Positions 1 to 64,000 of a DNA stretch of 64,000 nt are shown piece by piece. Origin of the DNA: Aurantiochytrium sp. KH105 (Eukaryota > Sar > Bigyra > Thraustochytrida > Thraustochytriidae); NCBI GenBank assembly GCA_003116975.1, contig BGKB01000166.1, positions 1 to 64,000 on the forward strand. The letters run 5' to 3'. Each line of letters opens with the position of its first letter. Position 1 is the first letter of the stretch. A program made the position numbers and the translations under genes. The notes under the pieces were generated by a model that was not told the origin of the DNA, did not search any database, and saw only the letters and a list, made by a program, of their open reading frames with translations.

Positions 1-3000
1 TGCACTCTGTCCGAATCTTCGAAGAGCCTTTTGCACCTCCGCGCGCTTTGCGCGTGTCTCGAGTAGCGCACTGCATGCGTCGGCCTCACGCTTCAGCGTT
101 GGGATACTCAATTGCGACGTCAAATCAAATGAAACAGAACTCGTGAACGCACGCACGGCAATGGCGCGCTTGTGACCTTGGCGCAGCGCGGCGAGGGCTG
201 CTCGCCGCCATAGCATTCGCACTTGCGCTTCACGTAGGGTGTTCTCTTGATTTGCCAAGTCGTTCAGGCCTCGTAGCTGCAGCCAGCACGCAAGTTGGCA
301 CTCAATGGGGACCTTTTCGCAAAATGAACGAGAAAGTTCGCTGCTTAACAGCTCCATCACGACGCGAGGGACCAAAATATGGAGGCATTGGCCCATGCCG
401 AGACGACGCATGCGCCATGCACCCTGGCAGTAATCACGAAAGGTCATGTCCTTGCCGATCGTCATCGCAGCGCGACCCAAGATAGGTTGCGCAATGTCCA
501 TTCCCGTCGTGTGCACATGATCGTAAAAGGTAAAGCGTTGGTCGGGCGACAAAGCAGCCTCGGCAAGCGGCACATCGCGAAAAAGAAAACGCCCACCATG
601 TGGTTGATCGGAGCGCAAGAGAACCCTTTGACGGTCTTGAGCATCCAAGTACACGCAACCCTTGAGATCATCAAGACCATGTTCCAAAAGTATCCAAGCC
701 ACTTCGCGATTCGAAAGGCCGACAATCAGCGCGCCTGTATCAATCAGCGCACAAAGAGAAGTGTCTTGTGCAACTTGATGGAGCAAGGCCTCAACCGTCC
801 AACCAAGTTCCAAAGGCGCACTCACCTCGACACATTCCCTGTTCGTCAAGGTCGCCCAGAACCGGCCCTCGGTACCCTCTTCCCATTGGCACTCGCCCAT
901 CTCGCTTGGCATTGCAGAACTTGGCGTTCCGGAAAAACCATGCGTCCGCCCCACTGACATGACCATCTCCTCCCCGCCAGCCACAAGCTTTCGAGCACGG
1001 TGTTTGAGTGCCGCGGGAAAGGCCACGCGCTCCAGAAAGGTACGCACTGCCTCGGGGCTGAAGCGCAGTCGCTGCCAAATCGCGTTCTCTTCAGAGTCCA
1101 ATCCATTTGAATTGTGGCCGGCGGCATCATCTTGGGATTCGCTTCTGCTCGAAGCTTGGGCCAGATGAAGCGGGAGAACAGCGGGCAGGGAACTCGGTGG
1201 CATTCCAGGCCCGGGATCTGCGATGGCCGCTTCATATTCGAGAAAAGCCTTGCGCTCCTGCAGCGGGCCAGCTTGTGTGAAAAGGTCTCTTTGCCACAAA
1301 CGCACGAGTTCACTCACGTCATTGCGCCGAAGGCCACTGTGCTGATACGCTAGTAGCGACAACACGATCAGAACGTCAGGCTGCGCAAATTCGGACGCAG
1401 GCGATGGTACCCCTTTTCCAAGAAAAGGGACACTCATGTACCGCCGCGTCGCGCTCCCGCCCGCCGCTGCTTCCTGCACAAGACCATGTGAGACGCCATT
1501 TACTTTGCCAAGACAGTGAGGCAAAACTACGTGTATATATGTCGCGGCCAGATTCACGAGGAAAACTGCAGATGGATCGATTCCAGCATGAACGGCCGCC
1601 TTGCTGCGCTGCGTTGCGCTCAACGACTTATCTGCCAAGGCCCCTCCGAGCAGTGCCTCACGCGAGTCCTGCGGGAGACTACCTTTGACGCAGCGCCGCC
1701 ACAATCGTGGCGCCCAACGACCGCCTTGCCGATTCGCCAGAGGCATCTGCAAAATTTTCAACTGGCGTATTGCAAACCATCGTGCATCGCCTGCAAGTTC
1801 AAGTCTTACGCGATTAGCTTCCAGTGCGTTCCTTGGAAGATAGAGCCTCTTACTTACAAAGGTCCCACTTGTTGCCTCTGCGCGATACGAGCGACCCCCG
1901 TCCACTGATGTCAGAACGCGCACTTTCGTCGGCAGCATCGAGAGCCCAGAGCGCATCGCAAACGGCGAATATTCCTCAAAGTCCACGTCGATTGCACCGA
2001 CACGAACTTTATGGGGCAATATCAAATCAACCGTTGCCACGCGCGGGTACTCCGCACTACACCAAAATGACGATGTTTCGCTCTCCAGCATGTGATGACC
2101 AGCGTGTTCGTCGTCGTCCAGGTTTGACGAGCACCGAATCTTCAAGTTTTGCTGCACAGGACGTAGGAGCGCGTCGGGGCCATCAAGTTCTGCGCAAAGC
2201 CATGCTGCGGCACTCTGTGCCAAAGGTTCCGTCATTTCGTCCTCATAGAATCGCGGATCCACGACAACGAGATGTGGCGTCGCCTCCAGCTTGCCTTGGT
2301 CCACGCCGCGCTTTATCGCCCTTGCCAACGCAGATGAGTCCTCGCGCTGCGCGTTTTGCAAAGCCCCCACGAGAACGCGAGCGAGACCACATCGCCAAGA
2401 CGCCTGGGCCAACTCTTGCATTGGGCCAATGGGAAAGTTGAGCTCAGAACGTAGCGGGTGCAGCAAAACGTCGCATTCATCGAGGACAAGGTGCGCATCC
2501 GCCAAGAGTTGCCACACTGCACTCACGGCTGCTTCAAGGGGTGTCTGCCCAGTGGAGGTGTCAGCAAGCTCTACAAACTTGAGAAGAAGCGCCTTGAGAC
2601 TCCCTGATGTCGTCAAAACCACGTCGCGTGCGCGCCGCGCCTCCAGCAGTCTCTCTTCGAGTACGCTGGCTTCGAGAGCTGCCTTTTCTCCGTGCAAACT
2701 GTATCGCGAAAAGTGCATGTGCACTACGCGCTTCCCAAAGGTAGGGGCCAACGCGCGAGCAAGGAACTGCGAACTCATGTCGACCAAAGCGTCTGGGACG
2801 GCAACAATCGTCAAAAAACCACGACTAGTCAACGCCATCGACAGCAAAGGCAAAACAGTGGAGCTCTTGCCCTGGCCCATTTTTAGCTGCACGCACGAGG
2901 AGTGCACATCTGCGCTCGCATCCAGGTTTTCCAACGTCTCCACTTGAGAGCGACGCAATGTGTACCCTGCGGAAATCTCAAAAATGACCCAGCGAGGATC

Positions 3001-4398
3001 GCCCGGGTGCTCCCATGATGTCAGCAAGAGTTCCAAAACACGTTCCCGACGTGCAGCAAGGTTTGCATCATTTTCCCTGTCGGGCGCCCATGTTCGCAGT
3101 GCAATGAGTGCATCACGCACCTTGCCCAGTAATTGAAGTCGACACGATTCGCGCCCAAGTGCTTGAGCTCCCGCCAGAGGAAGCGAGCGTACTTCGGGCG
3201 TCTGCAAGGAGCACGCCGCCAGCCGAAGCAAGTCCCAAAATTCAAGCATGGGGCGTCGCTGGGCCGCAACGTCGACTTCATCAAAAACATTGGCGGATGC
3301 AGTCTCCATCTCACGCGCCAGATCGCGTATGGTGTTGCGAATGTGAGCCATATCCTCGTCAACCCATTTGATCGCCTTTTCTATACGCGCGTGGTCACTT
3401 GTAAGTTTAAGACGCGCCTGGATATGCTCCGATTGTGTAAATTCATGATTTCTCGTTGCGCGCACGTCCGCTTCAATACGCTCAATGACTCGCTCTCGTC
3501 CTGGAAATGGGTCTGCAAAGCGACTGCCTCGCAACTCCTCAAAGGTGCTCGCGTCCATCGCAAGCGCCGACTCCTCTGCGGCTATATTTGGTTGAGCGTG
3601 CGCTGGCGACCGACAGTCGACGAGACGATTGAAAGATTTGGTCGACTCCAAAAGCATCCTTCCCACCATGCTCGAGTCCTCACCTTTCGCATCTAAAATG
3701 CCGCCGAAAAAGGCAACATCGCCCTCTTCACAGACTTCAAGAGCCTCGTGCGCAATCGCCTCGCCAAGGCGCGCAAGGGTAAAGCGTCGCGTGACAGCCC
3801 ACCGATCCACAATTTCGTTTGTTGACAAAATTTGCAATAGCAAACGCATGTAGCGCGCCTGTTGCACATAATTTCCACCTTCAGGTACGGGGGGGAGGCT
3901 CCGCAAATGGGTACCCGTGGTGAGCAGACACATGATCTGGAATGAGGACCATTCAAACATACTCGTGCCCTGAACGTCTTGCTTATGCAAATATAGCCGT
4001 GCCGACAAGAGCTCCACCAACGCGAGACCGACACCATCACCAACATCATCTCTGCCTCGTCCCTTGACTATTTTTATAAACCCGACAAGGCACGGGTCCA
4101 TCCACCCGATCTCGAGAGCGGTGCTCACAACGCGATGAATTTCAGGCCAATCGAGGCGTGGTCCGAGTGTCAGATGCTCCCGCAAACTCGGTTGCTGTAC
4201 GACCGACTTGCCCCCATTCGCCAATTCATCGAGAGTCTCTTCCGCCCAGCGTTTAGCGCCCTCCTTGAGCTGATGCCACCCGCCCCCGCCCTGTAGCGGA
4301 ATCATCTCTACGGTTGTTGCCGCCCCTCGATCATAGTATTCCAAGAAGACAGACATGACCTGCACATCTACATCTGTGCTTGCGTCACCCCCTTCGCC

Positions 4399-4429
<31 letters not shown>

Positions 4430-7400
4430 ATCGTCGCGCACTGGCGCCAGCGAGAAATGCGCTGCTTTCCACTTTTGATCGCAGCGCGCAGGACGGTGCG
4501 AGCAATGTGGGGTGGCAACCGTAATTTGGGGTCCACGTGCTCACGAGTGCACAAGTATCGCATCACATCGTGCGCTAGCACAACATGCTTAGGAAGAACA
4601 ACCGTATTTCCGCTGCGCAACAACGTGGCCTCCAAGAGCCACAGGCGTGCCGCGACGGCATCGGGGTCTTCGACCTTGGCGAGCTTTGTCAAATGGTCCA
4701 ACTCAGCCATCTCTTCTCCGGTGAGAGGGCCGTCCGCGGCCGTCGACGCGACAAGTTCCACGGCACCGCGATAGTCGCGCCCCGCTAGTTTGGCAACGAC
4801 CACCACGAGTGCTGCGTGTCGACTTAAAGGCTGCAGACGCGCACGCGCAGGATCCAGACGAGCCATAGCAAAAGCTTGCGCCGAAGCCACCGATGCTACA
4901 AGAGCAACTTCTTCGCTTGCGCGACTCGTCAGAATCACAAAGTGCGATAGTCCGCAGAGCGCAGCGCTGCTCTCTTCGGCAATTTCCTCGTCGCGGCGCA
5001 CGTCCAAGAATAAAGACGCATCACCCTCAAGGTGAAATATCCCGCTCTCCTCTTCGAGGTCAAAACGCAAGCCACGATTGACGAGCTCGATTCGCGCGAC
5101 AACACCCTTTGAACGTGCCCAGAACAGCAAGTGAGAAGCATCTTCTAGACGGCCCAGAGATGTCACGAGCTCCCGTGGCGGATCTCGAACGAGTTCCCAT
5201 TCGCCTTGCTGCACCGCGCCACTTCCAACGTGCACACAAATGTCCTCGCGCCCCGCGTCCGAGCCATCGTGACCCCAGATCAGGCCTTGCTCCTCATCGA
5301 GCCAAAAGATGCGGTCAGTCCACAAGGACCCCGGCAAATGGACAGACATACACCAAGGAGGCACATACAAAAGTGATTGCCCGTCTACAACCTCCAGAGA
5401 TGCTGTCAGGCAGCCAGTCGTTGGCGCGTCCGCTTGTGTTCGGGTAAACGGACACGCGCTCCAATTGCTCGTGTCACGAGGGACAGCAAGTCCGCATTCA
5501 AGAGTCTCGTACAAAGTCACGACGTCCCCGTGCTTGGTCACGAGACCTTGATGAACGAATTGCGAGGCGGACGTAGATCCCTGCTCTTCCCACAGTACCT
5601 CAACGTCTCCGTTTCCTGTCACGACGTTTTCGTTTGTGAACACCGTGGCGGACGATAGCTCGCAAAATGCGGGGCAATCTTGCAATTGGGGCCGCTTTTT
5701 GTTCACCCGCCGCGAGTCTAGCGGAGGGGCATCGTCAAGCGACAAGACGAGTTTATTCCCATCTAAAAGTTGGACCTCAACACAAAGGGTAGAGTCGTCT
5801 TCATAAAGAACCACGCACGCATCGGATGAGGAGGCATGGGATGAATGCGACGACGCCCGAATGTATTTGGCAATGATGATTGCCGCTTCAGCATCCTGCT
5901 CAAGACGTCCAGGCAAGCGACCGCGAGGGACCGCGCCATGCACGCAAACGTCTCCGGCCCAAAGGTCGACCTCCACATCCCCTCTGCAGAAAGAAGACCC
6001 ACACCGGGTCCAGTCGGGGCCTGAAAATGATCGCGGCGCACCTAAAATCTCTGTCGTCAGCGCCGCAAGAGATGTTGCCGACATCTCGATCTCGTCGGCC
6101 CACACATATGGGCGCGACGCCAAGAGGTGTCTGAGCAGGGCAGCCTCTCTTCCGTTTGTCCCGGAATGAAGTGAGCAGAGCGCAAAACGTAAAACGTCCT
6201 CTGCTGAACGGTCCCAAGCACCAACATCTTGCAAAGCGTACATGGCTGCACATGCGCCTTGGCGCCCATGTTTCATGAGAAAGGAGAAACAATGCTCCCG
6301 TAGCACGATCCCCAGACGACTACGGTCCGCCAAAGTCTCTTTCGCCAGGAACTCAACGACTACACCCGCCATGGCAATATCACTTAGAGCGTTCACAAGG
6401 TCGGCGGGAGCGGGAAGCACGCGACGACAGGCAACGAGGAGGCCTTCGAGAACGTCGGCGAGCAAACCAGGAACTACCGTGTGTTCCTCCTCTAGCTCCT
6501 GAGCCAAAAGTGAGTCAGCGCGAAGCGGACCTCGACAACGCTCAGGTTCTGCCGGGCATTCCAGCTCTTCCCATGGGACATCCAACTCTGTGTCATCCAG
6601 GGTCACCTCGAGAGGTTCAAAGAGAGCAGCGCACGTCAGTCGACGAATGTCGGGATTCAGCAAGAGCGCCGCGCGACCAGGCATTGCAAAGAATGCCAAG
6701 AGGCCAGGGATGCGCAGAAAGGGTGCCGTGAGATATGACAAGAGACGTTCCGCCTCCTCTTCGCTCAGGAATCCACCAAATGTTGGCACCGAGTTGAGTC
6801 GCATGATGGCATCTTCATCTACAGAGGCGGACAAGGCCTGTGCGCTCGGAATGAAAGCTAGAGCGTTTGCATTCGAACGAAATCGTCGTCGCTGGACGCC
6901 ATGGTCATGAAAGATGTCTTCGTGGCCGATGTAAACGTGCGTGACGACCTCCCCGCAACCAACAGATGTTGTTTCGCACGTGATCGGCAACTCTAAAAAA
7001 CTAGATGTCTTTGGTAGCGGGGAAAGCGTCCACACAAAGAGCAAAGCAAGGTCCCTTGCCGCAGCAAAGAGGCCTTGGGCGCTCGCAAAGGCTTGCGCTG
7101 CGGACGGAGCATCGATACTATGCCCATCGTCGTTGGTCTTTTGCAAGCGCGTGGCGAGCTGCAAAACAAATTCCGCCCTTGTGCGGCGCGTGCCAAAGCG
7201 AGAAAAGTCCCACAACTCTTGTTGTTGCGCTCCGGGCGACTTGCATAGGAAACGAATCACGCACTTTCGCACGGGCAAAAGCCAAGGGCTCACATCGAGA
7301 CAGGCGGTCACCGCATTGAGGTCGGCGCCATGCAAAGCTCGCGCTCGCGGCCAAACGTCTTCGTGGGACAAAATCTGGCTAAGCGAGCTCGCACCCTTTG

Positions 7401-9564
7401 GTGCAAGGATTACTGCATTCGCAAAAGCATATAGGCTCGCCACCACCACCACCCGATCGCCATCGCACAAAGTATTTGACGATACGACCCAGGTTGTGAG
7501 CTCCAAGAGCCAGGAAACTGTTTCTTCTTGAGCACGCGCGGACGCGGCCCATGCCTCGCACTGCATCCACGCATTCGGGTCGATCGGTAGCCATCCCGCC
7601 ACAGCCTCGCTCACGAGCGTGCTCGCCGTCGCTCGCCGCTGCGCATACCAGTACGCTTGGCTCACTTCATGCAAGGCTGCCACGCGATCCACCAAAGGCA
7701 GCGTCGGATCTTGCACAAGGCCGACTTTGTCGAGCCGGGTCTCGGGGCACAGAGTTCTATTCTTCATGGCCCCGTCCTGCATGACGGTGTCACCGTTTGC
7801 AAAGGCGCGCGTCTGGCGATACACAGGCGCGCTTGAGATGAGGTCCGCGGCTCGCGCGACAGTGCTCGAGGACAAGCCAAACGGCACATGCGCTGCCGCG
7901 GCAGTTAAATTTTCGTCACGATGTGCGGCTCTGGCCTTTTCTGCTCGTTCGCCAAGACGAGTCACCAAATTTTTGGCCCGGCGTGATACTTTCGTCTCTT
8001 CTTCAGATCGAAGAGCGGCTCGGGCGAGCTGCGTGCGCAAGGCGGCCCATTCGCCCCAATCTGACACGAGCGGGGTATCCGCGCTGGCTTCGAGGGCGGC
8101 CTCCACAACGCGGCAACGAAGCTCAAGTTTGAGCGCCTTCCAGCAAGAGACACGATCCTGCGCACTGAGCTGGAGGCGAAGGCCAAGCAGTGCGACGCTC
8201 ACCAGAGACGAGTGCGCGCGACCAGCCTTTACCCAAAAGGGAACTTCCTCTCCGCTGTACGATGCCGCCGCGGCGAGATGCAGGGGCCTTGTATCGGCGA
8301 GAAAAGGCAAGAGCACCTCGTACAGGACACGCGTCGAGTTGAGCTTCGACGCCTCACCATGAAGCTTGGCCAGCATGACCAGAAATGTGGGGTCGAGGAG
8401 CCGCAGGCGCGAGACGCTGCGCAAGGTGATTACAGGGCATACGCGGGCTGCCCCTCCTGTACCGTCAAGACGCCGCGGGTGATAGTCGGCTTGGTGTTTG
8501 TTCAAAACGAGTACTGTAAAGGTTGCTTCACCGACTGGAGTGCTCGTATGATCTTGATCTGGGGTCACCAGCAAGCCAACATAGCGTATTTTGGACGTGC
8601 CTCGGCATCGGACCGGGGCGAGTGCGGGGTGGTCGATTCCAGCGAAATAAGACGCCATCGCCTGTGCTTGCGCCTCCGAGCCGCCCTCGTGGGAATCTAC
8701 TTTATCGAGCCAGTCGATCGCAGACTTGAGCAGCGCGAGCCCCGCGGTCTCGCTTTGGGGTGGCAAAAGATCCCCCACGAGGGACCGTAGCACAAAGAGG
8801 TCGTCGCGCGATTCCATTTCCGGTTGCGAGCAGTACGGGTCAAGCAGCAATGAGCGCAAGAGGCTTGGAGTCACAAGCTCTGGCCCCACGAGCGTTTGCG
8901 TCTCTCCCATTGGATCGATGCGCGCGACGAAGCGCGCGAGTTGATACTTGGCGCGAACATCAACGCCCTTTTCCAGCTGCAACTTTTCAAGAGTCGAGCA
9001 ATCATCATGTTCGAGCCTGGGTTCCCCCAGTTCCAAGAGCATGCTATCGAGATCGGCCACGTGGTCCGTTCCGTCCTCGTCCGCGTCGGCCTTGTCGACC
9101 TCGGAAAGAGTCTTGGCCTCTGCGCCGTTTTGCGTCTCTGTGTCGAGCTTGAGAATAAATTTGGCATTTAGGAGACTCTCAAGAGCACGGTGGCCCTCGA
9201 CGTTTTCCGTGGCGTCGCGGTACCATCGCGCAAAGGCCTTCGCATGCGCATCCTTGACACCTTGAATTCGCATCTGGGTTTCGATGCCGTTGAGAGGGAC
9301 GCCAGCTCGGGCCATGCGGGCCCACTTTTCGAGCTTTTTCTCTACATCGCGCTCCGCTTCTCTTGCATGAGCCGGGTTGCCTCCGACGCCGGCCTTTTGG
9401 GGCGCTGCGGCCGCCGCCTCGTGCAGCGTCTCGAGCCGCCTACGGTCTTGGGCTGTCGCCTCGAACCCGTGCCGCTCCTTGGCGTCGCGCAGCGCCTCAT
9501 CCACCGTCAGCCCGGCGCGCACGTCCCGCGAGGCCTCCGCGAAAGCCCGTGCCCGTGACGCCAT
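1..9564 (-). CDS. Giant DUF3638/DUF3645 protein, helicase-like core, C-terminus beyond the window
   Basis: An uninterrupted minus-strand frame runs from an ATG at 9564 to base 1 (3188 codons, no stop), so the C-terminus is missing. The C-terminal third matches the eukaryotic DUF3638/DUF3645 family of roughly 3000-residue proteins, whose function is unknown. Recognisable pieces are a Walker A-like MGQGKSS (residues about 2229-2235), DECD (2362-2365), a DUF3645-type block beginning MSVPFLGKG (2710), FSGT (about 2877), LIDTGALI (about 2940), TTGMDI (about 3020) and QGAWRMRRLGMGQ (about 3050). Together these read like motifs I, II, III, V and VI of a divergent SF2/SecA-like ATPase; that reading is mine. 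Residues about 2492-2603 resemble a discoidin (F5/8C-like) beta-sandwich inserted between the two lobes. A run of eight Gln lies near 4401-4430. The N-terminal two thirds are unassigned. Family call is confident; the biochemical role is not. Confidence 0.9.
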
Positions 9565-9996
9565 CGCGCCCCGCCTCGTCGCGCCTTGCCGCTTTGCTGC
9601 CCGCCGCCCCTTCCATATCGCGCCCGCTGCCGCTCGCGCTTGTCGCGCTGCTGCCAGGTGCACACGACATTTTCGTTTCTCGCTTGTCGTCGTCACGTCG
9701 AGTCCGCCGCGCCTTAGTATTTCACAGGCATTCCTGTCGCATCTGCCGTGCCTCTGGTGATTGCTTGTAGTATCATCGAAAGATCAAACGCAGTCAGCTG
9801 CCTCTGCAGGCTTATAATGTAAAGCGCCGTCGACAATCGCTGCCATTGTCCCTGTCGCTGTCGCTGTTGCTGATAGCCGGTGGACATTTTTCTCCAAAGA
9901 GGTCTAATTGCTAGTCGAGTCCAGTCGGTCAGAAAAGCTTTTCCAGAAGTTGGTAGTATGGTGGTAATACACCAATGGTTGTACCAACGCCATCTC

Positions 9997-10028
<32 letters not shown>

Positions 10029-10072
10029 TGCTGTTGCTGCTGCAGTTGCTGTTGCTGCTGCAGCTGCTGCAG
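9997..10072. repeat. Interrupted CTG/TTG trinucleotide tract
   Basis: About 76 bases of CTG units with TTG and CAG interruptions, starting about 430 bases upstream of the DUF3638 start codon. It lies outside any supported gene. Confidence 0.9.
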
Positions 10073-10528
10073 TGGGCAAGGAAGCAACCTTTCCCACCCC
10101 ATGCTAGCTAACCAATTCGCGCGTCCTTCCTTCTTCTCCACCCATCGCTTGGGTTCCGCGCAACCTCATCGAACGAACCGCCACGACGTCCCTTCCGTCA
10201 TCCCTGCCGACGGCCTTGCGCAAGCTACCAATGGCCAAAGCCGCCGCCTCCGCGCGGACCCGGCCGAAGAGCCTCGCGCTTCCCCTCCAGCAGGCAGGCC
10301 CTCATGTCCCCGCCCGCCCGCCTCAGCGTCGGCGTCGCGCCACCGTGGCCCGCAGCTGTGCGGCCTCCGCCGATAGGGACCATTGCGAGCCGCTGTCGCA
10401 CCCCGTGCCGCGCGCAGGCGCTCCCGTCCCACCCGCCAGAAGCCAGCGCGCACGCCTGCGACGCCCTCTTTGCCCGTGCCGCGCCTAGCTGTAGCTGTAA
10501 AAGCTGCAGCTGCACCAGGCTTGGCCCC

Positions 10529-10536
10529 TAGGCCTA
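10529..10536. promoter_or_regulatory. TAGGCCTA palindrome, copy 1
   Basis: Perfect 8-base palindrome between the divergent DUF3638 and C2/TM genes. It is one of six copies seen, all intergenic. Function unknown; a transcription-factor site is only a guess. Confidence 0.35.
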
Positions 10537-10865
10537 TGGATGATCATCCGTTCTGTTCCGGGGCGCGCCGGCAAGAATCCGAGCCCGCGTGCTGGACTGC
10601 GTGCTGCACGGCGCTTCACAGTGTGCACCACAGCTACACACCGCGGAGCGACGAGGCCCCCGCCTCTTCGCTCGCATCCCGCTACTGCCGCAGCCGCCTC
10701 TGGGCCTCCTCCCTTCAGCTTTCAGGCTGCACGGGCCGTAGCTCTCGCGTGCTCTCTGGACCGCGAGTGACGCCGTCTGCTCTGGATGGAGGGCGTTCTC
10801 CCGCGCCGCGCCGCGCCGCCACCGCCGCCCTCCCATCCGCCTCGGCCTCGTGCCAGCTGCAGCCA

Positions 10866-10919
10866 GCAGAGCAGAGCAGAGCAGAGCAGAGCAGAGCAGA
10901 GCAGAGCAGAGCAGAGCAG
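10866..10919. repeat. (AGAGC)n pentanucleotide tract
   Basis: About eleven near-perfect AGAGC units, ending about 450 bases upstream of the C2/TM start codon. The same unit, on the other strand, recurs just upstream of MCM9 near 50941-50967. Confidence 0.9.
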
Positions 10920-11367
10920 GCTCAAGCGTCCCCTCTTCTTCGTGCAAAAACCTGTTGGCGACCCGGCCAGCTTCCCGCAGCGACACAGCGATGCGGTGCG
11001 GTGTGGTGGCCGGCGCAGGCGTTCGGGCGGTCGCGCGCCTGCGGATCTTCGCCCTGGCGAAGCAAGTGCGACGTGGCAGCGGTGCGGCAGCGCACGGTGG
11101 CTGTCGGAGTGGCGGCGGCAGGCGCTCGCAACGCTGGGGCGGAAACGGTGTGTGCATGCGCTGCAATGCATGAGAGTCGTCGGCCGGGCATTGCAGCAGA
11201 CAGACAAGGCAGACAAGAGGGACAGACAGGTGATGCGCAAAGCGCCAGCATCGCCGGTCTCCTCTCTCGCCTGCGCGGACCAGAACCGTAACGCGAACCT
11301 GAACCGTAACACGAACCTGCTCTAGCATTAGCCAGCGCCAGCAGCCCGAGAAGCAAGAAGCAACGAG

Positions 11368-13098
11368 ATGGCCGTCGAGACGCCCGAGGCGGCCTCGCCG
11401 CGTGTCACCTCCGCGGTCCGGAACAAGAAGATCGTCTCCAAGGTGGAGGAGGCCCTCGCCAAGCGACCGCTCGTGCGCGAGAAGTTGCTCGCGCGAGAGC
11501 AGGCGCGCGCACGAGCAGTATCAACCTCAGTGTCCTCGGGGTCCACCGCGGCATCCTCTTCGACACCAAGCGACAACGACGACGACGATGTGGCAGCGGC
11601 AGCGGCAGCGGCCTTTACGCCAAGCGTCGCACCAACCCAGGAAGAGCCCCACGATCTGCAAAACGAGAGACGACCCGTCCTTGCGCAGTTGTGCGTGAGT
11701 GAGCTGGCCGTCCGAGGTCTCACGCTCACAGCGCATCACGAGGCATACCTTGCCATCTCGCTTGAGAACGCATGCAAAACCACGCAACGCTTTCCAGAAC
11801 TCAACGCCAACGATGACGGCGACGCCTTCCGCTACGGCGACGAGGCCATGGAACTTGACGTCACAGATGTCGAGGCAGACCTCGTTATTGCTCTCTTTAG
11901 CAAACCAACTCCGGATCCTGGCCTGCCGGACACCTGCATCGGCAAAGTGGTCGTCTCACTGTCGCGACTTTACGCAGATTCTTCCTTTCGCAAGCTTCTC
12001 AGTCAGCGCGGAAACCACTACGAGCTGGACGCATGGTTCGAGTTCTATCCCCTCGAGGCCTCGCAGACCCGTTTTGAGCTTGCCATTCCAGGCGTCTCCG
12101 GCCTCAAGCGCCCCCCCGCGAGTCTCGGCCAGCTCCACGTTCGGCTCGACCTCGATGTCCATCCTGGATACCCGCTCGTGCTCTGCGCGCTCCTGAATCC
12201 GCCGTTCCGTCCCCGAGACCAAATCGAAACGAGCGAGGGCAATAGCTGCCCCAAGCACATCAAGTTTGGCGAGCTACGCCTTCGCGCGCTCGTCGCCTCT
12301 GTCCAAGTACTTCTCGAGACGCTTCAGAGTGTCCGCAATTGGGATCGCCCCAACGTCTCGGGTTTCGTGCTCGCGTGGCACATCCACGTCTGCATCTTTG
12401 CGCCTTGCTGGCAAATCCCGATCCTCGTCGCACTCCTCTTCGTCGCGCTGACCATTGTCTTTCCGTACGCTGCGCCCGTCGAGCCCCCGCTCATCTTCGA
12501 CGACCAGACGCCAACCTCGCGTACTGAAGATGCGCGCAAGGCCAAGACTGAAGAGGAATCTCTTGCCGATCTCGAGGCCATGCTCAACACGGGGGCCTTC
12601 CATGCGGAGCGTCTCTTTAACGCTTTTAATTGGACCGACAAGCTCGTCAGCATTGCCGCGTGCATCGCCGTCGTTCACGCTGGCTTGGCCGCGAGTCTCC
12701 TTTCTTTTCTTCTTCGGACGATTTGCACGCACTGCCTTTCGCTGCACAAACTCGCATTCGTTGCCGGGGTTCTTTTTATGTGTCCGCAAATCACCTCGCG
12801 TCTTCATGCAAAGCTCGAGAGCTCGCCCAAGCCGCTCACCGCAGCACCTTCCAAGACGCCCGCCGCCCGTCGATACTTTTCCACGGCGCTCCAGCTCCTC
12901 GCCAACTTGCGTGCTCGAGTTCTCGACGCTCACGAGCTCGTCCATCGTCGTATTGCCGCTACTCAGGAACTGGCCTGTGTTGAGCCAAATGGCGAACCTC
13001 AGCCTCTCGTGCCGGACCTCATTGCTCCTCCCTTTCGCGTGCCTGATACTAGAACAGCAGGGCTACCTGTAGCGACACCTGTAGAAGAAAAAATGTAA
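11368..13098 (+). CDS. C2-domain protein with C-terminal membrane hairpins (MCTP-like)
   Basis: 576 residues from an ATG at 11368 to TAA. After a charged, low-complexity N-terminus, residues about 110-235 look like a C2 sandwich, with an acidic loop (NANDDGDAF) and a CIGKVVVSLSRL strand pattern. Two hydrophobic regions follow. One begins near FVLAWHIHVCIF (about 330-370); the other is near LVSIAACIAVVHAGL (about 425-475). They are separated by an acidic loop, and the tail is polar. The layout, with an SVRNWDRPNVSG lead-in to the first hairpin, resembles the C-terminal membrane region of MCTP/PRT_C proteins, which tether membranes at ER contact sites. Only one C2 domain is evident, fewer than in typical MCTPs. 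Calcium binding and location are inferences. Confidence 0.75.
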   Translation: MAVETPEAASPRVTSAVRNKKIVSKVEEALAKRPLVREKLLAREQARARAVSTSVSSGSTAASSSTPSDNDDDDVAAAAAAAFTPSVAPTQEEPHDLQNERRPVLAQLCVSELAVRGLTLTAHHEAYLAISLENACKTTQRFPELNANDDGDAFRYGDEAMELDVTDVEADLVIALFSKPTPDPGLPDTCIGKVVVSLSRLYADSSFRKLLSQRGNHYELDAWFEFYPLEASQTRFELAIPGVSGLKRPPASLGQLHVRLDLDVHPGYPLVLCALLNPPFRPRDQIETSEGNSCPKHIKFGELRLRALVASVQVLLETLQSVRNWDRPNVSGFVLAWHIHVCIFAPCWQIPILVALLFVALTIVFPYAAPVEPPLIFDDQTPTSRTEDARKAKTEEESLADLEAMLNTGAFHAERLFNAFNWTDKLVSIAACIAVVHAGLAASLLSFLLRTICTHCLSLHKLAFVAGVLFMCPQITSRLHAKLESSPKPLTAAPSKTPAARRYFSTALQLLANLRARVLDAHELVHRRIAATQELACVEPNGEPQPLVPDLIAPPFRVPDTRTAGLPVATPVEEKM

Positions 13099-13143
13099 GC
13101 TTATTTGATTGATGCCTCTTTATTGCCCTGCCAGAATGACTTT

Positions 13144-13144
<1 letters not shown>

Positions 13145-13204
<60 letters not shown>
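13145..13204. repeat. (TGCT)n tetranucleotide tract
   Basis: Fifteen uninterrupted units just downstream of the C2/TM stop codon, probably in its 3' untranslated region or immediately beyond. Confidence 0.95.
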
Positions 13205-13205
<1 letters not shown>

Positions 13206-13337
13206 TTCCGGAATGACTTGGGCGGTGCAGAGCGATGAATGAAAAGCCAAAGTCTACCTATCGCTTCCTTGACTGCTGCGCGCCTTTTCACGAAATGACG
13301 AGAGCATGCACTCTAGTCTTCCGTCGTGATCTAGACC

Positions 13338-13345
13338 TAGGCCTA
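13338..13345. promoter_or_regulatory. TAGGCCTA palindrome, copy 2
   Basis: Exact palindrome about 510 bases upstream of the FHA-kinase ATG, embedded in a longer CTAG-rich stretch. Role unknown. Confidence 0.35.
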
Positions 13346-13850
13346 GCTTGCCTCCTATCTCTGTCAATCTTCGACCTCCCATCGTTGAGTGTGAGAGTGA
13401 ATGAATGAATGAATCGTTGGCTGGATCTTTCTTTCAAAGTCAGTCACGGATCGAAACGAATAACCGTAATAACCGTTTTCGACGTTTCACCCACTCAAAT
13501 CGTTGCACGCACGTGGTCAATACCCAACTACCGAGCTTGCTGCGCGCGCGCGCGGAAACGACGTACGGCAAGGGGGCTTCGGCGCTTGAAGGAGGCCGCC
13601 GGGGCGGGCGGCGAGAGGGTCCGGGCGCGGTGGCGTAGCGACCACTCCGCTTCATACCGCGCGTCTCGGTACAGGTTGCTGGCAAGGGACAAAAGAAGCG
13701 GCATCCCTTTCGTCCGGGTTCTGGTCGCGTGCGCTGGTCACCTGCGCTCTCCCACTCGCCCCGCTTTATTCTTTTTTGCGCCTGCGCGGGAGCGCTTCTC
13801 TCGCCTCCAGCCAGACGTACACGCAGTCCCGCAATCCTCCCTTTTCCATC

Positions 13851-13939
13851 ATGGCGCGCTCCATGCTCATGATGGACGTTGACGAAGGTTCGCAAGAGCA
13901 GTTGCCCACCCAAGCGCAGCAGCAGCAGCAACAGCAGCA

Positions 13940-13994
<55 letters not shown>

Positions 13995-15776
13995 CAACAC
14001 GAACAACAAGAACAAGAGGACCACTTTGATCATGTTGGTGTAGGGATCACGGGCACTCAGCCGCTCAACGCCAGTCAAGAGGAGGATGACGAGCTCGAAT
14101 CAGATGGCGTGTGGGGCCGTCTCGTGCACACGGAACGCAGCGCACTGTACCAAGCGCCGCCTCCACAGAGTAGGCGACCCGGACAACCCAAAATGGAAAT
14201 CGGAGCCGTCGACGTCAAGGGCGACACCTTCAAAATTGGCCGCGGCGAGTTCATGGATCTTCCCTTGAAAGACGTGTCTGTCAGCCTCGAGCATTGCATC
14301 CTCGAGCGCCAGGGCGGCACAGTCTTCATCTCAGACAATCAAAGCTCCAACGGTACCTATGTGCTGGGCAAAAGACTCAAGAGGCAGCAACGCAAGGAGT
14401 TGAAAAATGGCGACGTCTTCTCTCTTGTCCGCTCCAGACCCAGCTCAGCAGTTCGTGAGTGGTACGAATTCTGCTTCGAAAAAATTGGATCCAGTGCACA
14501 ACACGAAGACGAAATGAATCGTCTGCGCTTCGCGCAAAGGGTCGCGCAAGGAGACGGCCCACGCGGTGCCGTGCCCGATGCACTCATGGTCTCTTCGTCC
14601 GGAGACAGTGGGATGGCTGCTGCCATGCAGTGCGAAGAGTTTGTTGAAAACTACACATTGATCAACAAGCTTGGCGAGGGTGGCCACGCCAGTGTCTACC
14701 GCGTCCAGGGAAAGCGAACGGGGAAGTCATACGCGCTCAAGGTCATTGACAAGCGTCAATTCGGTCATGGAAGCGGTTCGCTCAAGGACCTCACCAACGA
14801 GGCCTTGATCATGCGCAACCTCAAGCACCCAGGCATCATCGAGCTAAAGAACATTTTTTCAACCGATCGTGCTCTTTTTCTCATCATGGAGCTCGTGCAC
14901 GGTGGCGAACTCTTTGACCGTATTGTCAACATGGGTAAATACCCCGAAAATCGTGCGCGCGGCCTGGTGCGCAATATCCTTCAAGCAGTTGCCTATCTGC
15001 ACGATCTCGACATTGTACACCGCGATCTCAAGCCAGAGAACATTCTCATGACCTCGCCGCACTCGGATATCGACATCAAGCTGGCTGACTTTGGCCTCGC
15101 GAAGGAGGAGAAAAAGGGCCGGCGAACGCTTTGCGGTACGGTCGGCTATGCGGCCCCAGAAGTATTGCGTCGCCAGCAATCAGAGCTCGGCCTCGGGACT
15201 TACGGCAAAGAGGCCGACATGTGGTCTTTAGGTGTCACCGTGTACATCATCCTTGCAGGCACGCCGCCATTCCCAGAGGGATCGACATCCCACGACGAGC
15301 AGTTTAGAGCACTGCGGCGAGCGGCCGAGTTCCGCGCCATGTCTCCCATTCTTCAGGACTTTATCCTTGGCATGCTCGAGGTTGACGGCAAGAAGCGTCT
15401 TACCGTACACCAGGCGCTTCGGCACCCCTGGCTCAAGCAGGAAGCGGACCCTCCCATGGCACCACCCATGGCCCCGCCCGAGACCCGGCGGCTAGCATCT
15501 TCCTCTGTAGCGCCCGTTTCCTCGTCTGCTTCACAAGTCCCAACGGGCTCGCAGGAACCGTGCGCTACTTCAGACACCCACGGACGAGGTGTTCAAGGGC
15601 CGATTGAATCGCACCCTTATCCGCCCCCGCATCCCTTCCACGACCGAAGCAACCGCCCCAATTCTGGTGATAGCACGGATGCCGCGCACGCCAAACGCAA
15701 GGTTGACGTGGCAGCGCCGTATGGCCGACCGGCGGTCAAGCTCGTCAAGATTCGCAGCGACGACTCTCTCTTGTGA
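13851..15776 (+). CDS. CHEK2: FHA-domain checkpoint kinase, CHK2/Rad53 type
   Basis: 641 residues. The ATG at 13851 is the first in the frame; upstream codons are open but lack ATG. A polyglutamine tract of about 30 residues (13917-13998) is flanked by SQ and TQ dipeptides (EGSQEQLPTQ before, GTQPLNASQ after), which is an SQ/TQ cluster such as ATM/ATR phosphorylate in CHK2. The FHA domain (about 120-195) keeps IGRG, SLEH and NGTYV. The kinase domain (about 268-530) has GEGGHASVY, ALKVID, HRDLKPEN, DFGLAK and a GTVGYAAPE activation segment, so it should be active. The tail has basic patches (AKRKVDV, AVKLVKIR) that may act in nuclear import. Family architecture SCD-FHA-kinase is that of DNA-damage checkpoint effectors. 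Orthology to CHK2 rather than a paralogue is likely but untested. Confidence 0.9.
13917..13998 (+). repeat. CAG/CAA tract encoding polyglutamine
   Basis: Mixed CAG and CAA codons inside the FHA-kinase gene, giving about 30 Gln between the two SQ/TQ-containing patches. Length polymorphism would be expected. Confidence 0.95.
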
Positions 15777-16475
15777 TTTATAGTCCAACTCTACTTTAAC
15801 CTTTATCTCTTGGTTTTTGGCGTCATTAAACACGCCCTGCGGCGCCCTAGCGAGTTTCTTTCGTTCGGTCTGTCCGAATGGATTTTTCGGCGGAATCGTT
15901 TTCCCGACGCGGCGGTAGGTCGGGTCAGTGAGACCGAACAAAAACTCTAGCAAACATGCAAGGCATCACATTTTCAACCCAACACCGAGTAAATGAAAAT
16001 GACGAGACTAGTGAGACCTGAGGCATTCATCAGTAGGGACATGACCGAAACCTCAAGCGGGCGAAGGAACTTTAGCAAACAAATCAAAATACTTCAGATC
16101 ACCTTCGAATCTTGCCGCTTGGCCAAATGGATCCCATGGTGCCCCTCGCATCTCAGAGCAAGTTTGCAAGGAAGTTCACCCAGTGGAAGTATTTTATAAT
16201 TCTTTTGCAAAGTTGGCCATTGCGCAGGCGAATTTAAATATGACCTAACGACCACATGGGCAAGGCAAGACGCGGCGAGTCTAAGAATAAACCATCTAAG
16301 CGCAACGCAATTTCGAATTTTGCTACTCGAAACTCGGCTAAGCCTGCCTTAGTCAAGCGCGGTCTATTCAGGTCAAATAGACCACTTCTCTACGGCCATC
16401 CCCAAATCTCGATCAAAGCTGGTTCTCAAGACGCCAAGCTTTGAAATTAACTTGTTTTATTCAAACACACAGCAA

Positions 16476-16483
16476 TAGGCCTA
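16476..16483. promoter_or_regulatory. TAGGCCTA palindrome, copy 3
   Basis: Exact palindrome in the convergent intergenic region, so downstream of both neighbouring genes. This argues against a purely promoter role. Confidence 0.3.
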
Positions 16484-16611
16484 GAAGGGCGGAAAATCTT
16501 GAATGAGCTTTTAAAATTGGAAGGCGTGTGGACTAATTTTTTTTAAACGTGCTAGAATGAAAATGAAATTTCGTTCGGTTTTTGATTCGGTTTCATGTGG
16601 CTGGCCAGGGG

Positions 16612-16619
16612 TAGGCCTA
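16612..16619. promoter_or_regulatory. TAGGCCTA palindrome, copy 4
   Basis: Exact palindrome 136 bases from copy 3 and about 170 bases beyond the TRAPPC13-like stop codon. Confidence 0.3.
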
Positions 16620-16791
16620 GACCTCCATTCTTTTTCGTTTATCTTTTTTTTTTTTTTTCTATCTTTGTATTGTCAGCCCAACGAATCGACCTTGCTTGGT
16701 CAAGGCACACTTCTTTTCATTCAACACATTTGTTTTGCAGCTGTTTGCTCTGCACACGACGACCCTAGAAAATGCATCAACAAAATTGACA

Positions 16792-18450
16792 TCATGAAAT
16801 AGAGACGAAGTGGGGCTCCTTGACCGGAATAATGGCCTCCGCAGCGGCGTCGTAGACCTTGACGAGCTGTGCAAGATCCGCAGTACCGGCCCGCAGCGCC
16901 ATAAAACGCAGAGGGATCTCCACGGGCCGCGCTGCAACTTTGCCAATGTGCAGCGAGGCGTCGAGAGGAATCACAGTCATCCCTGTCATGTCCTCTGCCA
17001 ACGGAAGAATAACACGCAGATCTACGTCGGCATGGGCACGATTTCGCACAACAAGCAAGAGCTGAAAGCTGTCGCCCGGACGCAAGTCCAAACATCCTTC
17101 ATCTCGCTCGAGACGCAATGAGACGGGGTCAAAAACACCACTTGCAAAGTCCCATTCGACGCGGTGTCGGCCACGAACTTCAGCGAGAGAGACATCCGAG
17201 GTCCACGTAACTGTAGCAATGCTCGTATATCGACTCCCGATCCCCTCCGAATCTGCTTCTTGTGGCTCCACATAGGCGCGTGGACTAATGTCCTCAAAGT
17301 GCGAGAGCAAGAAGCATACTGTCTGCCGCTCACCTGGGCGCAGCTCAAGGGGCAGCACCCAGCGCCCGAGCCGAGTGACCTGCATGCTAATGGGTCTGCT
17401 TGTAAAGGTGTGAAGAGTCAGATCCTTGAGCACTACATGCACACGAGGATGCGTGTTTTCGCACGACACTTCAATGAAACATTTGCTATTCACCTGCTTG
17501 TAGCGCGACCGGATCGCCACGCAGCGCTCCTTGCGAACCGTGTGTTTCACCTCGAGAGTCTGCCGCTCAAGAGGTCGTACGAGGCCGTGCGACTCGAGCA
17601 CGCGCTGAGCTCGTGGTAAAATTCCAACAAATTGCGCCGGATCAGCATGCTTTAATGTGGCAAGGGACACACGTCCCGCTTCGCGGCTCAAACGTGCTTG
17701 AAAGCTCGTCGATGTGTGCCTGCAGTACAGCGCAAGCTGAAGCTCCAAGCCCTGAAACGTGCTACCGGCACTTCCGCCCGAGCTCGTCGTCGGCATATCG
17801 ATCTGAAAGTAGTACACAGCATAGGTCCGTCGCAGCCTTTTCACGAGCGCCAGCTCTTCTTCCGGTCCAATTCCGCCCTCGGAGTCCTCTGTCGATACCG
17901 AGGCATTGGCCCCGATGCGGGACGGTTGGTTCGGACACAAGAGAACTGCACTCGGATGACAAGACTCATCGCTTACGCTTAAAACAATGTCAAGGGACCG
18001 ACACATCCGCTTCAGGTCCTCCGTATCCTCGATTGACTGCCCTACTGACGCGTTTTCCCCGCCCTCCGCAGCTTCCACGATCACGTAAAACGTTGCGAGT
18101 TCTCCCGGAAAAGCAAAAGATCGCTCTGCGGCTGCTCCAGAATAGTCGTATGTTGACAAAGCCTCTTCTCGGTCGTCTTCACCTCCTCTTCCAAGGACTT
18201 GCTCTGTCTTTGCTTCAGTGCTGGCCTCTGTGTTCGCTCCGGCGTCTGCCTCTGCGTTGCCGCTCGCGCCCTCGTCGCGCGTCTCGCAGACCCTGTGTTG
18301 TCCGGAGCGCGTCGCAGCATCGTCGTCCTGGTCGGGCCGTCGCTTGCTCTCGTTCAGGCTCGCGAGGCCAAGCAGCGTGTTCACTGCTACTGCCTGCGTA
18401 CGATCAGCCGCCAGCGCCACGCGCACCTGCGCGTGCCGCGCGAGCTCCAT
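16792..18450 (-). CDS. TRAPPC13-like trafficking complex subunit
   Basis: 552 residues from ATG at 18450 to TGA. The first 110 or so residues are acidic and low in complexity (Asp/Glu/Ala-rich). The rest is predicted beta-rich and follows the order of blocks in TRAPPC13 (DUF974): a VRPLERQTLEVKHT linker like the VLKPLDVKT region, an SKCFIEVSCENTHP Ig-like strand pair, LRPGERQTVCFLL, an IATVTWTSD block, then FQLLLVVRNRAHADVDLRV and LHIGKVAARP near the C-terminus. TRAPPC13 is a subunit of TRAPP complexes, which are GEFs for Rab1/Rab11-type GTPases on the Golgi. The match is by eye and divergent, so a different Ig-fold trafficking protein is possible. The start lies only 172 bases downstream of the ERCC6L2-like stop, on the same strand, so its promoter must be short or overlap that gene. 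Confidence 0.7.
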   Translation of the reverse strand: MELARHAQVRVALAADRTQAVAVNTLLGLASLNESKRRPDQDDDAATRSGQHRVCETRDEGASGNAEADAGANTEASTEAKTEQVLGRGGEDDREEALSTYDYSGAAAERSFAFPGELATFYVIVEAAEGGENASVGQSIEDTEDLKRMCRSLDIVLSVSDESCHPSAVLLCPNQPSRIGANASVSTEDSEGGIGPEEELALVKRLRRTYAVYYFQIDMPTTSSGGSAGSTFQGLELQLALYCRHTSTSFQARLSREAGRVSLATLKHADPAQFVGILPRAQRVLESHGLVRPLERQTLEVKHTVRKERCVAIRSRYKQVNSKCFIEVSCENTHPRVHVVLKDLTLHTFTSRPISMQVTRLGRWVLPLELRPGERQTVCFLLSHFEDISPRAYVEPQEADSEGIGSRYTSIATVTWTSDVSLAEVRGRHRVEWDFASGVFDPVSLRLERDEGCLDLRPGDSFQLLLVVRNRAHADVDLRVILPLAEDMTGMTVIPLDASLHIGKVAARPVEIPLRFMALRAGTADLAQLVKVYDAAAEAIIPVKEPHFVSIS

Positions 18451-18622
18451 CGGCTTGCAATGTTTTCAGGATTTGGGCATTGAAAGAGGGAGGAAAACAG
18501 ATCAAAAGTCTCGTCGACACAAGTCAAGCTTGACGCCTCATGCGAGTCGTCCAGCTGCAGCCACACTGCAACCGGGAGAAACCCGTCGAAACATTTACAA
18601 TACAAACTGTAAAGTGCTAATA

Positions 18623-21600
18623 CTAGTCGTTCCGCTTTGCAGCATCTCGTGCCAGCGGATCAAGATACTGCTCAGCATACTCGCGCTCCTCGCGCGAGTC
18701 GCCAACCATCGTATCCCAGTTGACGCGCACGCCCGAAATATCGCCCAATTCATCGTCTTCGTCCTCTGCGGCTGCAGCTGCTGCTGCTGCAGAAGCGCTA
18801 TGCTGGCGTGTGCGAGGACCTTCGCTGCGCAACGTCTCCCCGGCGCCAGAACGTGGCACGTACGCCGAGTTCTCATCATCTTCTCCTTCAACGTCTATTT
18901 CTTTTCCTTCGTTCTCTTTACGCCCTGAGACAGACGAAACGTCGGCGTCGGGTTCAATGTCGAACATGACAAATTTGTCTTTGGCCCGCACATCCTCCCG
19001 ATCCAGATGTTGTTTGAGTTTCCCCTGCAAGGAGTCCATTTGACGCCCTGCCTTGACATACTTGCGCCGCTCCGACACGTAGCGCTCACTGATACTTACC
19101 GTGAAACTGCGCCGACTGTAGCGGAGAAGTTCCAGCATGCCACGAAACTCGTTATCTTTGAAAAGACGCTTCTCAAAAGAGCCTTCCAGCATCGTGCTCG
19201 ACAGCTGCCGCTTGTCCACCTGCCGCAAGTACTTGGCTTCCTCGACAGTACCCTGAGAAATGAGGCGATATACGCGTACGAAGTGACGCTGGCCCAAACG
19301 ATGCGCGCGGTCCTGAGCCTGTAAATCTGGTGTTGGGCTCCAGTCAGGGTCAAAAATCACAACTTTCGACGCGCCCGTCAAATTTAGCCCCTCACCGCCA
19401 GCGCGTGTGCTCATGAGAAAGACAAACTGATTCGGGTCCGAGTTGAACCTTTTGCACATGTCCTGACGCTGACTCTGACCCGTGCCTCCGTCGAGGCGAA
19501 GAAACGGGTACGAGAGCGACTCCAGGTACTTTTCCAGCACGTTTAAAAGCACAAGCGAATTACTAAAGATGAGCACCTTGATGCCACCTTTGTCCCGCCA
19601 GCGCTGCAAAAGCTGCCTCAAAACCTGCATTTTCCCGCACTGCGCCTCGTCAATCAAATGCTCAAAACGGACAGAACGGTAATAGTCTTCAGTTGGAACC
19701 TTGGAAGCTTTCGACCCGGGATGCAAATCCGGTCCTGCATTAGAACCTAGCGTCGCCATTCGACGCGCGTACGGACCCAACAGAAATTGGGACTTGCGCA
19801 ATTGGCGGTGTTTCTCCAAGGCGTCTTCTTCGCCTGGGTCTGCACGAATCAAGTCGAGATGATTTGCAATTTGAGCCAAAATAATGATCGCCGGCATTTG
19901 CGTGCATTTCGGGCACACTGCGCACTCCCGGAACCTGTGCAGCACTCTGCCAGCAGAGTCGCGCTCGTCTCCAGACTCGTCATCGCTGCTATCATGCTTG
20001 GGCAAGAGATATTCCTTGAGCTGCTTCATGTCCCTTGTTTGCTTTGCAAACTTGCCATCGCTTTCCGCGTCATTATCAAGGTCGTCCTCAACGTCAACGT
20101 CAGCGTCAGCGTCAGCGTTGCTTAATCCATCGAGAATAGGACCTTCCTCGAGGAGACGGTCGCTGACATCAAGCGCCCCCGAAGACGACCCTAGGAAAGA
20201 TTGGCCGCCCAAACGATTTTGGGGTCTTCGTCGGCGACGACGACGCACGCGATGCTGCATACGCCAAAGCGTGGCGTCCACATCGACAGCCGTATCCGTG
20301 GCATCATCATGTACCATGTCAGGTTCGTTAGCGGGAATCGAAAGTGCGCGATCGACGTCGGGTATCTCCCGATCAACGAAGCGAGACTTGTCGACAGCAT
20401 TGACAAGTTTCGTAAAGTCCTTGGAGTTGAGAGCGCGCAAATACACCCGTTCCTGAACGCGGGTCAGAGGACAGAGCACCATGGTATCCTTTTTGCCCGT
20501 AAGGCGGTCTGCGATGACCTCCTTGCCCCGTCGCAAGATGAGCCGATCAAGCGTCAACTTGAGCTTGCTGCGAACTGCGTGCGCTGCGCGCAACTCGCCC
20601 TGCGTTGCAGACTGCAGCCGGCCACGGTTGAGCGGGCGAGCGACCTCGAGATCAAAACTAGACTTGGGCCCCAGCTCACAGGGCGCCAGCACATGCATAA
20701 TGGCCCATAGTTCTTTTAACTCGTTGCTCACAGGCGTTCCTGTCGCGCCAATTTTGCATCGAGCTCGAAGTCGTCGCGCACTGATGGCATTCTGCGTACT
20801 CGGATTTTTTAGACGATGGCACTCGTCAAAGACGACCACGCGCCACTGCGTGCTCGCAAAAACGGAGTTGTTCATGGTCAGCTCGCGCATTCGCTCGTAC
20901 CCGACAAGAACAACTTCCACTTTGCCCGAGTTCGCCCCTTCGAGGACGTGCTCAACGTCCTCCCGTGTCGACGCCGTTGTCACAGACTCGGCGGCAAAAT
21001 AGCCCCAGCGCTTCAGCTCGGCTGCCCAATTGTCAAGCACCGAAACGGGCGCAACTAAAAGAACCGGACCCCCGGCCGACATAAACGCCGATGCTGCTTC
21101 CCTGTCACGAAGACGCTTTCGCAGCAGGTCGAGGTCTTCGCTTCGTCCCGTTTTGCCAAATATGGTCAAAAGAAAGCAAATCACCTGCACAGTTTTACCC
21201 AGTCCCATCACATCTGCCAAAATTCCGCCTCGCTCCGGAAACCCCGGCGAGATCGCTCCCGTAAAAATGTCAAACAAAAACCTCACGCCTTCCCGCTGAT
21301 AGGGCATCAGATAACGATTTGCGGACGCAGGAACAAATGCACGCGGCTTGAGCGCCTGGACACCGTTCAAAGCCTCCTCGTGAACAACTGTTCCGGCCAC
21401 ACGGGCAAACTGACCAGCGCCAGTCTCGAGATCAGCCCTCAGCTTGGCGTTGTCCCGAATCGCTCGCAGAGAGAGCTCCCAAAGACGAGGCACTGAAGCT
21501 GCACCACCTTGGCCACGTACCTTGGCATGCAATTGCCACTGCTTATCAATGATCTTGCGAACGTCTTGCAGGCGCTGAAATTGCTCCTTTTCGAGTTTGA

Positions 21601-23113
21601 ATTTGGGAGGTTTTTGACCCTGATCAAGCGCCATGTCCTCGGCCCTCGAAGCACGCTTCATCTCCACAAAATAGTCATGCAACTCCCGCGTTTCATGCAG
21701 CACGCTTTGAGGAAGTTCCGGGTTAAAGTGACCCACACAAAATCGAACCTTGGGTCCTTCTGAAAGAGGAGACTCAAAAAGGGGACGTTCTTCGCCTTCT
21801 CGCCCTGTTCCAGATACCTGGATGCCTCGAATCTTTCGAAGATTTCGCTCCGATTTTCCCTCGTGCCCAGATCCCGTTGTTGTTGTGCTTCGGTGCGCGC
21901 CTGCAAGGCTTGGTCGCGGACGACTTGTTGATCCGTACTTGGCTCTTAAAACCCGTCTCTTTCGCTCGCGCTCGCGCCTCTCGAGAAGCTCCTTTTCAAG
22001 TACACTTGTCGCACCTTCACTTCGGAAGGGCGAAGATGCAGTAGGTTTAATTGTTCGGTACATGTGTTTTCTCGTCACTGGAGTTGGGGGCGCCCTCGTC
22101 GATTCGTCAAGGCCAGGCTTTCGAGAGTTCTTGCCTGTACCATCCTCATTTCTATTATCGTCCTCCTCATCGTTGTCGTTGTCGTTGTCGTCATCGTTGA
22201 CGTAGTCGTAATCATCACACCGCATCATTTTTCGTGGCGCTACGCGAGTTGGAACATTGGCAATCTTGGGAGACGTGCGACGCGCGACCTTGGATGGAGA
22301 GGTGAAGCGCGCGAGTTCGCGCTCCAGCGCCTCGTCCAGTCCAAGATCACGCCGAGGGCGTCGGCGTTTTGGAGTGCGTGCGGTTGTTGAGTCTAGCAAA
22401 GGACCCTCTGAGGACGCGGTAGCGTCACCAGCAACGTCACTGACAGCACCATCAACAGTACCTGGAGGAGCCCATTTCGTCGCCAGTCCCGGTGTAGATG
22501 CTTCGTTTGCGAAACTTGCAGGTTGACGTGGACGTGCATTGAGGCCCGAACGAGGCTTCGTTTGAAAAGACGACGATTGACGAGACCTCGTACAACTTTC
22601 TTCCCGTCCTTCTTCTTCTTCTTCTTCTTCTGAAGAAGAAGAAGAAGAAAACGAGGCCATCAGGGCTTTGGTTTTCTTTGATGCCAGTAGATCAGGTGAC
22701 TTTCTGTCTCTCACAGCCCGATTCGATCTTTTTGTGTTGTCCATGGCACGATCCAACCTTTTATTTTCTTCCATCGCATGATCCGACACCTTGGTGCGCA
22801 ACGTCGAGCTTGTCCCAGTCGTCGTTGCAGTCTCGCCAAGAAACCCAATCTTGGCGAGAAAGGCCATCGCTCCTTTTCCCGTCTGGCCTGGTTGTGGTTT
22901 CTGCGTTTGCGGAGGCACGCGGGCGAACTCTTTGGGCCTCTCCTCGGCCGCATTCATAGCATCCCCATGCCTCCCGCTGCTCGCGAGGCCCGGCTTCTGC
23001 TGCGTTCTGCTGAGGATGCTGGCATTTCGATGCCGATTCCCCCCACTTCTGTCGTCACCCTTCAGCGCAAAGGCGGCCACAGCGGACTCCTCGTCCGACT
23101 CCTCAAAGAGCAT
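18623..23113 (-). CDS. ERCC6L2: SNF2-family ATPase, ERCC6L2-like
   Basis: 1496 residues from ATG at 23113 to TAG. The N-terminal 590 residues are disordered, with Ser/Glu runs, a 20-residue Asp/Asn-rich acidic stretch and basic patches. The ATPase core begins near 600 (YLMPYQREGVRFL), with Walker A in DVMGLGKT (about 630), SVLDNWAAELKRWGYF, DECHRLKN (about 763), GATGTPVSN, an acidic insert of about 200 residues between the lobes, VLIFSNS, STRAGGEGLNL and QAQDRAHRLGQ (about 1268). The block SVLDNW..ELKRWGYF is characteristic of ERCC6L2 rather than ERCC6/CSB. ERCC6L2 is a nuclear DNA translocase linked to transcription-associated repair and end joining. All ATPase motifs look intact. A perfect TTC/GAA inverted repeat at 22608-22650 encodes the Ser/Glu run. 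Confidence 0.9.
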   Translation of the reverse strand: MLFEESDEESAVAAFALKGDDRSGGNRHRNASILSRTQQKPGLASSGRHGDAMNAAEERPKEFARVPPQTQKPQPGQTGKGAMAFLAKIGFLGETATTTGTSSTLRTKVSDHAMEENKRLDRAMDNTKRSNRAVRDRKSPDLLASKKTKALMASFSSSSSSEEEEEEEGREESCTRSRQSSSFQTKPRSGLNARPRQPASFANEASTPGLATKWAPPGTVDGAVSDVAGDATASSEGPLLDSTTARTPKRRRPRRDLGLDEALERELARFTSPSKVARRTSPKIANVPTRVAPRKMMRCDDYDYVNDDDNDNDNDEEDDNRNEDGTGKNSRKPGLDESTRAPPTPVTRKHMYRTIKPTASSPFRSEGATSVLEKELLERRERERKRRVLRAKYGSTSRPRPSLAGAHRSTTTTGSGHEGKSERNLRKIRGIQVSGTGREGEERPLFESPLSEGPKVRFCVGHFNPELPQSVLHETRELHDYFVEMKRASRAEDMALDQGQKPPKFKLEKEQFQRLQDVRKIIDKQWQLHAKVRGQGGAASVPRLWELSLRAIRDNAKLRADLETGAGQFARVAGTVVHEEALNGVQALKPRAFVPASANRYLMPYQREGVRFLFDIFTGAISPGFPERGGILADVMGLGKTVQVICFLLTIFGKTGRSEDLDLLRKRLRDREAASAFMSAGGPVLLVAPVSVLDNWAAELKRWGYFAAESVTTASTREDVEHVLEGANSGKVEVVLVGYERMRELTMNNSVFASTQWRVVVFDECHRLKNPSTQNAISARRLRARCKIGATGTPVSNELKELWAIMHVLAPCELGPKSSFDLEVARPLNRGRLQSATQGELRAAHAVRSKLKLTLDRLILRRGKEVIADRLTGKKDTMVLCPLTRVQERVYLRALNSKDFTKLVNAVDKSRFVDREIPDVDRALSIPANEPDMVHDDATDTAVDVDATLWRMQHRVRRRRRRRPQNRLGGQSFLGSSSGALDVSDRLLEEGPILDGLSNADADADVDVEDDLDNDAESDGKFAKQTRDMKQLKEYLLPKHDSSDDESGDERDSAGRVLHRFRECAVCPKCTQMPAIIILAQIANHLDLIRADPGEEDALEKHRQLRKSQFLLGPYARRMATLGSNAGPDLHPGSKASKVPTEDYYRSVRFEHLIDEAQCGKMQVLRQLLQRWRDKGGIKVLIFSNSLVLLNVLEKYLESLSYPFLRLDGGTGQSQRQDMCKRFNSDPNQFVFLMSTRAGGEGLNLTGASKVVIFDPDWSPTPDLQAQDRAHRLGQRHFVRVYRLISQGTVEEAKYLRQVDKRQLSSTMLEGSFEKRLFKDNEFRGMLELLRYSRRSFTVSISERYVSERRKYVKAGRQMDSLQGKLKQHLDREDVRAKDKFVMFDIEPDADVSSVSGRKENEGKEIDVEGEDDENSAYVPRSGAGETLRSEGPRTRQHSASAAAAAAAAEDEDDELGDISGVRVNWDTMVGDSREEREYAEQYLDPLARDAAKRND
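22608..22650 (-). repeat. (TTC)n/(GAA)n inverted repeat inside the ERCC6L2-like gene
   Basis: About seven TTC units followed by about six GAA units on the same strand, giving a near-perfect hairpin with arms of about 20 bases. It encodes consecutive Ser and Glu in the disordered N-terminus. Confidence 0.85.
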
Positions 23114-24208
23114 TAGCGCCGCGCCTCCGCCTCCGCCTCCCAGCGCGCAGGCCGCGCTCGCAACGCGGGGGGCTACACTACACGCGCGCAGGCTGACTTG
23201 GGGTCATCAGGTTCTGCTCGAGGAGGCGATGAGAGCCCTCAAGAATCAGTTTGTCAACTAGTGTGAAAAACTAGTTCTATAACTATGCAATGTACAGAAA
23301 TCGAGCGTCGGCCAGCGCCACTGCAATTCGTAACGACTCTCTGCAATGCGGAGAGAGAGAGAGAGAAGAAGAAGAAGAAGAAGAAGAGGAACCGAGCTCT
23401 TTCCGTCATTGTTCGTACACTCCTTCCTAACCGTTGACAAGGAAAAGGCCTCGCCCGACGCCATGCTTGCTATTTGGGCGCGAAACGGACGAATGCCTCG
23501 CCTTCAGTGACCCGGACGCGATGCTGAGGAAAGCTGCGCTCTACTTTGGCTTGCGACTAGGTTTGGTCAACATGGTGACGAAGCTTGCTTGGCCCTGGTT
23601 GAAGTCCAAGTAAATCCATGATGAACTGGACTCAAAAACTTCCTTTTCGTACTTGCACATGAGCGCAAAATGGCAGATTGGACTCGCTAGTGTGATCGTA
23701 GCATTACATACTTCGATCGCTCGCGAGGCCTAAAAACCCTGCCACTGGCGACTGGCTGACGGGAGTAAAAGTGAACGCCTGCCGCTGACCAAGTAGTAGC
23801 ACCGCTCTGTACGACAATAAGTAGCAAGAACGAATAACAAGGTGCAGCGGTGTACCCGTGCCACTAAGCGCAAACTCGGTGAAACGCGCGCCGGATTTGT
23901 CGCGCCGACGCAAAAGGACACAGCAAGGCATAGCCGAAGGTGGAACCCATATCAGCTTCCAAACATAGGACACTCGCGACGGCACGCCGCGCGAGGCACG
24001 CGTGCGGCGCAGACGCGCGGTGGCGTGCCTGCAGAGCCGGAGTGAGCTCTGCAAATCCAGAGGCGCAACGGCACAAGCCAGAGCGCAGCGTGCGCTCAAC
24101 GCTGTGCGGCGCTGTGCGCTCTCTGCGCCTTGTCGGAACGACGAGTCCACGCAGGCAGACAACATTCGCCAGCTGCAACCAGAACTCGTGTTTTCATAGT
24201 TTCCTCCC
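23114..24208. other. Divergent intergenic region, ERCC6L2-like and PP2C genes
   Basis: About 1.1 kb that should carry promoters for both genes. It includes a GA then GAA purine tract (about 23349-23389). Several short open frames on both strands (23704-24318) have no resemblance to known families. Confidence 0.6.
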
Positions 24209-25546
24209 ATGGCCGATGACACAATCGACGCGCAAGCGCTGGTCCAGAGCGCCTCGACTGTGCCACTGCGATGGACTCGAACTATGTGCGGAAGCGAAGT
24301 AGAAAAAGGTATGCGCAAGGAGAATCAAGACACGGTGCACATTGCGCTCTTTCCCGACGACGACGACGAGGACGGAGAAGCACTCGTGTGCGCAGTCCTT
24401 GATGGACACGGAACAAGTGGTAGAATCTGCGCGCTGAAAACGCGAGAATGGTTTGCGCAGGAGTTGGCACAAACAAAGAGCAAGGTGATGGGGTCTTGTT
24501 TATCGGGTGACAAAGACGCCCTTGAGGTCGCTGCCTCGGGTCTCTTTAACGAGGCGCAAGCTCACATCATGGACATTAGCGAAGAACAGTCAAAGCGCGT
24601 CTTTGGTCGCTTCAGCGGGACAACTGTCACCGTCGTTATTGTTGGCAAAGGAAAACTCTGTGTTTTAAACGCTGGAGACTCGGAAGCTGTGCTGGGACGC
24701 ACTCCATCAGCGGTGGCACACGCAGACAGTCAGAAGGAGCCCGAGACGCCACACATTGAACATGTCGTCTTGTCTGTCAAGCACCAGCTCGACATTCCTG
24801 CCGAACGAGAACGCATTGTGAAGATGGGAGGTCGTGTCGCCCCAAAGCGGGGCCACGATGATGGCCCACTACGAGTTTGGCTCCCAGACGTCGAGACCCC
24901 TGGCCTCATGGTGTCGCGAAGCATCGGCGATGGTGTCTGCCACGATTTGGGCGTTTCTGCAGACCCATCCATATATCTGGAGCCGATTAATCCTCACGAT
25001 AAGTTCGTCATTATGGCGAGCGACGGCTTGTGGGAATTTGTTGACTATGAGGAAGCCGTAAACGTCGTGGAAGACTATGTGGATCCGGATGATGCTTCGC
25101 ATGCTCTTGTCTCTATCGCTCTGATGCGTCAGAGCAAGAAGAATGCTGATAATGTCAGTGTAATTGTGATTCTGCTCGAGACGCTTAATGAGAGACGAGC
25201 ACGGCTCGAGTCACAGCCTGGCTTCGTTGAGCGACATGAGAAACGCTTTGCAAAGGTGCAAGAACTCGAGGCTCAAATTCGGGCTCAAAAGCAAGAAGCT
25301 ATTGATGCCCTCAAGAACAACTTTGGACAATCCTCGCCTTTCGTGACAAGTCCTCCGAATGGCTCAATATTGTTCGGCGATCCTGCAGAAGGAGGCTTTA
25401 ATGGAGGTGGTCTCGGAGCCGGTGGCGCCTCCTCGGCCATACCTACGCTCGACACAGGGGGACTCACAGGTGTGTCCATGCCCGCGGGTCAAGGTCGTCA
25501 AGGTCAGGCCTCTGCTCGGAAGTCTTCCATGTGTATACTTTCGTAA
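24209..25546 (+). CDS. PP2C-type Ser/Thr phosphatase with C-terminal CaaX box
   Basis: 445 residues from ATG at 24209. PPM/PP2C motifs are in order: RKENQD (metal-binding Asp), VLDGHGTSG (about 65), FSGTTVTVV, VLNAGDSEAVLGR, LMVSRSIGD, MASDGLWEF and NADNVSVIV, so the metal centre looks complete. Residues about 330-445 form a coiled-coil-like then Gly/Ser-rich tail. The last eight residues are KSSMCILS: CILS fits the Cys-aliphatic-aliphatic-Ser CaaX rule for farnesylation, preceded by a basic Arg-Lys. Membrane anchoring of the phosphatase is therefore predicted, which is uncommon for PP2C. Substrates are unknown. The gene is convergent with the TFIIS-domain gene. Confidence 0.92.
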   Translation: MADDTIDAQALVQSASTVPLRWTRTMCGSEVEKGMRKENQDTVHIALFPDDDDEDGEALVCAVLDGHGTSGRICALKTREWFAQELAQTKSKVMGSCLSGDKDALEVAASGLFNEAQAHIMDISEEQSKRVFGRFSGTTVTVVIVGKGKLCVLNAGDSEAVLGRTPSAVAHADSQKEPETPHIEHVVLSVKHQLDIPAERERIVKMGGRVAPKRGHDDGPLRVWLPDVETPGLMVSRSIGDGVCHDLGVSADPSIYLEPINPHDKFVIMASDGLWEFVDYEEAVNVVEDYVDPDDASHALVSIALMRQSKKNADNVSVIVILLETLNERRARLESQPGFVERHEKRFAKVQELEAQIRAQKQEAIDALKNNFGQSSPFVTSPPNGSILFGDPAEGGFNGGGLGAGGASSAIPTLDTGGLTGVSMPAGQGRQGQASARKSSMCILS

Positions 25547-26108
25547 TTCTCTTTCTTGGTAAAAGAAGGGGATCGACCTCTAGAAAAATGAAAGGATTGC
25601 CTAGGATGTGAGGCAGTCTGTAGTGTGCGGTCAACAGCAACAATCGGGTCTGTGCCATTGTTTTTCTTTCTCTTTCTTTGTTCCATTGTGCAATAGAATA
25701 TATAAGTTCATTTGCGACCTTGTGCTTTTCCAATTTTTCCTCGCATGCTTGTAAGCGAGGCATCTTTTTGAAGATGGGGAAGCGTAAAATTAAAATAAAA
25801 TTTAAACGTCTGGTAAGGCGGCACTCGTTCAGAATTTCAATTGCGCTTTTCGAAGCATGAGCTTCGTTTCTCTTTTCGAGGGGATCTTGACGTGCGACAT
25901 CCTTTGTGGGTTTTGCACCTCGCTCCCCCTTTTCCCGCGTTTGAGAAAAGAGGAGAGAAGAGAATAGAAGAATAGAAGAGTGTGCGAACCAATCTTTTGC
26001 TCAGACATAAGTTTTTTCTTTAAATTTTCTCTTTGCAGTGGTACATGTTCGACCTCAACGACTAGCGTTTCGGTCTTGGTTTGCGACAACGGTAGCCACG
26101 CAACAACT
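25547..26108. other. Convergent intergenic region, PP2C and TFIIS-domain genes
   Basis: About 560 bases, AT-rich relative to the flanking genes, with purine- and T-rich runs. It presumably contains both 3' untranslated regions; no gene is seen. Confidence 0.55.
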
Positions 26109-26669
26109 TCACACTCGCTTCATGACAATAGGACCACGGCGGTCCCTTTCAGCAGAGCGCACAAGAGCATCCTTTGCAGTCTTGCGCCAGCGCTCCACAA
26201 GGCGAGTGCTGAGATCTTTGGCCTTTGAGCCCACGACAGCCTCGCTCGCTTGGGCCACCTTGTTCACAGTTTTGCCAACGCCAGTCTCTCGAAGTGTCTC
26301 AAGAGCAATGAACATGCTTTCAAGCTGCTGCAGTGCTGATTGAAGCGAACTCTGCGCGAGTGTGAGCGCCTCGTTTCTTTCGACAACCGGTGTCGCGCTC
26401 GAGCCTTCGCGACCTTTTCCTGTGGCGGGGGTTTCTGATCCCTTCTTTGAATTGTCCACATCTTTTGTCGATTCTGTCGGAAACTGCGCATGTGCTCGGA
26501 GGCAGGCCTTGAATTGGACACTGGTTTCATTGCGGAGGTATTCCACGTCCTGCAACACGACCACCTTTTTGCAATCCATCAAGGTTCCCTGTCGAAATTT
26601 GCTACTGCTAATGGCCCTTCGCTTACCGCTCGAATTACTGCTTAGCGCGTTGGACATCTTGTTGTAAGA

Positions 26670-26702
<33 letters not shown>

Positions 26703-27014
26703 ACTACTACTCTCCGTGGCATGGCGTCTCCGTTTCTGTGCAGGGCTGGTCGAGTTGAGCTGCAAGAAGGAACCGTCATTCCCGCCTCGCCCTCGTCGCT
26801 TGGGAGGGGACGCCGTCGCATCACCGCGTGTTCGCTTCTCCAGGAACTGGTCCATGACCGTCGTGCGCACGTCTGCACACTCTCGCGTGCTCTCTGCACG
26901 CACGCGCGTGTTCGGGGACGCGCGCAGCGCCTGGGCCTTCTCGAGCCGAGCTAGCTGTTTTGAAAGGGAACGGGAAAAAAGAGCCCAACCATTGCGAAAC
27001 CCATTTCCGTCCAT
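26109..27014 (-). CDS. Nuclear protein with TFIIS N-terminal (LW) domain
   Basis: 301 residues from the ATG at 27014; a shorter start at 26855 (MDQFLEKR, 248 residues, better start context) is equally possible. The frame is open upstream of 27014 but has no ATG. The C-terminal 75 residues form a TFIIS N-terminal domain: a helical bundle with LQQLESMFIALETLRETGVG, KTVNKV and the ending LVERWRKTAKD, matching the family's conserved TxIGKxVNxL and Lv-W+ pattern. This domain binds unstructured TFIIS-N-interacting motifs in transcription elongation factors. The rest is disordered, with basic patches (PPKRRGRGG, KRRRH) and a polyserine run encoded by CTG/CTA repeats on the plus strand (26667-26710). 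No zinc ribbon is present, so it is not TFIIS itself. Exact family not identified. Confidence 0.75.
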
Positions 27015-27223
27015 TCGCAGCTCTCTCACGTTTACGTCATTCCCACTCGACCAGCTTCGTTCTGCGTTCCTACGGCAACAATGCACAGCTTGTGTTGCGT
27101 CGGAGGCAGTCGGGCAAGGACTCTGTTTCGTCGAGAAATTGATGAAGAAAGGCCTTTTGCGATCAATCACTGCAGTGCATACATGTTTCTTTTTGTTTGT
27201 TTTTTGGGGGGGTGGGGCGCTAG

Positions 27224-29809
27224 CTAGCCTGTTGGTTGGTCACCGGGGAAAATGATGCCACTAATCTCCTTTTCATGACTCTCGGCAGTAAGATGTGAGA
27301 CCAAGCTAAGACGATTGCGTGGGTGCCGCTGCGCATGGAGCCTGTCTGTTTGAGCAGGGGTACCCAGCGCTTGGGCAAGACGCTCGATGGCATCCTCCAC
27401 AATGTCCTGGACTTCATGGCGCGTCACCGCAGATTGCTTCTCATCCGTATACCGTGGAGATGCTGGTGCTTCACGGAGCTTCGCTGCGCTTGCAAGAAAT
27501 TCGCTGAGACGTCCTTGCAGACCGGGATAGAGTTTGACGACCTCCTCGGCAATGTCTTCGTTTAATTCAGGAAAGTCGAGCATACAGCGCTCAAAGTCGT
27601 CCTTGCTGAGTTTGTTGAGCTCCGACACCGTTTTCGACAGCACAGTGCACGAACGAGGCAAAGAAGTCAGCAAGGCAATTTCGCCAAAAAATGAGCCGGG
27701 ACCCATGAGACGAAAGGTTTCCGAGTCTTGCAACGATTCATCCACAGAAAACCCAGACTGCATCGCCATGGCCTTTGTCTCCACCGCCAGCTTTCCAGCG
27801 CGATTCGAAGCGTCTGATCGAGAGGCGTTCTTTCGCCGTGCCAAGCTTGGGTCCACCTCACCAAACTTGACGGCAATAACCCCTTTGCGAATCATGTAGA
27901 GCTCGCGAGCGAGCTCGCCCTTATTGAAGACGATATCACCGGGGAGATAGACGTGCGTGCGCAAGCAAGTGGCAAGGCGATATCGGCACTCGTCTGAACA
28001 GTCGCGAAAAAGGCTTACCTGCGACAACAATGAGCCGTGGACCTGCAGGGTAATCTCTTTGCGGAGAGGCAAGGACAGGTCTGGATCCCGCAAAAGACCG
28101 GCATTTTCGTCGTTAATGCCCATCTTTTGGTTAATCCACAAATAGTCGTAATACCGTGATACGCGGTATTGCACATCTTCGGGGAGATGCAGCGCCACCA
28201 TTTCCCGCTTGATACGGTCGACGCGGTTGTAGAACTCATAGTATGTGGACATGCGATTCACGGCAAAGACGACTGATTCGGCAAAGAAACTCACCGAGAG
28301 GGCGAAGCCACAGGACATGCCCACAGACACGAGCAAAAGAAGCGTTGCATTCTGCAATTTCCTGCTGTCGTCAAATAAGGTCCAGCTGCTCCATGCGTCG
28401 TTGGCGTAACCGAAGGCGCCGACGACGCCCGCCGCGGTCTCACTCGACAGCATTCGCGCAGACAGTCTTCGATTCACTGATGCCGTCGAGGTGCTGCTTG
28501 TTGTCGTTGTCGTTGCATTGTTTTCCTCGAAAATGCCACGATCAACGTGAGCCACATAGGAGAATGGATCCGTAAATGTAAAAAACACCGACAGAGATAC
28601 CCGCAACGACAGCAAGTACTGCCGCCACATTTCGCTGCGATCACAAGAGTACATTGCAAGCGGGATCTCTGGGACCTCATCGCCGTCGTCCAGTACAACA
28701 CAGGGCTCGACAATGCTGATCCAAAAACAGCCAAAGAGATGTACAAAGAGCATAGACAACGCTCCGAGGATGAAGAGACGGTAAAATTTGATGTACCGCC
28801 TCAAGTACTTGAAAATGCGGCCAATTCGCAGCAATTTGGGGATCTTCAGCCACTTGAGAATTTTCAGGCTTTTGCGCGTCGTCTTGGACTGCGAGCCAAA
28901 GATGAGCTCAAAGGGAATAGAGGCGAGAATGTCCACGAAAAACCACGATTCCAGGTAGTGCTCTGCAATTTTACGCGGGTTCTTTTCATGCACCCCAGCA
29001 TGAATGAAGCCCGTGCGAAAGTTGAGAAGAATGTCGATCCAAAAGAGAATGTCCAGAAATGTCCCGAACGTCGAGTTGAAGTCAAAATTCACAAAGGCAA
29101 TCTGAAGTGGGACAGTAAAGCAGAGGTAGACGACTGCAATGACAATCATGACGTCCCACATGCGTCGAAAGGGATTGTCCCAGTCAATTATCCAAGGATA
29201 CGAAGCCACTTCTGCATCCATGACGATGCGAAACTTGGCCACATTCTTGACGTGTGGCTCGTGTCTCGGTGCATCAGCCGAGGCACGACCGCTGTCTATT
29301 TCCTCGGAAGACATCTCGGCAATAGATGAAGGCGTTATGCTCGTTCGCTTGGTCGCATTCGCGCCAGCTTTGTTGAGACCCCCACTCAGAACCGAATGCT
29401 GGAATGGGGTCGCGTGCGGTGAGATCGGGAGCAACTCGCTCAGCCTGCGCGAAGTGCCCATGGATGATCTTCTCACTTGATGCATGAGATCATCCGTGTT
29501 TTTCTCTTCTTGCGCCGATGGATATATTGATCGAATATTCCCAAGCTCGACGATACGAGACAAGGACTTTTGTGATTTCCCTGCAGCTTTGTACAGGAGA
29601 CTTTTTGGTCTCAGACCCGGAAGCTTCTTCTTCACGGCTGTCATTGCCTTGGTCGTCATGCGCCCTCGTGTTTCAGGAGCAGTGACTTTGCTTTGTCCAG
29701 CCCCTGGCAATGAGGCGAGTTGTACTACGCGACGGTCATCATCAGTATCTGCACCATCTTGCGCCGTTGTTGCTCCCTCTTGCGCCGAGACGTCGTCGTT
29801 GGCTGCCAT
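27224..29809 (-). CDS. Cyclic-nucleotide-binding channel of the CNG/EAG superfamily, non-canonical pore
   Basis: 861 residues. Start taken at the ATG at 29809 (MAANDDVSAQEG); the frame is open slightly upstream without ATG. Six-span core: S1 near WDVMIVIAVVYLCF (about 220), S2-S3, an S4 rich in Lys/Arg every third residue (KSLKILKWLKIPKLLRIGR, about 313-343), S5 (FYRLFILGALSMLFVHLFG) and S6 (LLLLVSVGMSCGFALSVSF). The loop before S6 reads FFTFTDPFSYV where related channels have T-x-G-(Y/F)-G, so the potassium filter is absent. A Thr/Ser-rich linker of about 60 residues follows. A C-linker and cyclic-nucleotide-binding domain (about 600-750) retain GPGSFFGEIALL and PRSCTV, including the phosphate-binding Arg. 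Ion selectivity cannot be predicted. It lies 209 bases upstream of the TFIIS-domain gene. Confidence 0.88.
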   Translation of the reverse strand: MAANDDVSAQEGATTAQDGADTDDDRRVVQLASLPGAGQSKVTAPETRGRMTTKAMTAVKKKLPGLRPKSLLYKAAGKSQKSLSRIVELGNIRSIYPSAQEEKNTDDLMHQVRRSSMGTSRRLSELLPISPHATPFQHSVLSGGLNKAGANATKRTSITPSSIAEMSSEEIDSGRASADAPRHEPHVKNVAKFRIVMDAEVASYPWIIDWDNPFRRMWDVMIVIAVVYLCFTVPLQIAFVNFDFNSTFGTFLDILFWIDILLNFRTGFIHAGVHEKNPRKIAEHYLESWFFVDILASIPFELIFGSQSKTTRKSLKILKWLKIPKLLRIGRIFKYLRRYIKFYRLFILGALSMLFVHLFGCFWISIVEPCVVLDDGDEVPEIPLAMYSCDRSEMWRQYLLSLRVSLSVFFTFTDPFSYVAHVDRGIFEENNATTTTTSSTSTASVNRRLSARMLSSETAAGVVGAFGYANDAWSSWTLFDDSRKLQNATLLLLVSVGMSCGFALSVSFFAESVVFAVNRMSTYYEFYNRVDRIKREMVALHLPEDVQYRVSRYYDYLWINQKMGINDENAGLLRDPDLSLPLRKEITLQVHGSLLSQVSLFRDCSDECRYRLATCLRTHVYLPGDIVFNKGELARELYMIRKGVIAVKFGEVDPSLARRKNASRSDASNRAGKLAVETKAMAMQSGFSVDESLQDSETFRLMGPGSFFGEIALLTSLPRSCTVLSKTVSELNKLSKDDFERCMLDFPELNEDIAEEVVKLYPGLQGRLSEFLASAAKLREAPASPRYTDEKQSAVTRHEVQDIVEDAIERLAQALGTPAQTDRLHAQRHPRNRLSLVSHLTAESHEKEISGIIFPGDQPTG

Positions 29810-30475
29810 TGTACGCAGCTGCTGCCGCCGCCGCCGCCGACGCTGCCGCCGACGCCACCTCACCAATAGTTTTGGTCACGCCGTCTGACGTGAGGCTGGG
29901 GAGGGGGGGTTCTGCTCCAACCCCTCGGGTCTTTCCTCCTCCTTCATGAAGAAGTCAACCACCTTTGTGGCGTCTTTACTAAACGAGTAGCACTGGTAAA
30001 TGCGAACTTTAACGTGGCCACTCACTGTGGAATCGTAGTACAAACGAGTTCAGTCGACACATCACTCACAATGCAAGCCAGCACGAGTTGAGAAAGCGAC
30101 ATGAGATAGGTCGCAACCACCACCTCTATGCGCCAACGACAGACGGACGGACGGACGGACGGACGGACGGACGGATGGATGGACAGATGGATGAGGAATC
30201 GAGGCCGTCAAGCTTCACCCTTTTTTTTGCCTTTTAGTGGCAAGTTTCATAAGCTAGTATGTTTTCACCATGGGATGCAAGTTCAACTTCAATTTGAAGC
30301 CTGACAGTGAGTCAAAGCCAGCTTTGCCATTTTTTATTCTTTTTTTTCCCTCAACGGATAGAAGCCGTTGCAGCGGAAGTCGACCTGGCGGTGCACAGTC
30401 CCTAAAAATACAAACGAAGACTGCGTGCTGGCACGCAGAAAGTGATGACAAGAATACAAAAAGAAAAGAAAAAGT
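29810..30475. other. Intergenic region between bZIP-NTF2 and channel genes
   Basis: About 670 bases on the upstream side of the channel gene and downstream side of the bZIP gene. Contains the ACGG tetranucleotide tract; no gene seen. Confidence 0.55.
30142..30195. repeat. (ACGG)n/(ATGG)n tetranucleotide tract
   Basis: About eight ACGG units grading into ATGG and CAGATGG units. Confidence 0.9.
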
Positions 30476-33238
30476 TTACATGGGCTTCTGGAGAACGCCT
30501 AGCTGAAACATGAGATCTTGGGCCACAATGTCGAGCTTGGCATGAGAGATGCGGGACGAGTTCGCGTTCGTAGACACAAAGACACGGCCTGCAAACTTGC
30601 AGGGCTGCTGCGTATCGACGAGCGCCCCACCATAAAACCCGTTAATATCCCATCGCACCTCGAGCACTTTGTCGTTTAGAGCAATAGACGAAGACCGTGA
30701 GGACGTCGTGGACGCATCACTGCTGGCACTACTTGCACGATAGCGCGGAGTTAGACTCGAACGAGGAGGAAAAGCGACGTCTTCCCTTATGACCGTCGCC
30801 TCAATACCAAATTTAGGAAAAGCTCGCCGCAAACGCCGCATATACGTAAGGCAAGCGGGGATGCCCTTGTACTTGACACCCATATGAATATCGTCAAAAA
30901 CGCACTTGGAGTCAAGAATCTCCTCCGCGAGGCGCTCGCGCTCCGACGCAAGCTCGCACTGGAACAGCTTTGCGAGGTTGGCCGCGTTTCGCCTTCGGAG
31001 AGCCGATGCGCGCGCCTCTTCGGCGTCGCTTGCGCTGAGCTCCACGCGATCGGCCCCATTGGCCGCCGTTTCCGAGTCTTCCGTCGTTCCTCCGGCAGGA
31101 TCCGATTCGGCGTGCGCGTCGCTTGCTGCCACAGCACCATTTCTCTCCGCAAAACCCGAGGTCTCCTTTCCGGAGCCCGAAGGCCCCGCTTCCGAGGTGG
31201 CAATCGGGCCCAGCGCGCCCGGACCCTCGGTCCGAGCTTGATTTTTTGCGGATCCCGGGCCCTCGGTGGGGGCAGTCTCATCCCCCACGGGTGAAGTCGC
31301 CAGGTTCGGAGGTGGAAGGACACCCTTGGTTGGGGACTGAAGCAGACCGAGCTGGCCCACGAGGCTCATCGCGTCCCAGCTGATGATCATTTCTGTAATA
31401 AGTTCCGGCTTGGTCGGGTCCGCAAAGCTAAACTCGACAATCACATTAAAGGACACAGTGCGCTGCTTCTGCTCTTCCTTTGTCAAAAGCGGTTCAGGAG
31501 CACCACTTGGCGTTGACGAAGCTGACGCGACGGAGAGCGAGCTGTGACGCGGAGACGGATTGGGAAAAGGAAGCGAGCTCGAAGCTTGGGAGGAGGGCGC
31601 GCCGTTGAATTCGACGGTCCCGAGACCCCGGGCGCTGGAAATTTCGGCCGTCTGGGCCCCCGTACGCGGAGCACCCATGACCGAGCTTGGCAGCGAAAAG
31701 CCATTGGCTGGCACATTAATGGCATTTGCGCTGCCAAAGCCAAAGGGCGTCGCAGGTGATTCACTGAGCGGGCCCGAGGTCCGGTTGTTGCGTCGTGGGC
31801 GCAGACGACCAATGTAGACACCAGAGAGCCGCCAGGTGCCAGTGACCTTGTCGTCCTGCTGATCTGATATGATCGATCGTTCTTCGACATCAAAAGCACG
31901 GAGCGCTTTCGTCTTTTCACAAGATTGCGTGTCGAATGCCTTGGTCACGTACGCCATGTAGCGCGTCACCTCGCGTACGCCACGTTTGTCAACGTTGTTA
32001 TTGGCATCTACCAAGACGACCTCGGGGTGAACGCAGAGCTTGGCAATCTTCTCGCGAGCACGTGACCCAGCGATGGAGAACAAGTGGATGGCCAAGGCCG
32101 CGCTGTTCTCCTGAAAACGTTTGATCTGGTCCACCGCAGCGGGCGTGCCCAGGATTTCCTGGTTGATTTGCAAATCGCACTTGGTGAGCAGCTTGCCCCA
32201 GAGCTCGTCGAGAATGTCTTTGCAGGCAGGATTGCTGTGCACCCAGACCACGAAGCGGGCGAATTGCTCGGGCTTGAGGATCGTCGTCAATTCATTCAGG
32301 GAGTCTCCCACTTTTTTATTGCGCCGACAGCGCTTGACGATGCTTTCCATCTTTTCAAAGGCGCAGTCAAGCTCGGTACGTAGCCGCTTCGCATATCGAG
32401 TCCGCTTATTGAATTCATGCTGTTGCTCTGGCGTGAGCTGGAGCTCCGCCATGAGGCTCTTGGTCAAGCGGTCTTCTTCGGAGGTTTGCGCCGCCTCTGA
32501 AGTCATCATTTGCAAATATTGTTTCGTGAGCACCTCCGGTTCCACGAGCCGCTGTAGGCGTCCCAGAATGAAGCCGATCGCCTTTTGCCGGTCCCGGCCG
32601 TGGTCCTGATGCCGTTCCATGTACACTTGCACCTTGCGTCGCAGCGCCGCCTCGGACTCGGACTTTGGCGTCCCTGTGCGACGGCTCTTGTTCGCTGCAG
32701 CGTAGGGGTTTCCGCCCAGCTCCTCTTGCGCCTTGCGCGCGAGCACTTGCATCTCTGCAATGAGTTCCTGCTCCTCGCCGAGCCCCACGCCGGCGGGGGC
32801 CCCGCCAGGGCCGCCATGTTGGTACGGCGATCCTTGCGACGACGACGCGGCCCCGGGCATGAGGACATCTGCGCGCGCAAAGGGCGTCGCCTTGGCGCTG
32901 CCGCCCTTGGCCCCCTCGGTTCCGAGCTGGAGCTCAAGCCTGAGTTTGGCATTTTCCTCCACGAGCTCGTCGATGCGCTCCTTGAGCTGCATGGCGTGCT
33001 CCTTTTTGCGTTTCCTGCAATTCCGCACGGCCTCGCGGTTCTTCTGCCGCTGCGAGAGCGCCTTGTCCAGCGCCGCCTGCTCCTCCATCTTGACCACCGC
33101 CGGCCCGGGGCCCTCGCGGTGCACCCGCGGCGGCGCCATGCTCGCGTACCCCTGGCTGTGCCACGCCGCCACCGCGTGCTGCTGCTGCAGCTGCGCCGCC
33201 GCCTCGCGGCTCTGCGCGCCGCCGCTCTGCGCCCTCAT
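30476..33238 (-). CDS. bZIP transcription factor fused to two NTF2/SnoaL-like domains
   Basis: 920 residues from ATG at 33238. The basic region and zipper lie at about 62-105: NREAVRNCRKRKKEH fits N-x2-A-x2-C-R-x-R, followed by leucine/isoleucine heptads (LKERIDELVEENAKLRLEL). Two later regions look like NTF2/SnoaL alpha+beta barrels. The first spans about 370-633: a helix with HLFSIAGSRAREKIAKL, VVLVDANNNV, AYVTKAF, then strands ending WDAMSLVGQLGLL, interrupted by a Ser/Pro-rich insert. The second spans about 750-920: IHMGVKYKGIPACLTYMRRL, RAFPKFGIEAT, VLEVRWDINGFYGG and a final LDIVAQDLMFQLGVL. Both end with the same D/A-x-x-x-QLG-(L/V)-L signature. NTF2-like barrels often bind small ligands or dimerise, suggesting a ligand-sensing or dimer-stabilising regulator; this is inference. 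The bZIP call is firm and the barrel calls are by pattern. Confidence 0.85.
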   Translation of the reverse strand: MRAQSGGAQSREAAAQLQQQHAVAAWHSQGYASMAPPRVHREGPGPAVVKMEEQAALDKALSQRQKNREAVRNCRKRKKEHAMQLKERIDELVEENAKLRLELQLGTEGAKGGSAKATPFARADVLMPGAASSSQGSPYQHGGPGGAPAGVGLGEEQELIAEMQVLARKAQEELGGNPYAAANKSRRTGTPKSESEAALRRKVQVYMERHQDHGRDRQKAIGFILGRLQRLVEPEVLTKQYLQMMTSEAAQTSEEDRLTKSLMAELQLTPEQQHEFNKRTRYAKRLRTELDCAFEKMESIVKRCRRNKKVGDSLNELTTILKPEQFARFVVWVHSNPACKDILDELWGKLLTKCDLQINQEILGTPAAVDQIKRFQENSAALAIHLFSIAGSRAREKIAKLCVHPEVVLVDANNNVDKRGVREVTRYMAYVTKAFDTQSCEKTKALRAFDVEERSIISDQQDDKVTGTWRLSGVYIGRLRPRRNNRTSGPLSESPATPFGFGSANAINVPANGFSLPSSVMGAPRTGAQTAEISSARGLGTVEFNGAPSSQASSSLPFPNPSPRHSSLSVASASSTPSGAPEPLLTKEEQKQRTVSFNVIVEFSFADPTKPELITEMIISWDAMSLVGQLGLLQSPTKGVLPPPNLATSPVGDETAPTEGPGSAKNQARTEGPGALGPIATSEAGPSGSGKETSGFAERNGAVAASDAHAESDPAGGTTEDSETAANGADRVELSASDAEEARASALRRRNAANLAKLFQCELASERERLAEEILDSKCVFDDIHMGVKYKGIPACLTYMRRLRRAFPKFGIEATVIREDVAFPPRSSLTPRYRASSASSDASTTSSRSSSIALNDKVLEVRWDINGFYGGALVDTQQPCKFAGRVFVSTNANSSRISHAKLDIVAQDLMFQLGVLQKPM

Positions 33239-33360
33239 CGCCGCTCTGCGCCGAGGGCGCCGGCCTGGACGCGGCGCCGGGCGCGCGGACTCGGCTTGCG
33301 CGGCGTCGGCGCGGGCAGGTCGAGAGCGAGGACGGGCGGAGCCGTCGACGGAGGGATGGA

Positions 33361-33420
33361 TGCGTGGAAGGATGGATGGATGGATGGGGATGGATGCTTG
33401 GACGAATGGATGGATGGACG
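33361..33420. repeat. Imperfect (GGAT)n tract
   Basis: GGATGGATG units with interruptions, about 120-180 bases upstream of the bZIP start codon. Confidence 0.85.
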
Positions 33421-34398
33421 AACGTCAGAGGGTTCAAAACCGCCCGCCCGCCCGCGCCGCGCCGCGCTGCGCTGCCTGCGCGGCCGCTGCGCTGCGCTGC
33501 GCCGCCCGTCCCCCGCCCGCCGCCCTCCCGCCTGCGCGCGCGCGCCGCGTGCTCTCACGCCGGCCGCTCGCCGGGGCGGGTGCGCTTGCCGATTTGCCCG
33601 CGCCAATCTCTCTCTCTCTCTCTCTCTCCTTCCCCCGCGCCGCCATTCCGCACTTGCGCGCCGCCATTCTGCACTTGCGCGCCACCACTCCGCACTTGCG
33701 CCGCCGCCGCCGCGTATGCCGCACTCGCGCCGCGGATAGTCCCCTTGCGCCGCCGCTATAACCCACTTGTGTGGGTGCGGCCCGCCCTCCTCGTGCTCCC
33801 CGAGGGAGGGGCGCCGCCCTCTCCTCTCGCTCCACTCCGTCCGCCCCGCCGGCTGGCGGCTCGGGCGCCTGCAGCTGCGCGCACGACCGCCGCGCGCCCG
33901 CCCCGCCCCGAGGGCGCGCCCGCGATACGACTCGCAGTCGCGCTCTCCGCGCTCAGGCTCCGAGCTCGCGCCGACTCGCCGCGGAGGAGGAGGAAAAAAA
34001 AATAGAAGCGGCCGGTAATATTCTCGAAGTCCCTACCCCGAACTTGCGAAGTCGAGGATATGCTGAATAAAGGAGAGACGCAGTGCCGCCTTAAAGTCGG
34101 GCACAGACGGCGAGAGATAAAGCAGGGTTGTTAAGGCGGGGGGCTGGGACCGAAACGAGACGTTGACGAGACTTTGCGAGCTCCGCGCTCATCAGGCTGG
34201 CAGTGTTGGAGAAAGAGTTTGAGGTGGCGGAGGGCCGACGCTGCAGACGAGCAACCGACCAGGGGTGGCTGGCACGCACGTGTCGACGTGACTCCGTAGT
34301 TGGCTTTTGCAGATAAAGTGCGTGGGACGGAGTGGTGCGCGAGGACGCTGCGCTGCACGGCGTTGTACGCAGGCTGCGCTGTAAAACCTGACTCACAC

Positions 34399-34441
34399 AG
34401 GACCAGGACCAGGACCAGGACCAGGACCAGGACCAGGACCA
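34399..34441. repeat. (CCAGGA)n hexanucleotide tract
   Basis: About seven tandem units ending about 98 bases upstream of the DNAAF6 ATG. Confidence 0.95.
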
Positions 34442-34538
34442 GAAAGTATTCTGCTTGACAGAGTCAGAAAGACGACAACCGGTACCAAAGAGCAGATTGA
34501 TCAAATCATTACCAAGGATCGTTCGGCAAAGGCCAACG

Positions 34539-35123
34539 ATGGCGTCAGCTCACCCCATGGCAGACTTTGGCGCGCTCAACGAGCTCTTTGCCAAAGCTGA
34601 TCTCGAAGAGCAGGCGCGAGGAACCTCTGGCGGTGACAAGGCCGCAGGACTCGTCGCCAAGCCCACCAAAGTCGTGACTCTCGCCGACGAAGAGCGGAAA
34701 AACAGTGGTGGTAGCGACGACAACGACGGCGAGGCCGCGCGAGAGACTGACGAAATTTGGGCGCACGAAGAAGTCGATACCGCACACGTGGCCGCGCTCA
34801 AAGCACCACAGGATGGAAGGGCGCAGCCTGAGTACGACATTGTCTACAAGCAGTGCGTGGGCGCGGAGACTGTCTTTTTTGGCATGGATGATATCGATCC
34901 AAGCTCCAACTCCTGCGCCGAGATTGTCATCAAGATCAAACTCCCAAACCAGCAAATGAAGGACCTGGACTTGGACGTTCAGCGCCAGTCGCTCGTACTA
35001 TCCTCGCCAGATTACCATCTTGCGACCTATTTGCCCTACGCTGTCGACCACGACAAGGGGAGCGCAAAATGGGATGCCGAAAAGTCGCAGCTCTCCGTCA
35101 CCTTGCCAATTGTCGATGAATAA
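34539..35123 (+). CDS. DNAAF6: PIH1 domain protein, axonemal dynein assembly factor DNAAF6 (PIH1D3)
   Basis: 194 residues from the ATG at 34539; the frame is open upstream but has no ATG. The N-terminal half is acidic and disordered. The C-terminal half matches the PIH1D3 core: PEYDIVYKQCVGAETVFFGM, DPSSNSCAEIVIKIKLPN, LDLDVQRQSLVLSSP, HLATYLPYAVD and a final LSVTLPIVDE, in the same order as in animal PIH1D3. The protein acts in the cytoplasm with HSP90 and R2TP-like complexes to pre-assemble axonemal dynein arms. Its length matches the family (about 200). Its presence implies motile flagella, consistent with zoospores. Confidence 0.9.
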   Translation: MASAHPMADFGALNELFAKADLEEQARGTSGGDKAAGLVAKPTKVVTLADEERKNSGGSDDNDGEAARETDEIWAHEEVDTAHVAALKAPQDGRAQPEYDIVYKQCVGAETVFFGMDDIDPSSNSCAEIVIKIKLPNQQMKDLDLDVQRQSLVLSSPDYHLATYLPYAVDHDKGSAKWDAEKSQLSVTLPIVDE

Positions 35124-35446
35124 AAGAAAAGACCTGGGCCTATTAATTTTTGTACTCCTCCTCGCCATGATCAGGAGCAGAAGCAAAAGCAAAAGCAAAA
35201 GCTCACAAACCAGGCAGTTCTCCTGCGAGTGACAGAGAGATCCGTCTTGAGGGACATAATTCACATGTCCCTCGTAACGGACTCCCAGTCAAGCCAAGCC
35301 TGAATGAAGCATGAAGCCTGAAGCGTAAAGCATGAGCAAAAGCTGGTCGGTTCCGCCTTCTTCAAGAACATAACCGCGCTGGTGTGACAGCGACGGCGGC
35401 AACGCTGCGGAACCCCCCCCCCCCCCCCCCCCTCTCCTTGTTGAGG
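35124..35446. other. Short intergenic region with homopolymer C run
   Basis: Between DNAAF6 and the pseudokinase gene, same strand. Contains an AAAGC repeat near 35176-35205 and 20 consecutive C at 35413-35432, 15 bases before the next ATG. The C run is a likely spot for sequencing error, but it lies outside the called coding region. Confidence 0.6.
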
Positions 35447-37441
35447 ATGGACACGCTACAGGAGGCCTTCGAGGCGTCGTGCTTGAGCCTACCCGGACGC
35501 ATCACGTGTCGTGAAGAATGGGACGCCTTCACACGACGACTCGTGGCCACGGGCCTGCTTGACGCCCACGACGATCCTTTCGGCGACGACGATGACGACG
35601 ACGACGACGACGACGACGAAAACAATGATGATGATTTTAACGACGACCTGGCCATTCGCACTGCTACGCGGCACGCGCAACAAAAGCAGCAGCAGCAACG
35701 GCGCGCGAGTGCATCAGAGTCCTGGACCAAGAAGGCGGACCTGAACAACGCTAAAGCATGGTGCAAGTCTGTCTGGGCGCGCACGCGGCCCTTTGGATCC
35801 AATGGCGAGGATATTACATTCGAGGATGTCTGTCGCTTTTTGCGTCAGGACTTTGCTGACCAGCTCGAAGGCGATCCCGTCCTCGAAGCACGGCGTGCAC
35901 TCACAACAGCAAAACAACAAATTGCCGCGCTCGGTCGCGTTGTCGAAAATTGGGCCCCTGATGCCACACAAACACGGCAAATGATCGAAATGGCCATCGT
36001 TTTACACAAAGACCTCGACAGCTTGCAAGAGCCCGTGCAAGCACTCGCGCAAGCTCAGCATAGCGACTTTGTTCTCCAGGCCACATCCCCTCGCCGAAAT
36101 GGACAGCGATGCGACCCCACGCCATTTGCCTTTCAACAAACACGATGTCGAGATATTGAGCAGCGGTGTGCCACCTATCGCGTGCGTGGGGCGCCGCTTC
36201 GCGTTGACGCGCGAGGAAGACGACGCACATCACCGCTCAAGCTTTCTGACAAACTCAGACATACACAAGACAAGTCGCTCGAGGTGTCCCTTGCGAGCAC
36301 AAGCAGTGGCGCTCTCATTGAGGTGGTCACGCTTCGTGGCAGTACCGAAGCAAGCGATGACGACATTGCCTTTGCTTTGAACTGTCATGCAGCGCATCGT
36401 GAACTCATGTTGTCTTCGTACTTTCCGGACTGGATGGGCTACTCGCGGTCTTCCGAGATTTACTACGAGCACATTCCCGGGTGTCAAAGTCTCGCCAGTT
36501 TGCTGGATCGCATCGGACCCATGGAAGAGTCACAGCCTCTTTTGGCAGCCATCCTTGCCCAAACGTTGGCCGCCTTATGTGACTTACTGGAGCAAAGTAC
36601 CTTTACGATTCGCAGCCCACTCGGGCCCAAAAATGTCTTTCTTGTCGACAAGGGCACTCGTGTCGTTTTTGGCGCAGTAGATTGGGGATCGAAAGAGACC
36701 TGCCATTCGCGTCGCGGAACGCGCGGACCCGAGCTTTTTGATGTCTTTGCATGGCAGCGCGCGCGCGAGCGTGCTTTTCTTGGAGCCTTTGCTACAATAA
36801 TTGGTGCTTGCCTCGGCACCACTATCGATACAAATACCAGCTGCAGCACGCGCGAGCAGAGTAACGATGATGCAGACGACGCACCGACCTGCACCACTGT
36901 TTTCACACGCGCTCAGTGCGATGCCGGTATCCGCGTGTCTGTAGATACCACCTTTCGGCTCTCGCTGCCGCCGTCGGCGCCTGGCAAACTTTGGCGTTGC
37001 GCCAGGCTCGTGGATTCTGGCGTTGATCCTACAGGCGAGAGTTCGTCTGGATTGCGTTCTCAAATCGTTGCTCTTCACGACCCAGATTCGCTCGAGTTCT
37101 ATGCGTCAAGACCCGGGCTTGTTCGCATGTATCTCCAGGAGTTGGAATGGTGGCAAGACCCAAGCGATCTCGGGCGTCTCGAGACCTCTGCACCGAGCAT
37201 GATGTGCAAAGTATCGGTCGTTCCTGATCGGGCCGACGCTAAAAGGTCTGAGCAGCCACGTCTTTCAAGTCAGCTTGGTGCCGTCCTTTCGGCATGTCAG
37301 CAAGGTTCCAAGGCCAAGCACGGACACTTGCTCGGGCTCCGTGAACTCCAGAGCAGATCTGCGCTTCTCGATGTCGAGGCTATCGACTTTGAGGCTGTAC
37401 AGGATGACTTCCACGTCTACGTAGGTGCTGGCGAAAAGTAG
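35447..37441 (+). CDS. Predicted pseudokinase with acidic N-terminus
   Basis: 664 residues from the first ATG of the frame (35447, MDTLQEAF). Residues about 46-65 are almost all Asp/Asn/Glu. The middle has the outline of a protein kinase fold: a hinge-like YYEHIPGCQSLASLLDRIG (about 337-358), a long helix, IRSPLGPKNVFLV (about 388-400) at the catalytic-loop position, VDWGS (about 411) at the DFG position, and RGPELFDVFAW at the APE/helix F position. The catalytic-loop Asn is kept but the HRD Asp is replaced and no glycine loop is clear, so catalysis is unlikely. The family is not identified. The gene ends 115 bases from the convergent TRMT2A stop. Confidence 0.7.
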   Translation: MDTLQEAFEASCLSLPGRITCREEWDAFTRRLVATGLLDAHDDPFGDDDDDDDDDDDENNDDDFNDDLAIRTATRHAQQKQQQQRRASASESWTKKADLNNAKAWCKSVWARTRPFGSNGEDITFEDVCRFLRQDFADQLEGDPVLEARRALTTAKQQIAALGRVVENWAPDATQTRQMIEMAIVLHKDLDSLQEPVQALAQAQHSDFVLQATSPRRNGQRCDPTPFAFQQTRCRDIEQRCATYRVRGAPLRVDARGRRRTSPLKLSDKLRHTQDKSLEVSLASTSSGALIEVVTLRGSTEASDDDIAFALNCHAAHRELMLSSYFPDWMGYSRSSEIYYEHIPGCQSLASLLDRIGPMEESQPLLAAILAQTLAALCDLLEQSTFTIRSPLGPKNVFLVDKGTRVVFGAVDWGSKETCHSRRGTRGPELFDVFAWQRARERAFLGAFATIIGACLGTTIDTNTSCSTREQSNDDADDAPTCTTVFTRAQCDAGIRVSVDTTFRLSLPPSAPGKLWRCARLVDSGVDPTGESSSGLRSQIVALHDPDSLEFYASRPGLVRMYLQELEWWQDPSDLGRLETSAPSMMCKVSVVPDRADAKRSEQPRLSSQLGAVLSACQQGSKAKHGHLLGLRELQSRSALLDVEAIDFEAVQDDFHVYVGAGEK

Positions 37442-37556
37442 ACCCGATAAAGGACATGCAAAAAGATATGATCAGAGAAATGAGAGCATGGCATTCACAG
37501 AAAGCAAAAAAGAAGGAGAAAAAGAAAAAGGAGAGGTGATCAAGGTTGGCCAAAAT

Positions 37557-39824
37557 CTATGCATTCGTAGGGGCGTCAGCGTCGGCGTCCGACTTGGTGG
37601 TGTCTTGTGCGACGGGCTTTGCATCGGGGACATCGGCAGTATCCTCCATCGAGACATCTGCACCCGGCTTGTCCTTGTCGTCTTCCGTAGAGACCGCAGC
37701 AGCCGCCCGCTGCGCGGCCTTTTGCTCCTTGTCAGTCAGACCATCCGTGATCTTTTCAAACTGAATAATGAGCTCGCAGTGGTCGGTGTGGGGAAAGAGG
37801 TCGACGGGAATGGCACGCACGGGACGAAAAGGCTTTCCCGGGCGCTGGCCGTGCTCGCGGCGGCAAAGGTCAACAAAGTTATCAAGAGCGAGGTTGGCGT
37901 CGCACGACACGTAAATGAGGTTGGTGATGTGATTGCACACGCGAAGCTCACGGATGACGCGCTTGTGCAAGCCGGCGCGCGGCGGGTCGACAATGGCGAC
38001 GAGTCCGGCTTCGCCAGCATCGACAATGTGTTGACGAGCTTCTTCGAGACCCTCCGGAGGCACGTAATCGGCAGGGCGCGGCTTGCTGCCCGAACGATTG
38101 CTGTCTTGGCCGCGAAGCAGGTCGGTCACCACGTCTTCGATCTTTGAGGCTACAAAAGTGGTGTTGGAGATCTTGTTGAGCTTGGCGTTATGACGCGCGT
38201 CCTTGATACCATCTTCCACCATGTCAACGCCGACGACGTGTTTGGCCGCACGCGCCATGCAAAGGCCAATCGTTCCGGTACCGCAGCATACGTCAAAGAC
38301 CACGGGACCTTGCGGATCCCCACCGGACACTTGACTCTCCTCGGCCTTGGCCTCGGGCTCTGCCGCCTTCTCCTCCTTTCCATCCTCGGTGGCGTTGTTT
38401 TCGACAGCCTTGGCGGCATTCGCGGACGGAGGGTTTTGCGCCCATTCGCGAATCTTGTCAAATAGAACTTCGGCACCACCCGAGTTGACTTGGAAAAAGG
38501 CGGTGGCCGAGACCTCAAAGTCGAGGCCATCGACGCGGTCAATGATTGTAGGTTCTCCATGAAGCAAAATAGGCTTGTCGTTGGGTCCCGCGTTCTGGCC
38601 GCTCTCCAGCTTGATGACGGAAACTGACTTGAGAGGGGCGTCGTCGTACGGTCCGGCGGCCACGAGTTCGTCGGTCGCGCGCTTGAGCTCGGCGTCAATG
38701 AGCTCGGCGTCGGCGACGGTGCGTACAGAGACCACGAGGCAAGCCAAGAGAGACTTGGTAGAGGCAAAGTAACGCACGGTGCAGGTTTGCCAAAAGCCAG
38801 TCTTTTCCTCGAGGTCAAAGACTGGCAGCGGCGAAGCAGCCACGACGGCCTCGAGACGCTCGGCAAACGTGCGGGCAGCTGCTGGCACATGGATACAGTC
38901 ATCGAGACGGCCTACGCGCACGGAACCCTGTTTGAAGGAAGAGACGCGGAAGCCAACGGCAACTTTGTCCTCGGCGTCCTTGCCGATCGTAAAGGTGCAC
39001 TTGTTACGGTATCCGGTTTGATCCGGGGAAGCGATGATCTTGTCCAAGGTGCAAGGTGCGCCCGGAACAAAGCCGACGCGAGTCTTTAATGCATCATCGC
39101 CGACCTGCGGACCGGTCGCGTCCTTGGACCGGCAGTTGAATTGCTCGCGGACCTGTGAAGTCCATTCCATGGGCTCGGCGGACCCCTTGGATTCGGCCTT
39201 GATGAGTCTGCGGAGAATGCGGCGAAGGAGCATGCTCGCCCAGAACTGCTTCTTGACAAGCTGTTCCTCGTAGGGGATCGAAGACCATGGAATCGTCGAT
39301 GAGGCGGCAGTCTTTTCCTTTTCGGGTTGGGCGTTGGCCTCGTCGTCTTGTCCCTTGTTGTGACGGGCCTTTTTGCGCTTGCCGCCGCGCCCATCGCCGC
39401 CGTTTTGGAAGTCTTCGAGCTTGGTGGACCCACGAATGTAGTCGCCTACCTTGAATGGCTCGCCCGCCTTGTTGTTGATCTTGGGTAGAGCCTCTCTTGC
39501 GGCTTCCATGTCCTCCTTGGTATCAAAGTACACGATGGCGGTAGCCATCCTGGTGGACTTTTCGGTCTTGTGAAACTTGATGTTATTGCGAACAAGCGCA
39601 AGCTTGATCTTCTTATTCATGACGCGCTCGCCTGCGTTCAAGATGCACAGCTTCGACCTGCCTTCCTCTGGCCCGCCGGCTTCGTCTTCGTCGGGCCGCA
39701 CCTCGCCGCGCGGCATTCCTGCAAGCGGGTCATCCTCTTCCTCCTGGGCCCCGGCTTCGCGGAGGCTTTCGGCCGGGACTTCGGCGGCCCGCTTCTCGCC
39801 AATGCTCTGCTGCGCCTCCGACAT
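37557..39824 (-). CDS. TRMT2A: tRNA (uracil-5-)-methyltransferase, TRMT2A-like
   Basis: 755 residues from ATG at 39824. The N-terminus is acidic, followed by an RRM-like fold (about 55-132: KLCILNAGERV, IKLALVRNNI, ATAIVYFDTKEDMEAA). A linker with basic patches leads to the TrmA/RumA catalytic part, with SAM motif I VFDVCCGTGTIGL (about 508), VVGVDMVEDGI, IVDPPRAGLHKRV (about 610), YVSCDANLALDN with the nucleophilic Cys (about 636), and VDLFPHTDHCELI with the terminal Glu. The enzyme forms m5U54 (T) in the T-loop of cytosolic tRNA. An insert of about 45 Ala/Glu-rich residues precedes motif I. All catalytic residues appear intact. Confidence 0.93.
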   Translation of the reverse strand: MSEAQQSIGEKRAAEVPAESLREAGAQEEEDDPLAGMPRGEVRPDEDEAGGPEEGRSKLCILNAGERVMNKKIKLALVRNNIKFHKTEKSTRMATAIVYFDTKEDMEAAREALPKINNKAGEPFKVGDYIRGSTKLEDFQNGGDGRGGKRKKARHNKGQDDEANAQPEKEKTAASSTIPWSSIPYEEQLVKKQFWASMLLRRILRRLIKAESKGSAEPMEWTSQVREQFNCRSKDATGPQVGDDALKTRVGFVPGAPCTLDKIIASPDQTGYRNKCTFTIGKDAEDKVAVGFRVSSFKQGSVRVGRLDDCIHVPAAARTFAERLEAVVAASPLPVFDLEEKTGFWQTCTVRYFASTKSLLACLVVSVRTVADAELIDAELKRATDELVAAGPYDDAPLKSVSVIKLESGQNAGPNDKPILLHGEPTIIDRVDGLDFEVSATAFFQVNSGGAEVLFDKIREWAQNPPSANAAKAVENNATEDGKEEKAAEPEAKAEESQVSGGDPQGPVVFDVCCGTGTIGLCMARAAKHVVGVDMVEDGIKDARHNAKLNKISNTTFVASKIEDVVTDLLRGQDSNRSGSKPRPADYVPPEGLEEARQHIVDAGEAGLVAIVDPPRAGLHKRVIRELRVCNHITNLIYVSCDANLALDNFVDLCRREHGQRPGKPFRPVRAIPVDLFPHTDHCELIIQFEKITDGLTDKEQKAAQRAAAAVSTEDDKDKPGADVSMEDTADVPDAKPVAQDTTKSDADADAPTNA

Positions 39825-39993
39825 CGTCTATCCCTTGCGACGCTCCTTCTCGCGCGCCCCCTCCTGCTGCGCGGCGTGTCCGTATCTGTTTGCTGACCAT
39901 ACATTTTCTCACCCTCTTTACGATGCCCGTCGATGCCAACCCACATCAAGCAAGCAGCAGCCTTGAGCCACCATCCAAAAGCCCACGCCGCAA

Positions 39994-40001
39994 TAGGCCT
40001 A
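39994..40001. promoter_or_regulatory. TAGGCCTA palindrome, copy 5
   Basis: Exact palindrome 170 bases upstream of the TRMT2A start codon. Confidence 0.35.
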
Positions 40002-40459
40002 CTACCTCTGTAAATGTTGGCGATGGCAACTTGAACGGCACGACAAATGCTACGACCGCAGTGGGCCTGGCAACAAGATGAATGTGCCACGCGGTAGGTG
40101 TCGAAGATGCAATGCTTTACGTCGAGGGAAATGTTGTTGACTGACTCTGACGTCCACGATCTTTACGAGGATTGCCGATCATCTTGGCAAAGATGCGCTC
40201 GCGTTAGGTGACTCGTACGTAGGTAGTGCTGGAGCAAAAGAAGGCCCGCACAAGCGGCAACGCTTACGTGAACAAATGCGTCGCGCAGGTTTGTCAAGTT
40301 CGGCATGATGCGGCCACAACAAGCACGTTTGGCGTCGGCATAGAGCAAATCGTACCTCCTGGCTGCTCGCGCTTGTATCCATTCTGCCGCCTCGATAATA
40401 ACGTGGTAGTGGTCGTCGATTTCGTTGTTCTCGATGATAATGGCGCTATCGTGCGGCCT

Positions 40460-40834
40460 TTAAGAGTGGGCAGGACCTTGGCGTCCAGCATTTTCAAGAG
40501 GAAAAGAGCCCCGTGCGCAGTCCCCCATGAACGCCACCTCGCCCTGCACGGCCGGTATGTCAGGCAAGCGATAATTGTGCGTCTCCATCTTCAAGACAAG
40601 TGCGTCGCCCTCTTTGCTCCACGCGCAAAAGGATCTGACGTAGGAGCTGGTGGCGAGGACGAGGTCGGCGGTCTGCGCGATGCTCGAGACGATGCCTTTA
40701 TTGCGTCCCACTTTGACGACAATGACGATAAAGACGAAGCCAAAGACAAATGTCAAGAGAAAAAAAGACGAGAGTAGAGTATATATAGGTGAAAATGAGA
40801 GATGGGAGCAGACATCCTGTCGACAGCTCGCCAT
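40460..40834 (-). CDS. Uncertain small ORF, part may be a roadblock/LC7-like exon
   Basis: The frame from ATG at 40834 to TAA gives 124 residues. Codons from about 40720 down to 40500 are strongly C/G at third positions, as in the real genes. Their product (GIVSSIAQTADLVLATSS, then SKEGDALVLKMETHN) loosely resembles the second half of LAMTOR5-type roadblock domains. The first 35 codons are T-rich, cross a TATA-like element and encode a hydrophobic stretch, so they may be intron or promoter rather than coding. A possible upstream exon ends at a GTGAGT near 40898-40903 (minus strand). It could equally be chance. Confidence 0.25.
   Translation of the reverse strand: MASCRQDVCSHLSFSPIYTLLSSFFLLTFVFGFVFIVIVVKVGRNKGIVSSIAQTADLVLATSSYVRSFCAWSKEGDALVLKMETHNYRLPDIPAVQGEVAFMGDCARGSFPLENAGRQGPAHS
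40779..40789. promoter_or_regulatory. TATA-like element
   Basis: A GTATATATAGG stretch, the clearest TATA-type box noticed in the window. Orientation and target gene are unclear because the core is symmetrical. It is 700 bases from the isomerase ATG and within the uncertain minus-strand ORF. Confidence 0.3.
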
Positions 40835-41424
40835 GCACCAATGTGCTCCCCGATCGACCACCGGGGAGGAATTTCATTTCAGGCCTGACTGTGAAGACTC
40901 ACTTTGGCGTTTCGCTGGGCCGCGTTCCAGACCCGCTTGATCGTCGTCAGCGTCCGACAGCTCCGTGTCGCCATATGCGGCTTCCGCTCACTCGTCTTCT
41001 TCACGCCACGAATCAACTCATGCGGGTCCCCGCTCCGCCTCGGTCTACATTCATCATCCGCGTCCTGTCCCCGCCCAATCCCGGTCCATTTCTCTTCAAG
41101 TTCTGCGCACCGGCATCGCCCTGGTCCCTGGCCTTGTCCTCCTCCTGGTCCTCGTCCTTGTCCCCCTCCAGCCGTCATTCGCTGGAGACACGGTCGATCT
41201 TGTACACAGGATCTCGCATCAATCGGCGAGCTACCAAAACCTGGCTTTTGCGTGGGCTTTCCGATCCTCCCGGGGCGCGTAGGCAAGGCCTAGCGGCTCC
41301 TAGCCCGCGCTCAGGCTGTCGGACTCGAGGCAGGCCGAGTCCAAGTCCGGCGAGCAGAGCGCCAAGCCCGACGATCGCTCGCACGTACACGCACGCAGGC
41401 TCGCGAGGACAAGCACGCACAGAC

Positions 41425-41470
41425 GCACGCACGCACGCACGCGCGGCAGCAGGCAGGCAGGCAGGCAGGC
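41425..41470. repeat. (ACGC)n then (AGGC)n tetranucleotide tracts
   Basis: Two adjoining short tracts ending about 20 bases before the isomerase start codon, hence probably in the 5' untranslated region. Confidence 0.85.
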
Positions 41471-41490
41471 CGGAGGAGCAGCGAGAGAAG

Positions 41491-42342
41491 ATGACGCGCG
41501 TGGAGGACTTGAAACTCACGGCGCTCCAGGTGCATCGCGAGGGCCATGTTGTGACCGTGGAGCTCGCCAGGCCCAAGGTTGGTAACGCCATGAATGCCGC
41601 CTTCTGGAAAGAGTACCGCGAGGTCTTCCAGACTCTCGCCAACGACGGCGAGTGCAGGGCTATTCTTGTCAAGGGACAGGGACGCTTCTTCAGCGTCGGC
41701 CTCGACATCAAGGAACCCAGTGTCCTCGGCGGCGACCCCAAGGTTACCGAAAAGGTCGAGCCTGCTCACAGGTTCTTCCGTACCCGTCGCGAGGTGATGC
41801 CGATGCAGGAAACCTTTACTGCCATGGAGCGCTGCCCGCAGCCTGTTATCGCCTGCGTGCACAGCGCTGCTATTGGCGGCGCGATTGACCTGCTCACGGC
41901 CTGCGACATTCGTCTCTGCAACGAAGAAGCTTACTTTTGCATCCAAGAGGTCAATGTTGGCATTGCCGCCGACGTCGGCACGCTCCAGCGTCTCCACCAC
42001 ACGATTGGCAACAATAGCCTTGCCCGTGAGCTCGCTTACACGGGCCGCCGCATGGGCGCTCAAGAGGCATTTCGCGCGGGCTTTGTCAGCAACGTCTACC
42101 CGGACACGGAGACCTTGTACAAGGAGGGCAAGGCGCTTGCCGAGCTCATCGCCTCCAAGTCCCCGATTGCCGTCGCTGGCACCAAGGACAACCTCAACTT
42201 TAGCCGTGAGCACACCGTGACGGACTCGCTCGAGCGGGTCGCGACCTGGAATGCAGCGGCGATCCAGACCCGCGAAGTCATCATGGCTGCCACGGCCGCT
42301 CTGAAGAAGGACGGACCCAAGCCCAAGTTTGCCAACCTCTGA
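41491..42342 (+). CDS. ECH1: Delta(3,5)-delta(2,4)-dienoyl-CoA isomerase, ECH1-like
   Basis: 283 residues from ATG at 41491. The frame is open upstream to 40789, but that part is repetitive and not family-like. Crotonase fold: NAMNAAFWKEY, GQGRFFSVGLDIKEP (oxyanion loop), AAIGGAIDLLTACDIR and EVNVGIAADVGTLQRL. The last two blocks hold the Asp, Glu and Asp that ECH1 uses to move double bonds, at the family spacing, which separates it from ordinary enoyl-CoA hydratase. It serves beta-oxidation of odd-position unsaturated fatty acids. The C-terminus is KFANL. ANL is the last tripeptide of animal catalase, a weak peroxisomal signal, but catalase also has Lys before it. No clear mitochondrial presequence follows this start. 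Location is therefore open. Confidence 0.92.
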   Translation: MTRVEDLKLTALQVHREGHVVTVELARPKVGNAMNAAFWKEYREVFQTLANDGECRAILVKGQGRFFSVGLDIKEPSVLGGDPKVTEKVEPAHRFFRTRREVMPMQETFTAMERCPQPVIACVHSAAIGGAIDLLTACDIRLCNEEAYFCIQEVNVGIAADVGTLQRLHHTIGNNSLARELAYTGRRMGAQEAFRAGFVSNVYPDTETLYKEGKALAELIASKSPIAVAGTKDNLNFSREHTVTDSLERVATWNAAAIQTREVIMAATAALKKDGPKPKFANL

Positions 42343-42943
42343 TTTTCTCTCTTTTTATAAACAAGTAAAGGCTGCGTATCGATGTGATTCCATGTTTGGT
42401 TTTCCCATGCATGCCACACGCCGCGAGCTCTGCTTCTCTTTGTTTTACGCGTTTCATTTCCTCTTTTCTTCTTCGTAATCCTTTTCTTTTCTTTTCTTTT
42501 CTTTTTCACACACAGCGACCGACCCCACGCGTTGCAGAAACAGAAAGCAAAACTTCATGCGTACGTGTCGTTTAAAGGTGTTCCTCCTCGCCATGCGCGC
42601 GTCGCCCACAAATTTTTCTGTGGTCCTCTAGCATCGGTCCTTCCTCGCTCTTCCGTCACGGAGCCGCCCGTGACCCTCGTTCTTGCGCTCTGCCCCGTCA
42701 CGAATCCTTTCTGGTGGCGAATTCGTCCCTTTTTACAGTTCGCCGCCACGTGGAAGAGAGTTCGGCCTCCGTGCTGCTCTCGCCATCATACTGCCGCACT
42801 CGTTGCGTGCACACCCCCTACAAGACGAGGCCTCCTTCTCCTCCTGCATTTCACACTTAGTAGTATGCTGGTAGTAATGATGTAGTAGGCCTACGACGAG
42901 AGAGGCGCCAAACGAGAGCAAATCCAATTCCTCGCGCGCGACC
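42343..42943. other. Intergenic region between ECH1-like and PH-DnaJ genes
   Basis: 600 bases with a CTTTT pentanucleotide run (about 42480-42506) downstream of the isomerase and a TAGGCCTA palindrome 51 bases before the next ATG. No gene seen. Confidence 0.55.
42886..42893. promoter_or_regulatory. TAGGCCTA palindrome, copy 6
   Basis: Exact palindrome 51 bases upstream of the PH-DnaJ-PH start codon, the closest to a gene start of the six copies. Confidence 0.4.
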
Positions 42944-45046
42944 ATGGAGGAGGTGCGGCAGCTGCTGCGCGAGAGCCGCGCGGCCCTCGAGTCCGCGCGC
43001 AAGGACCTCGAGGAGTGCCAGCGTCTGCAGGCGGCGCTGCAACAAGACGCATGGACCGCGGATGAGGCAAGAACGGCGGCGACGGCGGCGGCGAGGACGC
43101 CGGCGCCCTCGCCCGCGACGTACGCGAGCGCGAGCGCGAGAACGCCGCACGAAAGCAGCGCGCTCTCCTCCGGCTCGTCGCGAGAGCTGCCTCCCGGTCC
43201 ACCCCCCCCGCCGCCGTCGCCGCCGCCGCCGCCACTTGACGGGCCCGTGCTCGACATGAGCGCCGCCCCCGTGGACCTCGAGGCCGAATCGGCCGAAGAA
43301 CGTCGCCCGCGCAAGGCCTCCGAGGCCCTCGTAGGCGCAGAGCAGCGTCGCATGTCCATGGCTTCCTCCACAGTGCAGCTCGCAGACGAAAACGGCAACG
43401 AGACGAATGGTCAAGACGCTGTCAACGACGACGATGACGACCTCGCCGGCGAACACGCAGATGAGTCCGACGATGACGACGATGAAGATGATGCGGGGGC
43501 CACCATCACCTCGGGTCTCAACATTGGCGGTGTCGAGGACCAGATCATATCCTCGCCCAGTGCCGAGGAAAGCGATGAGGCCGCCTCGAAGGCAGCAGCG
43601 AGCAAGGCAAGGGTGCCCATGACCGCTGGCGGCCTCTTTCCCGTTGACGAAGACGAGCTCATGGACGATCTCTTGCTGCTCCTCCCGCCACCAAAGGCAA
43701 CGCTTCAAACCGGGTTTTCGATGCGCACCCTGCGTCGACCTTCGCAGGTTCCCGTGGGCGACGGTGAGATCGACCCGGAGGTCGCCAAGGAGGCAAACGA
43801 TGTGGAAAACCCAGAAGACGAGGAGATGAAGCACTTGGAGCCCAAGTATGTTATGATGCGTCTCGCCGGGTACCTCCGCAAGCTCTCTTCGACGGGGAAA
43901 TTGTTTGCCGTGCCGAGAATGCGCTGGTTCATGCTCGACGGCAACTTGCTCAGCTACAGCGCCAAACCGGAAAGCCCGAGGGTAAAACGCATCATGAAGC
44001 TCGACGACGCCAGCTGCACAGTCTACACGCAGGATCCCAAAAAGCTCGACGCGGGCAAGCCCTGCCTCTTTTACATTTACGTTGTTCCTGCCTCGCCGCT
44101 GGAACGCAAGTTGCGCATGACAACCGAGTCCGAGGAGGAGGCCCGTCATTGGCATGCTGCCATCAACAATAACATTCTCTGCGCTGCGGAATCGCGCCGC
44201 TTCGGGCTCAAGTCCATGAATCGTCTGCGCCGTACGGAGAGTCGTCGAACGTCTCAAGTTGGCATGGACATGTCTGAGCAGCCTCGAGAGCTCCCCAAGA
44301 CCTATTACGACATCCTTGGCGTACCTCCTGATGCCAAGGCGGCACAGATTCGCAAGACGTACTACGTTCTGGCAAAGAACTATCATCCCGACAAGAACCC
44401 GGACGTGGATACCAAGGCATTTGCCGAGATCAGCCGCGCATACAGCGTTCTCAAGGACAAGACCCTTCGCAAGAGCTATGATCTCTGCGAGACCGTCAAG
44501 TCTGCTTTCCGTCTCGGCGTTCTTGCAATCAAGCATGAGCAGGATGGCTCGTTTTCGCGCCGCGTTGTCTTTTTCCTCGACCGTCACTTCGAGAACCTCA
44601 TTTGGCAGCCCGAATCTCGCGGGAGCGTGCTCAAGCCGGGTTACTCACGCATCGAGCTCCGATACATTCATCGCATCTACGCAGGCGAAGACGACGAGTC
44701 TCTCACCTTTGGCGAGATGCGTGTCGACGACCGTGCCTCCGACAACGGCAGTGGAGACGATAACGACAACGCCTCTGATAATGCCTCTGACGACGACAAC
44801 GCCAACAGTGGCGGCTTCGACCATGAAGACAATCAGGATTTGGACGATAAGTCGCGCGCTGCGCGGACGCTCTGCATCCACATGTCTCCGCACGCAAAGA
44901 AAATCGGATACTCTTCCGTTTTCATCGAGCTTGACACGCCCGACGCGCGTGATGATATCCTCGATGGTCTGCGAATTCTCCGCTGTGGCGCGAGTATGCT
45001 CTTCCAGCAGAATTTAGACGAGATGAAGGCGAACGATCTCCGTTAA
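42944..45046 (+). CDS. PH-DnaJ-PH domain protein
   Basis: 700 residues from ATG at 42944, in the strong context GACCATGG. Order: an N-terminal coiled coil (1-30), a Pro/Ala/Asp-rich disordered region, a PH domain (about 304-407: LAGYLRKLSSTGKLFAVPRMRW to ARHWHAAINNNI with the terminal Trp), a J domain (about 454-515: TYYDILGVPPDAKAAQIRKTYY, with HPD in NYHPDKNPD), and a second PH-like module (about 530-690: RRVVFFLDRHFENLIWQP, RIELRYIHRIYAG, LDTPDARDDILDGL) split by an acidic Asp/Asn-rich insert. The J domain should stimulate an HSP70, and the PH modules suggest membrane or phosphoinositide placement. This is a plausible uncoating or trafficking co-chaperone, by analogy with auxilin, but no clathrin or PTEN-like part is seen. 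Confidence 0.88.
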   Translation: MEEVRQLLRESRAALESARKDLEECQRLQAALQQDAWTADEARTAATAAARTPAPSPATYASASARTPHESSALSSGSSRELPPGPPPPPPSPPPPPLDGPVLDMSAAPVDLEAESAEERRPRKASEALVGAEQRRMSMASSTVQLADENGNETNGQDAVNDDDDDLAGEHADESDDDDDEDDAGATITSGLNIGGVEDQIISSPSAEESDEAASKAAASKARVPMTAGGLFPVDEDELMDDLLLLLPPPKATLQTGFSMRTLRRPSQVPVGDGEIDPEVAKEANDVENPEDEEMKHLEPKYVMMRLAGYLRKLSSTGKLFAVPRMRWFMLDGNLLSYSAKPESPRVKRIMKLDDASCTVYTQDPKKLDAGKPCLFYIYVVPASPLERKLRMTTESEEEARHWHAAINNNILCAAESRRFGLKSMNRLRRTESRRTSQVGMDMSEQPRELPKTYYDILGVPPDAKAAQIRKTYYVLAKNYHPDKNPDVDTKAFAEISRAYSVLKDKTLRKSYDLCETVKSAFRLGVLAIKHEQDGSFSRRVVFFLDRHFENLIWQPESRGSVLKPGYSRIELRYIHRIYAGEDDESLTFGEMRVDDRASDNGSGDDNDNASDNASDDDNANSGGFDHEDNQDLDDKSRAARTLCIHMSPHAKKIGYSSVFIELDTPDARDDILDGLRILRCGASMLFQQNLDEMKANDLR

Positions 45047-45996
45047 GGATACGCTTTTCTTTGTCTCTTCTCTCGCTGAAAGAATTCCAAGATGGCTCTT
45101 TCGCTTTTTCGCCAATGATGGAGTTTTCCCGGGCAGGTCAATATCCACAGCGCTTCGATTCAAGGCCACCTTATAAGCTTATCTACGGTCAGGCACCGCG
45201 AGTCCTGCTGGCAATGTGCCTGCTGCTGTTAGTGCACAGGCAGTGATTGGATGCAGGCTCCAATAGCCCAATCGAGGCTTGCGTCTTGATGCTCATCTCT
45301 TGCTGGCCCGCAGCCTTCGTTTATGTCTCTCCCAAAACCAAAAAAAACTTTCATTGCCGTCCACGCTTTCTTCTTTTTCGGGAGGTGGTCATTGGGTAAA
45401 TGGGGCGCTCACGTTTATGGAGACATTCTCGGCGACCTTGCGAACGCCGCATGCTCCCAGGATCCTCCGCCCAGGGAGTGTATAATTTACTTGATTCCTT
45501 CGTCAATCATATTCGGTGAGTCAGTCAGTCAGTCAGTCACTGGCAGTCAGTCAGTTAGTTGGTTGGACGTGCATTCATCCATCCATCCATCCATCCATCC
45601 ACTCACCTATGCACCCATCCATGCATCAGTCCATTGTCCGTCGACAATCTGCCTGCTTGTCGGTCTGTGAGTGAGACCTAGATCTAATCAATAAAACCGA
45701 AAAATGAAAAAGCTGAAAGAACGAAAAGATAAACGTCCGCCCGGTGGCCCTTTCCCGATTCGGGGACATTGCGTCCCGGACCGAACCCCGACCTTGGCGG
45801 CCAACACAACACAACACAAGGCAACTCATTGCAATGAAACACTATACAGTGCAATGGGGTGCAATGTGAGCGCAAGCACGACAAAGTTTATGTGACGAGG
45901 AACCTGAACACGTCGCGGGCTTCACGAGGAGACTCTAGACACGGAACGAACAAGGCGCGCAGCTCACGCCGAATTCGGCCCAAACGGAGCGGGACG
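45047..45996. other. Intergenic region with tetranucleotide repeats
   Basis: 950 bases containing a GTCA run (about 45519-45540), a CATC run (about 45573-45600) and CAACA repeats near 45804. The frame of the next gene is open back to 45859 but has no ATG before 45997. Confidence 0.6.
45519..45604. repeat. (GTCA)n and (CATC)n tetranucleotide tracts
   Basis: Two neighbouring tracts separated by about 35 bases. Confidence 0.85.
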
Positions 45997-47814
45997 ATGG
46001 GTCTGCTGCAAGGAGCCATGGCGCTGGCCCTGCTGGTGGCTACAGCAGCGCATACAGGGGAGGCGCTGACGATTTCGCTCAATGAGGCGAACTTTACGCC
46101 GCCAGCATACGTGCCCGCGTCCAACATCCTGGGCCAGCACAAGGGCGGGATGCGCTCCACCAACGTTATTGCATTGCCTGCTTCCTCCGAAGAAGAGTCT
46201 TCCACCTCAAGTACACCAACCGAGGAAGACAACAGCTGGAAGGACTACTGGATCGGTCTCACGGTTGCGCCAATCGTCATTTTCGTGTTTTTCCTGCTCT
46301 GGTTCATTGGACTGTGCTGCCAGCCCTTCTGCAAGTTCGCGTATCGCAAAGATGCGGTCTTTCGCTTCCGAGGCTTCATTGCTTTTTGCATTCTCTGTCT
46401 GGGCAGTCTCATTGTATGGATTTGCTGCTTTGCAGTAGACAGCGATCTACAAGGCGGGATTTCGGGTGCAAAGAACAGCCTCGTCACTGTCCAAGAGCTT
46501 TTAGAGGACTGGGACGCTCTCCTCGCGGACGCACAGGTCCAAATGGGTCGCATTGAGATCAACATTACCGATACGCAGGCCATCTGCATCGAAGAAACCA
46601 GCGACAATCCCGACGCACGAACCGCCATCAATGCTGCTGTCAACACGCTCACAGGTTACCTCGACTCTGCAGATGCGGGTATTGTCCAGGCTCTTGGCTA
46701 CTTGTCGCAAGCAGATGCACTCATTGACGGCGTCTTGGAGGCACCGGCCGAGACCGTCACATCGACAGTCATTCTCACCTGGGGTCTCGTCATGTTCTTT
46801 TTGGTACTCTTTCTCTTTGGTGCAACCTCCCTGCAATATCTAAATCCGGGTGGCACTCAAGCAAAAAGATGCAAACGCTGCCTCGTGAAGACCTCGTGTC
46901 TTACCATCTTCACAATCGGTCTCTTCTTCATCGCCCTGTCGATTCTCATTGCTTCGGCGTTGCATGCTGCGTCCACGGTGGGGGCAGACGTCTGTGGACC
47001 GAACCCGGACTTTACCTTTCAGCGCCTGATTAGCGAAGATGATGGAAGCCCGATGCTTGAAACGCGAAGAGTGGGAGCCGAGGCTGGTCTTTGTGAGCCC
47101 ATCCCGAACAGCGCGCTTAGCGGGAGCAACAATCGTGATCCGCCCGGTCTGGCGTATTTCCTGTGTTTTTACCAGACGTGCCAAGGCGAGACAGTCGTGC
47201 TGGATATTCTTGACGAGATTGGCGAGCTTGCTAACAGCTGGACGTGGCCTTCTTTGCCGAGCGATACCCCAGCGCCATGCGTGGACGCATACGACGCCCT
47301 CATGAATGAAACAATCGCCGTAGCAACCGACCTTGTCCTGTCAGCCGTCGAGCTCTTTCGCTGTGACCGCATCAATCCAATTTACACGGCCATGGTTCAT
47401 GATACCTTTTGCAACAAGATCGTGTCCACCTCAATCACAGCGTGGAAGTACTTTTTATCTGGGAGCGTCTTTTTGCTCTTAGCCATGGGGGTCCAGAGGC
47501 ACTTTTACCTTGGCAAGACGAGAGATCACGTGTTCAAGAGCAATACCTGCGCTCGTCGAGGTGCAGGTCTGTCAAGCTCTACGGATTTTGACGCGGGCGA
47601 CGCCGATGACGAGGATGATCCGTCGAGCCAGTATTGCTCAAATAACACGGCAATGCTCGCAGGAACACCTCGCACCAGCTTACGATCCGCCAAGGCTATC
47701 TCTGTGGGGTCCGCCTCACCATATGCCTCGGATAGCTCGCGCAGCAGAACCAGTTCGGCTTCGACGTCTCCGGCGGCATCACCGGGGGATCGTGCAAGTC
47801 TTGTCATTCTCTAA
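45997..47814 (+). CDS. Five-span membrane protein with signal peptide, tweety/prominin-like topology
   Basis: 605 residues from ATG at 45997. A signal peptide (MGLLQGAMALALLVATAAHT) is followed by five hydrophobic spans: WIGLTVAPIVIFVFFLLWFI, FIAFCILCLGSLIVWICCF, VILTWGLVMFFLVLFLFGA, CLTIFTIGLFFIALSILIA and YFLSGSVFLLLAM. Two long loops sit between spans 2-3 (about 100 residues) and 4-5 (about 150 residues). They carry several Cys and N-glycosylation sequons (NIT, NET), so they are probably lumenal or extracellular. The cytosolic tail is Ser/Asp-rich. Five spans with two large paired ectodomain loops is the layout of tweety-homologue channels and prominins, but sequence identity by eye is too weak to choose. 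It ends 166 bases from the convergent MCM9 stop. Confidence 0.75.
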   Translation: MGLLQGAMALALLVATAAHTGEALTISLNEANFTPPAYVPASNILGQHKGGMRSTNVIALPASSEEESSTSSTPTEEDNSWKDYWIGLTVAPIVIFVFFLLWFIGLCCQPFCKFAYRKDAVFRFRGFIAFCILCLGSLIVWICCFAVDSDLQGGISGAKNSLVTVQELLEDWDALLADAQVQMGRIEINITDTQAICIEETSDNPDARTAINAAVNTLTGYLDSADAGIVQALGYLSQADALIDGVLEAPAETVTSTVILTWGLVMFFLVLFLFGATSLQYLNPGGTQAKRCKRCLVKTSCLTIFTIGLFFIALSILIASALHAASTVGADVCGPNPDFTFQRLISEDDGSPMLETRRVGAEAGLCEPIPNSALSGSNNRDPPGLAYFLCFYQTCQGETVVLDILDEIGELANSWTWPSLPSDTPAPCVDAYDALMNETIAVATDLVLSAVELFRCDRINPIYTAMVHDTFCNKIVSTSITAWKYFLSGSVFLLLAMGVQRHFYLGKTRDHVFKSNTCARRGAGLSSSTDFDAGDADDEDDPSSQYCSNNTAMLAGTPRTSLRSAKAISVGSASPYASDSSRSRTSSASTSPAASPGDRASLVIL

Positions 47815-47980
47815 TTCTCTCTTTGAAAAACAAAAACTCCCAAGCGCTCTCAAGTGCAAGAAAAATCAATGTGTTCGTTTTCATCTTCTTTTCATACACT
47901 TAGGCTACAACAAAGACACACCGTCTTTGAAAATAAACATAGACTCAGACAAACAGGCAGTCAGTCGGTCACGTAGGAAA

Positions 47981-50878
47981 TCATGCAAACAGATCGTCGA
48001 GCTCCTTGTCAAGTTGAATATCGTCATCATCGTCTTCGACGTTCTCGTCATCGTCTTCGTCGCAATCGGCAGCAGCGCTATCGCCTTCGCCCAAGTCTCC
48101 GTCCACAGCAACCTCATCGCTACCCCCCTCCTCCGGATTCCTGGACTTGGCTTGAAGACTTTCGTTTGCGCCTGCTTCATCCCCACTCTTGTGTCCGCCC
48201 TCGCCGTTGTCAAACTCGGCCGAGCATGACCCTGCCGCAGCGATGCTCGCACTCTTCGTCCTTGATCGGGAACGCTTTGTCCGTTTCCGCTTATCCTTGC
48301 GTCGAGGACGTTTACGCTGTGCAGGCGCAGTGTTGGCGGCCGTGGGAGGCTTGCGCTTCAGGCGACTCGTGCCACACTGGGTGGGAAGCCCCAAAGGGTT
48401 CTCAGCGTCTTCATCCGCAGATTCCTCCAACGAGCTCGCAGGTGAGGCGGGCGGTGAGGCGCCCGTTTGCGAACCTTTGCGACGTGAAGAATTTCCGACG
48501 TGATCATCATCGTGGTCATTATCGTTGTCGTCACTGCTGTGACCATCTTGGTCATTCCCTTCGTCTTCTCTACCAACGTTCCATGCGTTGTGGGGGTCGT
48601 CTTCGTCCTCTTGCGCGCGGTCCTGACTACCAGGTCCCACGGCGCCAGTGGTGGATCCGTCCGTATTTGCCGCAGTGACCACGTCAAAGGAATAGTCAAG
48701 ATCGAGCATATATGAGGTGGAGTGCTGCGCACGTGCAATGGGCTCGAGATCATCGAGATCGAGCTCGTGCAGAATGCCAAGTGTTCGCTCGAGCATCTCC
48801 TCCTCGGGAGCATGCGAAAAGCTCATGTCGCCCAAACTATCCTGCGGCGATGGAGTTCGCATGGACTCCTCAATCATGGAAATGGAGACGACGGCATCCA
48901 TGATGACGACAAAGTTGCGGGCCATGAGGCGAGCATGCGCCTTGGCGAGGCGGATGAGAGCCTCGAGTAAACGAAGCGTTGTACGGCCAGCATCCTTGTT
49001 TCCGTCACGAAGACGTTGCGCCTTGTAATACGCAGTGAGGATCTGGCCTGCCTCGGGAGAGAGCTGCGGGGTGAACCGCTTTATGTACGTCAGGTAGGCC
49101 TGAAAGGTGTCTACGTTCCAGAGGCCGGACCCGGGTTCCACGCTTTGAGCTCGTACATCCTTTCTGGGGCTCTGGCTTGCTCTGGACTTGAAGCCGTTCT
49201 CCTGCGACCCATCGCTCTCCTCGTCACTTTCGCCGCCGTCGCCGCTGCTGCCAATATGTGGCCCAAGCGCCGCGGACGCTGTCCCGATGTTCTGCTGCCC
49301 GATCCCAGCCTGCGCGCGAAGGATAAATTCCGAGACTGTCTGGTCCCACGATTCGTCGGCGCGATCGAGGAGAACTAAGACCATGTCAAAGCGTGAGAGA
49401 AGGGGTGGCGCGATGCCCGTGTTGGTGGAGAGAGACTCGTGCGGGTCGAAGCGGCCGCGGGGGTTAGTGGCGGCAATAATTGTGGTGCGCGTCTTGAGTG
49501 AGCAGACGAGGCCAGCCTTGGCCACGCTAAGTGTCTGCTGCTCCATGGCCTCGTGGATTGTGGCCCTATCGTGCTGGCGGATGGAGCCGAACTCGTCGAT
49601 GCAGCAGATTCCGCGGTCGGCAAGAACCAAGGCCCCTGCCTCGAGCATGAACTCGTGACCCTCCTTGACCGCCGAGCAGGTGAGCCCTGCGCTCGTGGTG
49701 CCCGTGCCTGTGGTAAGCACGGAGCGCGGCGAAAGCTTGGCGGCGTATCGCAGAAACTGGCTCTTGCCCGTGCCTGGGTCGCCGACGAGTAAGAGGTGCG
49801 GCTCGCCGCGCACACGCGTGCCGCCGCGATCAACGAATGCCGGTGAGCCGACAAGTGAAAGGGCCACGGCGAGTTTGACGGTGAACATGCCATAGACCTG
49901 CGGGCAGATGCTGCCGACGATGAGGTCGCGAGCGTGCATGGGGCGGCGGCGTTTGCGCGCCCACTTGCGCCAAAATCCCCTAAACTTGGACTCGACTTCT
50001 TCCGTGAGCAAGACACCGTTACTACTGGCATTGACGACCGAAATGGAGTTGGCATCGATGACGGTCTCGAGGTTGCAGCGTTCCTCGACGTAGGTCGCGC
50101 TCCAGCGGTTTATGGGAACACCGGTTATCACGACGTCGTCGCCCGCCTTGCACTTGTCAACGAGGTCGTGGAGGGCCAAGACGGTGATGGAGCGCGGGAT
50201 GGACCCCATGCCAAGCTTTTGCACTTGCTCTTGGACTTTGAGTTCCTGATAATCGTGGCAGATGGCGCGCTCCTTGAGCTCCGTGTAGGAGCTGGACTTG
50301 CGGCAGGTGGGGCAGGGGCCGGTGGGTTTTTCGATGATGCTCCCAACCTCGTACTTGCTGGCAAAGACGCGGACCAGACCGGCGCAGCGTTCGTTGTTGC
50401 ACTCAAAAACGCGCACGGCCTCGAGGACCTTGATGCTCCCGGAGCGCGTCACGGTGCCGCTGACCTGCACAAAGGCGTTGACGTCGATGGAGCGGATGGA
50501 GCTAATGTTGGGCTTGCGGTTGGCGCCGGGCAGCCACCGCACCCTTGCGTTCAGGTTCGGTTTCACGGAGACCTGTTTGTCCGCGTAGGCCGGCCGTTCC
50601 ACGAGCCTCTCTTGCTCTGTGACCAGCGCGCGGCTCAGCAGGTTGAGCATGGTCTCTGGGTACCTGAGCACGAGGTGTCCTAGCAGGTAGTCGTCGTCCA
50701 GGAGCGTCTTGGCGTCCACGTAGACGCCATAGTGCGCATCCGTGCTTTCCTCGGCGAGAATGGCCTCGAGTTGCGGCCGAAACACGCCGCTCGGGTCTCG
50801 CTGCGCCAGGCGCTCGAACAGCTGCAGGTACTCCTCCTGCTCGAGCACGTCTGCTGCCGCCGCGCCCTCCTCGCGCAT
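47981..50878 (-). CDS. MCM9: MCM9 DNA helicase
   Basis: 965 residues from ATG at 50878; the frame is open a further 12 codons without ATG. N-terminal MCM fold with a C4 zinc finger (FECNNERC to GPCPTC), then the MCM9-typical block EQVQKLGMGSIPRS. The AAA+ core has Walker A GDPGTGKSQ (about 361), Walker B CCIDEFG (about 423), HEAMEQQTLSVAKAG, and the arginine finger LLSRFD (about 492). These match MCM9 rather than MCM2-8. MCM9 pairs with MCM8 in homologous recombination and mismatch repair. The C-terminal 300 residues are a disordered Asp/Glu- and Lys/Arg-rich extension ending DDDIQLDKELDDLFA. No MCM8 gene is in the window. Confidence 0.95.
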   Translation of the reverse strand: MREEGAAAADVLEQEEYLQLFERLAQRDPSGVFRPQLEAILAEESTDAHYGVYVDAKTLLDDDYLLGHLVLRYPETMLNLLSRALVTEQERLVERPAYADKQVSVKPNLNARVRWLPGANRKPNISSIRSIDVNAFVQVSGTVTRSGSIKVLEAVRVFECNNERCAGLVRVFASKYEVGSIIEKPTGPCPTCRKSSSYTELKERAICHDYQELKVQEQVQKLGMGSIPRSITVLALHDLVDKCKAGDDVVITGVPINRWSATYVEERCNLETVIDANSISVVNASSNGVLLTEEVESKFRGFWRKWARKRRRPMHARDLIVGSICPQVYGMFTVKLAVALSLVGSPAFVDRGGTRVRGEPHLLLVGDPGTGKSQFLRYAAKLSPRSVLTTGTGTTSAGLTCSAVKEGHEFMLEAGALVLADRGICCIDEFGSIRQHDRATIHEAMEQQTLSVAKAGLVCSLKTRTTIIAATNPRGRFDPHESLSTNTGIAPPLLSRFDMVLVLLDRADESWDQTVSEFILRAQAGIGQQNIGTASAALGPHIGSSGDGGESDEESDGSQENGFKSRASQSPRKDVRAQSVEPGSGLWNVDTFQAYLTYIKRFTPQLSPEAGQILTAYYKAQRLRDGNKDAGRTTLRLLEALIRLAKAHARLMARNFVVIMDAVVSISMIEESMRTPSPQDSLGDMSFSHAPEEEMLERTLGILHELDLDDLEPIARAQHSTSYMLDLDYSFDVVTAANTDGSTTGAVGPGSQDRAQEDEDDPHNAWNVGREDEGNDQDGHSSDDNDNDHDDDHVGNSSRRKGSQTGASPPASPASSLEESADEDAENPLGLPTQCGTSRLKRKPPTAANTAPAQRKRPRRKDKRKRTKRSRSRTKSASIAAAGSCSAEFDNGEGGHKSGDEAGANESLQAKSRNPEEGGSDEVAVDGDLGEGDSAAADCDEDDDENVEDDDDDIQLDKELDDLFA

Positions 50879-50940
50879 CTCGGCCGCACCTTCGACGCGC
50901 TCGCCCCAGCCCAAGCGACGCGAGCCCGCCCGCGTTCCTC

Positions 50941-50967
50941 CTCTGCTGCTCTGCTCTGCTCTGCTCA
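50941..50967. repeat. (CTCTG)n pentanucleotide tract
   Basis: About five units 65-90 bases upstream of the MCM9 start. It is the complement of the AGAGC unit at 10866-10919. Confidence 0.8.
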
Positions 50968-51201
50968 GCTCCGCACCTAACGACGGTCTCGCGCTCCCGC
51001 CATTTTGCGTTGCGCCGGTCCCTCAAGTCCCGCACGCCCGCCCGCCCACGCACACCCTTTCGTCTCCTTTCCTTGCTCGCCTTGGATTGTTCGCGTCTCT
51101 CCGCAACTGCTTCATCGCGGCGAGATCGATCTCTGTTTGTCGTCGTCGTCATCGTTGTCGATGTTGTTGTCGTCGTCGTTGTCGATGTTATTGTCATCGT
51201 T

Positions 51202-51234
<33 letters not shown>

Positions 51235-51369
51235 CGCACCACATCACATCCTTCACCTGACATAGATGCACATCATGATCATCACAGCACAAGTTCAACA
51301 CAGCACGATGCAGCACAACTTCACAGCACCTCACTCGGCATCCCTCCCTCGCACTCGTACTCTCCCGTC

Positions 51370-51438
51370 CTCCCCCTCTCCTCTCCTCTCCTCTCCTCTC
51401 CTCTCCTCTCCTCTCCTCTCCTCTCCTCTCCTCTCCTC
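51370..51438. repeat. (CCTCT)n pentanucleotide homopyrimidine tract
   Basis: About thirteen units of strand-asymmetric pyrimidines. It is the complement of the GGAGA array upstream of the pyrophosphatase gene. Confidence 0.95.
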
Positions 51439-51625
51439 TGCGCGGCCCCGGCGCCTCGCGCACGCCGCGGCAGCCCTCCTCGCCCCTCTCTCTCTCCCGC
51501 GTCCTCGCAGGGAGCCAGCACCGGGAAGCCCGGCGGCCGCCCTGCCGCGCGCCGCGCCGCGCCCGCGCAGACCCGCTCCGAGCCGCGCGGCGCCGCGACC
51601 AGCCGGCGCAAGCACGCCGGGCGCG

Positions 51626-52021
<396 letters not shown>

Positions 52022-52197
52022 GCGGCGCTTTCTGCGCTCCTTCTCTCGCTCCCCGGCGCTCGGTTCGCGAGCGAGCGAGGCGGGGTCGCAGAGCCCGAAC
52101 TGCGAGCGAGAGCGCCGAGGGCGGCTGCGCGGGCTGCAGCTGCGCTGCGGCGGCTGCGCGCGGCAGAGAGGAGCGGCGGGCGGGCGAGGGAGGGAGG

Positions 52198-54852
52198 ATG
52201 GCGACCTCGCTCGTGTTCGTGAGCGTGCCGGTGCTGGCGAGGCGCAAGGCGCGCGAGGCGGAGAGCGCGGAGACGGCGCCCGGGGCCAAGGCGGCCGCCG
52301 AGAACAGCGGCGCCGGCAGCAGCAGCAGCAGCGCCAAGAGGGTGTCGCTGCCCACGTCGAGGAAGAGGAGGTCCTCGCTAACGTCGGCGGCCGCGCCGGC
52401 GCTCCCGGCCACCGTCGAGGCGCCGGCGAAGGCGAGCGAGGTGAGCCTGGTGAACGAAGATGGCGGCGGATCCGAAGACGAGGCGCCCTCGCAGCTCAAG
52501 AACGTGGCCAACGAAGTGCGAGACTTTCTGCGCGTGAACGCGAGCGAGCTCAACTTCATCGCCGAGGTCCCCTTTCTCAACGGAGCCACGCGCTGGGCGC
52601 TCTTTCTCTTCCTTTGCAAGACCGAGAGCGCCGAGCAGATGCTTGTGCGTCTCAACAATCGCGGCGTCGGCAACGTCAAGGACGGTCTGGGCATGGTTCT
52701 CTTCTCCCCCATCCAGCTCAGTCGCATCTCCACCACGCTCTCACCCAAGGATCCCAAGACTCAGCCCCCGACTGCTACTGCTACTGCTGCTGCCGCTGCT
52801 GCCGCCGCCTCATCTGCCTCGGCCGCCTCAGCCTCTGTACCAACCTCTGCGAGCACAAATAGTCTCGTTGGTATGGCGACAAGCGAGCAGGCGCCTGGAA
52901 AGTCGTCGCAAGACCCTGCGGGACCGACCAAAAAATCAGAAATGGGCACAGCCAATGCTGGACCCAGGCCTGGTGCTACTGGCGCTGGCGCTGCTGCTAC
53001 TGCTGCTACCAAGGTGCAGACCAACCAAGGTCAGGCTGCTGGAGCCGGCAGCAAGGTGGATCGACCGCCATCGCCCTCTTTCCACATCGCGCCCACCTCT
53101 TCCGAGAATGTTGGCGTCGCTAACGCTCTCCGCGCTGCTGTTCAGGCAGGCTTCATCTCACCCAGCGAGCTCGAGGGGTCCCAAGTGCGAGGCATCGTGA
53201 CGCAAAGACAGGACACCGACACCGGGGCCTCCACGGGAGGCTTGTCCAATGCATCGCAGACGCCAGGGACGCCCGCCGACCCGTTGCCACTTTCCCCCGG
53301 TGACGAGACGGCATCGTCCATGTCCAGCACGTCCTCGGGTGATGAGGAGGACATGGCCGAGAAAGTCGCGAACGAGGCCAATCTCCAAAACGGCCCTGCC
53401 GAGGAAGAAGGCGCCGTGCCGACCGCAATCCCAGAGGACCAAAGAAAATCGCAGGACGGGGCCCAGGCCCAACCAGAGCTCTTCGAGGAGGACGAGGTGT
53501 ACGAGAGCGACTCGGAAAGCCCAGACGATGTCATAGTCGTTGAACCCCGAGCGACAGCCAAGAATCATCTCGAAAGTATCATCAACAGGTTTGGCGAGAC
53601 CATTAAAAGTCGCGTGGCGGTCGACAGCGTTGTCGAGCTCGTAAATGCCTCGAGCGAGTTCTCGTTTGACTACGTGGTCCTGGTCGTGGTGGCCTCGGCT
53701 CTGGCGTGTATTGGTCTCGTCACCAATAACGTTGTCATCATTGTAGCCTCGATGCTCGTTTCCCCCCTCATGGGGCCGATCCTGGGCGTGACCTTTGGTT
53801 GGACATTGTGGGACTGGCACATGATTCGCACGGGTCTCTTTTCCGAGCTTGCGGGACTTCTCTTGTGCATCTTGGTTGGTTTCATTGGCGGCCTGTGCGC
53901 CATTCCGTTTGCGCAAGAATCGCTCCCGACCGAGGAGATGTGGTCGCGCGCCTACGGCACGGCTGTACTCGTGGGTATTTCCATCGCAATTCCTTCGGGC
54001 GTCGGTGTGGCGCTAAGTGTGCTGGGCAACAACACATCTTCCCTCGTTGGTGTGGCGATCTCGGCCTCGTTGCTGCCGCCTGCGGTTAACACGGGCACTT
54101 TGCTGGCCATGGCAATCTTGGCCAACACCAAGTATCTCGATTTGGAAAAGATCGAAATCAACACACTGATTGGCGAGAACAATACGGATTGGGAGGCTGT
54201 GACTATGCACACCATTCTCGCGGGCGCGGGCTGGAGCTTGCTGCTAACGCTGGCCAATATTGCCTGCATCTGGGTGGCTGGCATTCTCATGTTCAAGCTC
54301 AAAGAGGTGGTCCCCCTGGACCACAAGTCTGCATTCTGGACGGATGACGTGCCGAACACGCGTGCCTACAACGGCGTCCTGCGGCGCAATGACCCGGAGG
54401 CGACCGAGCTCCGCAAGCGCGTTGCCGATTACCTCAAGCGCCAGGACTCGGAGATCCCGAATTCGAACTCGCTCGGTCCTACAGCGACGCTTCAGGCCTT
54501 TCGCGCCCAGCCGCATCGGCGCAACGTTTTTGACGAAGACTTTTTTCGACCAGAGGGCGCTTCCCCGACTGTGCCGCACACGCCACTTTCTCCTGGCCGC
54601 TCTCATCGCACCGTGCCTCATGTGCGTTTTGCCACGATTGGTCGTTCGGCTCGTCACCTTTTGCACCGCCGTTCCCCGTCAACAGGTTCGCGTGATCGCG
54701 CCTCGTCTGCGCATTTGCGAGCCTTGGCCGAGGATCAATTTGACCTTGAGGAGTCCGCGATGGATGAGCCGCGCGCGCACTCCGCTCTGCACAAGACGAT
54801 GGCCTCCGCTCCCGCGATTGACGTGCACGGCGACCGCGATGGGGACCTTTGA
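52198..54852 (+). CDS. DUF389 multi-span membrane protein
   Basis: 884 residues; start set at ATG 52198 ([10 protein letters not shown]), directly after the GC-rich leader. Residues about 95-165 form a small alpha/beta module ([28 protein letters not shown]) like the N-terminal part of DUF389 proteins. A disordered Ala/Ser/Glu-rich region of about 270 residues follows. The DUF389 membrane core is at about 485-704: [75 protein letters not shown] and a last span. The ASML-SPLMGPI block is the family hallmark. A long, basic, Ser-rich cytosolic tail follows. DUF389 proteins are mostly bacterial, of unknown function. The expanded termini are unusual. Confidence 0.9.
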
Positions 54853-55385
54853 TCCTTTGACGGAGCGAGCGAGGCATTTTTATGGACCTTTCCTTCCTTT
54901 TTTTTGATAAGCTGTAGAACTAACCATGTTGCAATTGAATTTGTCCCCGTATGGATCCATAAAGGTTCGTGGGCCGATGGCTCCCTGGCTGGATGGCTCG
55001 TTTTCGCGTCGAGAGAAGAGACATTCCCGGGTCACTGTCGCAAAAGCGGCGAACGATCTGTGAACGAAACGTTGCTGGACTACAAATTGATCGGAGGTCG
55101 CTCAATCCTTGGTCCCCTGCAATGCGACTACGAAAACCCTAGGCTACCTGCATTCTCCGTCAAATTACTACCCAGCCCGTGGTTTCTTGGATGGGTCAGA
55201 AGTTGATGGACCGTAGTGATTTTGCTTTTTTGTTTCTTCGTTTGATTACTTGCTTGCTTGCCGCCATCTTCACGCATGACATATGAGCAGAGGACGCAGC
55301 TTGGCTCAGGTTGGCAAATTCTCTGTGAACCAAAAACGCAAGTTCGCAGCGAAACGCGCGGAGGACGCGCGCGGGGCCAGCGAAG
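54853..55385. other. Intergenic region between DUF389 and DBR1 genes
   Basis: 530 bases, same-strand neighbours. No gene, long repeat or clear element seen. Confidence 0.5.
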
Positions 55386-56897
55386 ATGCAGGCGCAGAGC
55401 GGGGCAAGCGCGGCGCCAACGCCGCAGCCAGTTGCCGCAAGAGCGCGCGGACGCAAAGTGCGCGTCGCCGTGGAAGGCTGCGCCCATGGGCGTCTCACGG
55501 ACATTTACAACGCGGTGAGCAAGCGCGGCGCGGTGGACTTGCTGCTCATTTGCGGCGACTTCCAGGCTGTGCGAAATCCGGGCGATCTTGCGTGCATGTC
55601 GGTCCCAGACAAGTACAAGGAGATGGGCGAGTTCTACAAGTACTACACGGGTGAACTCCGCGCGCCCGTGTTGACGCTGGTGATTGGCGGCAACCACGAG
55701 GCGAGCAACTACATGCAAGAGCTGTTCTACGGAGGCTGGCTGGCGCCAAACATTTACTTCTTGGGCCAAGCAGGCGTTGTTCGCGTGGGCGGCTTACGTA
55801 TCGCGGGAATGAGTGGCATCTTCAATGAACGGCACTACATGCAAGATTTGCGACGACAAGAGCGACCTCCGTACACGCCTGCGGGAAAGCGGAGCGTGTA
55901 TCATATTCGTCCATTCGAAGTGGCACAGCTCTCATTCTTGACGGGCCGTCTGGACGTGTTTTTGTCACACGATTGGCCCCTTGGCATTGCTCATTTTGGC
56001 AACACGGGCAAGCTCTTGTCGGAGAAGAAGTTTTTGCGCAAAGAGGTGATGAGTAACACGCTCGGGAGTCCGCCGGGCGCCATGCTTTTGAATCTTTTGC
56101 GTCCGGTGCGCTGGTTCTCGGCCCACATGCACGTGCGTTTTGCTGCCCTCGTGCGGCATGCGCCGCCACCACCAGCTCCAGGCAACGTTGCAAATACAGC
56201 GGTCACTCAATCGATGCCGAGCTCATCAACAACGATGGACTCCAGCGCCTCGGACGGTTTTGTCCCGGCCGAGGATGTTGGGGGCGACGACACGGTCGTG
56301 CTGAAGCCCCAATCGGTGCAGGGCGCGGGCTTGCCGGATACGACGGAATTTTTGGCTCTCGACAAGTGCTTGCCTGGACGCAAGTACCTGGAAATTGTGG
56401 AGCTGGAGGCTCCGGAAGCTGAGCCGGAGGGCCCACTTGACCTCGCGTATGACCCGGAGTGGCTGGCGATTATGGAACTGACACAAATGCAGGTGGCACC
56501 CCCGCCTCGTCGCGCGGCTATGAACTGGGAAGAGCTGCGCGGCGTGGTCGAGGGGCGACGTGCTGAGCTGACCAAAAAGTGGGCTGAGCGCGATCTTGTC
56601 ATCGACCCCGCTTGGTTCGAGCGAACAGTGACAGCGTACGATCCGACGCAGGAGGAGCAGCGAAGGCATTTCCGTAGAGCGCGAGCTCCTCTGCAGATGG
56701 GAAATCCTCAGACAGATCGCTTCTTGGACACGCTAGGGTTAGGGCATCGTTGGCCCGTGACGATTGCGTGGAAGAAGCAGGCAACGAATTCTACAGCGCA
56801 GGCCGCCTCGAGCTCACATGGAGGCGGCGTTAGTGCTTCCTCTTCAGCCTCTTTGGCGGCAGTGACGGACGAGAATGAGATTGACATTGGGCTGTAA
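55386..56897 (+). CDS. DBR1: RNA lariat debranching enzyme
   Basis: 503 residues from ATG at 55386. Metallophosphoesterase motifs in the DBR1 versions: GCAHG (about 31), GDFQAVRN (about 57), GGNHEAS (about 97), SHDWP (about 195) and FSAHMHVRF (about 247). These include the Cys in place of Asp in the first motif that marks DBR1. The family's LDKCLPGRKYLEIVE block follows. The enzyme cuts the 2'-5' bond of excised intron lariats in the nucleus. The C-terminus is Ser/Ala-rich. Although genes in this window are almost all intronless, DBR1 implies that splicing persists. Confidence 0.95.
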   Translation: MQAQSGASAAPTPQPVAARARGRKVRVAVEGCAHGRLTDIYNAVSKRGAVDLLLICGDFQAVRNPGDLACMSVPDKYKEMGEFYKYYTGELRAPVLTLVIGGNHEASNYMQELFYGGWLAPNIYFLGQAGVVRVGGLRIAGMSGIFNERHYMQDLRRQERPPYTPAGKRSVYHIRPFEVAQLSFLTGRLDVFLSHDWPLGIAHFGNTGKLLSEKKFLRKEVMSNTLGSPPGAMLLNLLRPVRWFSAHMHVRFAALVRHAPPPPAPGNVANTAVTQSMPSSSTTMDSSASDGFVPAEDVGGDDTVVLKPQSVQGAGLPDTTEFLALDKCLPGRKYLEIVELEAPEAEPEGPLDLAYDPEWLAIMELTQMQVAPPPRRAAMNWEELRGVVEGRRAELTKKWAERDLVIDPAWFERTVTAYDPTQEEQRRHFRRARAPLQMGNPQTDRFLDTLGLGHRWPVTIAWKKQATNSTAQAASSSHGGGVSASSSASLAAVTDENEIDIGL

Positions 56898-57800
56898 TTG
56901 TGGCACAATGAGCTGCGGCGGCGATAGCGTACAACACACCATGGTTAGTATAACAAGAAACAAGAAGATGAAAAGACAATGTGACTGTGAGATTTGGTTA
57001 TTGTTTTCATTTGGGACTGGCAGACGTGGTGGTTTTGATGTGATGATATGTAGAGGAGGTAGAGAATCTCTTTTTTATTCATTTTGGTTTCCCTCGGTTG
57101 GCCCGTTGCTGTGCGGAATGCGTCCCGCTTTGCGAGTCGAACGTGTGACGTGCTTGTTGGAACGTTTATGATACATTCATGCACAGTAGGAACGTGAAGA
57201 AAAGAAGAGAGAGAAAGATGGAAGGCTACAACAAAAGAACTGGAACGGAGTAGAGACCCTGCCCTTGGGCCTCGGGAAAATTGAGGGGCGAAATTGGGGG
57301 CGACTAGAGCATGCGTGGGCAGGCAGGTGCGTACGTGGCCGTGCGTGTGTGTGTGATTTGCTTGATTTTCGCAGGCTAGCCACGTTCGATATGCTTAGGC
57401 GCCAGGCCAAGGAGCATGGAGTGTCATGAGGGAAAAGTAGAGATGGGTATTGACGCGACGTTGCCGCCTTCACACCCTCCCCATCCTCCGTCCCCCTTCC
57501 CCCCCGGTTTGCGACGGCTGCTTCTTGATTTGATTTCTTCATTTTTGATCATCATCATCTTCTTCTTTCTCTCTCTCCTTCCTTCTCCGGCCCACCCCTT
57601 GCAAAAGATCAATTCAGATCCTCGACGTTTTCGCAGTTTTCATGCAAAGGATGCGTCAAGGAGATTGACTTGACTTGATTTGACTCGACTCGAGAAAACA
57701 GAGTCAAACACAGATGCCGGAGGCAGGCTAGGTCGCTAGTTCATGAAAGCAGCGAAGCAAAGCGATATCAAATGGAACGAAACTCGAAACACCACCAAAC
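56898..57800. other. Convergent intergenic region, DBR1 and pyrophosphatase genes
   Basis: About 900 bases holding both 3' ends. Pyrimidine-rich stretches near 57470-57600 and a GACTT/GACTC-rich patch near 57660-57695; no gene seen. Confidence 0.55.
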
Positions 57801-58841
57801 TTAGAGGAGAGCCTTGTGGTGCTGGCTCATCTGCTCGTTCTCCTCCTTGTCAGAGAGCTTCTGAAGCTCGGTGATTTGGTCCGGGGAAAGCTGGAGCATA
57901 GGGAGGCGGTAGTTGCAGTTCAAAGAGGTGATCTTGGGAGCATCGCTGCGGGTGCGCTTGCCCGAGATGAGGTCGAACCAGGACTGGTTGCACTCGCTGA
58001 CGATCTTGTTGGCGTAAGCAGCGGGCATGCACTCCTCGTTAAGGCCAAAGGAGTTCTGCGGCTTGCCGTCGGCGACCTTGTAGTTGCGGAACCACTCACG
58101 GATGGAGTCGATGAGGCCCGGGATGTGCTGCTCGACGTCGCTGACGTCGTTGAGGAGAGGGGCCCAGTGGTCGTTGACGTCAATGGTGAGGATCTTCCAG
58201 TCGGCCTCGCCCTCGTCGATCATGCAGAGCACGCCGAGGACCTTGACGACGCGGATACCGCCGGTGGGGATCTGGCGCATGCCGATTTCGCAGACGTCGA
58301 GAGGGTCGTTGTCGCCGCCGACACCGCAGTCCGGGTGGATGTGCTCGGGGTCCTCCCAGGTCTGGGGAAGGCAGCCGTAGTTGAAGAGGCAGCCGGAGGC
58401 GCCGGTCTTGAACTCGCGAAGGACGCCCTTCTTTTCGTCCTGCTTGATCGGGGTGCCGTGCTCATCGGTGGCGATCTCGAACTTCTTCTTGGTCCACTTG
58501 GGAATCTCGCAGACGAAGTGGAGGTAGGGCGTGTCCTCGTGGCGCAGAGGCACATCATGCCAGAGGGAGAGGTGCTCGTCGAGGGCGCGGGCCTGGAGGC
58601 GGTAAGTGGTGGTGCCGGCCTCGCCCATCTCCACGTGTTCAATCTTGTGAGGGGGTTCGCGGGGGGGCTCCGAGTTGCCCGAGTTGGAGTCCGAGTCCTT
58701 GGCCTCGTCCTCGGGGGCCGGGGACGCGACCTTGGCGAAGAGTTCGCGCCGGAGGTCTTCGTCGCGCTTGAGCTCGCGCACCACGCGCTCCATGTACTCG
58801 CGGCGCTGCTCCTCGCTGGGTTGGCTGTTGCCTGCGCCCAT
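57801..58841 (-). CDS. Family I inorganic pyrophosphatase with myristoylation-type N-terminus
   Basis: 346 residues from ATG at 58841. The catalytic domain (about 75-320) has the family I signature DNDPLDVCE (about 177), with HPDCGVGGDNDP and FNYGCLPQTWEDP nearby, and acidic and Lys/Arg residues at expected places. It hydrolyses PPi to two phosphates using magnesium. The protein starts MGAGNSQPS, which fits the Met-Gly-x-x-x-Ser pattern for N-myristoylation and suggests membrane anchoring, unlike ordinary soluble PPase. A coiled, acidic segment of about 65 residues separates this from the catalytic domain. The frame is open far upstream (to 59975), but that part is repeat-derived; if translated, Gly2 would not be exposed. 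Confidence 0.92.
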   Translation of the reverse strand: MGAGNSQPSEEQRREYMERVVRELKRDEDLRRELFAKVASPAPEDEAKDSDSNSGNSEPPREPPHKIEHVEMGEAGTTTYRLQARALDEHLSLWHDVPLRHEDTPYLHFVCEIPKWTKKKFEIATDEHGTPIKQDEKKGVLREFKTGASGCLFNYGCLPQTWEDPEHIHPDCGVGGDNDPLDVCEIGMRQIPTGGIRVVKVLGVLCMIDEGEADWKILTIDVNDHWAPLLNDVSDVEQHIPGLIDSIREWFRNYKVADGKPQNSFGLNEECMPAAYANKIVSECNQSWFDLISGKRTRSDAPKITSLNCNYRLPMLQLSPDQITELQKLSDKEENEQMSQHHKALL

Positions 58842-59732
58842 TTTGCTGCTCTTCGATGCCCTTGCTTCTTGCCTTGGCTCGCTCGCTCGGCCCTTCGTGC
58901 CTGCTCGACCTCGCGCGGCGGACGGACGGACGCGTGCGTTGCTAGTTTGCTTCTTGCTCGCTGTGCTGTGCTTTGCTTTGCCTCTTTTCCTGTCCTCGGC
59001 TCGGCGCGGCGCGGCTCGGCTCGGCTGCGTCGCGTTGGTTTGTCGTCTGCCGCTCGCTCGGCAGGAGGCGCTCGCCTCGCGGCCTCTCTTCCGCCTCAAA
59101 AGCAGAAAAACTTTTTGCTTTTCTTTATGCCTTGCTTTTGCTTCCGCCAAATCTCGCTCCGGCCAGCCAGCCAGCCGGCCGGCCAGCCCGCCCGCCAGCC
59201 AGCGTGGCCGCGCGCGCGTGCGGCCCGCCGCCGCGGCCGCCGCGAGCAAGAACGGCGAGCGGCGGCCGCGCGCTCGACCGCAAGGGAGCCGAGCGCGGGG
59301 CAGCGCCGCGCTCGGATGGACCGCGAGCGCGTCGCGAGAGAAGTTGAGCAACGTAAGCACCATTTTTTCTTTTTTTCTTTTTTTCTCCTTCAAATTTCCA
59401 AACCCAACAACCAACCTACCGGGCCAGCCCGGCAGCCGCCACCGAAGCTCGCGACGCCAGCTCCAGAAGAAGCAGCCAAACCCGCCCGGGACCGGCCTCG
59501 CCCTCTTCCTCCCGCGCGTCTCGCCCCGCCGCGCCTCGCCTCGAGTCGCCTCGAGCCGCTCGCGGCCTCGCCTCCGCCTCGCTGGCCCCGCGAACGTGGA
59601 CCTCCTCCTCCCTCCCGTTCGCGGCCGGGACAAGCCGCCTCTGTCCCTCAACTTCTTCCTTCCGGCGCCCCACAGCGGCGGCGAGACGACGCTGGGGAAT
59701 GAGAGGAGCGGAGCGGAGAGGAGGGGATTGGA

Positions 59733-59799
59733 TTGGAGAGGAGAGGAGAGGAGAGGAGAGGAGAGGAGAGGAGAGGAGAGGAGAGGAGAGGAGAGGAGA
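59733..59799. repeat. (GGAGA)n pentanucleotide homopurine tract
   Basis: About thirteen units, 0.9 kb upstream of the pyrophosphatase start codon. Same unit as the CCTCT array at 51370-51438 read from the other strand. Confidence 0.95.
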
Positions 59800-61021
59800 G
59801 GCTGCTGCCGCTGCTGGCCGTGCCGCGCGGCGTCTGCCGGAGCGGAGTGGCCGAGTTCGAGGCGGAGGGCGAGACCTTGGAGAAGGGGGAGCGGCCGTGG
59901 TCGCGAAAAGGTGAGCGGGGGATCTTGCTTTTCGAGGGCCTGACTGTGAGCTGGCTTCGACGGGTACGCGCACACTTTCTCTTTTGTTTTGACAATTTGA
60001 ATGTTAGTGGTTTTTTCTTTTTCTTTTTTCTTTCTTTTTCACGTTTTGAAAATCAGCCCCGTGTTTGCGCCTTCACTGTCAGTTTGCTAAGCTTGCTTGG
60101 CCTTAGATAACCGACTGACCGCGGCAAAAGCCGACTTTATCTGGCTGCTGTTTTTAAAATTCTTGTGTGAGTGCGTCAGTCAAGCGCGCCTTTTCAACCG
60201 GGGGGCCAAGAGGAAGAAGATCAGAGGGAGGGAAGGAACAAAGGAAGAAAGGAAGGGGAGGGAGGGAAAGACGCGCGACCGTAACGTTGGCCAAGCTGCC
60301 GGCGTGGCAGCTACATGATAACAGTCGAGGTCTCGCGCGCTCTTCTGTCTCCAGCCAGGCGACCTCTCCTCTCAGCCGACGCAGCCAACCGACCCACCGC
60401 CCGTCCGTCGGCGCCGCCAAAGCTTCGCGCGGGTGGCCTCTTCAGAAAAGAAATAAACCAAAGCCCTACAAGAAAGAAAATCAACCACCACCGACCAAAC
60501 AAGCAAAAGCCCTCGCGCCGCCATCCATGCATGCGTGCATGTCTTGGAAAGCAGCCAGCCCGGCTGAATCCGGCGCCCTCATTCCGCCAAGCTGCGGCCT
60601 CATGCATGCCTCGTGCCGCGACGTCGCCGCCGCCCCTGTCCGGACCGAGCTCGAGGAATCGTGGACGCATGCACACGCGCACACAACACGCGCACGCGCA
60701 GTGCGCGGTCGCAAGCCAGCCAGCTGGCCGGCCGTCGGTCTGTCACCAGTCTGACAGCCTGTGGCCGAATCCAGATCACGGCCGCATCTTGGACTCGAAG
60801 CGGCATCGCCCGAGCGCGAGGAAGAGGAGGAGGGCCGAGAGCGGACGCCGTGGCGGACGAGGGCGAGCTTGGACCCGGGACGCGTAGGTTGGACGACGTA
60901 GCCGCGCTGCAACAGCGACCGACTGCGGCCGGCCACGGCTGCGAAGAAGAAGAGGAGGGTATAGGGGCCCAGGCCTAACTGTAAATGAACAACAAGTGAA
61001 ATCAACAAATGAATGATTGAC

Positions 61022-61051
61022 AGTGAATGAATGCATGAATGAATGAATGAA
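61022..61051. repeat. (AATG)n tetranucleotide run
   Basis: Short imperfect run of GAATG/AATG units in the gene-free stretch. Confidence 0.8.
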
Positions 61052-62426
61052 CCATGTTTAAAAGAAGGATTATCCCAGCGGCTGTGGTGTGTAAAAGAGA
61101 AGTGCGACGGAGGTGTGCGCGCAGGGGTGCTAGTGCTGCGGGTACCGCCCGCATAGGACTGGCGATGACGAGGCCGCTGACGCGCCGCCCTGGGCCGGCT
61201 CCCACAGCATTGCACTGCGGAGACGCGCGTCGCTGCGCACGGCCGCGCCTGTAACGGCCGCTATAGGGCAGTGACGTTGCTTTTAAGATCCGCGCTGTGG
61301 AGAACTCGGCGGCGCTACCCCCGGCGCAGGCACGCAGTGGCGGCTGCTCAACTCACCCCTACCAGTGGAAACGTGGACCCGACGCTGTGGTAGGACTGGT
61401 CGCCAAAAACGGCGCGCAGTGCGGGGCCTCGCAAGGGCCCCCCGCGGACCGGATCCCGCGCGCCGGTTAGGTTTGGTCAGGGTTGCCGGCCCGCGAAGAA
61501 AGCGTCCCAGGCGCGGCGGGGTCGCGCGGCGCCCGAGAATTGAGCCCGGGACGGAAGACCTCGCGCGACGCACGCCCGGCGTCGCCGTGACGGGCTGGAC
61601 TGGCTGCGGCTCGCGCCGATCCGGGAGGATCTTGCCTCGACGCGAGGCCGCGGAGGAAGGAGCCGCGTCTCCAAGGAAGAATCTTGAAGACGCCTTGCCG
61701 CGCATCTTGGCGCGAGGCGGCAAACAGTGCGTAAGACGCTGCAGGCGATGCATATTTCAACGCGCGCCTCTCGAGACTTCAATCACTTGACCCGCATCGT
61801 CATCGGCGTCGTCATCGCGCCCACCGACCGACTCGCTGTCGCTCACGCACTGCGTGCGGCCGACACGACCGACCGCAGGCCGTGATGATATGATGATGGA
61901 TGGTCTGGCCGCTGTCGATCCGGCGCTCGCAGTCGTGATCGTCTTCTTCGCATCCCGTGGCTCTCGGACTGCTTTCTTTCTGCATGGCGTGCAATGAGAT
62001 GAAATGAATCGAGCAGGCAGGTCAGCAATCCACGTTGCTAGCGCCAGCGCCTTGCCTCGAACGCTCCGAGGCTGTCGGCATGCTCAGTCGCCTTGCCGTC
62101 CACGCTGGCTGAGGCGACCGAACGTCCCCGAGAAAGAATTCTTGCATCGCTCTTGCTCGCGCTTGCTCACTTTGACTGTCCCGCCGCGTCATCCCTGTAT
62201 GTTCCCGTCGCTGTTATCGTGGCCGTGGTCGCCCAGGATGCGCTCGCATTTGCGAAACGCATCATCTATTCTCCCCTTGCCTGACCATGAGTAAAAGTCC
62301 TCGTCTCATTCTTTGCCAATAACCTAGACCTGGTCTCTCGAGGAACGCTTCCTCTTCTTCGAGCGGACGCCGGCGAGAGGGAGCTTGGCGAGAGGGAGCT
62401 TAGCGAGAGGGAACGTTGGACGATGT

Positions 62427-62427
62427 C

Positions 62428-62491
<64 letters not shown>
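62427..62491. repeat. (CAG)n trinucleotide tract
   Basis: About 21 nearly perfect CAG units outside any supported gene, about 265 bases upstream of the dienelactone hydrolase-like ATG. The non-coding position contrasts with the polyQ-encoding tract at 13.9 kb. Confidence 0.95.
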
Positions 62492-62496
<5 letters not shown>

Positions 62497-62755
62497 CTGC
62501 CAGGGAATAGAATAGAATGATGGCAAGAAATGGCCATGCGCACTTTTTGCATAGGCGTCCAAGGTTGCATCTACGGTTGTTAGGTGTGCGCAGCACCTCG
62601 ACGACTTCTTTCATACTTCACTCAATGCAAAACACGCCTCGGTCAAGAGACATCGCCGGCACGCACAGGCTTTCGCACGAACCGCACCGGCGTCGTTAGC
62701 ACTCGCGTCCTCTGCAGCGTGAGACCGCGCCAGCGACGAGCACCAAGCGCGACGC

Positions 62756-63592
62756 ATGGCGTCTGTTCCCACCTGCTGCCCACCGGGGTCTCATGGCGCA
62801 GCTCCGGGGGCCGACCAGGGGAGCCTGCGTGGCGAAAACGTGCGTCTGAGCTCCAGCTCGGGCGAATTTGACATGTACGTGTCGCGGCCGGGTCCTGGCG
62901 TGCTTGTGCGAGAGGGCCAGTGCCTAATCTTCTTGCCAGACATCTTTGGCGTCGATTCCGGTCGCACGAAAGTCATCTGTGACACGTTCGCCGCGCAGGG
63001 CTACACTGTCGTGCTTCCTGACGTACAAAAGTACGGAGGCATACCGTCTCCAGACACATTTTCGTGGAAAGTGATGGCCTTGCCATCCTTGTCCTCCTTC
63101 ATGTGGAACAACTCGCGTTCTGTCTTCATGCCAAGGCTTCAACAAGCTGTGCTTCCCTTCGTGCGCAATGAGTTTGGAGCCACCGATATCGCACTCCTTT
63201 GCTTCTGCTGGGGCTGCTATCCAATGACCTGCTTGCTGGAACAGCAGGAATCGAATATTCGATGTGCAGTTGGTTTCCATCCCAGTCTCCTGGTCTCTCG
63301 TTTCTACTGGGAGAACCGCCAAAAGCAACTGGCTGCTGTCCAAGTGCCCATGTTATTCTTGTCGGGGAAGAATGATCCCTCTGACGTCATGCCCAACGGC
63401 CTTGCAGATAAGGCCATGCAGAAGAAACCTTTTGCCAAAGAATGCAAGTTCAAGCTTTACAAGGACATGGTCCATGGCTGGGTAAATCGCGGAGATCTCG
63501 AGCAGCCCGATATCGCTACGGCGTACAAGGCCTCACTCGACGATGCAACAGAATTTCTGGCCAAGATTATGCCCGTTGCTGAAAAGGAGTAA
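62756..63592 (+). CDS. Dienelactone hydrolase-family alpha/beta hydrolase
   Basis: 278 residues from ATG at 62756 to TAA. Alpha/beta-hydrolase fold of the DLH family: LIFLPDIFGVDSGRTK near the first strands, ALLCFCWGCYP with the nucleophilic Cys at the elbow (about 150), FLSGKNDPSD supplying the acid, and KDMVHGWVNRGD with the catalytic His. The Cys-Asp-His triad is thus complete. Bacterial DLH opens lactone rings in chloroaromatic breakdown, but the eukaryotic members are mostly of unknown substrate, and that should be assumed here. Length matches the family (about 240-280). No targeting signal stands out. Confidence 0.9.
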   Translation: MASVPTCCPPGSHGAAPGADQGSLRGENVRLSSSSGEFDMYVSRPGPGVLVREGQCLIFLPDIFGVDSGRTKVICDTFAAQGYTVVLPDVQKYGGIPSPDTFSWKVMALPSLSSFMWNNSRSVFMPRLQQAVLPFVRNEFGATDIALLCFCWGCYPMTCLLEQQESNIRCAVGFHPSLLVSRFYWENRQKQLAAVQVPMLFLSGKNDPSDVMPNGLADKAMQKKPFAKECKFKLYKDMVHGWVNRGDLEQPDIATAYKASLDDATEFLAKIMPVAEKE

Positions 63593-63696
63593 CGTACGAG
63601 ATGTTTGCCTTTGCCCTGCTTGCTTCAATACCAGTTGTTGTGTCCAAGACAAGTTAATTCAGCACGTCTCCACATTTCAATGCAGCTCACTCGTGT

Positions 63697-63734
63697 CGGA
63701 TCGAGTCGAGTCGAGTCGAGTCGAGTCGAGTCGA
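63697..63734. repeat. (GAGTC)n pentanucleotide tract
   Basis: About seven units, 105 bases downstream of the hydrolase stop codon. Confidence 0.95.
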
Positions 63735-63968
63735 TGCAATAACTTAGTATAAAGCCGTTTATTCAAATCGTGTTATCATCATTTGATTCATTGCTTGGTT
63801 ATCTGAAATTTCAGGGAGAGAAGTGTGGCAAGGCCACGTGCCAATCGTAGTAATTGTAGTTGTTGTAATTGTTGCTGCTCTTGTTGTTGTTGTAAAAGTA
63901 GTGAAAAAAAAAGGAAAGAAGAAAGAAAGAAAGAAGCGCGTCCCAAAAGAGTAAAGGGGGCGTCGCTT

Positions 63969-64000
63969 ACCTGTTTGCAGTCTTTGCAAGAAAGAAGCAG
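63969..64000 (-). other. Possible 5' splice site of a gene entering from the right
   Basis: Read on the minus strand, the sequence is AAACAG then GTAAGC, a near-consensus donor, with the putative exon at 63971-64000 running off the window. Too little is visible to support a gene. Confidence 0.2.

Follow-up and report, generated by a model that had tools for sequence, protein, structure and literature searches.

The giant gene at the start of the contig

The window, that is, the whole stretch of 64,000 nucleotides of Aurantiochytrium sp. KH105 that was analysed, opens with the gene of a giant DUF3638/DUF3645 protein (1..9564, minus strand), a single open frame whose C-terminus is missing at the start of the contig. 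The frame runs on the minus strand from nt 9783 to nt 1 and its first methionine is frame residue 74, at nt 9564; from there the window protein extends for 3188 aa up to the window edge, where it is cut off, window nt 1 being base 1 of contig C166 in a 76-Mb assembly. A presumed second allele on contig C12 (L009) is 95.8% identical to the window protein across 3175 aa. The C-terminus is absent from both, because the two genes terminate at the same base. In all four of the other paralogues that were read, an EQ-rich repeat lies in the tail at about the place where both alleles stop, and since both stop short of this repeat, the contig start is likely to be an assembly break at a repeat. A genome-wide search for the missing C-terminus with the C99 tail gave clear matches only to the four known paralogue pairs.

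The two Pfam domains of the window protein, DUF3638 followed by DUF3645, both exceed their cut-offs (E 2.8e-30 and 105.7 bits against a cut-off of 31 for the former, E 1.4e-10 and 40.8 bits against 25 for the latter), and at E ≤1 the protein has one other Pfam match, an insignificant one to CCDC53 (E 0.13). Between the alleles the C-terminal module has accumulated 52 synonymous and 44 non-synonymous changes over 1010 codons, and the resulting dN/dS of 0.26 argues for purifying selection on the module.

Elsewhere in the window, the neighbouring genes code for an FHA and kinase protein with a polyglutamine tract (13776-15776, plus strand), an SNF2 helicase (18623-23113, minus strand) and a DUF389 protein (51010-54852, plus strand), none of which has an obvious link to the motor discussed below. 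A tRNA-Gly (anticodon acc) called by ARAGORN at 7529-7624 on the minus strand lies within the giant reading frame and is probably a false call.

Relatives and motifs of the C-terminal module

The family is well represented in the same assembly, where all ten candidates match DUF3638; they form five contig pairs with like scores and have frames of 3231-8355 aa. Of the window pair both proteins were read, and of the other four pairs one protein each. The paralogues carry, in addition, UBA, ubiquitin, WWE, thioredoxin, SH3 and EF-hand domains above the Pfam cut-offs, and a RanBP-type zinc finger that narrowly misses its cut-off. In paralogue C4 (L012) motifs II and III lie about 940 residues apart, owing to a very long insertion. 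It includes a stretch rich in Cys and His, CSADCENHHNTICLRCNKDWGNHSGHTC, which by eye has the look of an IBR-type zinc finger; the insertion has no Pfam match to such a finger at E ≤0.1.

A scan of the genome collection uncovered two further relatives. The first, L023, is filed under an Anaerolineaceae MAG and consists of a 3315-aa, eukaryote-like DUF3638 protein which keeps the whole 9.9-kb contig open; it is probably a eukaryotic contaminant of that MAG. The second, L024, comes from Legionella jamestowniensis, and DUF3638 matches occur in 56 of the 143 genomes of its order, the Legionellales (55 of them over the cut-off), with frames mostly of 2000-5040 aa among the matches listed. The preliminary description had presented DUF3638/DUF3645 proteins as conserved in many eukaryotes, and to this a bacterial branch of the family must be added. 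When L024 is compared by BLASTP with a set of six eukaryotic proteins, its match to the window protein has an E-value of 1e-10 in the region of the C-terminal motifs and C-lobe and of 5e-6 in the N-lobe. No relative was found in scans of viral contigs, nor by tblastn in plasmids (the L064 module as one query) or in phages (the C99 module as one query). The 36-row tree places all six eukaryote-like rows in a single, long-branched clade (support 1.0), in which the window protein and its allele diverge most, and it is compatible with transfer in either direction, if there was any, between protists and bacteria of the Legionella order.

Part of the likeness to L024 lies far from the module, in a small segment of the form PGGW...GHAxx...F.xxNTGxGxxYH found at window positions 8488-8580 (minus strand), at residues ~96-147 of L024 and at residues 153-205 of paralogue C68. 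For this N-terminal GH..NTG..YH segment, BLASTP with L024 gives 3e-8 to C68 and 5e-4 to C70. It is possibly a degenerate enzyme domain; its reading as a peptidase was dropped for the window protein, because neither this protein nor C70 has the His.

The C-terminal module as aligned (alignment A3) occupies 1..3015 of the minus strand, on which all of its features lie, and comprises 1005 aa, module residue 1 being at nt 3015. Pfam DUF3638 (PF12340, 2350..3021) would make up the N-lobe, from the Q motif to just past motif II. It holds a Q-motif-like R..Q, LRRSQVE (2938..2958), with Q in 23/23 and R in 21/23 rows of A3, the Q standing 23 residues before motif I; motif I or Walker A, MGQGKSS (2860..2880), with GxGK in 23/23 rows and its GQGKS at nt 2877-2863, residue 2230 from the methionine; a candidate motif Ia, VPDALV (2782..2799), with P in 23/23 rows; and motif II or Walker B, DECD (2470..2481, residue 2362), where DE is found in all 23 rows and the fourth position is D in 6 and H in 17. 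An insertion (1450..2403) then separates motif II from DUF3645, at the site of the preprotein-binding domain of SecA, as placed with the help of a SecA_PP_bind match in L126. Part of the insertion (1786..2139) has a weak F5/8 type C (discoidin-like) match at E 0.21, below the cut-off. The insertion varies between paralogues and, within A3, reaches its greatest length in the window protein and its allele. Pfam DUF3645 (PF12359) follows at 1360..1449. The remaining motifs are motif III, FSGT(P) (925..936, residue 2877), whose [ST]GTP has G in 23/23, T in 22/23 and P in 22/23 rows; a candidate motif IV, LIDTG (733..747), with D in 23/23; motif V, TTGMDI (493..510, residue 3019), with G.D in 23/23; and motif VI, QGAWRMRRLGMGQ (388..426, residue 3047), with QxxxRxR in 23/23. 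The order in which the preliminary description had listed MGQGKSS, DECD, FSGT, TTGMDI and QGAWRMRRLGMGQ was borne out (nt 2880-388, minus strand, 831 residues to the last Q).

Alignment A3 contains 23 rows, namely the window protein, its allele, three paralogues, L023, L024 and 16 of 20 bacterial stretches; by origin these are six eukaryote-like rows, the window protein and allele included, and 17 bacterial giant proteins. Left out were C4, for its very long insertion, L068, which is incomplete, and L058, L059 and L061, whose motifs resemble those of L056. A larger set of 36 rows, 34 of them distinct, adds 13 rows to A3, some of them incomplete. Eleven of the 26 invariant columns of A3 fall in the five named motifs (three in GxGK, two in DE, one in SGTP, two in GxD and three in QxxxRxR), and three more are the Q of the Q-like motif, the proline of Ia and the aspartate of IV, as assigned here. 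GxGK and DE have no exceptions in the 36-row set, where the motif V glycine is substituted twice and falls in a gap three times. All four of the other paralogues read have these motifs in this order, as do the bacterial homologues, which argues that they are not due to chance, and the named catalytic positions are all intact in the window protein.

Spacing within A3 is 20-27 residues from Q to I, 132-170 from I to II, 280-516 from II to III (516 in the window protein), 135-161 from III to V and 26-27 from V to VI, the last in 23/23 rows. In SF2 proteins motif III reads [ST]GT or SAT, motif V GxD and motif VI Q...R, some 25-30 residues past motif V; these forms and this distance are found in the module, as are a GxGK[ST] Walker A and a DExx Walker B in 23/23 rows of A3. 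In motif VI the second conserved Arg stands at +6, counted from the Q, instead of at +7; the classical second GR is absent in most rows, and all 23 rows carry QxxxRxR in place of the Q..GR.GR.G of SecA. A Pfam scan of the A3 members at E ≤1 matched DUF3638 in 23/23 rows and DUF3645 in 17/23, and touched SF2 families through ResIII in 2/23 (best 6.2e-4) and DEAD in 1/23 (5.5e-4); SecA_DEAD is not among the matches listed (25 of 30 families).

Profile comparisons with SecA-like and other ATPases

Comparison alignments were built from Legionella-order loci for SecA (15), UvrB (14), SNF2 (20), the SF1 protein UvrD (12) and the AAA+ protein ClpA (12). A further set consists of 13 giant SecA-like loci (L126-L138), gathered by an NCBIfam TIGR00963 search below the SecA cut-off. 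They are a separate population of giant SecA-like proteins in Legionella-order genomes, some of which have more than one, with open frames of 1283-4001 aa. Pfam recognises SecA_DEAD in 13/13 of them, P-loop_SecA in 9/13 and SecA_PP_bind in 3/13, and one member touches DUF3638 in return (E 0.079). The E- and P-values of hhalign hold for one comparison each.

The comparison with SF2 and SecA profiles which the preliminary description had proposed as a check yields a strong match, in register, to the giant SecA-like proteins, and of the families compared SecA-like proteins match best. In local alignment A3 scores 64.1 against them over 264 columns (z 25 from 20 column shuffles). In the same run, z is 14-17 for giant SecA-like proteins and UvrB, 10-14 for giant SecA-like proteins and SNF2, 6-8 for UvrB and SNF2, 6-7 for SecA and UvrB, 166-172 for the close kin SecA and giant SecA-like proteins, -0.2 to 1.2 for SecA and SNF2, and 1.5 for A3 and ClpA, the AAA+ control. 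The local path runs through the Q motif, I, Ia and II and over the insertion to the start of DUF3645, which aligns with TGRASVGQRWSAG in L126 (residues ~490-503), in the closing part of its SecA_PP_bind match (452-510); this segment is presumably the return segment that follows the preprotein-binding domain in SecA. The position of the insertion fits that of the II-III insertion of SecA, and the SecA-type return segment is recognised by its pattern in only 2/13 giant SecA-like partners. The N-lobe alone scores 49.8 against a null of 15.1 +- 2.1 (30 shuffles).

End to end, A3 scores 46.2 against the giant SecA-like proteins over 700 columns (P 1.3e-8), with a maximum of 10.2 among 30 shuffles and 4.2 for the reversed template, and motifs I, II, III, V and VI are in register. 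The 36-row set scores 60.5 (P 3.2e-11; maximum of 20 shuffles 11.8), and the five other families score 1-8 end to end. The C-lobe alone, with 36 rows, reaches 18.5, a score attained by none of 40 shuffles (maximum 15.5), and motifs III, V and VI fall on their counterparts. Because the template had been trimmed at motifs III and VI, the two ends are favoured in this alignment, but motif V gains nothing from the trimming. Motifs V-VI alone score 17.3 with V in register (0/40 shuffles reach this), and against SNF2 they place VI on VI without significance, 30/40 shuffles reaching the score. The residues that the preliminary description had assigned to motif VI are in register in two of the three alignments of A3 or the 36-row set with the giant SecA-like proteins, and are misplaced, out of register, in the 36-row full-length alignment. 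Its claim that motif order and spacing match SF2 or SecA-like ATPases holds for the order and for a V-VI distance that overlaps the 26-35 of those giant SecA-like proteins that could be scored.

Ordinary SecA has no significant profile match to A3 (z 0.6); SecA and SNF2, both of them SF2 proteins, fail to match each other in this set too, and the miss therefore says little. UvrB, SNF2 and UvrD give nothing against A3 beyond short P-loop stretches (z 2.8-4.0), and SNF2 stays within its shuffles against the 36-row set. Since unrelated P-loop pairs such as UvrD and ClpA reach a z of 5-7, only the SecA-like match carries weight. The end-to-end match to the giant SecA-like proteins is lost with the six eukaryotic rows only, with the 17 bacterial rows only and with an 18-row core; the corresponding local scores, taken without shuffles, are 37.9, 35.2 and 57.9. 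With an alignment of 11 bacterial rows (A4), local comparison gives nothing significant. The global alignment of the 23-row C-lobe with the giant SecA-like proteins fails, and taken alone the C-lobe would be weak evidence.

Among solved structures in the PDB, phmmer and a profile search with A4 found no sequence relative, and a profile search with A3 gave two chance matches to kinases (E 0.53 and 2.1). An AlphaFold model of the module, computed with alignment A5 (the window protein, L023, and L024 in two halves; 4 rows, 3 proteins), has a mean pLDDT of 35.1 and a pTM of 0.27 and is unusable.

A putative SecA-type motor and its alternatives

The whole of the data is best explained by a divergent SecA-type SF2 motor, an ATP-driven protein remodeller or unfoldase, and we consider this reading probable. 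Its parts differ in strength. Motif conservation, order and spacing and the profile kinship to SecA-like proteins are grounded in sequence, and from them it is highly probable that the module is an SF2 motor and likely that its kin are the SecA-like proteins in particular. A polypeptide substrate is a tentative suggestion, about which we are rather undecided, made because of the SecA kinship and of the UBA, ubiquitin-like and other protein-binding domains of the paralogues. As neither the SecA profile nor the SecA form of motif VI is matched, the module should not be called a SecA; its sequence is best read as that of a divergent sister.

The relationship to the giant SecA-like proteins is expressed in long open frames, in the agreement of motifs I, II, III and V along alignments of 666-700 columns, in the II-III insertion and in the V-VI spacing, which is 26-35 in the 3/13 that could be scored and 26-27 in the DUF3638 rows. 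The giant SecA-like proteins differ in their recognisable SecA_DEAD and P-loop_SecA domains and in a classical Q..GR..R.G..G, whereas QxxxRxR stands in the DUF3638 rows, in which the I-II (132-170) and II-III (280-516) distances are longer. With the SecA preprotein translocase the module shares the order of the motifs and, as far as position goes, a large II-III insertion; it differs in having no significant profile match to it, and in the V-VI spacing, which is 61 in 15/15 SecA proteins. SecA ends in a C-terminal scaffold and a zinc tail. These are not seen here, and no C-terminal domains of SecA were identified; the C-terminus is missing from the window protein and its allele.

The same motifs could belong to a helicase or translocase for nucleic acids from a different branch of SF2 (SNF2, ResIII or DEAH) with no special link to SecA, its giant N-terminal part targeting RNA or DNA complexes. 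This is unlikely in our view. Motif III, SGTP or TGTP(Q)N, is like that of SNF2 and ResIII, which also share the DExH of the 17 bacterial rows and the Q...R of the motif VI region; ResIII and DEAD are the sole SF2 families among the Pfam matches listed, the SNF2 N-lobe score is 31.2 against a null maximum of 23.6, and one paralogue has WWE and weak Tudor/Agenet-like matches. The z values of 4.0 for SNF2 and 2.8 for UvrB are nonetheless to be set against 25 for the giant SecA-like proteins; the SNF2 and UvrB matches are short and local, spanning about 40 columns around Walker A, and that of SNF2 is lost in the 36-row set. The II-III insertion with its conserved return segment looks SecA-like by position, and SNF2 and ResIII proteins are not known to have a long insertion of this kind. 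A P-loop protein unrelated to SF2, in which the later motifs are coincidental, is very improbable: the AlphaFold model of the module lends no support to a fold, and plain SecA, UvrD and ClpA match at most over P-loop stretches, but motifs III, V and VI supply some of the few columns without variation and stand in register with the SecA-like motifs, at scores out of reach of shuffled templates.

Somewhat less improbable than either, though still doubtful, is that the module has kept the fold but serves a ubiquitin-linked machine as a scaffold or nucleotide switch and does not translocate processively. The very large accessory regions, the ubiquitin-related and calcium-binding domains of the paralogues and a motif VI unlike that of processive SF2 enzymes would suit such a role. 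The catalytic positions, however, are invariant in eukaryotic and bacterial rows alike, and a mere scaffold would not need them.

If the module is a SecA-type motor, residues ~2185 to ~3080 would form one SF2 ATPase of about 900 residues. DUF3638 would be the first RecA-like lobe, with the Q motif, Walker A, Ia and Walker B; the large insertion would occupy the place of the preprotein-binding domain of SecA; DUF3645 would be the conserved segment that returns the chain to the first lobe; and motifs III-VI, in the last ~200 residues of the module, would lie in the second lobe. ATP would be bound between the lobes, the two arginines in QxxxRxR, at module residues 868 and 870, being candidate arginine fingers, and its hydrolysis would push lobes and inserted domain against a substrate. 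The fold of two RecA lobes, the hydrolysis of ATP, the polypeptide substrate and its remodelling are all predicted. An insertion that varies between paralogues and bears a weak F5/8 type C match would fit a role in substrate binding.

In the literature found, which does not extend to subscription journals or to InterPro, the Pfam and InterPro accessions of the family are not mentioned, DUF3645 is named in one of the papers that name DUF3638, and the passages on DUF3638 assign it no activity. One paper, which deals with DUF3638 genes of Tetrahymena thermophila, calls the mechanism undefined (PMC12615304). SecA-like helicase-related domains are mentioned for Amoebophilus effectors in the portion available of PMC3482391, which offers a parallel in a SecA-like domain and in an intracellular bacterium of amoebae; DUF3638 does not appear in that portion, and the likeness is one of description.

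On the widest reading, which we consider possible at best, eukaryotes would own, outside plastids, a giant SecA-derived ATPase family composed of DUF3638, an exchangeable substrate-binding insertion, DUF3645 and a second lobe. Such proteins would act on protein clients by threading or unfolding them, the clients of some paralogues being ubiquitin-linked, and would have been exchanged between protists and intracellular bacteria (Legionellales). The assignment to a SecA-type motor would in itself turn an orphan giant family into a testable ATPase. It would explain DUF3638 and DUF3645 as two pieces of a single motor with an insertion between them, and it would tie the giant proteins of eukaryotes to those of intracellular bacteria.
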